A stretch of DNA of 64,000 nucleotides, from NCBI GenBank assembly GCA_038049695.1, contig CP142452.1, positions 79,968,501 through 80,032,500 on the forward strand, given 5' to 3'. The position numbers were made by a program, and so were the translations under genes. Below are positions 1-64,000 of the stretch, in pieces (position 1 is the stretch's first letter; each line of letters opens with the position of its first letter). The notes below the pieces were generated by a model. That model had not been told where the DNA came from, ran no database searches, and saw only the letters and a program-made list of their open reading frames with translations. This stretch comes from Cinnamomum chago (taxonomy: Eukaryota; Streptophyta; Magnoliopsida; Laurales; Lauraceae).

Positions 1-1045
1 ATTATTGGCTAAAATAGATTCAATTTCATCATCTAATGCTTCCTTCCAAAAGACAGCATCATGAGCAGTCATAGCCTCCTGGAAAGTAAATGGATCTTCC
101 TCTACTAGATAGGTTTCAAAGTCAGGACCAAAACTAGTAGCTGTTCTTTGTCTCTTACTCCTTCTAGGTTGAGATTCCTCTTCCTCATGAGTTCCTAATA
201 CTCTATTCAATGAAGAAGGTTCTGATGTAAACTTAGTTTTAAAAGGAAAAAGGTCTTCAAAGAAGTCTGCATCTCTAGATTCAACTAGGCTTAGATCTTC
301 TAATTTCATGAATCTGTAGGCAGCACTATCTTGTGCATAGCCAATGAAAACACACTCCCATGAGTGGGGTCCTAATTTAGGTCTTTTTGGATCTACTATC
401 CTGACATGTGCTAAACACCCCCAAACTCTAAAGTATCTAAGGTTAGGCTTTCTCCCTTCCCAAATCTCAAAAGGTGTTCTATTAGTTTTAGAATGTAAAA
501 CTCTATTTAAGATGTAACAGGCAGTCAACAGTGCTTCACCCCATAAGTTTTTAGGACTCCCAGATGATATTAACATAGAATTAACCATTTCAATCAAAGT
601 CCTATTTTTCCTTTCTGCTATACCATTTTGTTGGGGTGTATATGGGGCAGTACAAGTTCTCTTAATTCCTTTAGATTCACAATAGTCTAAAAAACCTTTT
701 GAGGTGTATTCTCCACCTCTATCACTTCTTAATGTCACTACCTTTCTATTCAGTTTATTTTCAACTTCAGTCACATAAACTTGAAATTTAGATAGTGTTT
801 CATCTTTAGTTCTTAATAAGTATACATAAGAATACCTAGAACAATCATCAATAAAAGTAATAAAATAATATTTACCACCTCTAGTCATAGTTTTACTTAG
901 ATCACATATATCAGAATGAACCAATTGAAGTAAGGCTGATTCCCTTTCCACATGTTTAAATGGCTTACGAGTAATTTTGGATTGAGAGCATATAATACAT
1001 TTCTTATGATCATCATCATATTTATCAATTATATGGGTCCCTCTT
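1..1045 (-). mobile_element. Ty1/copia retrotransposon fossil: pol fragment (integrase to start of reverse transcriptase)
   Basis: Seen: read on the minus strand from about 1045 down to the window edge, the translation gives the copia pol order. It runs from the end of the GAG-pre-integrase zinc region (KCIICSQSK), through the integrase core (LVHSDICDL, TLRSDRGGEY, PQQNGIAERKNRTL) and the integrase-RT linker (GEALLTACYILNRVL, FEIWEGRKPNLRYFRVWGC), to the opening of the reverse transcriptase (FQEAMTAHDAVFWKEALDDE). Known: this arrangement is diagnostic of Ty1/copia. The element is partial here: the window cuts off RT and RNase H, and gag and protease are absent on the other side, where unrelated GC-rich DNA begins near 1045. 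It is treated as a fossil. I could not fix the copia lineage from sequence alone. Confidence 0.9.
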
Positions 1046-1560
1046 CTAGGCCAGCCGACCGGGATTTGCACCCCCCCTGCGCGCGATATACACGCAGGAT
1101 GCGCGTCGCGGACGCACGCCCGGTTAAACGTTTTCCGGACCCAGCACCCCGGGTTGGGCCTGGCTCGCGTGCGCGCATAGGGCCCATGGCAAAAGCCTTC
1201 AACTATTCTTAAAGTGTAAAGAAATGAAAACACATATAAACCCACCTCAAAAGTTGAACTTGAGCAATGTGGGATGTGTTGTTTTCCATAAGCCTACACA
1301 ACCCATAAAGCAACAAGAGAAAAGACAAAACAACTTTTACAAAAACATCCTTTAGAATTTTTGAAACTAAAAAACCCAATAGGTTTTTCTATATTGGGAG
1401 ATGCTTATATGAGAGATATCTTTCACCTTATATATGAGAGATTGGGGTGGGAGCCCTCACATCAAATGTCACATAGGAGCATCTCCCTTCTATATTATTA
1501 TTTTTTCATTTTGTTGTGGTTAAGCTGACGCATAAATCTGGAGTTGTGTGTTGGGGTACG
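1046..1560. repeat. GC-rich patch plus LTR-like sequence
   Basis: Positions 1046-1195 are strikingly GC- and CpG-rich (GCGCGCGATA, GCGTCGCGGACG) against an AT-rich background. The next 360 bases read on the minus strand like plant LTR leader DNA (a CATCCCACATTG box and a GAGGTGGGTTTATATGTG stretch). This may be LTR sequence belonging to the neighbouring copia fossil or to another element. I found no paired LTR, TSD or coding content. Confidence 0.3.
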
Positions 1561-3712
1561 TAGTACCTGGTAGATATATTTGACTCTTATTTATCAACAG
1601 GACATTTACAAAAACAAACTTTCTTCATGAAATTTGTTTCAATAGATGATTAGGAAAATCCTAATTTTTCATTGTATTTATTCACAATTTGCATGCTTTA
1701 TTATTACTGAGAAGCATAGTAATCGATTGAAGATATAACAATTCGCGAATGGAACTGGTATGTTGAAGCATCATGATGATGTTTAGTGAGCCTCCAATTG
1801 TGGATGTGAACATGATCACCAAGCCCATGAGAAATGCATGCCTAGAAATATAAAAGAATTGAATTGTCGTAATCATCATTGAAGCCATATTAAGTTTCCA
1901 CATATTGACCAATGAGTATCATACCAGTTCATATGTATATAGCTTTTAAAGAACATTCGGACTCTTGGCGGCCATTTGTTTTTTATGCATTCATGATTGT
2001 TTAAGGGGCAGTAGAGTCGGAGAGTTAAAAGGTACCTGATGTAATGTGATGTAATGTGAGTTAAAAGGTACATTTGGATGGAAAATGTAAAATTTCGTTT
2101 ACTAGTGTTATTAATACTGTTTTACTTTTGTTGTATTTTTGATGGATAAAAGGGAAGGGAAGAGTAAACTTCCATATAACAAAATAGGAGATTTATCCCA
2201 CTTTCCCCACTTCCCCTACTTCAATACCTACTACCCCCAAGTGTGATAAGTTGGGGAGACGTCTGATAGTAGTCATCCAGTGCTTTTACCTTTTTAACTC
2301 CCCTGCTCTTTTCTTTATTCATGATTACTCGACCCCTTTTTCTTTCTCTCCTCACTTAAACAGACAGTTATCCTCGTCATATGCCTTTATATGTACTGTT
2401 ATGTATCATTAAAAAAAAAAAAAAAATGAAATCACAGCGATTTGGTCAGTACGACTAATGCATACAAGTTCTTAATTTGTACTGTCAATGAGGCTTCGAT
2501 AAAACTATACTTGAATCCATGTACCATATCCTACACTAGCTAAGGTTGACAACATGTTCTTTGCTTTTTCAGTCAAATCTTATTAAGTCAAATTTTGTGA
2601 CCTTATCTATCTCAACTTTATTTGAAACCTATGTTGGTATCTCCCTTTTGTTTTCCTGAACTTATAACATTTCAACTTCAGTACATGTTTGAGTACATGG
2701 TGTTTTTGTGTTTTGTAGATATGATCAAACCGTAGTGGTCACTATGTGGATTCCCTATTATGTATTTATTCCTTTTTGTTTTTGTTCGGTAAATACTCAC
2801 GTACCTACACTCACCCAAGCCCCTCACCATTATTGCTGCAACAATGTTGGGTTTTAGGTTTCACCACTTGCCCACAAAGAAAAAAAAGACTTATTTGTAA
2901 TTTCTACTATACAAAGAAAAAAAAAAGATGAATTTATGGGGAAAAAACCCCCTTAGATTTCATTGCACAACAGGGGTCCCATGGGCCTGTTTTTGTTTTT
3001 ATAATGATTTTGAGGAGTAGCGATCTTGCCGCTCACTGTTGTACAGGGGCAATGGGACCTAGTGATACATACTTCATGTCAAAACTATGTATTTGGGTTT
3101 CCAGGGGATCCAAACTCAGATAAAGAAACTAACACAATCTTTGCATTGTTTTTATTAGTCACTTTTGTTTTATCAAACATTCACTCTTACATTGGGGCCA
3201 ACTTCTCTAAAGATAGAGTTTGAGGCTATCCATGCATAGAAAGATAGTTGATTTTGAGTGGATTGAATTTCAATGGGTAGGACTCACTATGGTGTATAAC
3301 TCCTTCAATTATGGATTTCTGTAAGTCAAAGACTCGAAACGAAGAGAATTGCGCTCTTAGATCCAAGCAGTTGGTTTGATTGGGATCAAATCTCTTAATG
3401 CTCTAGCTTAGTGTGATGAAGTACTTCAAATTGAATCTAGTGCTAAATTGTGCCAAAACGAATTAGATTTCAAGCTATTAAAAAAAGGGGAATTCTAAAT
3501 ATATCCTCAGCTTTTTTGGGGATTTTTCAAATGGACATTATCTAATGTAAGGTAAACACAATTTATCGGTGATCCCCATCCCCACCGCATCATCTCCAGC
3601 CACACTGGGCATATTTCTTTCACATTTGGTTTAAATGCTGTAAACTAGAGATAAAAGTGAATGAAAATAAATTAGTACATTCGAGTAATTTGATATATCG
3701 AATCACCCAACA
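1561..3712. other. AT-rich intergenic DNA, no gene seen
   Basis: This stretch has short A and T runs and pyrimidine-rich tracts. The longest open frames, such as a hydrophobic 76-codon frame at 1682-1912 (minus), have no recognisable family and no splice context. I see no repeat boundaries that I can support. Confidence 0.5.
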
Positions 3713-3726
3713 AATTATGATAGGTT

Positions 3727-3945
3727 GAGACCAGCTCCTTACCCAAGTGGTAAGTAGTCGCAGTTCTCACTTGCCCGCCCAAGGTTTGAATTCTGGGTAC
3801 GCCCCCGCTTCCCGCACGTGTGGTCTGCTTGTATCGGATTTCTTCCCTCGGGTGCGGGTTCCTTTTTAACGTGGGTGGGTTGTCTTCCCATGTGTGTGGA
3901 CTCTCTTTTGGGTCTTGGCCCCCTTGGCTAAGGCAATAAAAAAAA
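3727..3945 (+). mobile_element. tRNA-derived SINE with 14-base target-site duplication
   Basis: Seen: the left part has a Pol III A-box-like stretch (TACCCAAGTGGTAAG) and, about 35 bases on, a B-box-like stretch (GGTTTGAATTCTGGG, compare GGTTCGANTCC). A GC-rich body follows and ends in CTAAGGCAATAAAAAAAAA. The element is flanked by AATTATGATAGGTT (3713-3726) and AATTACGATAGGTT (3946-3959), a 14-base direct repeat with one mismatch. Known: a tRNA-like head, an A-rich tail and a TSD over 10 bases define plant SINEs mobilised by LINE machinery. It is not a tRNA gene, since no cloverleaf 3' half follows the B box. The near-perfect TSD suggests a fairly young insertion. Confidence 0.85.
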
Positions 3946-3959
3946 AATTACGATAGGTT

Positions 3960-5321
3960 TCATCTTCATGTGTGAAATTAATTTGGATTTTCTTTTTTTA
4001 CATATGTGGATATGGTAAATTAATAAACCTGTGGGCAGTTTTTTTACCGCCAATGTGCATCCAAATTGACATTTAGAATAGCAATACCTTTTTTTGTTGT
4101 GTGTAAGGACCCATCCATGACTAGACCGAAGACACAAAATAAATAAATAAATAACATGCACTGTAAAAGACTACCACTATATGTTTCTGCAGTAAACTGT
4201 AAATGTAGTTTCAAATGCAAGATTACCGCCGATACTTGCTATGGAAACCCTGGATGTAATACCCACAAGCTGGAATTTGTTTTCAGTAAATCTGTCGATT
4301 TTATGTTTGTCTGTTTAATTCCCACGTGATAACAAGTTGCTCGTGGAATATGGCACATGGTGTAACTTGTCAAGGCATGAACACAATAGAAAACAATGTA
4401 TAAAGAGGGATGGTGAAATTCAAATCTAACAAATCATCTTTATCACCAAAGCCTATTTGACCCACTCACATTATGTTTGTCTGCGGATGCAAACTAGCTC
4501 CAATTGCACTTAATTTCGAGTGACATGCCATTTTGGATTGACATGTGTGAAATACATGATTTTTTTTTCCTGGGAAAATTCTATCCAACGCTTTATATAA
4601 GCTCCCATTGAAGTAAAAGCTGAGGCCAGTTTATGCTGGTCATCTAACTCATCAACTAGTCAGTTGCGGTTCATCGACTAAACAGTTGTAATTATCCAGT
4701 AAGAGAATGGCATTTTTTCTCCTATTGTGGACCATTAGAACATGGGACCCAATTGTCCAAACTCAAGGCCTGAGTTGTCATTCAAGGATCAGGTAATGTG
4801 AGGGGTGGGGTGTCTCTAAGTACTTTCGGACACCCAGAATGATATCAGACTCTCCTGTCTCCTTCAAGCATAGATTCAGCAACTAGGTTTATCAAGGGAC
4901 TGGCCCTGACTTGATTTGAGTGTGGTCTGAAATTTATGTCACAGGCAACCTAGTTAGTTATCAACCAAAGTTGTCTTCAAGCTCTATCTTAACTAGTAGG
5001 AATGAAAACCGGTCAGGTGCAAATCTATACAGGCCCTAACATGTATTGTTTTAGGGTAAAGAGGACCTAACCTTCATTACCATTAAGGGCGGCAATTTAA
5101 AACATGGCAGGGATTGGGCTGAGTTGGGTTGAGAGTGTTTTGAATTTTCCTGTGGAAGGGGAGATTTGAGGGCTCTTATAAGGTCAGAAAGAGTTCTTCA
5201 AAGAAGTTCAAATCCACTTGACAGATCCATTCTTGAAAAGAGTTGTGTGTATAAGGACCGAACCCGGATCGGACCTAGAGAACCACAAAGGCTTCCTCAA
5301 ACCATTTTTGCAAGGGATCCA
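3960..5321. other. Intergenic DNA, no gene seen
   Basis: Unremarkable AT-rich DNA. The 88-codon plus-strand frame at 5166-5432 lies partly over the antisense of LINE-derived sequence and resembles no family I know. Confidence 0.45.
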
Positions 5322-6258
5322 AAGGATTGCGGAAATACATTTTCATCTCTTGCGACAAGCTCCCTTGCTAAAATTAGTGGTAGATTAGTGGAAATTAAAA
5401 AGTTGACCAAAGAAATCACAGTAGTCTTCTAGGGAATTTCTAATTTCTCTAGCTAGCCTCGGTAAAACTAGCATTAGAAAGAATGAATATATCGTCCCGC
5501 ATAGAAGAGTTGCGAAACACAAGGAGCACCTGTGTCCACTTTAAGCCCTTGAATGATGCCCATCTTCTCAGCATTCTTGAGCATGCGGGACAAGACTTTG
5601 GCCCTCAAAATAAAAAGTTAAGGGAAAAGGGTCTCCTTGTCTCAGCCCTCAACGGGTCATCTCAGTTAATACATAAATCACCTAAGTTAGCAGCAAGTCA
5701 CTGCTATTTTACTGGGAGTCCTCTTTACGTTCGCCTTGTTGAACCTACTCACAGGGTTAGAATTGGATTAGCAACTCATTATATAGATTAAAGGTGGGCT
5801 GCATATTAATGTGGACATATGATTGAAACCATCCATTTTAAAGGGCCCAAAGTTCTTTGTTTAGATAAATGACCATGATCAACCCATGGTGTTGATGTTA
5901 TTCGTATATCTTGTTCATATTAAAAGCTTGCATACCCATTCTAACTCCATGATGGGGATGGAAAAAATCGAGCCCTACCAAAGAATTGTTGAATCTTCTT
6001 CCTTTGTGTAAAAATAACTGAAGGTGACCTCATGTGCCGAGATTTGGATAAGTAAATGTGTAATTTCCAGGACCAGCGGTGGCAATGGGCCAGGTGGTGC
6101 GCTTTGGATAACATGTATATGTCACCTGAGATCCAATCCACATATTTAAAGGCTTGAAAATGTTGACCCGGATCTCACCTGCTGATTAATGCTTAATTTA
6201 GACTTGGGTTTTGGGTTTGGTTGGCTGGCCAATCGTGTTGCAAATAGTGGTGTTGTAA
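5322..6258 (-). mobile_element. LINE remnant (L1/RIL-type reverse transcriptase), copy 1 of duplicated segment
   Basis: Seen: on the minus strand around 5660-5490 the three frames together show LINE reverse-transcriptase hallmarks: GLRQGDPF in one frame, then AKVLSRMLKNAEKMGIIQGL and SQLFYAGR in another. Known: plant L1-like RTs read RGLRQGDPLSP, then a VLSRML helix, then LLFADD. Here the catalytic FADD box is altered to FYAGR, and the frame changes between the RQGDP block and the VLSRML block, so this copy is dead. The 3' remainder is not recognisable. The whole stretch recurs in the same orientation at 53880-54815. Downstream (5800-6258) the shared sequence is non-coding. Confidence 0.75.
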
Positions 6259-7017
6259 ACAGAGATGAATTGTGCTCGAGGTCTTTAGCTGTCATTATAA
6301 AAGTTTAGGATTCTCAACTGTGGTTTTCCTATTTCAAGGGATTTTTTTAGTAGATATCCTTATATATAATAAAACAAATTGAAGATTTTTTTTTTTTTTT
6401 TTTTTTTGTTACAGAGAGAACACACCTGAAACGAGACATCAGTTCAGAACCAATATAATGAGTCACTCAAAGGCTTAATAGCTGCTTCGAAGTTGGAAAA
6501 ACATGTTGCTTAATAAGTATACAAATGCCAAAAGGAAGTTTCCTCTGCAGGCTTATGTAATTTTAGCCCTGCACGAAATTCAATGCAGGGTTGGGAGAAA
6601 ATTGTAGCCCTGGTTTCACTGCTTATCTTACGGACTCCCATGGTTGAAAATTGTGCTATAAATGCCAATAAACATTGTATAGATGAAATTAAGCAAGAAA
6701 GTAGGAACAGAACAACACTACAACAATTTGTTGATACTTTTAACAATACAGACCAATTCTAGAATTACACGATAACTATTTTTACATGTTTCCACAAACA
6801 ACTTGTAAAACAAGAAGAAAATGAAAAGGATTTCATGCCACCATTTTCTTTCAATGCCAAAGCACTGGTTGTCACATCATGTGGTCTTAAAATGTCTCCT
6901 GTAAGAAATAAAAGTACAAGTAAGCTTTGTTAATAAAAGCTCAAAATGAAACAAAATCTCGGAGTTCTGTGTCTAAAAAAGTGATGGAAGGGGACTACCT
7001 CTAACATAATTGGATAA

Positions 7018-7786
7018 GGGGTGCACATGGGTGGTTTAGATTTGTTTAGAGGGAAAAATCATCAACCAAACCGAACCCATTAATTTTCTATTTACCTAAA
7101 TTGAGCCGAGCCGCCCATGTGCTCAAACCGAACCAAAAGGAATTGGTTCAGTTCGGTTCGGTTCGGTCACGGTTTTTTTTTTTTTTTCTTGACAAAAGAA
7201 AATGACAGTTCAATTGGTAAGAGAAATCATCAAAATACCTGCACATAATAGTAGCACAAGTACTCACTAAGTTTTAACCAAACAACCAAGCAGAAATATT
7301 TAAAGTTATTACATCCCAAAACAAATCCAACATAAAACATAATAAATATTTAGAGTCATTACATATCCCAAAGCAAACGAAAGCAGATAACCAAAGAAGC
7401 AACAACTCTACTCCAAACTACTAGCACTCCAACAGCAACTCCATAAGCCATAACACTTCAAATGGACTTCATGATAACCCTGAAAATAAAATTGCAGTAT
7501 TGAGTTCATGTGAGTTGTTCGAATGAAAATATGAAACTATGAAAGTATGTAACCCTAAGGCTAAAATAGTCAAAACTCAATACTCAAATTAATACATACA
7601 GTCAGTTCAATTTAAACGGTTAACTATGAGTTCAAACCGAGACCGATCGATACAAAGCGGTTTCTATGATTTTCAAACTGTTGACTGAACCGATCCACAT
7701 AAAACCAATCCGAACCGCCCGGTTCGGTTGGTTGGGCGGTTCGTTCCAGTTTTATGGTGACACCGGATTTTTTGTGCAGCCCTAAC
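7018..7786. mobile_element. Non-autonomous hAT-like element with 8-base TSD
   Basis: Seen: the 769-base insertion is flanked by TTGGATAA at 7010-7017 and 7787-7794. The ends are a short imperfect inverted repeat (left GGGGTGCACA; right, reverse complement, GTTAGGGCTGCACA). Subterminal sequence on both sides is full of CCGAACC/GGTTCGG repeats. The related segment at 62366-62373 has a single uninterrupted TTGGATAA, the empty site. Known: an 8-base TSD and TAGGGGTG-like ends are typical of plant hAT elements. There is no transposase coding; the 66-codon minus frame at 7624-7824 crosses the element boundary and is fortuitous. Confidence 0.85.
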
Positions 7787-8323
7787 TTGGATAATAATTC
7801 ATTGGGGTGCTTTACAAATAACAAATGAAATAGATATGTTGAAAAATATAGGATTATATGTTCCTTCTCAGAGATAAGATTTTGAGATTTTTTTTTGTGT
7901 GGAAAAGATTGTGAGATTATACAAATGATGCAATAAATTCAACATGCACTTAGATTGCAATAGACAACTCAATTAAGACTCCCATATTCAACAACCTACC
8001 TTGTTTTCAATTGCATTCACGTTCGTTTCCCAAATCATGGTTATAACTTCCACATTTAGGTCAAATGTTCTTTTGGAACAAAAGTCAAATTATTACTTAA
8101 AAACCAAATTCAAATGTATTTATGTAATGACAGTTTTGAGCCCAAGAAATAGGTCATTTTGAAAATGACTGATGTAGTGGGACCCTACCATAGAAGGGGC
8201 ATGCCCTAAAATATGATGATACAAGTTGTGTATTTATTTATGGGCAGAAATTTGAATGAGAGGAATAGGAAAATCAAGAAAATCTTTTAGGTGTACCTCA
8301 TCCACGAATGGGTCCAATCAGGC

Positions 8324-8648
8324 TAGGGGTGTTCATGGGCCAGGCTTGGCCAGCCAAGTCCAATCCAGGGCCAGCCTGCTTTTGACAGTGAAATGTTTTG
8401 CCCAATCTTGGGTTAAGCTATAAAAAGCCCAAAACCCAGCCAACTTGTAATTGAGTGATAAATTTGTCCAACGAATTGCTAAAAAGCCCATACAACTAAT
8501 AAAAAGACAGGTTGACTAAATGAGTGGCCTTGGCAAAGACATTTACAGCCAGAGTCAGGCTTAGGCTCGATACAGGCCTGTGTGTGTAAAGTCGGGCTAG
8601 GCCTAGATATGACTTAGCCCAAAGTGACCAGGCCCATGAACAACCCTG
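8324..8648. mobile_element. hAT-like MITE, copy 1
   Basis: The ends are inverted repeats: left TAGGGGTGTTCATGGGCCAG, right (reverse complement) CAGGGTTGTTCATGGGCCTG. Flanks (ATCAGGCT and ATTAGGGG) are a degraded 8-base duplication. The interior is rich in GGGCC-type words and non-coding. The same element sits at 62919-63243, so it was present before the segmental duplication. Confidence 0.7.
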
Positions 8649-9006
8649 ATTAGGGGCCTTGGGCCTTACATATTGTATAACATCACGCAATCAATTCCAT
8701 ATTAATTTACCAGGATCGGCTGTGAATATATATAACCATGAATCCGCACCTTACAATATGAAATATGGAAGAAGAAAAATTATCCAATCCAAATATAATG
8801 GTTTTCAAATGTAATACTTATACATTATTACCTGGCCTTTTACCGCGTGTCCGTTTCTAGAATGCTATAGAGAGCTACCTGGCTACTGTTGAAATCACAG
8901 ACGAAAAAACAATTCTCAACTTACAAAATGACATCGAAAAATGTAAAGTACCTGGTCTTCTGTAGAATCCGTTTGTGCTCCGCTTGTCTTCTTCTTTGAA
9001 CTGCTT

Positions 9007-9324
9007 TCAGTCGAAGAGATCTTCTACTTGCCTAGGAAGAGTCCGTAAATTATCATGATTGAGGAGTTTGACTCTTTTGAGTGACTTCATTGCTCCTTCC
9101 TCTACTGTCCAGTCCTTTAGACTAGAGCAGTCGAAGCACAAGTATTCCAGCCGAGGAAATCCTCCTGAAGAACAGATCATTTTCTCACTACAATAAGAAT
9201 CGCATCGTAATATGAGAGACTGAAGGTTTTGCTGCTTCTCTAGGACACAGGGATATGTGAGCAACAGAGCAAGTGACAGCTTTGTTTGTTGATCATGGCT
9301 GTTGATCTGATGAATGATTAGTGT
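9007..9324 (-). pseudogene. CC-NBS-LRR disease-resistance gene remnant (C-terminal LRRs)
   Basis: Seen: the minus frame is open from 9324 to a stop after LFD near 9007. It reads EKQQNLQSLILRCDSYCSE, MICSSGGFPRLEYLCF, LKDWTVEEGAMKSLKRVKLL, then LRTLP. Known: the pattern L..L.L...S..G..M.CS.GGFPRL..L, followed by L..W.VEEGAM..L..L, is the signature of the last LRRs of RPM1/RPP13-type CNL receptors. Upstream I find no NB-ARC motifs (P-loop, GLPL, MHD), so only the distal LRR end survives; intact CNLs are about 900 residues. A GTAC-type donor-like site follows the stop near 8950, and CNL genes do sometimes have introns in the 3' UTR. It is a fragment, or possibly a last exon displaced from its gene. 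Confidence 0.7.
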
Positions 9325-10517
9325 TTAGTATTAGAATGATTGACCGTTCTGTTCTTCAAAAAGATCACTAATCCTTTTACCAAAAATAAAATAAAATAAA
9401 ATCACTGATCACTTATTGACGGCCATACAAGTGGCTAGAATGAATGAATAAAATCCTGGCCATGCAATTTATTCAGGGCCCTTATTTGCAAGGTAAGATG
9501 GGCACTCAAGATTGAGGGGTGAAGTATGTAAGATGGAGATGTAAATGCGGTTTTGACTCAAGATTTGATTTGATGGGTTGGTCGTTGGGTAATTATTTAA
9601 AATTTCTAGGAATTTACTTTCATCATGCAAACAAACGGGACCTCGGTGAAAGACAATTCCAATCCTTATGAATCCCCTATCACCAAGCGTTTATCTTGGA
9701 GAGTAGCACGTTGGTCATTCTTCCATTTCTGTATTGCATCGGCAAAAGCCTACCATACTTGGAACCATCACCATTGTGATTTGACGGTTAGGTCTCAACC
9801 TCGATTAGAAGAAGCAACTTCAAACGCCGTACAGACAACTTCGAAACTTGTTTATGAACAACGAAGGGAGATATAAGAAAGTCGACGTTGGATCACTACT
9901 GCCGAATGCCGATAAGATAATTACGAAATATGAAACTTAAGTGAGCAGAGCACATTCAAAAATAGATCCCAGCCAGCGCGAGCTCACCAGAATTGAGATA
10001 GCTCTTGCTAAAATTGGGACGAGCATAGAAGACACCAAATGTTCGAAGAAAAATCTAGCTCTAAGCGGCTATGAAGAAACCCAAGCTAGACTCTTCTAAG
10101 AGAGGATGGCAGGAAAAGTTCTAAGAAAAGGGAATCTAACACATGCGCATTCACATACTCACGCATAACCCAAGCAAGTAAGCTACAACTTCATGCAATT
10201 AAAAGTATCATTTTCTTTTCAAAATGAAAAGGTCATTATCCACCCGGGCTCGGGCCTAATCTTTTCAGGCGGATTGGGCTCAGCCCAACTTTGGCCCGAG
10301 TCAAGCTAGTGCCAGGTTTGTGCCCGTTTTAAGAAATTGGGCTGTGCCTACAAATTGCTCAACCTAGCCTATGAACACCACTATGTATTACCCCCGGTGC
10401 ATAAGGCTTCTGCCACATTAGGGACTAGGGGAGGACCACCATGCATGTATTAGTATTACATTAATAATTCTCTTACACGCTTCAACTGTAAGACCTTTTT
10501 TTATCAAATGATGTTGA

Positions 10518-10518
<1 letters not shown>
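9325..10518. other. Intergenic DNA with a hAT-like end fragment
   Basis: An 83-codon plus frame at 9625-9876 is not recognisable. At 10235-10385 a stretch rich in GGGCC/GGCCC words, ending CCTATGAACACCACTAT, resembles one terminus of the TAGGGGTGTTCA hAT family seen at 8324. I could not find its partner end. Confidence 0.4.

Positions 10519-10594
<76 letters not shown>
10519..10594. repeat. Compound microsatellite (TG)n(TA)n(GA)n
   Basis: A GTGTGTGT tract passes into a long uninterrupted TA run and then GAGAGAGA. It borders the inverted-repeat element on its right. Further (TA)n tracts lie at 10761-10790 and 10921-10967. Confidence 0.95.
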
Positions 10595-10760
10595 GTACTC
10601 CAATGAGAGACACTCTCACCAAGTTAGTGAGAGATGGGTGGGGCCCTCATATTTAAGTTGGGGGTCCTTGCAGTTAAGTTGGTGAGAGTGGATATGGAAG
10701 TGAGGGCCCCCACCCATCTCTCATCAACTTGGTGAAAGTGTCCCTTATAGGAACACCTCC
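10595..10760. mobile_element. Inverted-repeat (MITE-like) element bracketed by TA microsatellites
   Basis: Both ends are long imperfect inverted repeats. Left begins GGTACTCCAATGAGAGACAC and continues CTCTCACCAAG; right (reverse complement) begins GGTGTTCCTATAAGGGACAC and continues TTTCACCAAG. The centre carries GGGGCCCTCA and its inverse. The element sits exactly between two (TA)n tracts. It is non-coding and its superfamily is undetermined. Confidence 0.65.
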
Positions 10761-10791
10761 CATATATATATATATATATATATATCTATAT

Positions 10792-10919
10792 GAGGGCTGC
10801 TTCCCTGAGCTGCAGCCCTCCTTATCCTCAGCTGTAGGCATGTGAGGGGAGCAGCTGCAGCCCTCCTCACATGCCTGCAGCTGATATTAGAGGGAGGCTG
10901 CAGTTGAGGAGAGCAGCAG

Positions 10920-10921
<2 letters not shown>
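10792..10921. mobile_element. Second inverted-repeat element bracketed by TA microsatellites
   Basis: This is a roughly 130-base near-palindrome, unrelated in sequence to the preceding element. It has GAGGGCTGCTTCCC and CTGCAGCCCTCC on the left, and the inverted GGAGGCTGCAG and GAGAGCAGCAGCC on the right, with CAGCTG and CATGTGAGG blocks in the middle. (TA)n tracts flank it on both sides, so it could form a stable hairpin. Confidence 0.6.
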
Positions 10922-10969
<48 letters not shown>

Positions 10970-11327
10970 AGGTGTGGTGTCTCTCATTCTAATTTGATGG
11001 TGTGAAAATATTATAAGCAAAAGGCCCACATTAAGCTCAGGCCCAAAGCTAAATTAAAATATTTATAAACATTAAAAATTAAAGATGACAATGTAGTTGT
11101 AATATTTTTTTTTTCTTAAGATACTATTGTTTAAAAATACCCAATATATATCATTAAAATAATTCTAAAAATAATCAATAGCAGAATTTATTCAACGGAG
11201 AAAAAGGATATTAAACTTACACATGAACTATAATATATATAAAAAAAAAGTAAAGTTATAAATTTTCTTGTATTTTTTGTTTTCCATGTGGTTTTTCATA
11301 TATTTTTAGATCGTAAAGCTAGATGTT

Positions 11328-11511
11328 TTTTTTTCTCTTTTGGTACCCAGGTTAAGGGGTTAGGACCCAAGCCCTCTGGTGAGAGAAGAAGACCTTGGGT
11401 GAGGTAGCACATGGCCCTCGGGTGAGGGAAGGTGCCTGCCCAGATTTGAGCCCAGGACAGGAAGGTAAGAACTCTCAACTCTTACCAATAGTGTAAGATG
11501 TAGTTCTTCAA
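11328..11511 (-). mobile_element. tRNA-derived SINE with 13-base target-site duplication
   Basis: Seen on the minus strand: A-box-like TTGGTAAGAGTT, B-box-like GGGCTCAAATCTGGG, a body with CCCTCACCCGAGGG and CTCACCCAAGGTC, and the tail ACCAAAAGAGAAAAAAAA. Exact direct repeats AAAGCTAGATGTT flank it at 11315-11327 and 11512-11524. A decayed relative sharing the CCCTCACCCGAGGG body lies at 58612-58735 (minus). The perfect TSD argues for a young insertion. Confidence 0.85.
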
Positions 11512-11524
11512 AAAGCTAGATGTT

Positions 11525-11987
11525 AGTGAGGAAAAACGATCAAATTTTGGGTTTTCCTTGTGCCACCTCAGCTTATAATTACTTCAAATCAGAAATATTG
11601 GTTGAGAGACTTAATATCACATTTCGTAAAGTACTTTTTAATGTCAATTACCCCATTAATCTATTCACATCCAAAAATCTTATTTAGTGTCCATTTAAGT
11701 ACACATACTCTCTCACACATGGATGTTCAATTTGTAGGAATGGCTCATGAGTCCACCACCACCATTGTAAATTGCTACCACCATAACCATGATCACAGTG
11801 AGTCCACCTGCACCACCATTATTTTCTTTTTAAATTGCTATAAAGATGCATGTTTGTTAGCTACTGCCCTATATTGCAATGCTTTAATTTGGTTTGGATG
11901 CATGGAGATTGCACCACTATCACATGCATTTCCATTGATTTCCATTTTGCGAGTCCCTTCTCTATAGAAGATCTCTTTCCATATTAA
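11525..11987. other. Intergenic DNA; unrecognised 135-codon open frame
   Basis: The plus frame 11560-11967 is His- and Thr-rich with no recognisable domain. It begins next to the SINE and has no promoter or splice context. I do not support it as a gene. Confidence 0.4.
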
Positions 11988-14045
11988 TAAATATTATAGA
12001 CGTAGGCATTGATTTCGAAATTGGAGTCCAATTTGCTAATCGATTGCAAAATTGGACTCTAATCTCAAATCAATTTGATAAATTAGATCTCAAATCAATT
12101 TCAAAAGATAAGCTCTATCAATCAATTCAGAGTCCACTTTTGTTAAGATTCTTTATGTGAATTCAAATTTTAATATATATCTATTATAGATATGTGATTA
12201 AAGAGTCCAGATGAAAAAATCCGCATTGCTCAACAACTCTATCCAACCAAGTTATATTACCAAATGGGATTTTGGCTCATTCCGCTAAACGTAAAATGTT
12301 TCAAAAAGTTATTTTTAACAAATTGTAAAAACAAAAGGGATTCTTACAAGAAGATATAAAGACCTACAGTAATTCTCAAATAAAGATAAGATTTGAACTT
12401 TTGTAAAAAAAGCATGGCTCACTTTCAGATCGGCACAGCCGTGCCGTGCCGTACTCCAATTAGGCCAAACAGTGCCACCCACGAGCTAGTCCACATGCCC
12501 ATCCTAATATTTTATTTTTAAATTTTCTTATATAAATTAAAAAGGACTTTATGGGCTTTTAGGGTTTTCAACCTGAAATAAAGCTAAAATTACTAAAAAA
12601 AATACATAAATATTCATGTTAATTTACATAAGACTTGAAGTTTCATACTCATTTATATAAAAAATAATATTTACTTTATATAAATGTCGGGTTGGTCCAA
12701 ACTTCAAACCATAAAAAATTGTATATTTATTTTCTCATTAATTAATATCTCATAAAATAGCCACAAATTGGACATGTTTTTATTTCTGGGCCTGGGTTTA
12801 GCGTGGGCATGCTTTGCTAGTCTTTGATTTAAGATGGGTTATAATTTTTTATAATTTCATTGTCATCTTGTAATTTTCTACTGTTTTCACGCGATTCATG
12901 ATGTGTTTTTATTATAAACATAAATTCTCTAATCTATTATATGAAATGGTTCAATTTCTAGTATTTAAAAGAATTAATATATATTATAGACGTAGAATTC
13001 GATTTCGAAATTGGAGTCTGATTTCGCAATCGATTGAGAAATTAGACTCTAATCTCACATTAATTTGAGAAATTGTATCTCAAGTCAATTTCAAGAGATA
13101 AACTCTATCAATCAATTCAGAATCCACTTTTGTTAAGCTTCTTTATGTGAATTCAAATTTTAATATATATCTATTATGGATAGGTGATTAAAGAGTGTGG
13201 ATGTAAAAATCCATCTTGCTCAATAACTCTATCAAATCAAGTTAAAATGAGTTTTCTTTAGGTAGATTTAGAGTTTTTATATATCTATTATGGTTAGAAA
13301 ATCCTTAATGTTTGTGATTTTTAAAATTGGATCCTTGATAGTGATTTATACATATGGGCTCCACATACAATAAACTTTTTTAAAGTGTGTCATATTCTAA
13401 TTCCTAAAGACGGGTCCATATGCGATTTTGTAATTGATTGTTTGATTTCAATTTTAATATTGACTTTATTTTATCATCTTTCTAAAAAACTAGAGATGTA
13501 TCTTATCTGTTAGGATTTCTCTTATAAAGAGATTCATTCTCAAATAAAGATAAGATTTGAACTTTTATCAAAGAAGCATGGTCCACTTTCAGATCGGCCC
13601 AACCGTGCCGTACCGTACCCCAATTAGGTCAGCTAGTGCCACCCACAAGCCGGCCCACATGCCCATCCTAATCTTTTATTTTTAAATTTACTTATATAAA
13701 TTAAAAGAGACTTTATGAGCTTTTAGGGTTTTCAACTAGAAATAAAGTTGAAATTACTAAAATAAATACATAAACATTGATGTTAATTTACATAAGACTT
13801 GAAGTTTCATTCTCATTTATATAAAAAGTAATGTTTACTTTGTATAAATGTCGGGTTGGGCCATGCTTCGAACCGTAATAAATGGTGTATTTGTTTTTTT
13901 TATATTTATTTTCATATTTATTTGTTTTATATTTATTTTCTCATTAATTAATATCTCATTAAATAGCCACAAATTAGACATGTTTTTTTTATTTTAGGCT
14001 CTGGCTTAGCGTGGACATGCTTTGCTAGTTTTTTTCTTATTGTGG
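11988..14045 (+). repeat. Tandem duplication of a segment of about 1 kb
   Basis: Unit 1 (about 11988-12850) and unit 2 (about 12978-14045) are collinear. Both contain ATTATAGACGTAG, GATTTCGAAATTGGAGTC, ATCAATTCAGA.TCCACTTT, an ATTCTCAAATAAAGATAAG block, the GC-rich CCGTGCCGT island and TATAAATGTCGGGTTGG. The offset is 990 bases at the left and 1164 at the right, so unit 2 has gained about 170 bases near 13300-13500. The DNA is AT-rich and non-coding. Confidence 0.85.
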
Positions 14046-14225
14046 TAGAGACGATTAGGGGATGATGCAGTAGGATTCAGAGTGCCAGTTCAAATTGTAA
14101 GGTAATCTCCTTCCGGATAGTTCCCTTTTGGTACATTCGTGTTGGGATGGACATTAGATTTTTTATAATTTCAATGCATTCCTTGTAACCCTCTGTGCAT
14201 GTTAAAGGTGATCATTTATTTAATT

Positions 14226-14660
14226 CACTACAAGAAATTGCACTTTCAGCGACGGAGTTTTTTGTCGCCAAAAGTCACTAAAACGTCGGTAAAACACTTC
14301 ACGGCAAAAATACTTTATTTTTTTATAAAAAATAAATCTGTTTTTTAATATACTTTTACCGACGAAAAAAAAACGTCAGTAAAAGTATTTTGAAAAAATA
14401 AAAATAAATAAATTTGTTTTAAATATACTTTTACGACAAAACAACACGTCGGTAAAAATATTTTATTTATTTTTATTTTTTCAAAATACTTTTACTGACG
14501 AAAAAAACGTCGGTAAAAGTATTTTATTAAAAAAAATAAATTGTTTTTAATATACTTTTACCGACGAAAAACAACGTCGGTAAAAGTATTTTGAAAAAAA
14601 TAAAATACTTTTACCGACGTTTTTTTTCGTCTGTAAAAGTATTTTATTTTTTAAAATAAA
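14226..14660. repeat. Left subterminal repeat region of the CACTA element
   Basis: Many copies of TTTTACCGACG and CGTCGGTAAAA alternate with A/T-rich spacers such as TATTTTATTTATTTTTATT. Facing copies form hairpin-capable inverted repeats. In the family such motifs bind the TNPA-type transposition protein. Confidence 0.85.
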
Positions 14661-14999
14661 TATATTTTTTCCAATATAATTTTCCTGTAAACCTGTTTAT
14701 GTACCTGTATCAAAAGATAAACCTGTTCATATACCTATGTTCAATATAAAAAATGCATGCAAACAACCATTGTCATTTTTCATCAACTCATTCATCTCAT
14801 TAAACAAATATTACAATCAATAATGATACAGTCTCATATAAATGTCCAATATACATATACAAATAAACTAAAAAGAATAAAACACATTTAGCTAGTCTTC
14901 AACCGACCCCAAAGCCAACATCAATCTACAATGACAAAAACAACATTAGAATATTTTCAATGAATTAAATTATAAATAAAAGAAAAACATATATGTATA

Positions 15000-16075
15000 T
15001 ATAAATCTTTTCCGAAGTTTTCCGCGGCCTGTTTGCCTGCCTTAAGTGTTGAGAATCGGGCGGTTCTTGCGTTTAATTCGTTAACCGAAAGTCCGATTCA
15101 CTAACCGTAAATTCCTATAATTTACTTTGGCCTTGAACGAGGTACCCGTGCTGGTTTCTGGCATGTCCGATGACCGTTTCCCATTATCGACCTCCAACGG
15201 CCTATTTTCAAGACAAAGTGTTAAGAATACAATAGTTTTAGGTCAAATTCGTTAACTTGGAGTCCGATTTACGAGCCGTCAATTCCTGCAAGTTAATTTC
15301 AACTCGAGCGATGTGGTCGTACCGGTTCTGGACTTTTACGGGGGCCAGTTCCCGTTCCGGACCCCCGGCGGGCCGTTTTTTAGCCTAAGTGTTGGAAAAT
15401 CCGATGTTTTGGCTTCTAGTTTTCTAACCGGGAGTCCTATCTGCGAACCGTTAGTTCCAAGAAGTCACTCTACCCTCGAGCGAGGTGCTCGTGCCGGTTC
15501 CCGATTTTTTCGGGGCCCGATTCCAGTTTCGGACCCCCGGCGGCCCGTTTTCGAGCCTAAGTGTTGGAAAATCCGATGTTTTCGCCTCTAGTACGGTAAC
15601 CGGGAGTAATATCTACGAACCGTCAGTTCCTACAAGTCACTCTACCCTCGAGCGAGGTGCTCGTGCCAGTTTCCGATTTTTTCGAGCCCGGTTCCCATTC
15701 CAGACTCTCGGCAGGCCGTTTTCGAGCATAAGCATTGGAAAATCCGATGTTTTTGCCTCTAGTACTGTAACCGGGAGTCCTATCTGCAAACCGTCAGTTC
15801 CTACAAGTCACTCTACCCTCGAGCGTGGTGCATGTGCCGGTTCCCGATTTTTCCGAACCCCCGACGGGCTGTTTTTGAGCCTAAGTGTTGGAAAATCCGA
15901 TGTTTTCACCTATAGTACTGTAACCGGGAGTTCTATCTACGAACCGTCAGTTCCTACAAATCACTCTACCCTCAAGCGAGGTGCTCGTGCTGGTTCTCGA
16001 TTTTTCTGGGGCCCGGTTCCCGTTCCCCCAGCGGGCTGTTTTCGAGCCTAAGTGTTGGAAAATCCGATGTTTGGT
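15000..16075 (+). repeat. GC-rich tandem array of about 170-base units inside the CACTA element
   Basis: The marker CTCGAGCGAGGTGCTCGTGC and close variants recur near 15135, 15303, 15475, 15649, 15818 and 15971, so about six units of 150-175 bases. Each unit also has CCCCCGGCGGGCCGTTTT, GTTGGAAAATCCGATGTTTT and TAACCGGGAGT. The right half stays open for 188 codons (15485-16051) because two units are near multiples of three. That peptide simply repeats VGKSDVFASSTVTGS. The array is far more GC- and CpG-rich than its surroundings. Confidence 0.9.
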
Positions 16076-17503
16076 ACATACTTAAGTGCCCCAAAATGAA
16101 ATAAAACAAAAAATCCAAGAACTAAATTTGGAATGAACAGAAGAATAGAACATGTTTTCATTTTACATAAACTAAAATAGTACACAATGGATTGCCTTAT
16201 TTGAAGGATAGTTTTTACCGATCACAGTATCCTGCAGTATGTGGGCCCCTGGAGATTTAAACAAGACAGTCGCCAAGCATATCAATTTAGAAAGTCTTAG
16301 CAAAATGGAAAAATCTACACACAGGTGTGAGGCACAGATACATATCAGGGTATCAACTTGATGTTTTAATATTATTAACGTAAAAAATATTTCCTTTCAA
16401 AAAGAAAGAGAAGAACAGCTACAATTAGGCTGGTGGATGAGTCTTCAGGCCCATTAGGATCTAGAGAAAGTAGGATGAAGAAAAATGATTCTCTAGCAAA
16501 AACATATTCCCTTACCTGGATCTACTTGGAGAAGAGTAAAAAGAGAGGTCATTATCAAGGAGGTGGAGGAAAAAGCCATTTTTTCTAGTGAACTTTTTTT
16601 ATTAATAAAAATTGCCAATTAACTATTTAATAAATATTTATTTAAAATACTTTTGAATGGTTTTCTCCTACATGGCTTAGCTTTCTTTGGTGATTCTCCA
16701 CCTCTAATTTTCTCCTCACATTTTCTACCTAGTGGGAATTCTCTACCTTTATATTTTCTCTATATTCAAACTGGATCTTAAGGTTACCATGGGAGCAAAA
16801 ACTGTAAATTAAACCACCTTCGGATGAGGGTATGCATGACTAAAACACTCAACCCAGGTGTTTTTGGCTAGTTAGTCTTCTAACTCTCAGCCAAAATTTG
16901 GACCTAACCAATCAGGTAATAGAATGAGGCCTACAACGATAATCTCAACCCTGAAAATAGAGTATGGTTCCCATTCATCAGTTGGACCAAGCGAATATGA
17001 GAAAAATGTATGGGCAGAGAAAAAAATAAATAAAAGAAAGAGACCTAAGGAAAGGATAGGCGTGCTCCTGTGTCTTTGGCCTTGACAAGTCCCTTGGCTC
17101 TGGATTGAGCCCAAATTTCTCTCTTTAAGGTCTGACAAATGCAGACTCAAATGTGTGAACTATGGATCATTCAGCTCTAGTTCAATGTCCTTTTTTACAA
17201 GATTACATGTATGGTTTTAGAGTAGAGAGTGGTTCTGGGAACAAAAATCTCAACACCCTACCAACAATGCAAGTGCCCAATTGGCTACACACATGTACTG
17301 GTTTTGATTCTGCCTAAAACATGTTGTGACCTTCAAAAAGAAAAAGGAAAAGATAAGTCCAAATCCCAGAAAATGATACATGCAGTTCATGCTGAACAGT
17401 GATTTCCATGTGTGATTTCTCTTCGAGATATTTGATGAAGAGGTGAAGATCAGAGGTCAATGAGATGAATGAGCAAATACCTGTCCTTTAATGATTTGAA
17501 TGG
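16076..17503. other. CACTA interior, no gene seen
   Basis: AT-rich sequence between the tandem array and the last captured SDR exon. It may hold the 3' flank of the captured gene, since it follows the SDR stop codon on the minus strand. An 87-codon minus frame at 16887-17150 is not recognisable. Confidence 0.4.
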
Positions 17504-19575
17504 TCATTGAAGCTGCTCCCCATTTTTCATTAGTGACACAAGGCATTCTTTCCAGTCTGAAACCTTTTCTTCTCCATTCACCACCTATTAAGGCACACAA
17601 TTTTTTTTGTTATTTTCTTACATAGAAGGTAAATGTAGTTTGCTCAAAACTAGGATCAAACACCTCTTGGATGCTTAGCTTGTCACAAGCATTGGCTGCT
17701 ATAAACTTCATATACATTTCTTACTTTACATTCATTTTCAGCCTTTCTCCCAAAGTTATGTAGGACAACAAAAAATCAAAATTTTGCATAGAAATTAATG
17801 AGAATCAACTACTAATGTTCATGAGAGCTTGTATGCCACTGCTACCTTTATAAGCAGCCAGCTGCAAACTTATTATCACTCCATGCCGCAACCAAATAAA
17901 ATTATCCATCAGACAATAAGCAAGTTCATGGAGAAATGAAAACCTGAGATAAAATAATAATATGCTGCACGCCTTTCATATCCCCTATATCTGATAAGAA
18001 GCCCTCCTACAAAAAAATATTGGTAAGGAAGGTTATAACCTATACCCAATTTGCATGGTCATGTAAAAAAAATACATTTGAATGCATCTCAAATTGCAAT
18101 CTGTTTGAATAATTGGCAGTTTAGGTTTCTAATGTGTATTTACTCTTCCATCGTAATAGTTGCTAATGGGTGTCAACGACAATTCTGGATCTCGGGACTA
18201 AAAAGGCAGATAAACAGCATACCACCAAAATGGTTCCTCATTTCCATGACCCAGACACAGAATGAATTAATTACCATTTGTTGTGCCAGAAACTCTCAAC
18301 CCTGTCTTGGTTTACAGTAAATCCAAAAGGGACATTATTATACACAGATGTGAATCTATAATACAGAAACAAATAATAGAAGTGCATCAAGGTTCATATG
18401 AGAAACCCTTTTCCTTTTATCATTATTATTTTTATTGGTAACATAACTCAAACCCACAACATAAGGTTGGAATAGTCACCTTCCACTGCGCCTCTTATAT
18501 ATTCTAGTCACATTAAGCCCTATTATAAGGAACTGTTCGATTAAAATGTTGTGCCCTGTCTTTTATCAATATTTTTTGGAGCTTAGGAGTATAGAGCTAC
18601 AATAAATGAGTTCAAAACACACTTAGAGTCTAAAATACTCTCATAATAACATAACTTTGGATTGCATATTTAAACCGATGCCTCCAAACTAAAAGACAAA
18701 TGAGAGCAAGCAATAAACAAGAGATAGCTATACTGATTATATATTGAAGAATGATTTGGTATTTTGTGAAGCTTAAACATGCTCCACACAAGGGTGAAGG
18801 GGCAGACTGAGCATGGACACATCTGATGCCCAAACTATTCACTAGGTAAATGTCACAGTATAAACAACTGGGCCCAGAAAATATATGAATCCTCTACTAA
18901 TCAAAGTGAACTGCTGATGGATGATGAATGCAACTGTTGAAAAATTTGTAGTCCATTTACTTCCACTGTGGCCCATCAGATGAAGGGACTAGGCTAGTCA
19001 TTTGGACAGGGAACATGCAAGATGGGAACAAGCGATACATGGCTTGGATCTCAGAAACATGTGCCATGTTGTTGTTCCTGTATCAAGGCACATATGGGGT
19101 CCAATAATGATGTCTTTGATCTTCCACACACACCTGCCCCAGATACATAGATGTGCTCTTAGCAAAAAACTAAATCCAGAAAATGATTGGAGTAACATCA
19201 ACTTACATTGGAAGGGCATATGATTGCACGGACTCCTTTGAAAGCCTTTGTAAGGAAAGATCTATCACTTGCATCTCCAGCCATGGACTTCACATAAAAC
19301 AAGAGAACCAAGTGAGAAAAAAAAATCCCTTGAAATAATACTGGGGACTCCTTTTTTCAAAAACTATCATATTCTAGATTAACCATTGGAGAAAACAAAA
19401 GATGCCTAGAAAAAATAACGCATTAAAGAACATTCACCAAATTTCCTAGATACGCATGTATATCCTGCTGAGTTCTTACCTCAACATAAGTTCCAAAGGC
19501 ATCGAGGGCAGCCCTCTTATCCTTCACCAGTGCCTTCACTCGAGCTCGTTTGAGAATCAGTGAGAGTATCACCAT
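17504..19575 (-). pseudogene. Captured fragment of an NAD(P)-binding atypical SDR gene (three exons, middle exons missing)
   Basis: Seen on the minus strand: exon 19575-19480 encodes MVILSLILKRARVKALVKD, KRAALDAFGTYVE and ends at GAG|GTAAGA. Exon 19287-19207 encodes SMAGDASDRSFLTKAFKGVR, AIICPSN and ends at AAT|GTAAGT. Exon 17584-17504 encodes VVNGEEKVSDWKECLVSLMK, NGEQLQ and a stop. All three have AG acceptors, and exons one and two join in phase. Known: the series VKALVKDKR, AGD.SD...L..A..GV..IICP, then VVNGEEKVSDWK at the C-terminus fits plant NmrA-like, Rossmann-fold atypical SDRs (often plastid). The Gly-rich nucleotide-binding start and the catalytic middle are absent: nothing between 19206 and 17585 matches the expected central exons. 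A complete enzyme cannot be made. It lies directly downstream of the topoisomerase I fragment, in the same orientation. Confidence 0.8.
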
Positions 19576-19944
19576 CTGCATAGGTCCGACAATGAAGCTC
19601 ATCGCAAAATCACATTTTTTTCACTTTATGTTCATGTCTATTTGCTAAAAATTCTATATGCTCTAATACTCTAACAAGCACTGGGGTGTTGTATTGTCTG
19701 ATCCCTTTTCTAATAGAAAATCGACCATCATTTGAATCCTTCTAATGACTCCATGTCTCTTTTTCACTGACCTTTAAGATCTCAGCCTTCCAAAATATCA
19801 GGTGGGAAACAAGTGAAATGTCAAAAGAGACGGTCTCACTTCAGACCTGGAAATTAAGGCTTATATCCCTAGTTGTGAAAGCCACCCCCACACATCAAGC
19901 TAACCCAAACTGCAGACAATTTGGGCAGGGAAAAAAATGGCTAC

Positions 19945-20312
19945 CTTTTCAATCGAAACTTCATGGCTCTTGCACCATGCAACTGATATCCTAGGATCAA
20001 GGTACTTGATCTTTGATGTGCCCAACGCTAGAGTCTTTAAATCCTCTTTGATCTTCATATCGAACTCCATTTTCTCAATCTTTGCATTTGTCTGAGCAAG
20101 TTTCTTTTCTAACCTGCAGATCAGTGGATAATTAAACTAATAAAGGAGGCAATGATCAAGCACAAACAATGAAGAAAAACTCAGAAGCAGTGAGAGTTTT
20201 ATTACGCTTCAGGTGCCAGGTTCTTCTTTGTCTTCCCATCAGCATCTTTCAATGGTGGCTTCCCTTTCTTAGCCCTACTCAAATCCACTTTCAGGCTCTT
20301 CAATACACCATG
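19945..20312 (-). pseudogene. TOP1: Captured fragment of DNA topoisomerase I (linker and C-terminal catalytic-tyrosine exons)
   Basis: Seen on the minus strand: exon 20312-20206 encodes GVLKSLKVDLSRAKKGKPPL, KDADGKTKKNLAPEA; its donor is GAAGC|GTAATA. After a 92-base intron with a CTGCAG acceptor, exon 20113-19945 encodes [40 protein letters not shown] and [16 protein letters not shown], with donor AAAAG|GTAGCC. The exons join in phase across A|L. Known: LALGTSK.NYLDPRI.VAWCK is the C-terminal domain of eukaryotic type IB topoisomerase, and the Tyr of YLDPR forms the covalent DNA link. The preceding basic helical part is the linker. The usual last exon (a FAWAMD-type end) and the core domain with its Arg/Lys/His residues are absent. 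A further possible upstream exon ends at 20651 (VSMDELK|GTAGGA). As part of the CACTA element this is a transduplicated fragment, not a working enzyme. Confidence 0.88.
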
Positions 20313-22439
20313 CTCATACCATGAGACCAATCACTAATACAAGTACTAAAGATCTAACACAAAACAAAATTACAGCCATTTTCCTCCAACAGAGAGAAAC
20401 AAGCACTGTAGTTAGAAAAGAATTTATTAAACACATGTTCTCTCCACATGGCAGCACATGCCAAGATGACAGGCGTATGCAAGATCCAAAACATCAAGAA
20501 GGTGGACCAAAAATGCAGAGATGCACTTGTGGGCCAATTCCACATGCTCCCACATATAAGGGGACATGGAAAGGGCACCACTATTAGCAAACCTCGTAAT
20601 TCAGAAAATAATATCACTAGTGACGCTATGAGATATGTAATGAATCCTACCTTCAGCTCATCCATTGAGACTCCACCAAACTTCTCCAATACTAAACAAG
20701 GTTCATATTGCAGACACATGAGACCAATCAAAGTTATACATTGAGACTCCACCAACCATTAAATTAAAACATCAAGCAAATAGATGAATATGTTGAATTA
20801 TTGTTTGAATATAAAACTGAGATAATATAAAGCAGCAACAAATGTAACATTTACCAAAAAAACAAAAAAATTCTTACAAATGTAACAATTCAATTCATGG
20901 AAAGGGCGTTTGTTTTGAAAGCTGCTCCAATTTTCAAATACCAGCCCCCATTGTGGAGATACAGAAACTGGAAAATACACACCTGCAAGATCGTCAACAG
21001 TCCAAAGGATTATTAAATCCATAGAAGCTTCAAAACTCCTAATTGATTAAATCCCACAAGAAGACTAGCTTCTGGTCTTGGTCTTTAGAATATCATGGCA
21101 ACCACATTAACATGCTTTAGTGTAACATTTCATTACTCACACTCGCCCATATTGGTCTCAGGATACTGCATAGTTTCACCAAGTAATTGGTTAGACTCTA
21201 TATTCTATACCAGCATAGGAGGTTTGATCTTCAATTTTGTTATTACAATATTAAAGAGAAGAATCATTAGCTAACGAGCCCCACAATCATACTCATGTCA
21301 TTATTAGAGAATATGAAGTGCTTCCCTGTACAATTCCCCCCTGCAAAAGGATAAACCTCATAAAATTTCCAAGTCTAGCAAGTTTTCTAAAATTACTTTG
21401 GATGAGTGATCCTCAATTTTGTTATGCTTTTTTCATGATGGTTCGAAATTAAGCCCATGAAACAGGGACTACTGAGTTTCATTTGCAAGCCACCATTTGG
21501 ATGAGTCATGAGTTATGAGTGTGACAAATGGGTTCAGTTGTACTTGGAGGGAAACACAATATTTATGGTTTAGAACATAGAAAACTGAATTTTGAAATAG
21601 AGTAATGAGGAGAATAAACATCAGTCCATATCAAGAAATGAATACAATGAGCAGTCTCATTTAGTTGTAATTGCAAAACAAAATGTGTATTCTCATCAAC
21701 CCAGGATTCTGGGGCTATTGAGTTTGAAAATTAGCCTTGTCAGCACGACTAGACATTACTTTGTGGTTTTTCTTTTAATCGCTTTCTTTCTACTAATTTA
21801 AGAAAACTCAATTAATGCTATAAGATGAAATCAACAATGCTATTACAATAAACGAAAAAATGGATAGAACTTTTGAAAAATGCATGCTCAGAATGCTCAT
21901 TAGTTGAAACAGATTGCCTTAATTCTACAAGTGGGCACAAGGAGCTTCATATTCAAGAAAGAAACTAGTGTAATCGGAGGTTATGAAGATCATGATTATA
22001 GCTTCCCCTAAATAGCTTTTTCTTATATTATAAGAGAATGGAGTGAAGAGGCTGATACATTGGCAAGAAATTAGAAGACTCCCATCTTTATAAAGTTTTG
22101 TTTCCTTTCCCTGTTTGTGTATTATATATATTTTTTAGGGTCATCTTTTTTAAGGTTATGTCCTTTCCATGATCTAAATTCATACTGGGTTATCATTTTC
22201 TGACCCAAGCCTTACTAGAACCCAAATCACCCACAACAAAAGTTTTTGCTCCAAGACTAGCAAAACAAAAAAATGCAGATAACTAGTAGAACCCCACCAT
22301 CAAAAAAATAATTGAAATAGAATAAAATAAGGTACTGAAGAAAAGAAAAAACAGAGAGTAACAATAAGAAATGCAACCTATTAACCACGAAAATTCCAAA
22401 CAGAAGCTGCAAATACCCATATCAGATAGCATCGAAGAG
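20313..22439. other. CACTA interior, intron-like DNA
   Basis: AT-rich sequence upstream (minus sense) of the topoisomerase exons. A candidate exon at about 20690-20651 ends VSMDELK before GTAGGA. Nothing else is recognisable. No transposase motifs were found on either strand. Confidence 0.4.
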
Positions 22440-22605
22440 AGAAGAGATGAGAAAGTTACTCTACCTGCAGAGAGGGGAGAGATGCAGAGGCAGCAACGGT
22501 AGAGAGGGTCCGAGCAGAGGCAGCGGCGTGAGAGAGGGAGACCCTTCCTCGAGCAACGATCGGTTTCGGGTAGAGAGAGAGAGAGAGTGAGAGAGCAGAG
22601 AGAGC

Positions 22606-22640
<35 letters not shown>

Positions 22641-22810
22641 CGAGCGAAAGAGAGCGCAGAGATTGAGCCAGGGAGAGAGATAAATAGCAGAGAGAACAGA
22701 GAGAGCAGAGAGAGCGAGACAGAGAGTGAGAGAAGCGCAGATCGAGAGGTAGAGCGAGAGAGAGAAAAGAGGGAGAGGGATAGAGATAAAAGAGGCCTAT
22801 TGGGAGGGAG
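22440..22810 (-). promoter_or_regulatory. GA/CT-rich leader-like region near the right CACTA end
   Basis: A dense GAGAGA tract (CT-rich on the minus strand) contains a non-repetitive core at 22480-22570. It ends with CTCTCTGCAG|GTAGAGTAAC on the minus strand, a plausible donor. Inference: it could be the 5' leader and first intron donor of a minus-strand transcript running into the captured exons. The plus-strand open frame here is only a translation of the GA repeat. Confidence 0.35.
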
Positions 22811-22814
22811 AGGG

Positions 22815-23516
22815 GAAAATAGGATCTTTACCGACGTTTTTTTTTCGTCGGCAAATTAATTTTTTCTTCGGTAAAAATTAATAAATTTTTATTAATAAAA
22901 AATAAGTTAAAAATTAACAACTTTTACATACGTTTTATGCTAAACGTCGGTAAAACACTTACCGACGCTAATTTTCATCGGTAAAACATTAATTTCGTCG
23001 GCAAAATAAAAAACATAAATAAAAAATAAATTCCTTTTACCGATGTTTTATTTTTCATTGGCAAATCAAAAATAAAAATAAATAAAAAATAAAAAGACTT
23101 TTACCGATGTTTTTTTCGTCGGCAAAATAAAATAGAAAAATAAATAAAAAATGTAAAGACTTTTACCGACATTTCTTTTTCGTCGGCAAAAAGAAAATAG
23201 AAAAATAAATAAAAAATGTAAAGACTTTTACCGACGTTTTTTATCGTCGATAAAACAAATAAAACGTCACTAAAATTCATTTTACCAACGTTATATAATT
23301 CGTCAGTAATAATCTCTCATTTTCACTTCCCTATCTTCCAAATTGAACTTTGCCAACGTTTTTAAGGAAAACGTCGGTGAAAGTCATACTTTTACCGACG
23401 TTTTTGTATAACCGTCGATAAAAGTATGACTTTTACCGACGATTTATAAAAGCATGACTTTTACCGACGATTTATAAAAGATTTTAGCGTCGCTAAAAGT
23501 GCATATTGTTGTAGTG
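22815..23516. repeat. Right subterminal repeat region of the CACTA element
   Basis: Repeated TTTTACCGACGTTTTTT and CGTCGGCAAAA motifs with AAATAAAAAAT spacers continue to the GTAGTG terminus. The region is longer than the left array, which is common in this superfamily. Confidence 0.85.
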
Positions 23517-23530
23517 ATTATACAGGTATT

Positions 23531-26500
23531 ATGAGGCCCCACCCCTTGTGGGCCCTCTAATTGGATTTTTGAATATTATTATTACTATTTATTACTAATT
23601 ATTAGCTAATTATGTTAATTAGGGGTTAATCAGGGTAGTTAAGTATTAATCTCCTAAGTTGTGTTAGACTAATTTAGTTGTATTAGTATTAGGGTTTTGA
23701 GGAGTCTTTTTGTAATTTCTAGGTTTAGTAGGTTAGTGGAGGCCCTAGCTAGTAGTTTGAGTTAATCATAGGGGGGTTTTTCACAAAATGCACCATTCTA
23801 GAACCTTCCCTACCCAAAGACCCATTTGCCCCTAACCCTAACCCTAATCCTATACAACCCTAAAGGGCATTCTAGTCCTTAGCCACCCCCAAAATCTATA
23901 AAACCAGCACTAATCCCAATGAAACCCTACTACTATTCCTCTCTTCTTCCTTCCTCTCTTCTTCCTCTCTCTTTTCCCTTCTAGAGTTAGGCTACTGTTG
24001 TGCTGGAGAAATTACCTTAGGAGCTGCTACATCTTCTTCTTCTTCATTGGATTGGATTGGTTTCTCTTCTCTCTCTCTCTACAATCTCACAACTCACAAA
24101 GGCAAGTGCATTATAATTTTAACTTAGGTTGTATATTCTGTTGCATTTGATTCATTTAATTTTAGTTCAGCTATTTTCATGTGTTAGAAACAACATTGAG
24201 CTTAGAATAGATGGATGGTTGGACATTGATGGATGGGTTTTCACCCCATTTGGAAGATTAATGGGCCTAATTAGTGTTGGATGATGGGCATTGTAGTGAT
24301 TTCGAGTTTTTCAGTGATTTGGTGAAGTTTGGGAGTGATTGGAAGTGATTTGGAGGAAAAATGGGTTGAAATGGAAAGAAACCTGAAAACTGGCTTTTCC
24401 CTAGTTTCCACATGTACACGGTCGACCGGGCACACTGAAAACTGGGAAAACCCAACTCCTAGTTAAAAATCCCTGCAGACTGACTTTTCAATGTACCCGG
24501 TCGACCGAGCAATGCCCAGGTCGACCGGGCACACTAAATTTTAGGGAAAAATGAGCCTCAATTAATTTTTCCTACAGACTGAGTTTTCAGTGTACCAGGT
24601 CGACCGGGCCCTGTCCAGGTCGACCAGGCACACTATTTTCTACAGAAATAACTGAGAATTGATTTTTCACTTGAAACCCAGACCTCCTGTATACCAGGTC
24701 GATCGAGCCCTGCTCCAGGTCGACCTGGCACACTGGAAATGCAGAGAAAAATGTCTGAAAGCTGAGACATTACTTCTTTCAAGGTTTTTGGTGTATGCGG
24801 TCGACCACTCAGGCCAGGAGGTCGACCGGATACATTGAGAACCTTTGAAAATAAACTTAGTCTTCCAGGAGGCCTGATTTAGTTTTTCCAGTGCACTCGG
24901 TCGACCCACCAAGCAAGGAGGTCGACCGAGCACACTGCACATCGGGTCGACCTGGGGGTCAACCCCCAGTGTACCCGGACAACCAGGCCCTGCCCAGGTC
25001 GACTGAGCACACTAAGTTTCAGTGATTTTCCAGTTTTCTCATTTCCGGAGTTTTGATCATTGGTGGGGCCCATTGACAATCCAAATGGACATTTATCAAT
25101 GTACTAAGCTCGAGTCAACAGTGTGGCTCAACCTTGACTCGTGGGGACCACTAAGTAGGGTTTTGGCTATTTAATCTAAGATGATTCGATCCATAAACGT
25201 TGTCGATGATGCCCGTAACTTCAGGAGCACCAAACACAGTATCACTTAGCATATGAGACTTCATTTAGGGATCAAATTACCTGAGATGGGCCTGACCTGA
25301 ATGTGGTCCATTACTTAGGATTGGATTGTTGTATTTCCCTATTGATTCTCATATTGAAGTTCACACTTCACCTTATTTGTTACTGTCATTCTTAGAGTAG
25401 CTGTTAACTATTAATTAAAAAGAAATGGAGGACTTGAACCTAGGATATCTTAGAGGTGACCCGATAGTATGATTTGAAGAACACTGACCCTTGTCTGTGG
25501 CTAGGCGGGCCCTTATTGGGCCTAAGTATGGATATATGTACCCTTAGAATTGGGGAAGTAGTTTATATTGAGATTACAACTCATAATGGATTAGAATGAA
25601 CTGTTTATCAGTAGTAAATGGATATGATGCCTCATTTTGACGGTTTTAGATCAGGCCATATGCTGATGGGCTTTGGTATGGATCCAACGACTGGGCTTGG
25701 ACTTGAATTGTAATCCATTGACTGATTTCTATCTAGACCTCTTAGAGACTTAGTTAGGACCTTGTTCACACAAGGCAAAGCCTAGACAGATACAGACCCT
25801 TAGAGTTATTTTTGAGTCGGCATAGACATTCACTCGGTTGATTTAAGCTCAGCCTGTGGACTGATCATCCCGGGTAGGAACTATTATAAGTGTTGAGGAG
25901 CTATCATGATGAGCTGTGTGGTTAAGACGGATGATGTGATACCGGGTCCAGTCTAGAGTGATGAGTGTGATGAGATTGATGAGTGATTTGCGAGATTAGT
26001 AATTCTCAGCACTGGTGAGATTCCCCGCTGTAACTGTGTTCAGTATGGGAGGGCCGTGGCATAATATCCCGAGGTATTCCAGCTCGTGTGAATGTGCCAT
26101 TTTGTAGTAGATTAGATGTTATATATTTATCCTGATTCTTATGCTTAACTTGCTCAACTACCTAGTTCTTTTACCTTGTTATTCTTTAAATTATATACCT
26201 GTCTCTATTCCTTTGATATGTATGTCCTATGTTATTTGTATACTGTGACTTGCCAGATCTTTTAGATCTGACCCATCTTTGGTGCTTAGGCATTGACCTA
26301 GAGATCGCAGAGGATGCGCTTGTGCTCGTAAAGGCGCCTGTCGTCGGAGATTACGTATAGGGCTCGGCTGACCCAGATGTCGAGCCGCAGGGTGGAGAGT
26401 CAGGGCCAGGGTTTTGAGAGCTACCTTTTATTTTGGGCTTTCGAGCGAATTTTGTAGTGAGCCGGGTAGTTAACAAATGTATTAACTTTTAATATTAACA

Positions 26501-26741
26501 ATTGATATATTTGAACTAGATTGTAGTTCTGATCACATCTAATATATATTGATATCAAATTGCTTCCGCTTATTCCTTATGCTTCCGTAATTTAACCATT
26601 GAGTTTATATTGTTCAAAAGTTTTAAATTGGACCTCACTGTGGGCCTACGATCTTGGAAGTTCTCGGATTTTCCGGGAAGTAGCGCGTCAACTTCGGGTA
26701 TTCGAACGACTTTATCGGTATCCGAAATTGGGGCGTTACAA
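23531..26741 (+). mobile_element. Probable Ty3/gypsy solo LTR
   Basis: Seen: the unit runs from ATGAGGCCCC to GGGGCGTTACAA and is bounded by GTATT at 23526-23530 and 26742-26746. Near the left third is a TATA-box context (AAATCTATAAAACC, about 23892) followed by a pyrimidine-rich leader, as in retrotransposon U3/R. The GGGGCGTTACA end and the block near 26300 (GATCGCAGAGGATGCGC) are like the U5 ends of plant gypsy elements. No gag-pol or second LTR lies beside it, so it is best read as a solo LTR. The length (3.2 kb) is large but known in gypsy clades. It begins about 10 bases after the CACTA TSD. Confidence 0.6.
24415..25010 (+). repeat. Tandem array with paired GGTCGACC palindromes inside the LTR
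   Basis: The 8-base palindrome GGTCGACC (or one-base variants) occurs at 24420, then in pairs at 24499/24519, 24598/24618, 24697/24718, 24799/24820 and 24899/24920, with further copies near 24945 and 24994. Pair spacing is 20-21 bases and unit period close to 100. Each unit also carries a CACACT word and a GAGTTTTCAGTGTACC-like lead. Confidence 0.9.
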
Positions 26742-29194
26742 GTATTTTTATAGTTCCAGTGCCCAACTTGTTTAGTAAGAACTATGGAAATGAATTTACA
26801 TATTTTCCATAAACTTTCAAATAAGAAATGCGCAGTACGATGTGTGTGTTATTAATTTATAATATATATATAAGATTGATTTCATATATATATATATAAA
26901 AGATTGATTTTAATTGAAATCAATCTCTATTTGATTTTGACTCCACACAATAGATTTTGACCCCCTGCTAATTACTATATTTATTGGCATTATAATTGTA
27001 GGCCCAGCTAATCATGAAGCAATTATTAACATGCATTTTTCTCCATCCTGTCATACTTAATACAATCTTCGTAACTTAACACCCTTTAATTAAAATCCCC
27101 ACCATAAGAATTTATTTATCGCATGGCCAACTTATAAGGGATCCTTACTCTTTTATTGCCTTGACCCTTATAGCCATATAAACCAACGAAATATTTTTAC
27201 AATAATTTGCTCCACTGGCTTTCTTTCGGCATCTCTCTTCAGCTCTATCTTTTTTCTCATTTTTCTTTCATTAGTGCAGATATCTTTCTCCATTGTTACA
27301 CAAAATTAGCATAATGAATTTGTAAATTTTTATATAATGGTTGGTCTCTTGCTTTTATTTTTATTTTTTTCCCATCCTCATACAAGTTTATTTGTTTCTA
27401 ACAAGGATCCATCAATCTTTACTAAATCAATGACCATGTTTCTATGATTGATATCCGGAAGAATCATAGAGAAGAGGTCATGCAGAAGAGGTGAAGAGAA
27501 GAGATGCAGGGACATAAACTCTTGACTTTGATCCATCAATCTGCATTAGCAAAGAAGTTAAGACTTTATCTGAGGTTAATGCCTCAGAGGATCCGGACCT
27601 CATCAAGTGATAGCTATTCAATTTCAAAAGGAAAAAAAAAAAAAGATGTCTATTCAAGCCAATACTTATCTCGTGATAATGGCCTAGAATCTCATGCAAA
27701 ATGCATGGTTCTAACCAAACCATAGTAGCCCTTCATTAATGGACCTTGAAATCTCAACTTTGAGAGAAGTCATTTCTTTATCTTTTCCAGTTTAATGGTT
27801 TATATGGGATCCACAAGCATCAACCTTGTATGAGTACCAATTCATAAAGTGGTAGGTATATGTGAGGTTTGGATTCATCAAAAGTGGGGACACCGTTAAA
27901 TATGCTCTCATTTTATTTTTTTAGTTCTTTCTTGAAAATTCTCTTTTGTATAGCACTCTTTGATAGTTAATTCATTTGACGTTATACATCCTTGAAAGCA
28001 TGGACCAATTAAATTTCTACCATTTTTTTTCTTTTGGTCATTATTTGAATTTTAAACACCTACAATTAGATTTAAGTTAAATAAATATATTAGAGAATCA
28101 CTAAAAGTAGGTTGAGTCAGCAAGCCGAATTTATGTGACCTATTTTAAAAATTGGATATAGGTTATACAATCTTAGATTAGTCATTTTAGTGATTTTTTA
28201 AGATAATATTTTTAAAACTCAAAAATATATTATTCATTTCATTTTAGTTTAATAATTTTGATTTCTTTAATTTTAAATATATTTTTTATTTGTAGTTTCT
28301 CAAAGTTATCTATACATATTCTTTTTCTTTTTATATTAAATTCTGATATACATGATTTTAAAAATACGTAAAAACCAATATACCATCAAGTGGAAGGTAT
28401 ACGTGAGGTCTAGATATATCAAAGTTGGACATTAAAACTTCTCTCATTTAAATTTATTTTTGCTTTGTAGTTTATGCAAGTTAGCTATATTTTTCTCCTT
28501 CTGAATAAGTTTTATATATATATATATATATTCTTAAAAATAAAAAAATTTAAAGATGCCAACTTTTCCAGGATTCATGTGAAATTATGTTTTTTTTTCC
28601 TACATTTAAATATGACATTACCGAGATTCATATTTTTTCAATTTAAATTATTTTATTCATTTTAAATTTAAATAGAGTCGTCATTTTTAATAATAGCAAA
28701 AAAAATCAGAATTTATAAAATTTTAAAGAATATAATGATTTTTGAAGATTAATTTTATGATTTTACATTTTAGTAACTTATTAAAAGATGAGATGAATAC
28801 TATTTTAACTTTTTTAACTTAACGCGTACTTTTTTCAACTTTCTCTACCTTAAAATTAATTCAAATATATTTGTAGCTCATATAATTTTACAGCAGTACT
28901 TACTATTTAAATAAGTTCTCAAGTATAGGAGTTTTTTTAATGTTAAATGCAATATATATTTTATTTTAGATAAATACTATATTTATTTATTTTATATTTA
29001 TTTCCTTCCCAATAAAATTGTAAAGAAACGTGTAGGTTTTGATTTATTATTGTTTTTTTTTCCCGAACTTGGCACGAGCCTTCATTTCTAGTTACGTACA
29101 TATATTGACTCAAATATTGCTGAGGCATTATATATAGACTTATCTTCATTTAATTATATTATAATATGAAGTTATACACTGGTAGTTATACAAA
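26742..29194. other. Very AT-rich intergenic DNA
   Basis: Contains short (TA)n tracts (26860-26900, 28513-28532) and two related 70-base stretches (about 27830-27905 and 28378-28450, sharing AAGTGG.AGGTAT.. GTGAGGT). I see no gene. Confidence 0.5.
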
Positions 29195-30095
29195 ATGGGT
29201 ATATCTTTTGATAGATGTAGATGCGGAGACTCGGACACGCAACCGGAGATCTATGCGCATTCTGACAATTCAGAAGCTCCACAGATCATAATTTCTTTTC
29301 TATTTGTCACATTGATAGTTAGCACGCCAATATTGTTCTTAGTTTTAGCAATTATAACTGAATTTGTAGGTATTATGCTACGGGAGGTCTCATAATCTTT
29401 GTCCATCACCTTGGTAAAGTGCTCAATCTGCTTCACCAAATCACTCGATATGAATTTGGTTGGCAGTTATCTCACTTGATTCACACTCAAATACTCGTTG
29501 TTCATATAATTCATGGTCTTCTTCAAGGGCATCATCAACATGTTTAGGGATTTGATCGAATTCAATTACATATATCAGCCCATCAAAATGTTCTTCTATT
29601 GCCTACGCAGCCAAATTTTTACGGTTAAAAGTATCAACCTTCGCAAGATGATGCCGTGCTAATTTGAAAGACAAGATTATTACTTTTAATGAAAATGATA
29701 TTTAGATAGATAGCATCGACCGTTAAAGGCAAATATCATCCTTTTTCTAAACTATTTGGATTGTCTTCCTCTTCTTGTTACTTGGGTAGATATGCTCGCA
29801 AAACAATCCGTAAGCACTCGGGATCACTGAGATATTGCGTCCAGAAGTTTGGCCGTTGAAAATCACTCTAGTTGGCTGTACCGTCTCTGTGTCATCACCG
29901 ACATCGTCACTGCACGGATGCCTACGTCAGCGCCTGTTGCATCACCTTGTACCAGATTTGTGTTGCTCTAGGTCAAGGTGGGTCGCACTACACTGAAGAT
30001 TATCCTTTTTCACTGGGCACGATTGCCGAGGTAGTCCCCTCAAAGAAGAAAAGAGGAAAGAGAGGTATCGTTTTACCAGCCTCTTGTCCTCCTCG
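29195..30095 (-). other. Unrecognised coding-like remnant
   Basis: On the minus strand from about 29690 to 29280 a single reading shows acidic, protein-like sequence (AIEEHFDGLIYVIEFDQIPK, ALEEDHELYEQRVFECESSE) but is broken by at least two stops. I do not recognise the family. It may be an old transposon or gene fragment. A Cys/His-rich plus frame at 29872-30144 is also not recognisable. Confidence 0.3.
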
Positions 30096-31780
30096 TACAA
30101 TAAAGAGAAATAAATGGAAAGCTATGGTCTTCTACTCACTTTAAAAAGGAAATAAATAGAAACCGATCTACTCTTTTTGTCTGCATGTCAAAGCAAATGA
30201 AAGGAGACTTCTTCCACCCGTCTGAGTTAAAGAGAGAGTGCAGATAAATAAGACCCAGATCATCAAAACGAAAATTCAGATTAGGGCCGTTGCTTTTTTA
30301 GAATTTTTACAATTCATGTTTGGTGGCTGTTTGGAATTTAAAAATGTTGAAATTTTGAAATGCTAATAAATCCTGTCATTTTTAAATTTTCTGTTTCATT
30401 AATGCTTGAATTCCTGTTTGAGAATTCATGAATTCCTGAATTTTCTAAATTCGCTGTTTCATAATTAAAATGATTTCTGACATGAATTTTACTCCTGTAT
30501 GTTTTGTTTATATACCAATTGAACTCATCAATATTTTTTTATAACTCAATACGCAAAATTGTTTAATACTACACCCATGTGACATATATTGCAACAAAAA
30601 TTTGGTCAGTAGTGGAGCACAGGGTGTATTGTACAGGACAGTCCATATCCAGGGCCTATCCCTGATTCAACTTTGATTATTCCTGACCATAGGCATAGAA
30701 TGAATATCATGATTAAAAATCTGGAAAACCTCATAAACTACACTACCATCTCAAGATATCTCTAGTGACAAAACAACCCACTACTCAACTCTTTTTCATT
30801 AAAAAAAATAATGTACACAAAGAAAATGAAGTAAATAAATGGTCTGGAGATGACAAGACACATCCATGTGAACCCCTAATGATAAGGCATGGAAAGAGAC
30901 ATCAAATCTAAAAAGTGAAGCAAAACATTTCTGGCAGTTGTAAATGCAGGCTAGCCTCCAACTTGGAAGTGGCTAGCCGTACCAAGTTGGAGGCTAGCCT
31001 CATCAAGTTGGTGGCTAGCCAAACCATCAAATTCGTTACGACCGAGTGCACCGGAGAGCTCTTTCAGAATTCATGCGTCGCTGGGTTTTGGGTATGCCCG
31101 ATGGAGAGGTAGGTTTTACAAATGCATCCTTTCTGGCATTTGTAAATGCTGGAATGCTGGAATGCCAGAAATTCTCGTGAAGAAATGTAGAACTTCTGAC
31201 ATGAATTCCGGAATTCCTACAATTGCAGGAATTCCAAAAAAGAAACAAGGCCTTAGTATGATCCAATCATCACTATTCTATATTATATAAATAAGTTTCA
31301 AAGATTCACACTTACTAGAGATTTCTTCTCCAAAAGATCTACATTCACTTCACTAATCGTATTGGAAGTCTTATTTGTGGAGACAGATTGAGTTCTTAAA
31401 TTAAATGGGATTGTATTTTTTTTTGGCATCTGCCATATTTGATCTGATGTGGGACCCATGCCATGCGTGCCACATCTGTCACTTAATCCATATATTTTCT
31501 TTTTGATTACTACTTAATTTGTCTGTTAAATCAATTTATTGATTTTTAACATTTATTTAATTTGAAAGAGACTAACCACGATGGTTTGTGCTTGTGGTAA
31601 AATTAAATTGAATGACGTTCTTGTGGTTCCACAATTTACAAAGAATCTGATTTCATTTCATTTAGCCGACTTACTTCTGACATGAGTTGCATTGTTAAAT
31701 TCTTGCTTGCTAATTAAGGATGGGCGACCCCAACAGACACTAGGCATGGGAAGTAGGAAAGAAAAGCTCTTATAGAAATC
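30096..31780 (+). repeat. Directly duplicated segment, copy 1 (interrupted by a Harbinger element)
   Basis: Matches 33638-34289 in the same orientation. Shared landmarks are TACAATAAAGAGAAATAAAT, AAATAAGACCCAG, a GGGACCC/GGACCC stretch followed by CACATCTGTCACTTAATCC, and a copia-like pol snippet (DVLVVPQFTKNLISFHLA, about 31600-31680). The PIF/Harbinger insertion 30284-31252 is absent from copy 2. Confidence 0.8.
30284..31252. mobile_element. PIF/Harbinger-like non-autonomous element with TTA TSD
   Basis: Seen: flanked by TTA at 30281-30283 and 31253-31255. The left end is GGGCCGTTGCTTTTTTAG and the right end (reverse complement) GGCCTTGTTTCTTTTTTGG, with further matching TGGAATTCC/TACAATTC subterminal words. 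Copy 2 of the duplicated segment (around 33865) continues across the site without it. Known: a TTA TSD and GGGCC-like TIRs fit PIF/Harbinger (Tourist-like) elements. There is no transposase. The middle contains four GGCTAGCC palindromes (30949-31020). Confidence 0.75.
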
Positions 31781-32000
31781 ACATATCTCACAAGGTGATG
31801 ATGGATGGAAGAGATAAACACAGAAGCATCTCCCTTTAAATAGATTTCTCTTAAATAAAGTGAGAAATATCTCCTATAAAAGTATCTTCCTTTAAATAGA
31901 TATATGGGATAATTAAAAAAAATCAAATATTTGCAAAGACCCATAAGAAGTCTTGAAATAGTGTGTGCACGTTGGGTTTACAAGTTGCGCATGTACTGGA

Positions 32001-33190
32001 TGTTAGTCAAACAATTGGGCCATCTCCCATGTGATGCTGTCTCACATGATCCAGGAATGATCCAGAGACCAGAAGTCTCCCTCTCGAGAAGACTCTGTCT
32101 TTCTCCAGAGGTCTATCTCTTTCTAGAATAGTCCACCGATTGAACTCATTACAGAATATTCAGCCCAAGACTCTCTCTTTCTCCGGAGGCCTCTTTCTAG
32201 AATAGTCCACCGATTGAACCCATTACAGAAAATTCAGCCGCGCCTCAGGCCCAATCATATGGCAGCGGTTGATCCACGTCGCACAGTATTTGATGTGTGA
32301 ACATAAATAAAGTCATGCTGCCCATTTCCGGAATCATCTCCCGTACACCGCCTCTGAAGATCTATCCACAAACCGACAGGGGCACAGCTATAAATAAGTG
32401 CCACGGAGTCATTTGAAATACAAGTCAAGGAAAATAGACGTAAGATGTGGAGCAGGGCTCTCATAATGCAATACCACCGGTTAATACGACATGAATTTAC
32501 ATGATGTTAATGGATTTGAGTGGGCTGTTAATGGGTTCGGATTGTTAACGGATTAAATCTGTTAACACGTCGGATCATGTACGAATTAAACCAGTAATAC
32601 ATTAACTACTCGCTTCACCTTTTAAAATTCTTTTAGTCCCTAAATGTAGCTAGAATTAATTTATATTCAAAAAGAAGAAATTGAGATTTATTATTTTATA
32701 GTGGGGATTTAGGTGGAATTCATTCGAGATCTTCACTTACAGTTTCATGTGATTTATATATTTCTTTTTCTCCTCATATGTTTTTGTATGGATTTTCTTT
32801 TAATTTTCGAAATGACTTAATTACTTAACAGGTTAACGGGTTGGGTCGTGTAACCTCTTAAATAACGGGTCATGTTCGGGTTACATTTTTTAACCCGTTA
32901 AATTAACTGGTCGTGTACAGGTTGAGATAATTTTAATATGAATTCGTTAACCACTAACCTAAATTTATTAGCACGACACGATTATCAGCCTAATGAGAAG
33001 TAAGTCCTTGGGCTATATGGAGGAATGAAAGAGTTATATAATATATGCCTACAGTGCATAAGGGAAAAAAGTGTGCACAGTAACAGAGTGCATAGTATCT
33101 TGTTTGTATTTGATTATTTCACTTGAAAGTGAAGCAAAGTTTTTCTCTGTATTATTTGTTGTGTGCTCGTCGGTCCACCCATTTCCAACA
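32001..33190 (+). mobile_element. Probable copia solo LTR
   Basis: The unit runs from TGTTAGTCAAACAATTGGGC to CCCATTTCCAACA, with flanks CTGGA (31996-32000) and CTGGC (33191-33195), a 5-base TSD with one change. A TATA box (GCTATAAATAAG, about 32387) lies upstream of a leader ending in TTCTCTGTATTATTTGTTGTG. A 72-base tandem repeat (CTAGAATAGTCCACCGATTG at about 32124 and 32200) and a GTTAACGGGTT-rich insertion (about 32460-32995) are internal. No gag-pol is attached. Confidence 0.55.
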
Positions 33191-33637
33191 CTGGCTAGTA
33201 TTTAATTAAATTCAATTAACATCTTATTCCCCATATCAGATGTTAGTACTAATACTTATTAGTGAATCCAATTACTGCTGATTTCCAAATATTTTAAAAT
33301 TTCCTATTCTCCAGAAATTTTATAAACTCTAAAAGGACTTTTATTGTTAGTAGAAAAATGATAGATCTGTCATTTTCCTACATATCTAATTTTCTAAAAA
33401 CCAGTAAATGCAATAAATAATCCAATCAAATGTGCCACATAGAGCTGGTCCTTTAAATACTTTTATGTATATATATATATCACTTTTCAAAATTCAATTG
33501 TCATACATTTACTGTGATTTCTAAAGTATTTGTTCTGCAATTTAATATAGATATTTATGTTTAACTCCTCATTATTGAGTGATGACAGCACCTTGGTTCA
33601 ACACACACCCCCCTTGGTTCTTCAAGTCCAGGTTTCC

Positions 33638-34289
33638 TACAATAAAGAGAAATAAATAGAAATCAACGGTTTCCTACTCTCTTTAATAAAAAGGAAATAA
33701 TAAATAGAAAGTGATGGTTTTTTCCTCTCCTTAAAAACGATCATCAATGAATGCCTCTGGCTACATGTCAAAGCAAAAGTAAGGAAACTTCCTCCTCCCG
33801 CCTGAGTTCCACAGAACAGACAAATAAGACCCAGGCCTTCAAAACCTAAACCCAGATCTTCTCTGATCCAACCATGGATCCTTTATATTATATAAAGGAG
33901 TCTCAGAGAGTCACACTTAGTGGGGATTGTATTCTTTTGATATCTGCCATACTTGATTTAACGTAGGACCCGTAGCATGCGGGCCACATCTGTCACTTAA
34001 TCCATATATTTTCTTATTGATTACTACTTAATTTGTTTGTTAAAAAAATTTAATGATTTTAACTTTTATTTAATTTGCAAGAGACTAACCACGAGGGTTT
34101 GGGCTAGTGGTACAATTAACTTGAATGACGTTCTTGTGGTTCCACAATTTACAAAGAATTTGATTTCATTTCATTTAGCCAACTTACTTCTGACATGGGT
34201 TGCATTGTTAAATTCTTGCTAATTAAGGATGGGCGAGCCCAACAGACACTAGCCATGAGAAGTAGCAAAGAAAAGCTCTGATAGAAATC
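33638..34289 (+). repeat. Directly duplicated segment, copy 2 (no Harbinger insertion)
   Basis: Collinear with 30096-30283 plus 31256-31780. It includes the copia-like pol snippet (NLNDVLVVPQFTKNLISFHL, about 34110-34180). The right end runs directly into the minus-strand copia fossil at about 34300. Confidence 0.8.
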
Positions 34290-35981
34290 TTGAAATACAA
34301 GAGAATAGCCATCTAACAAAAATTGTCCCCACACTCAACAGATTTGAATCCAAGTCTGGCACATACAATACATTTTTAATGGAATCAAAGCCACATGAGT
34401 TTACCTTCACAGTGCCTCTGCCTTGTGCTTCACGAATGTTTCCATCTCCCATCTTCACCTTGCTAGTCACAGACTTATCTAAACTGATGAAGGCCTCCAA
34501 GTTACCTGTCATGTGATTACTACAACCACTGTCCACAAACCAATCAGTTGGACCACATTCTTTAGCAGAAAAACATGCCAAACACAAGTTTTCATTTTCA
34601 GCTCTCTCTTTTTCTGTATCTTGTTCTTCAGCAAACTTAGCATATTTTTCTTTAAGTCTACAAAATCCTTCTATTTGACCAAACTTCTTATTTTAATAAC
34701 ATTGAATCCTTCAGTTTTGATTTTCACCTTCATTGTGTTGTTGATGGCTGCCTCCTGAGCAATTTTCACCTTCATTATGTTGTTGATGGCTGCCTCCTGA
34801 GCGTCCTCCACCTCTTTTTCCTTTATAGTAGCGTCCACCACGTCCTCTACTTGTTGAATTCCTATTGCTAGAATCACCTGTACTGCCATCATTTTCTTTT
34901 GACAAATTCGAAAAGCACTTTCAACAGAGTTTTCATGCTGCCTTTTTAGTCGCTCCTCATGAGATTGGAGAGATCCAGACAATTCATCAACAGTGAGTGT
35001 GGTTAAGTCTTTAGATTCTTTTATTGCAGCCACAACATGATCTAATTTCACAGGCAAACTACGCAAGATTTTCTCAACAACTCTTTGTTCAGGCAAATCA
35101 TCCCCATATTTTCTAATTTGATTGACTATATCTTGCACATTAAAGGTGTAATCATGCACAGATTCACTATCTTTCATAAACAAACTCTCAAATTTTCTAC
35201 GTAGATTTTGGAGTTTGATAGTCAATACCTTATCACTGCCTTTGTAAACTTTCTCCAATGTATCCCAAGCCGCTTTGGATTTTGTGGCTGCTCCAATTCG
35301 ACGAAAGTTTGACTCATCGACTGCTTGCTGGATGAAGTACAGTGCCTTAGCATCCTTCTTCTTCACATCTGAAGATGCTCCATCTTCATAGCCTTTCTCC
35401 ACCAAGTCCCACAGATCTTGTGGTACAAACAGGGTCTTCATCTTTGTGCTCCAAATGTCATACCCACTCCCTTGAAAGAATGGGATCATTGGTTGCTGCG
35501 ATGGCCCAACGCCCATACTGTTGTTCGCCATTAGCCAGCACCCAGCTAAATCGTTCTCTGATACCAATTTGTAAATGTGACAAGCCCTTTCCAAATTAAA
35601 GCACTGAAACATAGTGCTCTGCAGAACCTGTTGTATTCCCAACAAGAAACAAGGAAGCACAATAACTATACTATACAACTATTAGATTGAGAGGAAACAA
35701 ACTGTGATGGAGATCAAGTTAGGAAAATCTGAACTCAACTGATGTATCTCATTAAGATTCTGCAGCAGTTTAAATACACAGAAATAACTACTCACTTTCT
35801 AACAAATAGCAACAACTCACCCACTAACCACTTTTTCAACACTAGAGAAGTGTAAGACACGTACATAACAAATTAAACTTATAACTAGGAACTCAATAAC
35901 AAAACTGACTGAACCCATTAGAAAAATCTACCCAACAGATATGACCCATTATGTAGAACCCATTTCTGCATTATTTCAACA
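34290..35981 (-). mobile_element. Ty1/copia fossil: LTR, primer-binding site, gag and protease
   Basis: Seen on the minus strand, in order: an LTR 35981-35570 (TGTTGAAATAATG to TTTACA, with a TATTTAAA box); a primer-binding site at 35566-35556 (TGGTATCAGAG, complementary to initiator tRNA-Met); a gag start near 35531 (MANNSMGVG, then GSGYDIWSTKMKTLF, a UBN2/DUF4219-type gag with LRRKFESLFM and VEKILRSLP); and lower down the protease region (WFVDSGCSNHMTG, VLYVPDLDSNLLSVG). The rest of pol and the second LTR are missing: the element is cut off near 34300 against the duplicated segment. It is broken and treated as a fossil. The DUF247 gene's stop lies about 155 bases from the LTR. Confidence 0.88.
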
Positions 35982-36137
35982 ATATAATCACTGCAACAAG
36001 AACTACGGAGAAGGTACTCAAGATCACGAGATTATTGAAATAGGTTCTACTTGTACCTTGATCAAATAGTAAAATAAGTTGCAGATCAAGAAAACGCCAG
36101 TCCAAATATGATAAAATTAGCACAGCAGTGTGCTAAA

Positions 36138-37848
36138 TCAGGTGAATACAGCGTAGTACGTCTGCACTGTGGTGAGAATGATGACAAAAGTGGCTGCAAG
36201 GAAGGAGAGAATCGACCATGGACTGCTGAAATACTCTTGCTTGAGTTTTAACTGCCATTTGGGCCATATTTTCTGTTGATGTTTGATAACTTGTTCAAAC
36301 GATTCGGCTAGATAACTGCTCCTAAGACCCGATAAAGCAATCTCCTTGCAGAGATCGTTGAAGAGACGTGCCACCTCCTCGTCGTTGCCCAGATAATTTT
36401 CTATGATTGCAGATTTTTTTAATATCTCCACATCTCTAGGCGTGTTCACCAGATAATCCATGAAGTTGCAGTAGCTGGTGAAGTGACTACCCCGGTTAGG
36501 GAAGCACTGCTCAAAGGCAATGAAGTTTCGAAAGAGAGATTTGGTGGGATCCTGCACTGAAAGGCGCGGCATTTTCATCGTTCCCTCTTCAAATTTAACG
36601 TCCAAGAAGCTTTTAGCCTTCACGCACCGAAACTGAACTCCGGCCTCGTGGAGCTCCGCTGCACAAGGAATTACCTCCAGTGCTGGTGGTTCGTTTCTAG
36701 ACTTGCATGAGGATAGAAAGGGAAGGCCGTGGGTTTTCATTTTCTTTATGACTGCAGGGAGTTTCCAAGTACATTCCATAGATTCAGACTTTTGGCCTGA
36801 TGGAGATGGGAAACAATGACATCTGGGAGGTAGAAAGGGAAGGATTTTCTTTACGACAGACTGTTTCGCATTACGATCCACAAATTCAGATTCTTGGCCG
36901 GATGGAGATTCGGATTCTTGGCCTGATGGAGATGGGAAACAGTGACATCTGGAAGGTAGAAGGGGAAGAGTTTTCTTTTTGACTGCAGGGAGTTTGGCCA
37001 CAGATTCAGACTCTCTTATGAGAGAAGTTGGTTTGAGGAACAAGTATACTAAATGCAGCAAATGATGAAAACCACGTACATTTAGTTCTGGTTTTTTTTT
37101 CTCTCTTTTTTTTTTTAATTTCTTCAGCAAAGATGTCTATAAGAATCTTAAGGTCCCATTCATGCTCAAATGGCATGACAAAGCTTTGGATGAAAATAAT
37201 GGCCTTTTTCCAAAGAGCAAACCTCCTCCGTTGACCAGTGAGGTCCCAAAGGCGTTCCAAGACGAAGAAAGGGAGCTGATTCTCCAAAAGGAGCATGTCG
37301 TGGCCAATTCGAGACAACATCCCACGAATAGTATAAATGGGGTCTTCATCGTTGCTATGAATTGGCAGGAGTTGAAATAGAAAAGACTTAGCCCTATTCA
37401 AGAGCAGCTGAATGATGAACAAACCATCCAGCAACATCATCTCTATGAATTCGTTTGCCTTCAACTTGATGTCGCCTGAGTAACAAGCTCGCGCTCGTGG
37501 CTCTATTTCCTTCATCGCCTTCCAGTACTCGTTAAAGTCGTTGCCCGCTCCATCATGGAATAATTTCTTTAGATTGCGCCATTTGACCTCCTCCATGTAA
37601 TGTAGGCTTGACTTTCCTTGATGATATGGGCCGATGGAGACCATCAAAGGGTCGTAAGCGTCATGGTCGACCCTGCGGACGACTATGGGCACTCGGCAAA
37701 TAGTGAACGGATGAGAGGGCGGGCAGGAGGCAATTTTAGCTTTCATGGATTTAACCCACAGATCATCCACGTCTACTACCACATGATCATTCCCATGCTT
37801 CCCTGCCTCACTGGCATTTCTCTCGTCTCCTTTTTTCTCTTCCTCCAT
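36138..37848 (-). pseudogene. DUF247 (UPF0481) membrane protein gene with a homopolymer frame change
   Basis: Seen: from ATG at 37848 (MEEEKKGDERNASEAG; the frame also opens at a TTG further up) the first half carries ICRVPIVVRRVD, DPLMVSIGPYHQGK, FIEMMLLDGLFIIQLLL and HDMLLLENQLPFFVLERLWD. The second half, in the next frame, carries HHLLHLVYLFLKPTS, IPCAAELHEAGVQFRC, a long FIAFEQCFP/FMDYLVNTPRDVEIL block and a C-terminal membrane helix (SPWSILSFLAATFVIILTTV) before the stop at 36138. Known: this is the full DUF247 order, usually one exon of 400-550 codons. The frame changes by one base in an A-rich stretch (T runs at 37092-37100 and 37106-37116 on the plus strand). This is either a recent null allele or a base-calling error in a homopolymer. 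The linker contains a 126-base in-frame tandem repeat (RCHCFPSPSGQ twice). Biochemical function is unknown; some grass DUF247 genes act in self-incompatibility. Confidence 0.9.
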
Positions 37849-38829
37849 GTCACTCAAGGAATAGTATCAAATAATGAGAGAGAGAGAGAGAGGGAGCCGT
37901 CAATGATCTTGGAGAGATCGGAAAGGACTTTAATGATCGTTGCGACAGAGCTTTGCAAACTGATCTTGGAGAGAGAACAATTTATAATGTCTTAATCCGG
38001 GAGCACTTGAGATGGGATAAGGGCAGGGCAAGCGAGCACCACTAGTTTTTAACTCCGGGAGTGTATACTGTCTTAATTACGCCAGTGACGTACGGTCGTA
38101 GAACACGTAAAAATCAACTAACTACTTTCTACCAAGATAAAAGAAAGAAAAAAAAAAAAAATAGAACTCACTCCGGTTGTAGTATACATTCTCAAATTTT
38201 ACCGTGGTCTTATTATTGATTATTAAATTATTAATCGGTGAAATAGGGTTGCAAACGGGTAAAATGGAAACTCAAGATTGTATTACTTCTTTCCACACAC
38301 ACCAAAATTCCCTAGATAACACATCATTCCATTTTCCTCTTTCTTTCCACACACATCCTTTTTCCTTTCTTCCGACGCACATTCTTTTTGCTTTCTTCCT
38401 ACACACAAATCTCACATCCAAACCTCTCCACATCTCCAGCATTCCCACTGTGTTTCCAGGCCTTAAGGCTATCTCATCTTCCAAAGGTAAATATTTTTCT
38501 CCATCGTTACCATTTCATTCTTCTTCCCTTGTGTTAACCAAGACCGTTATGTGAGGGAAGTGGAGAATGGGATAGAGAAGAAGATGAGCCTGTGTGTGAA
38601 AAGAGAAAATTTATTTTAGGGGGATTCGGCGAGAGGTCCTTGAACATTTCACTTTATTGCCTTAAGTCCACAATCTTTTTTTATAGTGTGAAATGTCATT
38701 TTTCCAAATTTGAAAACTTAAAGTGTCTAATTTACCCTTTCTTCAAATCATATCTCAGGATTAGTGGGATAAGCCATTAATAATGGTCAACTACCATTAA
38801 ATTAGTTACGATTAATAAAATTCCACTAA
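37849..38829. other. Upstream flank of the DUF247 gene and intergenic DNA
   Basis: A short (GA)n tract at 37874-37894 lies in the likely 5' leader. The 116-codon plus frame 38204-38554 is His/Phe/Ser-rich with no known family. No promoter element stands out. Confidence 0.4.
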
Positions 38830-39410
38830 TGAGATTTTCAAATAAAGTTCAAAAAAGAGGAAAAAAATTTCAAATAAATTTCTAAAAATGAAATAAATTT
38901 CAAAAGACAAAAATAAATTAAAAAAAATGTAAATAAATTTCAAAATACGAAAATAAATTTCAAAAGATGTAAATAAAATTAAAAAAAACAAAATTAAACT
39001 CTAAAAAAGCAAAAACTAATTTCAAAAAATACAAATAAATTTGAAATAATGCAAATAAATTTCAAAAAATGCTATAATATCAAAAGAACATAGAGAAATT
39101 TCAAAAGACGCAAATAAATTTCAAAAAATCTAAAAATTTAGAAAAACGCAAATACAATTGCCACAAACTCGGATAAATTTGTCCAAACTCAGATAAATTT
39201 GTCCCATAACTCAGATAAATTAGCCAAAACTCAGATAGATTTGTCTAGAACGTAAAGAAATTTATTTCAGAACCAAATAAATTTGCAAAAAACTCAGATA
39301 AATTTGTTGAAAACTCAGATAAATTTGTTAAAAACTCAGATAAATTTGTCGGGAACTCATATATTTGCCAAAAACACAGATAAATTTCTCAAAAACTCAG
39401 ATAGATTTGC
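38830..39410. repeat. Decayed minisatellite, about 18-24-base units
   Basis: Two linked repeat types: AAATAAATTTCAAAAxATG-like units from about 38830 to 39130, then AACTCAGATAAATTTGTC-like units to 39410. They share the core ATAAATTT. Units vary by several bases each, so the array is old. Confidence 0.85.
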
Positions 39411-39419
39411 TTTTGGGCT

Positions 39420-40220
39420 TTGAAACCAGGTCAAACTTGACCCGACCTCACCCAAGCTGGAACCAACCCATCAGGGTCTTCTTCCTCCTCTGTTTCTCTG
39501 CAACAGGAACCGGAATCGTTCCTCTTCCAGTCTTCTTCTCCTTCGACGGTAACGGCACAACATCGCTTGTTCTCCGGCGACGAGGGCGACATGCAGCGGC
39601 GGCAGCGAAGACCCTTGAGGTGGGGCCCGGCGAAACCCAGCACGAGATCCGCTACAGTCGAGGCCTGAGCCTCCGTATAGGAACCCGACACGAGATCCGC
39701 GCGGTTTATCGTCTTCACCATCCTTCCCACTCCCATCAGATCGGGAAAATTGCGGCAGTTGCAGAGAGCTTAGAGTCGTTAAAGTTTGTATCTTTATTGG
39801 AATTCTCGTCTGTCTCTATCCATAGATGCATTGTTTCAGAGCTCCGAGTTCTAACTCGTGAGAAAACGTCACCAACAACCCATATATTGTTGACATCCAC
39901 CAACAGAACTTGCTTGAAATTCCAACGGAGTCTTCCAAGAAGCATCTGATGCCATCTCATCCTGCTCGGAGATCGTGAGGAGACCCATGCCGTGGAGGAT
40001 GTAAAAGAGGGACCCCATCACGTCACTGACACACCTTGTGATGACGAGGATCTGGAAATCAACTCCAATTCCGAACCAAAATCCCCATCTCTCTCTCATC
40101 CATAGATAAAAGGATTCAAGATCTATCTGATGGGGACGAGATCCGACGATTGTTTGAATTTCGCTAACAAAACAACAACAACAACAACAACACATGTAGT
40201 GGAAGAATTACCAGACGACG
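39420..40220. other. GC-richer, gene-like DNA without a recognised product
   Basis: This block is CpG-richer than its neighbours and has several overlapping open frames on both strands (39365-39949 plus; 39431-39736 and 39869-40195 minus). A CAACAACAACAA run sits at 40170-40190. None of the peptides matches a family I know. It may be a decayed gene or its 5' part, since the frame at 40221-40577 follows. Confidence 0.3.
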
Positions 40221-40577
40221 ATGCCGCAACAAACATGTTTTTCGAGAATAACAGACGATGCTGCTTCTGAATTCCAACCTTCAGATCCGCACCCATCAGA
40301 TCGGGATCCAAATCATCTGGACGGAAGGAAGGGATATGAACAGCTAAGATGGGAGATGGATGGTGGGCAGGGGCCTAAGGGCGTTTCTGAGGGTAGAGTG
40401 GTCGGAGGTCGTGGTGGGCCCAGATGGAAGACGTTCATCAGAAGATTTAACAGGAGGGTGAGAGGGTCCACGAACGCGAAATTCCATTACGACATGACCA
40501 AGGAAGAAGATTGGAATTTCGTCCAGTCTCAACAGTTGAGATCGATCTCCGAAGAAAAAGACCCCTGTCCGGTTTAA
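40221..40577 (+). CDS. Possible small hypothetical protein (118 codons)
   Basis: Not recognised with confidence. The translation is hydrophilic, with an Arg-rich central segment (GGPRWKTFIRRFNRRVRG) followed by AKFHYDMTKEEDWNF. The RRF.RR and KF.YD words recall short plant proteins of unknown function that carry a basic segment before a KF.YDP motif, but the usual tail is not present. The ATG context is ordinary and I see no splice sites. It could be the 3' exon of a gene whose upstream part is the GC-richer block before it, or a pseudogene. Confidence is low. Confidence 0.25.
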   Translation: MPQQTCFSRITDDAASEFQPSDPHPSDRDPNHLDGRKGYEQLRWEMDGGQGPKGVSEGRVVGGRGGPRWKTFIRRFNRRVRGSTNAKFHYDMTKEEDWNFVQSQQLRSISEEKDPCPV

Positions 40578-40599
40578 AGTAATGAGGGGGAGAATGGAA

Positions 40600-41519
40600 G
40601 ATTTGAAATTTCAAATTTCAAAATTAGATGCCTAAACAGTTGGAAGAGGGCAAATTAGTCATGTAAATTGTATCTAGGGACTTCTGGCTGCAAACAGTCT
40701 AACTGCTTGGACCAGAGCCCTTAAAAAGAATTTGTCTGGATTGGAGGCTGGATAGATTCATTTCTAGGGACCTTTCGCTAATTATCTCTTTATTTTAAGT
40801 TTTTGTGGGATAATAGATATTTTGGTCATCATAAAGGGGTAAAAATGTAATAAAATAAATAAATTCCTTGTGTGGGAAGAGTAATTTGTGTGCCAATAGA
40901 ATGACCCTATTTTAATTAATTAAACCGAAGCAATGGCTCTTAGCAACCTAATCATAGGAGATTCTGATTTCAAAAATGGCAACCTAATCAAAGTTGATTT
41001 GAGCAAAACTAGAATGAAATAAGAAAGGAAAGGAAACAAAAGAAAGAAAAGAAAGGAAGAAGGAAGAGAGCATGCTTTGAGGATTCGATAAAAATCAAAT
41101 CAATGTCTTTGACATGCCAGCCTCGATGCCCAGATTTGGGATTTTGATCCAAGAGGCAGAGAGCAACGATTATTTTGTGGTTTGCAAAGATGTTACAGGT
41201 GTGTAGAAGAAGACAAGAACCGACTTGAAAATTTATTTTTAGAATTTACCATTTACAATAGATAGATTTGTAAATCCTCCATACATCATGATGCTTTTCC
41301 ATCATTAAGGCTCATATTTGAAATCTAAACTAATCAAAATTATTTGGTTTTTATATTCTATTATTACACAAATTATTAATTCAATCGGACTTTTATCAAC
41401 CATGGATAAAAAAATAGCTCCACGTTTGGTGTTTTTATTATAATTATATGTGCCAAAATAAACCCGATTGGAATAAAGATTTGCAAGGTGATAAATACTA
41501 GTGAGATCATGTTTTTGAA

Positions 41520-41569
<50 letters not shown>

Positions 41570-42817
41570 TGCTCCTATGATGAGCATACTTAGTTATGTA
41601 TTTCAAAAGAAAAGATATAATATCCACAATATACTTGGTTAGGTGCAGATTGTAGTTGACGGATGATGTGATCTAGAAACCTGAAAGTGTTATTCTTATT
41701 GACATAAGTTTATGACTCCACAATGGATTAGACCATTGGAATGGGTAGGAGTTTAAATTAAATTACGCCTTCAAATAAAGTAGGATTTTGAATTAAATTT
41801 GAAGATTAAGTTGTTGGATTTTGAGTAAAATTAGACCAGTGGATTGGAAACAATTTTGTGGTAGGATTTTGAGTTGATTTAGCCCATTGGATTACACCCT
41901 TGGATTGGAAAGGACTCGTGGCTATGGCTGTATGAGAGGTTTAAAATTTAGAAACTTTGAAAATGAGCATGAATGTGGATGGAGATGTATGGGGGTTTGA
42001 TGGGGCTTGATTTGGATCATTGGATTGGGTGGGATGTTGTTATAATTCTATGATTCCAATCTTGAAGAAACTCTATGATGGGTCTCTTTCATAATTTTTT
42101 TCTAAAATTTCATTCCAATAGAAGATGGTCCACCGTCAAATTGATCAATAAAATAAACAAAATTGTCAAAGTATCTTGTTCATGATCTTTTGTAAGTGAT
42201 CAATCTGAAAGTGGCTAAATTCCGATTTTAGTGAAGAAATTCATTTAGAGATGTTAGATTAAAAGGCCACTTGATTAAAAACTTATTTAGGCTCCAAGCC
42301 TCAAAATGATGTGGACTATTTTTGAATAAAGTATGCTTGTCCTTCAAAGTTCCACCTCGAAATTGAATGGCCTTGGGCCTTGAATTTCTGGGGTGACAAA
42401 TGAATATCATTTTCATTTGTTGAATTTTTATTATCAACATTTTAGAATTTTTTTTTTTCCAATCAATGAAAGAATGTCAAGCACAACACCAAATGTTTTT
42501 TCTTTTATATTTTCTTACTGAACTTAATAATTTGTTTATTTTTACAACACCCCCCATCCCCCACCACCACCCCATAACCACAAAAAAAAAAAAAAAAAAA
42601 TTTCCCAGTTCCGCCCCTGGTATTTACATTAATAAACTACTCTTGAAAAGAAAAGGCTTCAAAAAAAAAGTATACTGCTAGCTTTTCTCTTTTGCCTCTC
42701 ATTTTAAAGAGGGTGGATGAATGATATGTTAATATTTATATAACTTTTTGACAAATATTTCCCTTAGATTTGGTATAATTGGATTGGTTAACTGCACTAA
42801 ATTTAATTGTTTTGAAT
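40600..42817. other. Intergenic DNA with a TA microsatellite and a hAT-like end
   Basis: (TA)n tract at 41523-41567. At 42541-42616 an inverse hAT-like terminus appears: C-rich CACCCCCCATCCCCC, an 18-base A run and CCCAGTTCCGCCCCTG; its reverse complement starts CAGGGGCGGAACTGGG, like the ends of the elements at 59039 and 60186. No partner end was found. No gene was recognised. Confidence 0.45.
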
Positions 42818-44248
42818 TGTAGGTGCTCAAATTTGGGAATACATGAAAAATAAAGTTGAAGTGCAATTTTTGGGTGTCTAGAGAAATTGTGGTGGAAAGG
42901 TTTCAATGGGCCTAATCGAGTTTACTGAAGAAAGGAGTGGGCTGAATTGAAAGTGCACCTGAGATGATACATGGGCCGGCATTGGAGTGGAAAAGTCCAA
43001 GTAAAATGAGAAAATCACTTTCGGGCTGGAGCAGTGGGCTTAGTGAGGGGTTGTGAACTCTTATAAAAAGAAAGAAGCACAAGACGTGGGAGACCTAATG
43101 GGGGAAAGTGGAAATAAAATAGAAAAGAAGAAAGGAGCAGAGGAGGGGAGCACACCATCGCAGCACACCATCCCAGTCGGGTCCATCCATCAAGGCAGAG
43201 ACCAAGCCAACGTGCTGATCAACACACCATCAAGAGCTTTCTTCTTCCTCTGTTTTTATTTTCTGTTTTGTATGTTCTTGCTGTCCATTTAATTTATGGG
43301 TAACTAAGTACTTTAGTTAGGGCTCGATTGAAGCCCTAATCATGTTTCTTTAAGGATTTTGATATGGCTTTGCTGTAAACTATTTTTGTGATGCTTAATT
43401 GATTAATTTCAAATTATATTTTTACTCTTACATACTTTATGTTATGCTTGATCACCATACACATGATGTGTAATGAGTTTGTTACACAGGTAAATTTAGA
43501 TGACCGAGTCTTGTGCCTGTGAGAGTAACAAAAGAACTAGTTATAAGTTCTGAAAATTAATCATCATGAATAACTGGAATAGATACCATGTTCTAGGAGT
43601 TGTGTGTTTGTCGATTTCCATTGAGTTATGCGTTCTTAAAGTGCAAATTAGTAGATACCATGCTAAACACTGTAAGAATGAGAAGAGTTGGTGTAGACAC
43701 CCATGCCTAACTTGTTGTTGAGGGAAATCAATAATTTAAAGAGTAGATATCATGCCTTTAGATTGACAAACATGAGCATCTAAAATCTGTTTTGCAGCAT
43801 TGTGCATGTCGTTTGCTTAAGGAAGAAGATTAGCGGTGAATATCAAATCCCTAACTAGTTTTCTCATTGTCTTAGCCTAAATCAAATTCTATTTTTAATC
43901 AAGCGCTGTTTTTAATATTGTGTTTAGACATTTTCAGTTTTCAAAATCATTTTGTTTGAACACCTTGTTTAAACCGAGTGCCTTTGTGTATTGCACCTTA
44001 ACTTTGAGTAGATATCTTAGGGTTGTGAAATAAGTTTTTTTTTTTTTAGGGTCTTCTTTCACTTTTGCATTCTTAGTTTGTGCTATTTATTTAGTAGTTT
44101 TAGGAAATTAATTTTCAACACAGATAAATCCAATCCTCGTGGGAATGATCTCGTATTTGCTTTCTATACTATTCGTCTAATCTTGTGCACTTGCGAGTTA
44201 AAACGTGCTTATAGTTGCGTAATTTTTAGGTAGCTATTTGTACAACAA
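42818..44248 (+). mobile_element. Solo LTR, probably Ty3/gypsy
   Basis: The unit runs from TGTAGGTGCTCAAATTTGGG to GCTATTTGTACAACAA. Flanks are TGAAT at 42813-42817 and TGAAT at 44249-44253. A TATA context (CTTATAAAAAG, about 43052) precedes a leader. The U5-like end has CAATCCTCGTGGGAATGATC and TTGTGCACTTGCGAGTTAAA, typical of plant gypsy LTRs. No internal domain is attached. Confidence 0.65.
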
Positions 44249-44472
44249 TGAATACTTTCTTACAAAATACAAGGGGCCATTTATCTTCCATGGGATATGC
44301 AAACAGGATTTACAAATTTGTATATGTGAATTTAAGAAAAGTAAAATTCAAACATGAAACACATTTCCATATTTGTTTGGTAGTGCGATTTTCACATTTA
44401 AACATTGAACAATTCTAATTACTTATGTAAATGCATCTAAAGCCCAATGAATGTTTTAAGACATGACACTAA

Positions 44473-45609
44473 GGGGCCATTTGTTTGGCCTCATTTGCGC
44501 ATGTTGTGTGTAAATGAGATGTGAAAATATATAGTGTGTAAATAGGCCCATTTACACACCAAACTTTTCACAGCTGAACGTGTGAAAGTGATTCCCTAGG
44601 CGCTAGTACAATCTCTTTAATCACCTTTATTTTCTCTAATTCTTATGGGGCCCTATATTTGTAATCCAAACCGATCATTTTGTTTATTTCACAAATAAAC
44701 CTCAAGCACTTGATGCTGAATGTCTCAAGTCTTCATAGATTTTGAGTAATTTGTGAAAAACCCCAACCCATAGATCTAATTTTCTGCACTTTTGTGGGTG
44801 ATTCACTAGGTGCTAGTACAATCACTTTAACCACCATTATTTTCTCTAATTCTTATGGGGCCCATATCTGTAATCCGAACCGATCATTTTGTTTATTTAA
44901 CAAATAAACCTCAAGCTCTTGAAGCTGATTGTCTTTAAGTCTTCATAGATTTTGAGTAATTTGTGAAAAATCTCATTCCATAGAACTAATTTTTTGTACT
45001 TTTGTGGGCTCCCAATTCATGATTCAAACCATTTATTATTCTTGCATTAACGGTAGATATCAACTTTACCAAAAAAAAAAAAAAAAGGTAGATACCAAGG
45101 CTTTTAGTTTTATAACTTAAATCTTCATGGATTTCGAGAAATCTAAGGAAACATCCCAAAAAATCCAAATACATCTAAAACCATTGGATGTACTCATTTA
45201 CTCATGGAAAAATGATATTTTCACAAACATTGGGTGTTTCACGTGTAGCATTTGCATATGTAGCATTTACATATATAGATCTCATTTTCCAATCAAGTGT
45301 AGAAGGCAAAAATATTTACTAAATAATTTTGATTAAACTTTGGGGCCTACAGGAGTAGAAAATTAATTAGGTGGTGGTGAAGGAATTTGATACTACAACC
45401 TGATCCCTAGTGTCCTCTAACCAAAGGGTTGTGTAATGATCTCATATCTTTTTAAGTGTGAAAATTTTTACATAAAAATGGCCTTATTTACACGTCATTT
45501 TCTTACGTTTCTGCATGTGATGTGTAAAGAAACGAAAACAAACATAAGAATGCATAAATGTAACATATGTAACAATTACATACAAAAATGGGAGCAAATA
45601 AACAACCCC
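44473..45609. mobile_element. Putative DNA-transposon remnant with GGGGCCATTTGTTT ends
   Basis: The left end reads GGGGCCATTTGTTTGG and the right end (reverse complement) GGGGTTGTTTATTTGC. No clear TSD is visible. Inside, 44581-45010 is a tandem duplication with a 210-base period (ATTC.CTAGG.GCTAGTACAATC at 44591 and 44801). Confidence 0.4.
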
Positions 45610-46186
45610 AAAGAAAAGGAGTAATAGTTTCTTTAATACTACAGATAAAATCATTAACTAAAAAGAACCAAAAAAAAAAAAAAAATTAAACAAACAAACA
45701 ATTCGACAATTATCTATGTCGCGTAGGCTGCTCACTAACCTAACTCCCCCAATCTCCCTCTCTTTGCACAAGACATTCCCAGGGTGCATCTCAACAAATC
45801 CAGAGTCTCCAAGAGCACACTTCAAAGAATATTGTGAGACTATCACTTTAAGTCCATCAGACAAGCCCACCAATGAAATTCAAACCACTCAGAATAAATG
45901 GTCTCACCTTGTATTGGATCTGGATGCATTTCACATGATCAGAGTTACGCTAATCATGAGGTTGATTATGTCTAAACACATCCGATCAAGCAAATAGATA
46001 GAATAACTTCAATTCGAGTAAAATTTGGCCCAGATTTAACACAGAAAAATAGTTAGTTCACTGAAGGATTTATAACAATGGGCTCGAGATGTAATCAATC
46101 TGACTTGGAAGTAAAATTATGCCCACACCGTGTGGGACTGTTATTTTGAGCAATTTGGTTTCAGAGGTGTGCCTCACTAATGAATT

Positions 46187-46234
<48 letters not shown>

Positions 46235-46468
46235 CTTGGCTTGGAATTCTCAGTTAGGCATGCCGTAATACAATCCAAAAATCGAATCAGTATGTACCGT
46301 TTCTTACCTACCTAACTGGAAAAAGTTCTCATCTTATGCATGTGTAATTTAAATAAAAAAAATTAAAAATTATGTTACAAATCTAAACTACTCCTGGAAA
46401 TTTTTATTGGACACCTGTGCACAGTATGGGATTTTCGGCAAGCTTAAGAAGAACAGGTATTCACTTAC
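45610..46468. other. Intergenic DNA with (GA)n
   Basis: (GA)n microsatellite at 46188-46232. A 71-codon minus frame at 45658-45873 (LKVIVSQYSLKCALGDSGF) looks protein-like but I do not recognise it, and it does not match the continuation of the M41-like gene. Confidence 0.4.
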
Positions 46469-47915
46469 TTCCTCAAGGAACTCAAAATCCACAAATGCTG
46501 TCCCGGCTTGCACATTGAGGGACCCGTCCTTCTTCAAAGCTTCCAAGCTTGACAATGTATATCCCCTTGGAAGGACTCCAAGCAAGTAGGCCATTAGAAA
46601 ATGGCCAGCTTTCATGCTGTAGAATCGTCCCAATTGAATAATCACCTCAGGATAAGCAAGAATATTATGTGAACTTTTAAATTGCATTTAGTACTCTAGA
46701 AAAAGAAAAGTAAATAGGAAAATATAGCTCCATGCCATTTATTACTGATTGGTGGAACTTGGAAGGAATTAAAATCATATCATCGACAATGAGCTTCAAA
46801 CGCAACCTGGTACAAGCATTTGACCATCAAACAGCTCAATTTGCCAGCCACAAGAAATTCCAGGGCTGCTCGAAAGCATTAATCTTTTTTTTTTTTTATC
46901 GATGTGTGCAAACACTAACACCTTCAGAGTTGCAATATTGGAATTTTTTTTATCAATGCCTGTAAACACCCTGATACAAGCACAAGGATTTGACCTGTTA
47001 CTCGCTCCGAACAGCTCAGTTTGCCAGCCACGAGAAATTCCAGGGGAGCTGGAAAACATTAATCTTTTATTTATTTATTGAGAACACTAAAACATTCAGT
47101 GTTGGCAGGGGTGCATAGTGTTGTAGTGAGAAGAAAGAATGCGATGCTAGCTCATAAAGAACCACCCAGTTGTCCCAATATGCTACATGGGAGGCCAGTG
47201 CACAATGGAAAAGGTAAAGGTATTTTAGGTTTATTTCCAGAAAACCCACCCTGTCCACTGGGGCCAGGGCCTATGGGTCCCAAGGTAAAAAATAAAAGAG
47301 GAAAACCCCCTTGGCCCTGCTTCTTCCATTACTCTGACCCTTTTTATTCAACTTTGATGCCGGTTCTGTGTACAGAGAATTTAAGCCGGCTGGCCTCATA
47401 TTGAAAGGTATGTCCATATGATCATATGCATTGATTACCTAATTCTGCATTGAACGGTATGTCCCGCTTACAAAGTGGCTTTAAAAAATGGATTATAATT
47501 ATTTTATTGGGTTATAGATTACAAATTTAGAGAGACCAATTTTACTTTCATTCATTGTTCTAAAAAAACATACTTTATTATTAAATCAAACAACAACTCG
47601 GTGGTGGGGTTTTTGTTTCCTCAAAAATCTAACCATTTTAAGCTCATTTCCGTGCCAATTACAATGGAAGGGTCATGAGTAAAAAATTTTCTAACAATAA
47701 ATCATGATAAGATTATTTATCACGATAAATTTTTAACTTTTGATAAAAAAAAAAAAAAAAGAAAAGAGCACCAATACTAGAATAGAATTTGTGTTGACAA
47801 TATATGTGCAGACAAAAGTGACGCTTACTTGAATAAGTTTGTTATGATTTTTTTTACTCAGAGTATGACCAATGGTATCAAGCACCAAGCTTCCCAGTCC
47901 TCCATTAAAAGAAAC
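46469..47915 (-). pseudogene. Two exons of a plastid M41/FtsH-like gene, broken in the HEAGH motif
   Basis: Seen on the minus strand: exon 47915-47829 encodes VSFNGGLGSLVLDTIGHTLS, KKNHNKLIQ, with donor CAA|GTAAGC. Exon 46616-46469 follows a CTACAG acceptor and encodes GHFLMAYLLGVLPRGYTLSS, LEALKKDGSLNVQAG and TAFVDFEFLEE, with donor GAA|GTAAGT. Known: plant chloroplast FtsH/M41-like proteins read GHT.S.KYHNRVIQHEAGHFL.AYL.GVLPKGYTLSSLEAL, so the exon joint falls exactly before HEAGH, the zinc-peptidase motif. Here the second exon starts CATGAAAGCTGG where CATGAAGCTGG is expected: one extra A shifts the frame inside HEAGH. Flanking exons were not found, so this is a partial, probably dead copy. 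Its intron contains a duplicated block (46806-47120). Confidence 0.75.
46806..47120 (+). repeat. Tandem duplication of about 165 bases in the M41-like intron
   Basis: CAGCTCA.TTTGCCAGCCAC and GAAATTCCAGGG, then CATTAATCTTTT and a T-rich stretch with ATC.ATG..TG.AAACAC, occur at about 46836 and 47003. The copies have diverged. Confidence 0.75.
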
Positions 47916-50340
47916 CTATTAAACAACAAGCTGCAAGTAATTTGAAAGATCATTCATAGAAGTCACTGAAAAGTTATAGTAAAAACTAGTAATAACCATC
48001 ACTGAGAAATTCAACTATCATATGCACTTTACTCGTCCAGCTGAGCCACACAGTTTTCGGTGGTGTGCACGTGTGTCACAGGGCAAAACAAACTCATAGT
48101 AATGCAAATAAACAAAACAAAACAGAGTTTTCCGTAATATTATAGTAATTCTCAACTGGCAAACAACTCATTTGAAGCATAGTAATGCTAATAAACAAAA
48201 ACAAAAAGAGAATTTTATAGGAAAAACCACCTTAGATGCAAACTACACCAAAAAGGCCCACTTTAGTGCAAGGGAAGCTAAGAGACACTTTTAGGTGTAG
48301 CCTGCATCTAATGTGATTTTTCTGGTAAAATCCTCAAACAACGACAAAAAAAAAAAAAAAAAAAAAAAACCTACAATAGAAGAGGCAGAACAGGAACATT
48401 TTTTTTTTATCGGTAGAACAAGAACATCTCTTTTGGTGATAATGAACAATCAATTTAGAAGCAAAAATAAACATAAAAAATACCATTAATAACGAAAAGT
48501 AAATTTTTAAAAAGAAAAAATGTGCAACCAATTTTAAATGATAAATGAAATATTACAATTAAAATAAGATTTATTTAAAGGAGAAACCTCTACCAAGCAC
48601 CAGTGCACCTGCGCAAACACCTAGTGGGGCCCACCTTATAATCCATCTTAGTGGGGACCATAAAACAAGGACCCCTCTAATAGTCACCGATCCCAAGTTT
48701 GGCACCTATCTGAATGGAATGGACTGTTGTATCGACTGTGCACTTATTTTAGGACAATAAAAACGTGTGGGCCGTTGATCAAGTGGTTGGGTTGAGCAGC
48801 CATCACCATACACAGGTGGGGCGGAGGGATTGAAATCCCATCCCCAAGTGGGCCCCACAAAGACCGTGCTCAATATTCATCAGAGTGTGCCCCACAAAGA
48901 TTGGTGCTCAATAATGAACAAAAAAGAAAAGCATAGCAAGTGTACAAAAAAAAGAAAAAAGTTTCCGCAATCTCTTGTTATGTAGGGCCACCAATGATAT
49001 CAATAGCCTGGATCACCATACAACAGGAACCAAATGTAAAGACCTCAAGAGATGGTGTTGATTTTGAATGTCGTTTAAGGATGATTGTCACCATCGAATT
49101 GTTGGATGATTTTGTGGGTCAACTACAATTTATAGGGAACCTTTCATATGCCACCACCCACTAATCATATTCATGTTAGTGACCCAGGTGCGCTCCTTAA
49201 TTTTGCGTTGCATGCTTCAGGCCTGGATTAGACTATTGGTCCTAAGTTTTTATTTTGAAGCCTGTAAGCCCAGCCCAGGCAATTTAACCCCACTAAGCTC
49301 TTATCTACTTAAACTAAAATAACTTCACTATAAAAAAAAATTACCAAATTTCAAAAGCTTGATGATCAAAAGCTCTGGAACTTTCTCTCTTAAATTACAA
49401 TTATGGGGTAAGGATTTTTTTTTTTTTTTATGACATAGGCTTCCCTGAGATCTCTGACCCAACATGACTAATCCCCCAGGTGGCAACTGCTAAACCTACA
49501 AACGCACACCAGACAAATCTAAATCGGTTTCAAACACAAAACTTGGGGAGCATTAACAATGCCACATGCAATGCAAGTCCAGGCCCAACATTAACAATTT
49601 TGGCTCAGGTTTGGCCCAGTAACTAGCTTAGCGAAGGAAGATGCAATGACTAAACACAACAATAAGAAGAATCTACAAGTGAGAAGAAAACAGCATAGAG
49701 ATAACAGACAAATATTGTCATCATTATGTAGAAAAGGGTGTTGTAGTTGGTAATCCGGTACTCCTATTGAGGTAGTTTATTTACTGCCTTATAATTATTG
49801 ATCTTTGTTTACTTCGAGGGAGAGCGTCACACCTGCTGCTTGGTCTCTCAAGCGGCTAATGTATTATAGGAATTGCCAATGCATTTGAGGAATGCATTAT
49901 ATTGTTATTAGCATTATTTCTTTTAATGGTAATTTACGAGTCTATGCGGTAGTCATTGGTGTATATGTTCACTGCCCGTCTTGTGTTTGGCCCAGCACAG
50001 TACCAAAGAAAGATAAAAGTGCTCAGAAAGTATGCCATCCATGAGCAATGAAGTTAGCTGGGTATTGTAAAAAAACAATCTTAACTGGGTGGTAGAGATG
50101 GTGGCTTCTGTTGGGTGTAAGGTTAATTCAATAAATGCTACAAAACTTCAATCCAAAAAAGGACTTCATTTCTATTTCACTAGTTCACAAGAGCAAACGG
50201 GGCATAGGGTCAACCTTCAAGTTTGCCAGGGCCAGGAGCTGGTTGAGTCCTTTTGCCAGGAAGAAAATTGCTTGCCACAAACAGTCCTCAGGGCCCAGTT
50301 TGGTATTTGAAAGGAAAGTTTCAAATTAGAGAAGCATCAC
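47916..50340. other. Intergenic DNA, no gene seen
   Basis: Holds A/T runs (48346-48369, 49409-49429) and GTGGGGCCCACC-type words near 48630. The 49404-49570 stretch reads on the minus strand like a SINE (B-box-like GTGTTTGAAACC, poly-A tail), but I could not define a TSD. The upstream exons expected for the M41-like gene were not found. Confidence 0.4.
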
Positions 50341-50612
50341 CCATTGTTTTGTGTTTGGCTCTCCATCATCAATTTACCATGCTATCATTGTGAGGGAGCA
50401 CCATTGATCATTGCCAATAAGGATTAATGGCCTCCTTGTTTGTCATAATCATTGTTTTCTCTTCACCAACCCCGCCCCGCCCCCCCCCCCCGTTTTGTTT
50501 TTGGCTCTCCATCATCAATTTACCATGCTATCAATGTGAGGGAGCACCATTGATCATTGCCAATAAGGATTAATGGCCTCCTTGTTTGTCATAATCATTG
50601 TTTTCTCTTCCT
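50341..50612 (+). repeat. Recent tandem duplication, 156-base period
   Basis: TTTGGCTCTCCATCATCAAT and about 95 following bases occur at 50355 and 50511 with only one or two differences. A GC-rich CCCCGCCCCGCCCCCC stretch lies at the junction (50469-50491). Confidence 0.9.
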
Positions 50613-50734
50613 CATAATAAAAGAGATGGACTGATGGAGGGCGCAGTTACAAGAATGCCCCTCCTAACTAGCCATTTTTTTACTGTTAGTGAGGGACAAT
50701 TTAGGTAATATAAAACTTCTATCAAAATTAACTT

Positions 50735-50930
50735 GGAGCGGGCCGGGCCGGGCCTGAATGGGCTGGGCATCCTTTGCCCAGTCCCAGTCCCATTTTGGCC
50801 GGACTTTAAAATTATTGACCAAGCCCAACCCACTGGGCTCAAAATTTTTTATAAAGCCCTGTATTTTCGGGCTTGGGACGGGCCGAGTCGGGCTTTCTAC
50901 CCGTTTCAACCCGTCCCATTGACAGGCCTA
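50735..50930. mobile_element. hAT-like terminal fragment
   Basis: Dense GGGCCGGGCC/GGCCCAG words ending in CCCGTCCCATTGACAGGCCT; its reverse complement AGGCCTGTCAATGGGACGGG resembles hAT ends such as that at 57034. The opposite end and TSD were not found. Confidence 0.4.
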
Positions 50931-51175
50931 CTCAAAACCCACTAAGCGTGCGCCATACTTATTAATGCTAAAAGTAGGCATTGTCAGCAGTCGCAATTTC
51001 CAATGGAGTGGAGTGGAGTGGAGGCTTTTTTTTTCTCTTTTTTTAGGTCAGTAACTGCAAATCATTGTTATGGACTGGTGTGGATTGGTGACGATAGATT
51101 TATGTATCCAAACAAATTTTTCATCATTATCCTAAGAAACAAACATACTTGGGATGATGCCAAAGACGCTCTCAG

Positions 51176-52257
51176 CTTCACTTCAATTTTAGAGGATTTT
51201 ACCAAAAAGAGTCGTGCTACCGGGACCGAATGGGGGACCGGGCCCGAGTTCGGTCCCCTATTCGGTCCACGTGGATTTCCCCAAAAAAAATTACTTTAGG
51301 TGACCAGTGGGCCTAAAATATCATTTTTAACTAACTTTGCACCAGATCAGTCATTCTACTTGAAAAAGTTTTTTTTTTAGCACTTTCAACTATCGTCTCT
51401 AACGACCTTAGTTTTATGATGTTAAGAGTCCCTAGGGACCCTGCTGTGTACACAAATTAGAACAAAATAGGTGTGTTTCCTCGTGTTTCATTGTCAACAA
51501 GTTTATTTTCCTTCACTATGTTTGTCCGCGCCCAGGCACCGACCCGGCCAGACGGGATAACCAACTACACCACGATACCTTTTGTGACATATTCTTTTCA
51601 TCTTAAAGTATTCATCAGAATTTGACCGACATTCTCAGCTTTCTTTCTCCGCTGCTGCAAAACAGAAAGAGCTGATGCAAAACAAAAACCAAAGTTAAAC
51701 CCTAAACCTCTGTAAAAGAGAAAGAACAAAAAAGAGAAGATGAAGAACTCTTTCCAACTATCCCCTCCAACAAACTCAATCAAAAAGGAATCCAAGAATA
51801 AGGACAACAACACCAGATCTCACACGTCCAAATCATCAACCTCTCCCACCAACAGCCGAGATTCTCCCGACAACTCTCCTGACAAAAAGAACAAGATCAA
51901 GAAGATGAAAATGATGTTGGAGGAGACCACAGTACGACGGCTGGGTCGGTGCCTGGGCGTAGATGAACGTGACGAAGGAAAATAAACTTGTTGACAATGA
52001 AACACGGGAAAACACGCCTATTTTATTCTAGTTTGTGTACACCGCAGGGTCTCTAGAGACCATTAACGTCATAAAACTAAAGTCGCTAGGGACACTAGTT
52101 GAAAGTGCTAGAAAAAACACATTTTCAAATATAATGACCGATCTGGTGCAAGGTTAGTTATAATGATCTTTTAGGCCCACTAGTCACCGAAAGTGTTTAT
52201 TTTTTTTTATAAAATCCTCTAAAATCTAAAATATTGTCATGATTTAGCAGTATGAAG
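51176..52257. mobile_element. Mutator-like element (MULE) with long TIRs; candidate Pack-MULE
   Basis: Seen: about 51196-51565 and the reverse complement of about 51935-52228 are matching inverted repeats sharing TTTTAGAGGATTTTA, GACCAGTGGGCCTAAAA/GACTAGTGGGCCTAAAA, GCACCAGATC.GTCATT, GGGACCCTGC/AGAGACCCTGC, CGTGTTTCATTGTCAACAAG and CGCCCAGGCACCGACCC. A tentative 9-10-base TSD is CGCTCTCAG (51167-51175) against CGCTCTTTAG (52258-52267). Known: TIRs of several hundred bases with about 9-base TSDs are the MULE hallmark. There is no transposase. The 370-base centre holds a small open frame (51740-51985), which suggests captured host DNA. The left TIR carries an extra GC-rich hairpin (51208-51283) missing from the right TIR. 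Confidence 0.75.
51740..51985 (+). CDS. Small open frame between MULE TIRs (81 codons, unrecognised)
   Basis: The peptide is Ser/Asn/Lys-rich and disordered in appearance: MKNSFQLSPPTNSIKKESKN, STSPTNSRDSPDNSPDKKNK, then KMKMMLEETTVRRLGRCLGV. The last 15 or so codons run into the right TIR. A leader-like sequence (AAACCCTAAACC, GAGAAAGAAC) precedes the ATG. I do not recognise the family. It looks like the N-terminal disordered part of a host nuclear protein captured by the MULE, but this is inference; there is no direct evidence of expression. Confidence 0.3.
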   Translation: MKNSFQLSPPTNSIKKESKNKDNNTRSHTSKSSTSPTNSRDSPDNSPDKKNKIKKMKMMLEETTVRRLGRCLGVDERDEGK

Positions 52258-52267
52258 CGCTCTTTAG

Positions 52268-53879
52268 CCCATTTTATGAGGAGAAAATGATGAGTGTGGA
52301 GTCCTCCAATGGGTGGAGGATGCAGACTTTATTCCTTTACTGCTAATTAGTAATGAGTAAATAATTAATCAAAGAATAAAGAAAAAAACTAGAAATCTAA
52401 TAGTTGGCTATAAATTATATTTAAAAAAGTTATAGCCACATAATGTAAGAAAGAAATGAATTCAACTAAGAATCAAAAACTATAAAAAGAAGAAAAGGCT
52501 GTTAATTTGAATGGGAGCTATTTTTCCAATCTAGAAACCTTTTGAATAGTTTACCCAAGTCAGACAATGAGGTATAATACTTTTAAGGGATTTTTACGAC
52601 AAAAGGCCTCAAATATTCATAGACCTCGAAATTGGCCCTCAAATACAAGTATTTGCCCAAATCAATTCTCTCCTGCATCGGTCCCTTTTTTTTAGACTAA
52701 ATTATCCTTCACTTGTTTTTTCACGAGTTTGAAAGTAATATATTAAGCTCACGTTAGACCCATGCAGCGATTAGGGTTGTACCTACAGTCTCTCAGCATA
52801 ATTCTTATGAGAGTGCGACTATGACTCCTAATATTAAATTGGCCCTACAGTGCGTATAAATTTAATGTGTGGTCCTATAGACACATCAAGATTGCATAAT
52901 CTTTCTTGATTATCAATATGAAGTGGGTCCTACAAATGTCATACTTGAAGGGCTTTCATTATGATTGTCAATATTAGGTGGGTCTCATACTACCAAAATT
53001 AGCCGATCCCATACTGATTACCAAGATTAAATTATGTGATTACAATTATCAATTTACCATTATTAAATGGGTCTAACTATTTGATAGCTCCCCTAGTGTT
53101 AATATGACTACCAACATCAAATGGGTCCCACAGTGTCATTAAATTTAAACCGCCAGTTAAGACCTACTGATTGGATGAAAGAAATGGGCATAGTGAGATG
53201 AAAAAAACCTAAGTGCCCAGTGTTAGAGCGCGGGCCGGGGGGGTGGGGGGGGGGGGGGGGCGCCGAAATGCTAAATTTTAAAATAATTATATATCTGGAG
53301 TGTCTGCGGAGCGCTTATACAACATAGTGCTTGTGGGCTTGTAAACAATTAACTAATATGCACAAATATATCTTATCCATATATTCAAGTATAAAATATA
53401 GAGAACAAAATTAACTTTATATTTTGATCACATAAAATAGACAATAATTAATATGTCAAAAGAAGATTCTTCATTCAAAAAATAAATATCAAGCTTTCAG
53501 AACAAGAAATGCACAAAAAACCAAAATTCTGCACAATTTGCTAAAAGTTTCTTCATTCAAAAAATAAACATCAACCTTTCAGAAAAAGAAATGTACAAAA
53601 AACCAACCTCACCTCACCAAAAGGCTTTAAGCATTTTTTCAATTGAGTTTGTGGTTTCAATAGGGAGGCAAACGACTGACATGTTGTACACAGAAATGGC
53701 GGCAGCTACCGACTTAATCATGGTGTTTCTTTCCGCTTGAGATAGCAAGGGAATTTGGCAAGAGGAAATACTACTTTAATTTAATTTTATTGGTAAGAGA
53801 CTCAATACTTAAGTGCCTCTTTTTACTGAAAAATAAGGAGTTTGGAAGGTATTTTTCATCATTGTCTATAATTCTCATA
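52268..53879. other. Intergenic DNA with a poly-G tract
   Basis: 53231-53262 is CGGGCCGGGGGGGT followed by 16 G and CGCC. Repeated AAATGGGTCCCA-like words occur at 52850-53130, from an unidentified dispersed repeat. Two related 60-base stretches (AAAAATAAA.ATCAA.CTTTCAGAA) lie at about 53475 and 53560. No gene. Confidence 0.45.
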
Positions 53880-54815
53880 CCAAGGATTGCGGAAATACAT
53901 TTGCATCTCTTGCGACAAGCTCCCTTGCTAAAATTAGTGGTAGATTTGTGGAAATTAATAAGTTGGCTTGAGAAATCACAGTAGTCTTTCTGGGAATTTT
54001 TAATTTCTCTAGCCTCTGTAAGACTAGCATTAGAAAAAAAATGGAGTTATCGTGCCCGCAGAGAAGAGTCAAGGAGCACCTGTGTCCACTTTAAGCCCTT
54101 GAATGATGCCCATCTTTTCAGCATTCTTGAGCATGCATGACAAGACTATGGCCCTCAAAATAAAAAGGCAAGGGAAAAGGGTCTCCTTGTCTCAGCCCTC
54201 AGCGGGTCATCTCAGTTAAAACATAAATCACCTGAGTTAGCAGAAAGTCACTACTATTTTACAGGGAGTCCTCTTTATGTTCACCTTGTTGAACATGCTC
54301 ACAGGGTTAGAATTGGATTAGCAACTCATTATATAGATTAAAGGTGGGCTGCATATTAATGTGGACATATGAATGTAACCATCCATTTTAAAGGGCCCAA
54401 AGTTCTTTGTTTAGATAAATGACCATGATCAACCCATTGTGTTGATGTTATTCGTATATCTTGTTCATATTAAAAGCTTGCATTCCCAATTCTAACTCCC
54501 TGATTGGGATGGATAAAATCGAGCCCTACCAAAGAATTGTTGAATCTTCTTCCTTTATGTCAAAATAGCTGAAGGTGAAGGTGACCTCATGTGCCAAGAT
54601 TAGGATAACTAAATCTGTAATTTCCAGGACCAGCGGTGGCAATGGGCCAGGTGGTGCGCTTTGGATAACTTGTATATGTCACCTGAGATCCAATCCACAT
54701 ATTTAGAGGCTTGAAAATGTTGACCCGTATCTAACCTGCAGATTAATGCTTAATTTAGCCTTGGGTTTTGGGTTTGGTTGGCTGGCCAATCATGTTGCAA
54801 ATAGTGGTGTTGGGT
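53880..54815 (+). repeat. Duplicated segment, copy 2a (LINE reverse-transcriptase part)
   Basis: Matches 5322-6258 in the same orientation, including the antisense LINE RT region (about 54070-54260) and the GGTGGGCTGCATATTAATGT and CAGCGGTGGCAATGGGCCAG landmarks. Homology stops at AATAGTGGTGTTG, and 6.9 kb of other DNA separates it from copy 2b. Confidence 0.88.
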
Positions 54816-55997
54816 CCAATTTAGGTCAGGTTGAAAGGCGAAATAGACAGAATGGATGCAACCCAATCTGAACTCATTTAAAGCCCAAATCTTCCATGTC
54901 AAATCTCAAACTCTGATTTTTGGTAGCTAGTAAAACTTAAAATCCTTTTCCCAGAAAAATAAAAATGGGTTGGCAAGTTGGGTGGGTCACGGGTGATGAA
55001 AGATCATCTCAAGTCAACAGTGCAGTACCTGTAACTTTCGAAGAAGTTCACAGAGAACAGTGTAGTAGCCTCAAGTCAACTCTCAAGTCATAATAAGGTG
55101 CCTGGGTAGGGTACCGGCTTATGCCCACTAGTGTCAAGTCTTTTTTTAATCGGTCTTCACCTGCTGCCCATCTCATGCCCACGAGTACCAAGTCTTTTTT
55201 TAATGGGTCCTCTTCACCTGCTGCCCATCTAATGGCCACTAGTGCCAAGTCTTTTTTTAATGGGTCTTCACCTGCGGCCCATCTAATGGCCACTAGTGCC
55301 AAGTCTTTTTTTCCTTTTTTTGCGGAAATAGGAAATTATATTAGAAAGGGACTAGGATACAAAAGACCTTGCCCATACATTTGATAACAGGAGAGGACCC
55401 AGCCTTCCAAAAAACACTAAACTAGTGCCAAGTCTGTTTTTTCTGGGTCTTCATCTTATACCAATCAGAGCCTAAGCTTTTTAATTGCGTATCAATTCGG
55501 TTTCCACCTGCTGGCTGCTGCCCATCCCAGGTTTTTCTTTATTGAATCTTCCAAGTCTTTTTCTATTGGGTCACCATCTTGCCCAGCTGTTGCCCTAATT
55601 TTTTAAATGGGCCTTCCATTTGTCAAGGCACGGCAACATTCAATGTCGGTCTTCCATTGGACTTTTCTATTGGGTCACCATCTAGCCCAGCTGTTGCCCG
55701 AATTTTTTAATTGGGTCTTCCATTTGTCCAGCCACGGCAACATTCAATGTCGGTCTATTATTATTTATTTATTTATTATTTGATAAATACTCATGCACCT
55801 ACCCTCATGCATGGAAGTCTTTCTTTGCATGGGTGTTCACCTACCACCCATCAGTGCCAAATCTATTTTATTGGATTCTTCTACAAAAACCAAGACTTTT
55901 TTTAAAGCATTTCTCGGTCCTTTTCCGTGGAGATGGGTATCAAGACAAAACCAATTTTTGAATGTAGGAGAAAAAGGAGGAGGAGAGAGAACTCTAA
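54816..55997. repeat. Intergenic DNA with two minisatellite blocks
   Basis: At 55110-55310 a 53-58-base unit (CACTAGTGCCAAGTCTTTTT then AATGGGTCTTCACCTGCTGC) is repeated about four times. At 55555-55760 a unit of about 118 bases (CTATTGGGTCACCATCT, CCCAGCTGTTGCCC, CGGCAACATTCAATGTCGGT) is present twice. Words are shared between blocks, so the second may derive from the first. Confidence 0.8.
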
Positions 55998-56750
55998 GTG
56001 ATTTTCAAAAAAGGGTAAAAAGAATTTAATATTTTAAAAACGTACGAAAGTTTGTAATACTTTTTTCACTCAAGTCCAATCTGGCAATCCATACCCACTG
56101 CCGGTAATTTTGTATAAACAAAAACTCAACCAGACAAAAGTGCCCCTAGTGAGTAGTAAGTAGGTAAAATGGAAATTTTCAAAACAATCCTAAATTTTTT
56201 AGGTGGACACTCTAATTATTAACCTAATCAATAGTTAATTTCAGTTTTCACATCACGATCAATCCAATATTTGGACACTCTAATTATTAAGGTAGATTTC
56301 AGTGCACGTGTTTTATAATTGATTTGGAACAAGCAAAAATGATCTTCTAGTTGGTCCAACATTTTGGAGAAGGAAAGAAATCAAATGGATTTTTTTCATT
56401 TTGAAAAAAAAAAAAAAAACTGTCAATAGTGGATGGAGATCTCCGAACAACACCTAATTGAAAGAAGTCTTGAAAACTTTCATACCTTTTTGAAATATTC
56501 AATTCCTTGGTCCTTTTTTGAAAATCACCTAAAAAGGTTAGGACTATTTTAAAATTTTTATTTTTACCTACTTACTACTCACTAAGGGCACTTTTATCCT
56601 TTTGAGTTTTTGTTTATACAAAGTTGACAGCGGTGGGCATAGATTGCCGGATTGGACCTGATTGAAATAAATCTTGAAAATCTTTATACGTTTTTGAAAT
56701 ATTGAATTCTTTTGACCTTTTTTGGAAAATCACCCAAAAGTTAACGACCG
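55998..56750. repeat. Large inverted repeat (foldback-like), arms about 220 bases
   Basis: The left arm (about 55998-56215) and the reverse complement of the right arm (about 56510-56745) share GTGATTTTC.AAAAAAGG.., AA.TCAATAT.T.AAAAACGTA, TCCAATC.GGCAATC.AT.CCCAC, TTGTATAAACAAAAACTCAA and GTGAGTAGTAAGTAGGTAAAA. The right arm is itself partly duplicated (TTTTTGAAATATT.AATTC at 56495 and 56690). No TSD was found. This is a MULE-like or foldback remnant. Confidence 0.75.
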
Positions 56751-57033
56751 TTTTAAAATTTCCCAAAAAAAAAAAAAAAAAACATAAAACTGACTGAGTT
56801 AGGGTGATCTTCTTTCCTTCCTCTTCTCTTTCTCTATTTTGCGCTTCTTTTGTTCATGCTGTTTGCCCGTCGTTAGCAGGGAAACCTTTCTGCTAGTGTT
56901 TGTGACTTTTGCTGTGAGTTTCAATTTCATACTATGATCATAATCTCTGGATCATGAATAGTTGGACCAAATCCCAGATGTTCATTTTGGTGGTTTCAAT
57001 TAATGGTTGTCTCACCTATCCATGGATATAGGT

Positions 57034-58129
57034 AGAGATGTCAAATGGGCTGGGCCGGCCACCAGTCAACGGGCCGTGGCCCGGCACGGCCCGCAAGGCA
57101 CTGCCCGTGACACGGGTCGTGCTGGGCCGATGAGGCTGGGCCCATTGGCCAGGCCCGCCTGGCACATGGGCTACCCTCTGCCAAGATGGGCCCGCCAGGC
57201 ACGGCCCGCTAGGTTGTGCTGTGCCGGCCCGTGAAAATTAATGACCGCACCTATCTTACATTCCAAGAAAATGGAATTAAAGATGGACTCGTTGACAAAA
57301 GCAATGACCCAATGGTGGTACTCCTATTTTCTGTAATCCATGGATTCCTTGGAAGTACTTTGGATTCATGAAAAAGTAGCCATACATGGGCTCCACTAGC
57401 GTGCACTAGGCCCAATACCAATCTGTTTTTTGTTCATGATAAGTAACCTCAGCGGCTCAGCCTATGATTTGTTTGCGCAAAGGCCCAACTAGAACGCAAG
57501 TGCGGCTCGACATATTCAACTTAAATCAGTTCAATATTTTTCTGTTGTATTGGGCATGGGCCTAACTTTGACAGCTATGGGTTCATTTGAGCACTGTTGG
57601 CCATAAATCTTCAACTAGGACCAGAGAGCATATTGCTCTTACTCCGGCTATGTAGGACTTGCTAGGGCCCAACTTTGATCAGCCTAACCCATTCACAGTA
57701 GGTCTAATCGGTTGATCAACAACATTGTGCACCTCATTCCGGTCTCTTACAACTGCTCATGTGGTGAGTTGAGTAAAGATAATTTGGGGTTATTGTTTTG
57801 AGTGCAATAAAATATCGACTTGGGCTCTTGCCCCTAATGGAATACTGTATTTAGCTTATGCTTCGGAACTCAGGTTTGGGCTAATTCATATGCAGTTAGC
57901 TCAATGCTAGTGCTAGTCCCAAACGTAACTTTACCGCCCAACTACCAGCACCCTAACAAGCTGATGGACTAATTGTTATTTCTAAAAAAAGGAAAAAAAA
58001 AAAAAAAAACAGGCCCGCTGGCCCTCTAGCCCGCGTGGCCCGGCCTGCTCCAGCCCTCCCCATGGCGGGCCGTGCCGTGCCAGGTATTTCCCTGGCAGGC
58101 CGTCAGGCCCGGCCCGTTTGACATCTCTA
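57034..58129. mobile_element. Non-autonomous hAT element with 8-base TSD
   Basis: Left end AGAGATGTCAAATGGGC; right end (reverse complement) TAGAGATGTCAAACGGGC. Flanks are ATATAGGT (57026-57033) and GTATAGGT (58130-58137). Subterminal DNA is packed with GGCCCGGC words on both sides (57050-57235, 58010-58125). The 1096-base interior is AT-richer and shows no transposase. Confidence 0.85.
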
Positions 58130-58137
58130 GTATAGGT

Positions 58138-59030
58138 AGCTTGCTGAAGTGGGTCCCACACTAGAAGGGTGGAACAGTAACTGTGGTCCTACTTGTTGGA
58201 CTGATCATTTCTCTTGATAGGATCAGCCAGTTATAGAGTTGTGCAAATGGGTTGGATAGCTGAACTCTGCTCAAGGTCTGCCTCATTTGGGCTTAATACA
58301 TCCAACTTGGATTCAGCCATCAGGCCCTGGATCTAGACATAAATTCAGCCCACCAGCAGAATCTTAGGCCCACTTTTGATTAATCATTTGTGCACTGAGG
58401 TAATTTGTTAGGGCCTTAGGTAAGGATAAACGTAGGCTGGGCACATTAGCAATAGGGCCAGAGCATCAGGCTTGAATGCAGGCCTCTAACTTTAAAAGTC
58501 AGCAAGTAGCTAACCCAGGGGGCTCCTGGTCCGTGTTCAACCATTCCCACTCATTTTGTTTCTCGCTACGGTCTTCCTGTTGGATAGACAATCAATTCAT
58601 TTCATCGCCTGAGAAGGGCTGGGATCCATCGAACCCAAGCCAGAGCCCTCGGGTGAGGGAATGAGACCTTGGGTGAGATAAATGGCTTTCGGATGAAAAA
58701 AGGTCTGGAGTTGGGCAGCCAAGTGAGAACTGTCATACCATTCTCCACATAGTTTGAACCCTCAGAGCAGAGTGAAACAGCTTTGATGGAGAAGACCCTC
58801 CTTCAATCTTAGGGAATGAATCAATAGAGATGGCCCTCCTTCAGTCTTTCATCACAACATGTGTTCCCCAATTTAAAGCATTAAATTTATTTCTAATTCT
58901 ACTGTTTCTAGGTACATGCTTATCTTGCCTTGGTGGGTGCCTAATTACACTCATATTGTCTTCACACTTGTATTGTTTCGAAGCACATTTTTGACTGAGG
59001 ATGATGAATCCATTTGCTCATAATTGTTGC
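58138..59030. other. Intergenic DNA with a SINE fragment
   Basis: 58612-58735 (minus) shares GGTATGACAGTTCTCAC, CTCACCCAAGGTC and CCCTCACCCGAGGGC with the SINE at 11328-11511, but lacks its B-box segment. No gene. Confidence 0.5.
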
Positions 59031-59038
59031 GATCTACT

Positions 59039-59917
59039 CAGTGGCGGACCCAGGATTTTGACTTGGGGGGGGCTTAAGATAGTCACTTGAAAAGGCCAAT
59101 TGCTATTTCTTAGCTTTAACTTTCGCAAAAGAGAAAATGTTTTGCATTTACAAACCTTTACATGTTAGCCAAAGTTAGAACCTTCATATATCAACAAAGA
59201 GAATATTCGGGCCGGGGTCTCTCCAAAACGGATTTTCTTATTTTAAAAAAGGATCTCAACCGCAAAAACCACTTTGAAAGCAAAATTCAACAGCCACTTT
59301 TTTCTTGATAGGAATTAGGAACAAACTCACATAAAAAATCAAGCCCATTGCCATTGGGCCCATTCCACATCATCATCTTCATCAAAATATAACAACGTCA
59401 TAATCACCATTTAAAGCCTACGTGAGGTTTTATTAACATATGAAATAATGGGAACAAAAATAAAAGTATAAAAACTTGAAGTGGGAAAAGGTGACACCCT
59501 TCTGTCCTAGTGCTGACCACCATAGGTAGCATCACTCCACTAGTTTGGAGAGCTCCAATGGCATGCCTGTTTGGATCAAGGAATCACAAACCAACATGCT
59601 CTAAGGAAAAACAAACATTATTTTTCAAGAGAACAAACATCTTTTCATTGTCTTCTTTTACCTAATGAGAGAGAGAGAGTAAGATAGATATGAGTACCTG
59701 CCCTGCCGCCTGCCGGAGTGAGGGATGGCTTCATGTCGATGTCAGTAGCCACTAGCCAGGGGTTTACTGTTTAGGTTAAAGTGGAAAGGGAAGGGAACGT
59801 GGGGGGACTGGGGACTTAGGGTATTTTTAAGTGGGGGCTGGGCTTAAGGGCCCTTAGGGCCCTTATGGGCTTTGTCCCAATTTGGAGGGGGCTTCAATGT
59901 ATGTGCGTCCGCCAATG
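59039..59917. mobile_element. Non-autonomous hAT element, CAGTGGCGGA family, member 1
   Basis: Left end CAGTGGCGGACCCAGGATTT; right end (reverse complement) CATTGGCGGACGCACATACA. An exact 8-base TSD, GATCTACT, lies at 59031-59038 and 59918-59925. A G-run (GGGGGGGG, about 59066) lies close to the left terminus and a shorter one (GGAGGGGGC) near the right. No coding region was seen. Confidence 0.88.
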
Positions 59918-60185
59918 GATCTACTCACTTGATTTGAAAGCCTATATTGCAAGTTTTGTGTTGCTTTTCTGATAAATAATTGCTCACAATATGCTTTTTA
60001 TTGTTTAAACTTTTACAAAATGCATGCGGAGATCCAAGAACTAACGGTTGATTGTCAAGGGCTAGGGTAATCTAGTTGGGCTGATTGTTTGGTTCTCCCT
60101 TGTCCAAACGAGACATTTCTATCTACCATCCTCCCATTGACAAACATTCATCTTAGTAGGTCCCATGCGCAGGACCTCATATAAC

Positions 60186-61578
60186 CAGTGGCGGAACCAC
60201 ATTGAGGCCAGGGGGGGCCAACCTTTGGAAAACTCTTTGGTGTTGGGCCTGTTGGCACCCCCCCGTCCCCCAGCCTTTGGATAATTTCTTCACAGACCTG
60301 CCATTTTATGGGTCGGGCTTAAACATGTTTTAAACCACCCCCCCCCCCCCCCCCCCCCAGGTTTTTCATCTTTCTCTAAAACTCATCAATCATCATGCCC
60401 TGGCCCCCACCCCACCCCTTTTATCTTTCGAAAACCTCTCCAGACTGTCTCAACTCTCAAGCCCTAACCCCCTTCAGTCTTCAGCTCTTCCTTCTTTGTC
60501 TTGCACGCCATCTTCTCTATGTCCAGCATTTTCAAGGAATCAAGAATCAAGATCCTCTTGCTTTGAAGAAGAACGATTCTCAGTTGTGCCCTCGCTATGT
60601 TCAAATGTGCAGCAAATAGCAATGTTGTTGGTTACAATTGAAAAAAAATGTAGATTTTGATGTCATTGATGTTTGTAAGTTTGTTATTTGATTGTGCAAC
60701 ATTTTATTATGGTTTTAGGGATTTTTTTTTTGTTTTTGATTCTGATCACTGATGCACTGTTCTTGACTTCTTGTATATATATTTTTTGAGTGGTAGGCCG
60801 TAGGTTCTTAGAGGTTTTATTTGGTTCAGTTTGTCCTTATTTTGTTTTGATAGAACTTGGAATGGAGTTGATGTTTCTTTTTCGTTTTTAGTACTTCAGT
60901 CTTGCCGTCTTGGGATTTCTACAGCACCCATTTTTAGTGAGTTTGGGATTTTAGGCAGATTCCTCTGTTTTCTGGGGTGCTATGTTTTTACATCATTGCT
61001 TTCTTCTTGGGTATTTGGTTGAAGTGGTTTTGGGGGTTTTAGTGATTTTGGGTTTTTAAGATTCAATCTGTAGCTATCTGTTGTGGCAATCTCTTTGAAT
61101 TCAGGCAGGGTTTTGCTGGGTTTTAGGGATTTAACAATACTCAACTTTTTGTCTTTTGCTTTGTCCGGTTGCTGCTCACTGTATGATGGTCTAGATTTTG
61201 ATTGAGAAGGAGAAATTTTCTCAGTCGAATAGAGCTGGTAGGGTTTTAGAAAGTTGAGTTTTTTTCTAGTATAGTTTGGTTCCATAGCAAGTCCCAATCC
61301 CTCCTTGTTGTCTCTCTTTTGGGATTTGAGTTGGAATTTTGGAGTTGGGTTTTGTTCCCATTCTACAACGTTTCTCATTTCACTCTGGGATTTTGGGATT
61401 TCCCTCAATTGGCAAAAACCCTCAAAAGGAAGACAATTTGATTGTAGACCTTGAACCTAATTTTAGGACTAGAGACATGGAAAAAATAATAATAAAAGCT
61501 TGCCAAAAAATAATTCAAGTTTTGCCCCCCCCCCCCCCCCCCCCCCCCCCCCAAGATGAAATCCTGGCTCCACCCCTG
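60186..61578. mobile_element. hAT element, CAGTGGCGGA family, member 2, with long C runs
   Basis: Left end CAGTGGCGGAACCACATTG; right end (reverse complement) CAGGGGTGGAGCCAGGATTT. An exact 8-base TSD, CATATAAC, lies at 60178-60185 and 61579-61586. C homopolymers occur at 60338-60358 (21) and 61525-61552 (28), the second directly inside the right terminus. The interior 60390-61440 looks like plant genic DNA: a pyrimidine-rich leader with CTCTCAAGCCCTAACCCCC, then T/G-rich intron-like sequence. The antisense frame 60980-61408 is probably fortuitous. A captured gene leader is possible but unproven. Confidence 0.85.
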
Positions 61579-61714
61579 CATATAACCAATATCCAATCTC
61601 CTCATAGGAGAACATTCTCCTTCAATATGACCACCGAGAATCTATGATTGTCTAAATCGAAAATTTTATTGGAACTTAATTTGTGCTCCCATTATATTCT
61701 TTTTTATAATATAT

Positions 61715-63271
61715 ATAAAAAAAAATTGAATCTTTTTTGTTACGGAGAGAACACACCTAAAACGAGATATCAGTTCAGAACCAATATAATGACTAACTCA
61801 AAGGTTTTATAGCTGCTTCGAAGTTGGAAAAGCATGTTCTAAAATCTTCATTAACCTGTTGTTGCTTAACAAGCATATAAATGCCAAAAGGAAGTTTCCT
61901 CTACAAGCGTATGTAATCTTAGCCCGGCACGAAATTCAATGCAAGGTTGGGAGAAAAATTGTAGCCCTGGTTTCACTGCTTATCTTACGGACTCCCATGG
62001 TTGAAAATTGTGCTATAAATGCCAATAAACATTGTATAGATGAAATCAAGTAAGAAAGTAGGAACAGAACAACAACACAACAATCTTTTGATACTTTTAG
62101 CAATACAGACCAATTCTAGAATCACACAATAACTATTTTTACATGTTTCCACAAACAACTTATAAAACAAGAAGAAAAAGAAAAGGATTTCATGCCACCA
62201 TTTTCTTTCATTGCCAAAGCACTGGTTGTCACATCATGTGTCTTAAAATGTCTCCAGTAAGAACTAAAAGTACAAGTAAACTTTGTTAATAAAAGCTCAA
62301 AATGATACAAAATCTTGGAGTTTTGTGTCTAAAAAAGTGATGGAAGGGGGCTAACTCTAACATACTTGGATAATAATTCACTGGGCTGCTTTACAAATAA
62401 CAAACGAAACAGATATATTGAAAAATATAGGATCATATGTTCCTTCTCAGGGATAAGATTTTGAGATTTTTTTATTTTTTATTTTTTATTTTGAAAAGAT
62501 TGTGAGATTATACAAATGATACAATAAATTCAACATGCACGTAGATTGCAATAGACAACTCAATTAAGAGTTAAGACTACCATATTCAACAACCTACCTT
62601 GTTTTCAATTGCATTCACGTTCGTTTCCCAAATCATGGTTCTAACTTCCACATTTAGGTCAAATGTTCTTTTGGAACAAAAGTCAAACTATTAGTTAAAA
62701 ACCAAATTCAAATGTATTTATGTAATAAGACTTTTGAGTCCAAGAAATAGGTCATTTTGAAAATGACTGATGTAGTGGGAGCATACCATAGGAGGGGCAT
62801 GCCCTAAAATATGATGATCTAAGTTGTGTATTTATAGGCAGAAATTTGAATGACAAGAATAGGAAAGTCAAGAAAAATATTTTAGGTGTACCTCATCCAC
62901 GAATGGGTTCAATTAGGCTAGTGTGTTCATGGGCCAGGCTTGGCCAGCCGAGTCCAATCCAGGGTAAGCCTGCTTTCGGCAGTGAAATGCTTTGCCCAGG
63001 CTTGGGTCAAGTTATAAAAAGCCCAAAACCCTGCCAACTTGTAATTTAGTGATAAATTTGTCCAACGAATTGCTAAAAAGCCCAAACAACTAATAAAAAG
63101 ACTGGTTGACTAAATGAGTGGCCTTGGGAAAGACATTTACAGCCAGAAATCAGGCTTATGCTGGATACGGGCCTGTGTGTGTAAAGTCGGGCTGGGCCTA
63201 GATGTGACTTAGCCCAGAGTGACCCGGTCCATGAACAACCCTGATCAGGGCCCTTACATATGGCATTACAT
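61715..63271 (+). repeat. Duplicated segment, copy 2b (keeps the empty hAT site)
   Basis: Matches about 6370-8690, lacking the 769-base hAT of copy 1: at 62366-62373 TTGGATAA is uninterrupted. The hAT-like MITE is present at 62919-63243. Homology ends at TTACATC near 63271, where another hAT-like element begins. Confidence 0.88.
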
Positions 63272-64000
63272 CTAGGGGTGAAAGTGGGCCAGGCCGCTCG
63301 CGGACGGCCCATTATAGGCTCGGCCCGAGCTCGGCTCAAAAGACAAAAGAGCCGAGCTAGGGCCTAGTAGGAGGCCCGTTTGCTTAAAAGGGCCGAGCTA
63401 GGGCTTGATGAAGTCCGGCTCGTAAGCCCTAGGGCCTACATATATTATAATACATATATTATATATAAGGATTTATTCAAGTCAAGTGGGAACCGTTGGA
63501 TCATTAAAGTAGATTCAACCAACAGCTGCCCAGTTTTTAAGTCTTATAACTCTGAAACAATATTTCCTTTGTTGTTATTATTATTTATTAACAAGGCTCT
63601 ATTCTTGTTGTTATAGGTGATGCTGGTGATGATGAAAACTTTATTTTATGATGTTAGCAGAATACTTTATTTTTTTCTATGATGCTATTGGAGTTTAATT
63701 TGATTTGTATTATTGTTGGAGTTTAATGATGCTAATCTACATTAACATTGAACTATTATTGAGTGTTGGAATTAGGCTCCCTTTACTTTTATGAAGTCTT
63801 TCTTATTTTAGTTAATTTTAGTGCTGCAATTCAAATTATGAGAATGAGAATATGAGATGAATGCATGCATTTGACCATTTTTTTGTTCTGGTTTGCATAT
63901 GCAGATTTCTTTGAATTCCTACAGGATTTTTTTTTCCTGAAAATATTTTCTTTCATCTAGTACTATATCATTATAAAACAGGCCAAGCTCACGAGCTGAG
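63272..64000. mobile_element. Left part of a hAT-like element, cut by the window edge
   Basis: Starts TAGGGGTGAAAGTGGGCCAG at the exact point where the duplicated segment is interrupted. GGCCCGAGCTCGGCTC-type words follow to about 63450, then AT-rich interior. The window ends within CACGAGCTGAG, which looks like the beginning of the matching right subterminal region. No transposase was seen. Confidence 0.65.

Follow-up and report, generated by a model that had tools for sequence, protein, structure and literature searches.

The window analysed (64,000 nucleotides, C2:79968501-80032500; positions without a prefix are those of the window) raises the question of whether exons of two unrelated host genes, DNA topoisomerase I (TOP1) and an atypical SDR, are carried there by one CACTA element, and of how they would have come to lie together. 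Parents and further copies were sought in a genome of 1.06 Gb in 14 contigs. Positions 14226-23516 are very probably a CACTA (En/Spm) element of the Pack-CACTA kind, probably non-autonomous and inserted here once, which captured DNA of the SDR gene and of TOP1 and spread afterwards. The coordinates of all features are collated in Table 1.

Boundaries and contents of the element

The element extends from 14226 to 23516, with the left end CACTACAAG at 14226 and the right end TTGTAGTG up to 23516, and is flanked by ATT on both sides. The first-pass annotation, in which one CACTA element with both ends, an ATT target-site duplication (TSD) and ACCGACG arrays had been proposed, was thereby confirmed at these positions. 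The features of the CACTA (En/Spm) superfamily that were observed are terminal inverted repeats (TIRs) starting with CACTA, a 3-bp TSD, and subterminal direct and inverted repeats. Exact ACCGACG units, counted on both strands, were absent between the two arrays and occurred once in the outer 54.7 kb, with 0.68 expected by chance per window (50 dinucleotide-model sequences). Inside the element no full-pattern ends (CACTAC[AT][AG] or [CT][AT]GTAGTG) were found; bare CACTA and TAGTG do occur there. No transposase domain was detected in the 10 frames scanned (of 176 frames of at least 30 aa in the window).

Table 1. Features of the element, with positions in the window, and two-ended elements elsewhere in the genome.
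Feature	Coordinates	Strand or TSD	Remarks
TSD ATT, left	14223..14225		matches ATT at 23517-23519
Left TIR, CACTACAAGAAATTGCACTTTCAGCGACG...	14226..14255	+	first 30 positions: 25 identical to right end; also detected as inverted repeat
Left subterminal array, ACCGACG / CGTCGGT units	14226..14670	+	7 exact ACCGACG
Tandem array, ~172-bp GC-rich units, about five copies and degenerate ones	15174..16072		matched in copies C2a, C6, C1a, C10, C2c
Captured atypical SDR gene segment	16427..19701	-	likely parent C3:23182248-23186489; 1,003 bp missing at 17817/17818
SDR last exon S-5 with stop codon	17504..17584	-	SDR exon chain
SDR exon S-4, no donor	17817..17861	-	shortened by 1,003-bp deletion at 17817
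SDR exon S-3	17944..18006	-	SDR exon chain
SDR exon S-2	19207..19287	-	SDR exon chain
SDR exon S-1	19480..19575	-	0/96 mismatches to parent
TOP1/SDR junction, 2-bp microhomology, within hybrid intron	19700..19701		spanned without a break by the alignments of C2a, C6 and C7
Captured TOP1 gene segment	19700..20666	-	likely parent C3:127693104-127694071; 968 bp aligned across introns at 96.6%
TOP1 exon T-B, C-terminal domain	19945..20113	-	8/169 mismatches to parent; Pfam Topo_C_assoc
TOP1 exon T-A	20206..20297	-	0/92 mismatches to parent
Hybrid exon-like stretch x3	20651..20691	-	TOP1 only up to 20666 (MDELK)
Mosaic filler, no coding identity found, parts of it repeated at many loci	20667..22460		at least 42 matches (40/183 candidates scored)
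CT-rich tract, 80% C+T, no ATG; possibly 5' untranslated exon-like	22462..22827	-	judged from composition
Right subterminal array and right TIR	22827..23516		8 exact ACCGACG in 22820-23516
TSD ATT, right	23517..23519		pairs with left ATT
C12 element	C12:29872655-29884172	TTC	SDR and TOP1 sequence
C6 element	C6:23337285-23347387	CTA	SDR and TOP1 sequence; left end CACTG, one base off
C11 element	C11:8088986-8095154	AGT	SDR sequence; TOP1 part lost
C2c element	C2:107853269-107861794	TTG	SDR and TOP1 sequence; rearranged
Second-family element	C2:3483999-3492770	GTA	right end's last base changed
Second-family element	C9:27599169-27605444	CAT	TIR CACTACACCAAA

Likely parents, junction and lost exons

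The two parts of the SDR piece (16427-19701) aligned to C3:23182248-23186489, introns included, and were 96.8% and 95.8% identical to it. With the SDR exons of the window alone, the Pfam search gave NAD_binding_10 at 4.5e-4 and 20.6 bits, under the 27.2-bit cut-off; of the shuffled controls, 3/10 matched at E up to 1 (best 0.061, an unrelated family). Addition of the exons that are absent in the window and present at the parent locus raised the match over the cut-off (3.2e-13, 50.4 bits). A DNA search with 17490-19600 returned at least 41 matches (40 of 100 candidates scored) and an SDR protein search of the genome 46 (all 54 candidates scored); all SDR exons sought were present at two loci, the C6 element and C3:23.18 Mb. 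The C3 locus has an additional first exon (MAMASVYSS, ATG at 23180243) and, upstream, a likely nucleotide-binding exon VLVTNGDSEMGQ, both of which the element lacks, and no ends of the window's CACTA family were found in the 17.9 kb examined there. Because it holds all captured exons, upstream exons that are missing in the element, and matching exons and introns, C3:23.18 Mb was taken as the likely parent of the SDR piece. From the look of the first exon its product may be plastid-targeted, and it may resemble pTAC16 or HCF173.

The TOP1 exons matched Topo_C_assoc in Pfam (7.2e-21, 74.3 bits, cut-off 25.1) and DNA topoisomerase I chains in the PDB (best E 1.5e-10), among them the human 1nh3. 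A genome search with the PF01028 profile gave 46 matches (all 59 candidates scored), the best at C3:127.695 Mb. This locus contains core-domain exons and the captured exons and runs on, beyond the captured part, to a last exon IFNKSLLAKFAWAMDVEPTFRF ending FRF; C3:127.69 Mb is the likely parent of the TOP1 piece. In a 24-residue stretch of the TOP1 protein compared between window and parent, six stretches from other copies keep N in 6/6, R in 5/6 and the second P in 4/6. The wide distribution of TOP1 pieces, which come in several truncated forms, follows from a DNA search with 19900-20340: at least 40 matches, window and parent included, were obtained with 40 of 96 candidates scored. Other TOP1 exons (PF01028 profile positions 20-64, 117-166 and 188-218) were also seen as fragments at many dispersed loci, and repeated piecemeal capture or duplication of TOP1 may therefore have occurred.

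The element lies on C2, and its two likely parents, both on C3, are loci apart from it and not genes continuing into the flanks of 14226-23516. Since the introns match these parents at about 96-97%, capture took place at the DNA level, as the parent search and intron alignment suggested by the first-pass annotation were expected to reveal; the retention of introns, which had been called unusual, is what such capture yields. The claim of minus-strand exons of two genes with proper splice sites held in most respects: AG precedes all of them and GT follows all except S-4, which has no donor, and the exon with the stop codon. The two parents share TC at 19700/19701, where a TOP1 intron meets an SDR intron.

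The middle SDR exons had been described as lost, and they are indeed absent in the window. Parent positions 23184119-23185121 (1,003 bp), which contain the remainder of exon S-4 and one further exon, are missing in the window and in copies C2a, C12, C11, C1a and C2c, and are present in C6. As the C6 element keeps this stretch, capture included the middle exons and their deletion came afterwards.

To the right of the TOP1 piece, a search of the genome for a parent of 20667-22460 showed only repeat mosaic. A third gene built from a conjectured start exon x2 (21038-20983) and x3 was rejected, as only MDELK of x3 is TOP1 at the TOP1 locus; Pfam and PDB searches with x2-x3 gave no match. At the chosen splice cut-offs no chain with a start exon, x2-x3 included, was obtained from the real sequence, and 2/20 shuffles gave one. 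Scans of viral_contigs and genome_contigs found no relatives.

Sister copies and a second CACTA family

Twelve loci, taken from the left-end and SDR DNA search matches, were examined as possible sister copies. Both ends of the window's CACTA family together with a matching 3-bp TSD were found at 4/12 (4/9 when the parent and the second family are omitted). A single end was seen at C2a, C7, C1a, C1b and C10, within the limited stretches examined, and none at the C3 SDR parent, C2b and C9 in the stretches examined there. Other two-ended elements thus carry the same fragments, as the first-pass annotation had suggested looking for, and copies at other sites with their own TSDs show that the composite was mobile after capture. 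The C2c copy is a rearranged mosaic in which TOP1 pieces flank the SDR piece on both sides and the left-arm match ends at 16427.

A second CACTA family (TIR CACTACACCAAA, repeats TTACGGCG) also contains part of this SDR gene. Its SDR piece corresponds to parent positions 23181971-23185277, and that of the window's family to 23182248-23186489; each piece reaches past the other into the parent, so neither derives from the other as they now stand. The simplest reading is that the two families captured the SDR gene independently; alternatively, a larger intermediate common to both may have existed. In a tree of nine sequences the parent, C2b and C9 cluster (0.956) with C6 adjacent (0.729), the inner branches being near zero. 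Compared with the C3 SDR parent, both families agree against it at 12 sites, the window's family alone differs at three and the second family alone at one; the 12 shared sites make it possible that another allele or copy was the source, or that the parent has changed since capture.

The following history is proposed. An ancestral element took up genomic DNA, namely the 3' half of the atypical SDR gene and the C-terminal part of TOP1, and the pieces were joined at the junction with the observed 2-bp microhomology, presumably by break repair or template switching. The composite was then dispersed to several chromosomes, as the two-ended elements with different TSDs show; going by known CACTA biology, a transposase from elsewhere would have acted on the TIRs and subterminal repeats. 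One lineage, to which the window's element belongs, lost the 1,003 bp in the SDR piece and with it the middle exons. Most likely the exon pieces are passengers subject to drift.

An unlikely alternative is that the fragments were first captured by an element of another kind (e.g., a Helitron) and acquired CACTA ends later. It would accommodate the abundance of TOP1 matches (at least 40, most of them counted without a check for CACTA ends), the dispersal of other TOP1 exons (46 matches) and the break of C2c at 16427. The junctions at 19700 (C2a, C6, C7) and 16427 (C2a, C12, C6, C1a), however, lie within CACTA-type copies, and the second CACTA family holds the SDR gene piece alone; both argue against this order of events.

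Coding potential and relation to known elements

Exons T-A, T-B, S-1, S-2, S-3 and S-5 form a chain that is in phase and open over 194 codons including the stop, and joining of the exons across the TOP1/SDR junction keeps the frame through to the SDR stop. Exon chains were scored with general splice-site weights. That the chimeric chain would be transcribed or translated in at least one copy, spreading a new protein, and that the SDR gene would besides be a capture hotspot for two CACTA families, is quite unlikely.

It is very improbable that TOP1 and SDR exons form a new, functional chimeric gene, giving one in-frame spliced transcript to the SDR stop and kept by selection. Such a gene would fit the open chain and the finding that the exons of the window are closer to the SDR parent than the remainder is (2/365 exon versus 75/2871 other differences, p=0.010); exons differed less than the remainder in 12/12 copies, with p<0.05 in two (window 0.010, C2b 0.025; uncorrected). 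From copy to copy, on the other hand, 15 pairs were compared, of which two had too few sites; in 13/13 pairs exceeding 100 exon sites, exon and other rates did not differ significantly, a comparison of low power. The TOP1 piece diverged from its parent at similar rates in exons (8/276) and elsewhere (24/691; exon limits set 3 bp off), and the substitutions in T-B mostly change amino acids (six of eight, as read from the alignment). Moreover, S-4 is without a donor, T-A has a low-scoring one (the parent has the identical exon sequence and GT there), the S-1 acceptor in copy C2a is AA, and the start exon is conjectural. The lower exon divergence is read as constraint on the parents and not on the copies, in comparisons with little power for weak selection; constraint on a copy is possible.

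That two unrelated insertions, or a nested CACTA pair, mimic one element is most improbable: such ends are common (a search with the left 301 bp gave at least 220 matches, with several in each element, from 40 of 899 candidates scored), but ATT stands on both sides, full-pattern ends are absent internally, and the TOP1/SDR junction is common to C2a, C7 and the two-ended, TSD-flanked C6. The ends were not found to belong to two separate CACTA copies.

For the Pack-CACTA element preferred here, the closest precedents are in print. Pack-CACTA and Pack-TYPE elements of Arabidopsis, maize and rice contain captured coding DNA, in maize often from more than one locus (PMC8903248, PMC13317346). The element resembles them in having CACTA ends around captured coding DNA, and it shows the mark of this class, host coding DNA between TIRs with likely parents elsewhere in the genome; it differs in that one gene piece occurs in two CACTA families and that the composite spread with internal deletions. 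The soybean CACTA element Tgm-Express1 (wp allele) carries pieces of five genes in 5.7 kb, with chimeric transcripts shown (PMC1947982). In both elements, unrelated host genes are represented by exons and introns that still have their splice sites; here two genes were identified in 9.3 kb, and it was possible to resolve their likely parents, the sister copies and a deletion that came later. CACTA elements of Chenopodium combine captured gene fragments with satellite arrays, the fragments lying on the 5' side of the coding sequence that belongs to the element (PMC8978399); gene fragments and internal tandem arrays are common to both, and in contrast to those elements, no transposase domain was seen here in the frames scanned.

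Multi-gene and satellite capture by CACTA elements is thus already published, so two genes in one element are not as unusual as the first-pass annotation held; the element exemplifies, in well-resolved form, a process already known, and its novelty is modest. Among the titles listed, none dealt with CACTA elements together with topoisomerase I, and capture of one gene by two CACTA families was not reported in the titles and abstract openings listed in a narrow check. Unusually much of the history can be read here (likely parents, junction, later deletion, sister copies with TSDs, and the same gene in a second family). The element is therefore well suited to tests of how coding DNA is acquired and rearranged by Pack-CACTA elements, and of whether certain genes are captured again and again.

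Elsewhere in the window, a DUF247 gene (in Pfam a plant protein of unknown function) at 36141-37866, which marks the DNA as coming from a plant, extends over two frames and possibly contains a frameshift. Retrotransposon fragments were observed as well, with an integrase at 1-1293 and with copia-type gag and Pol_BBD at 34252-35678.
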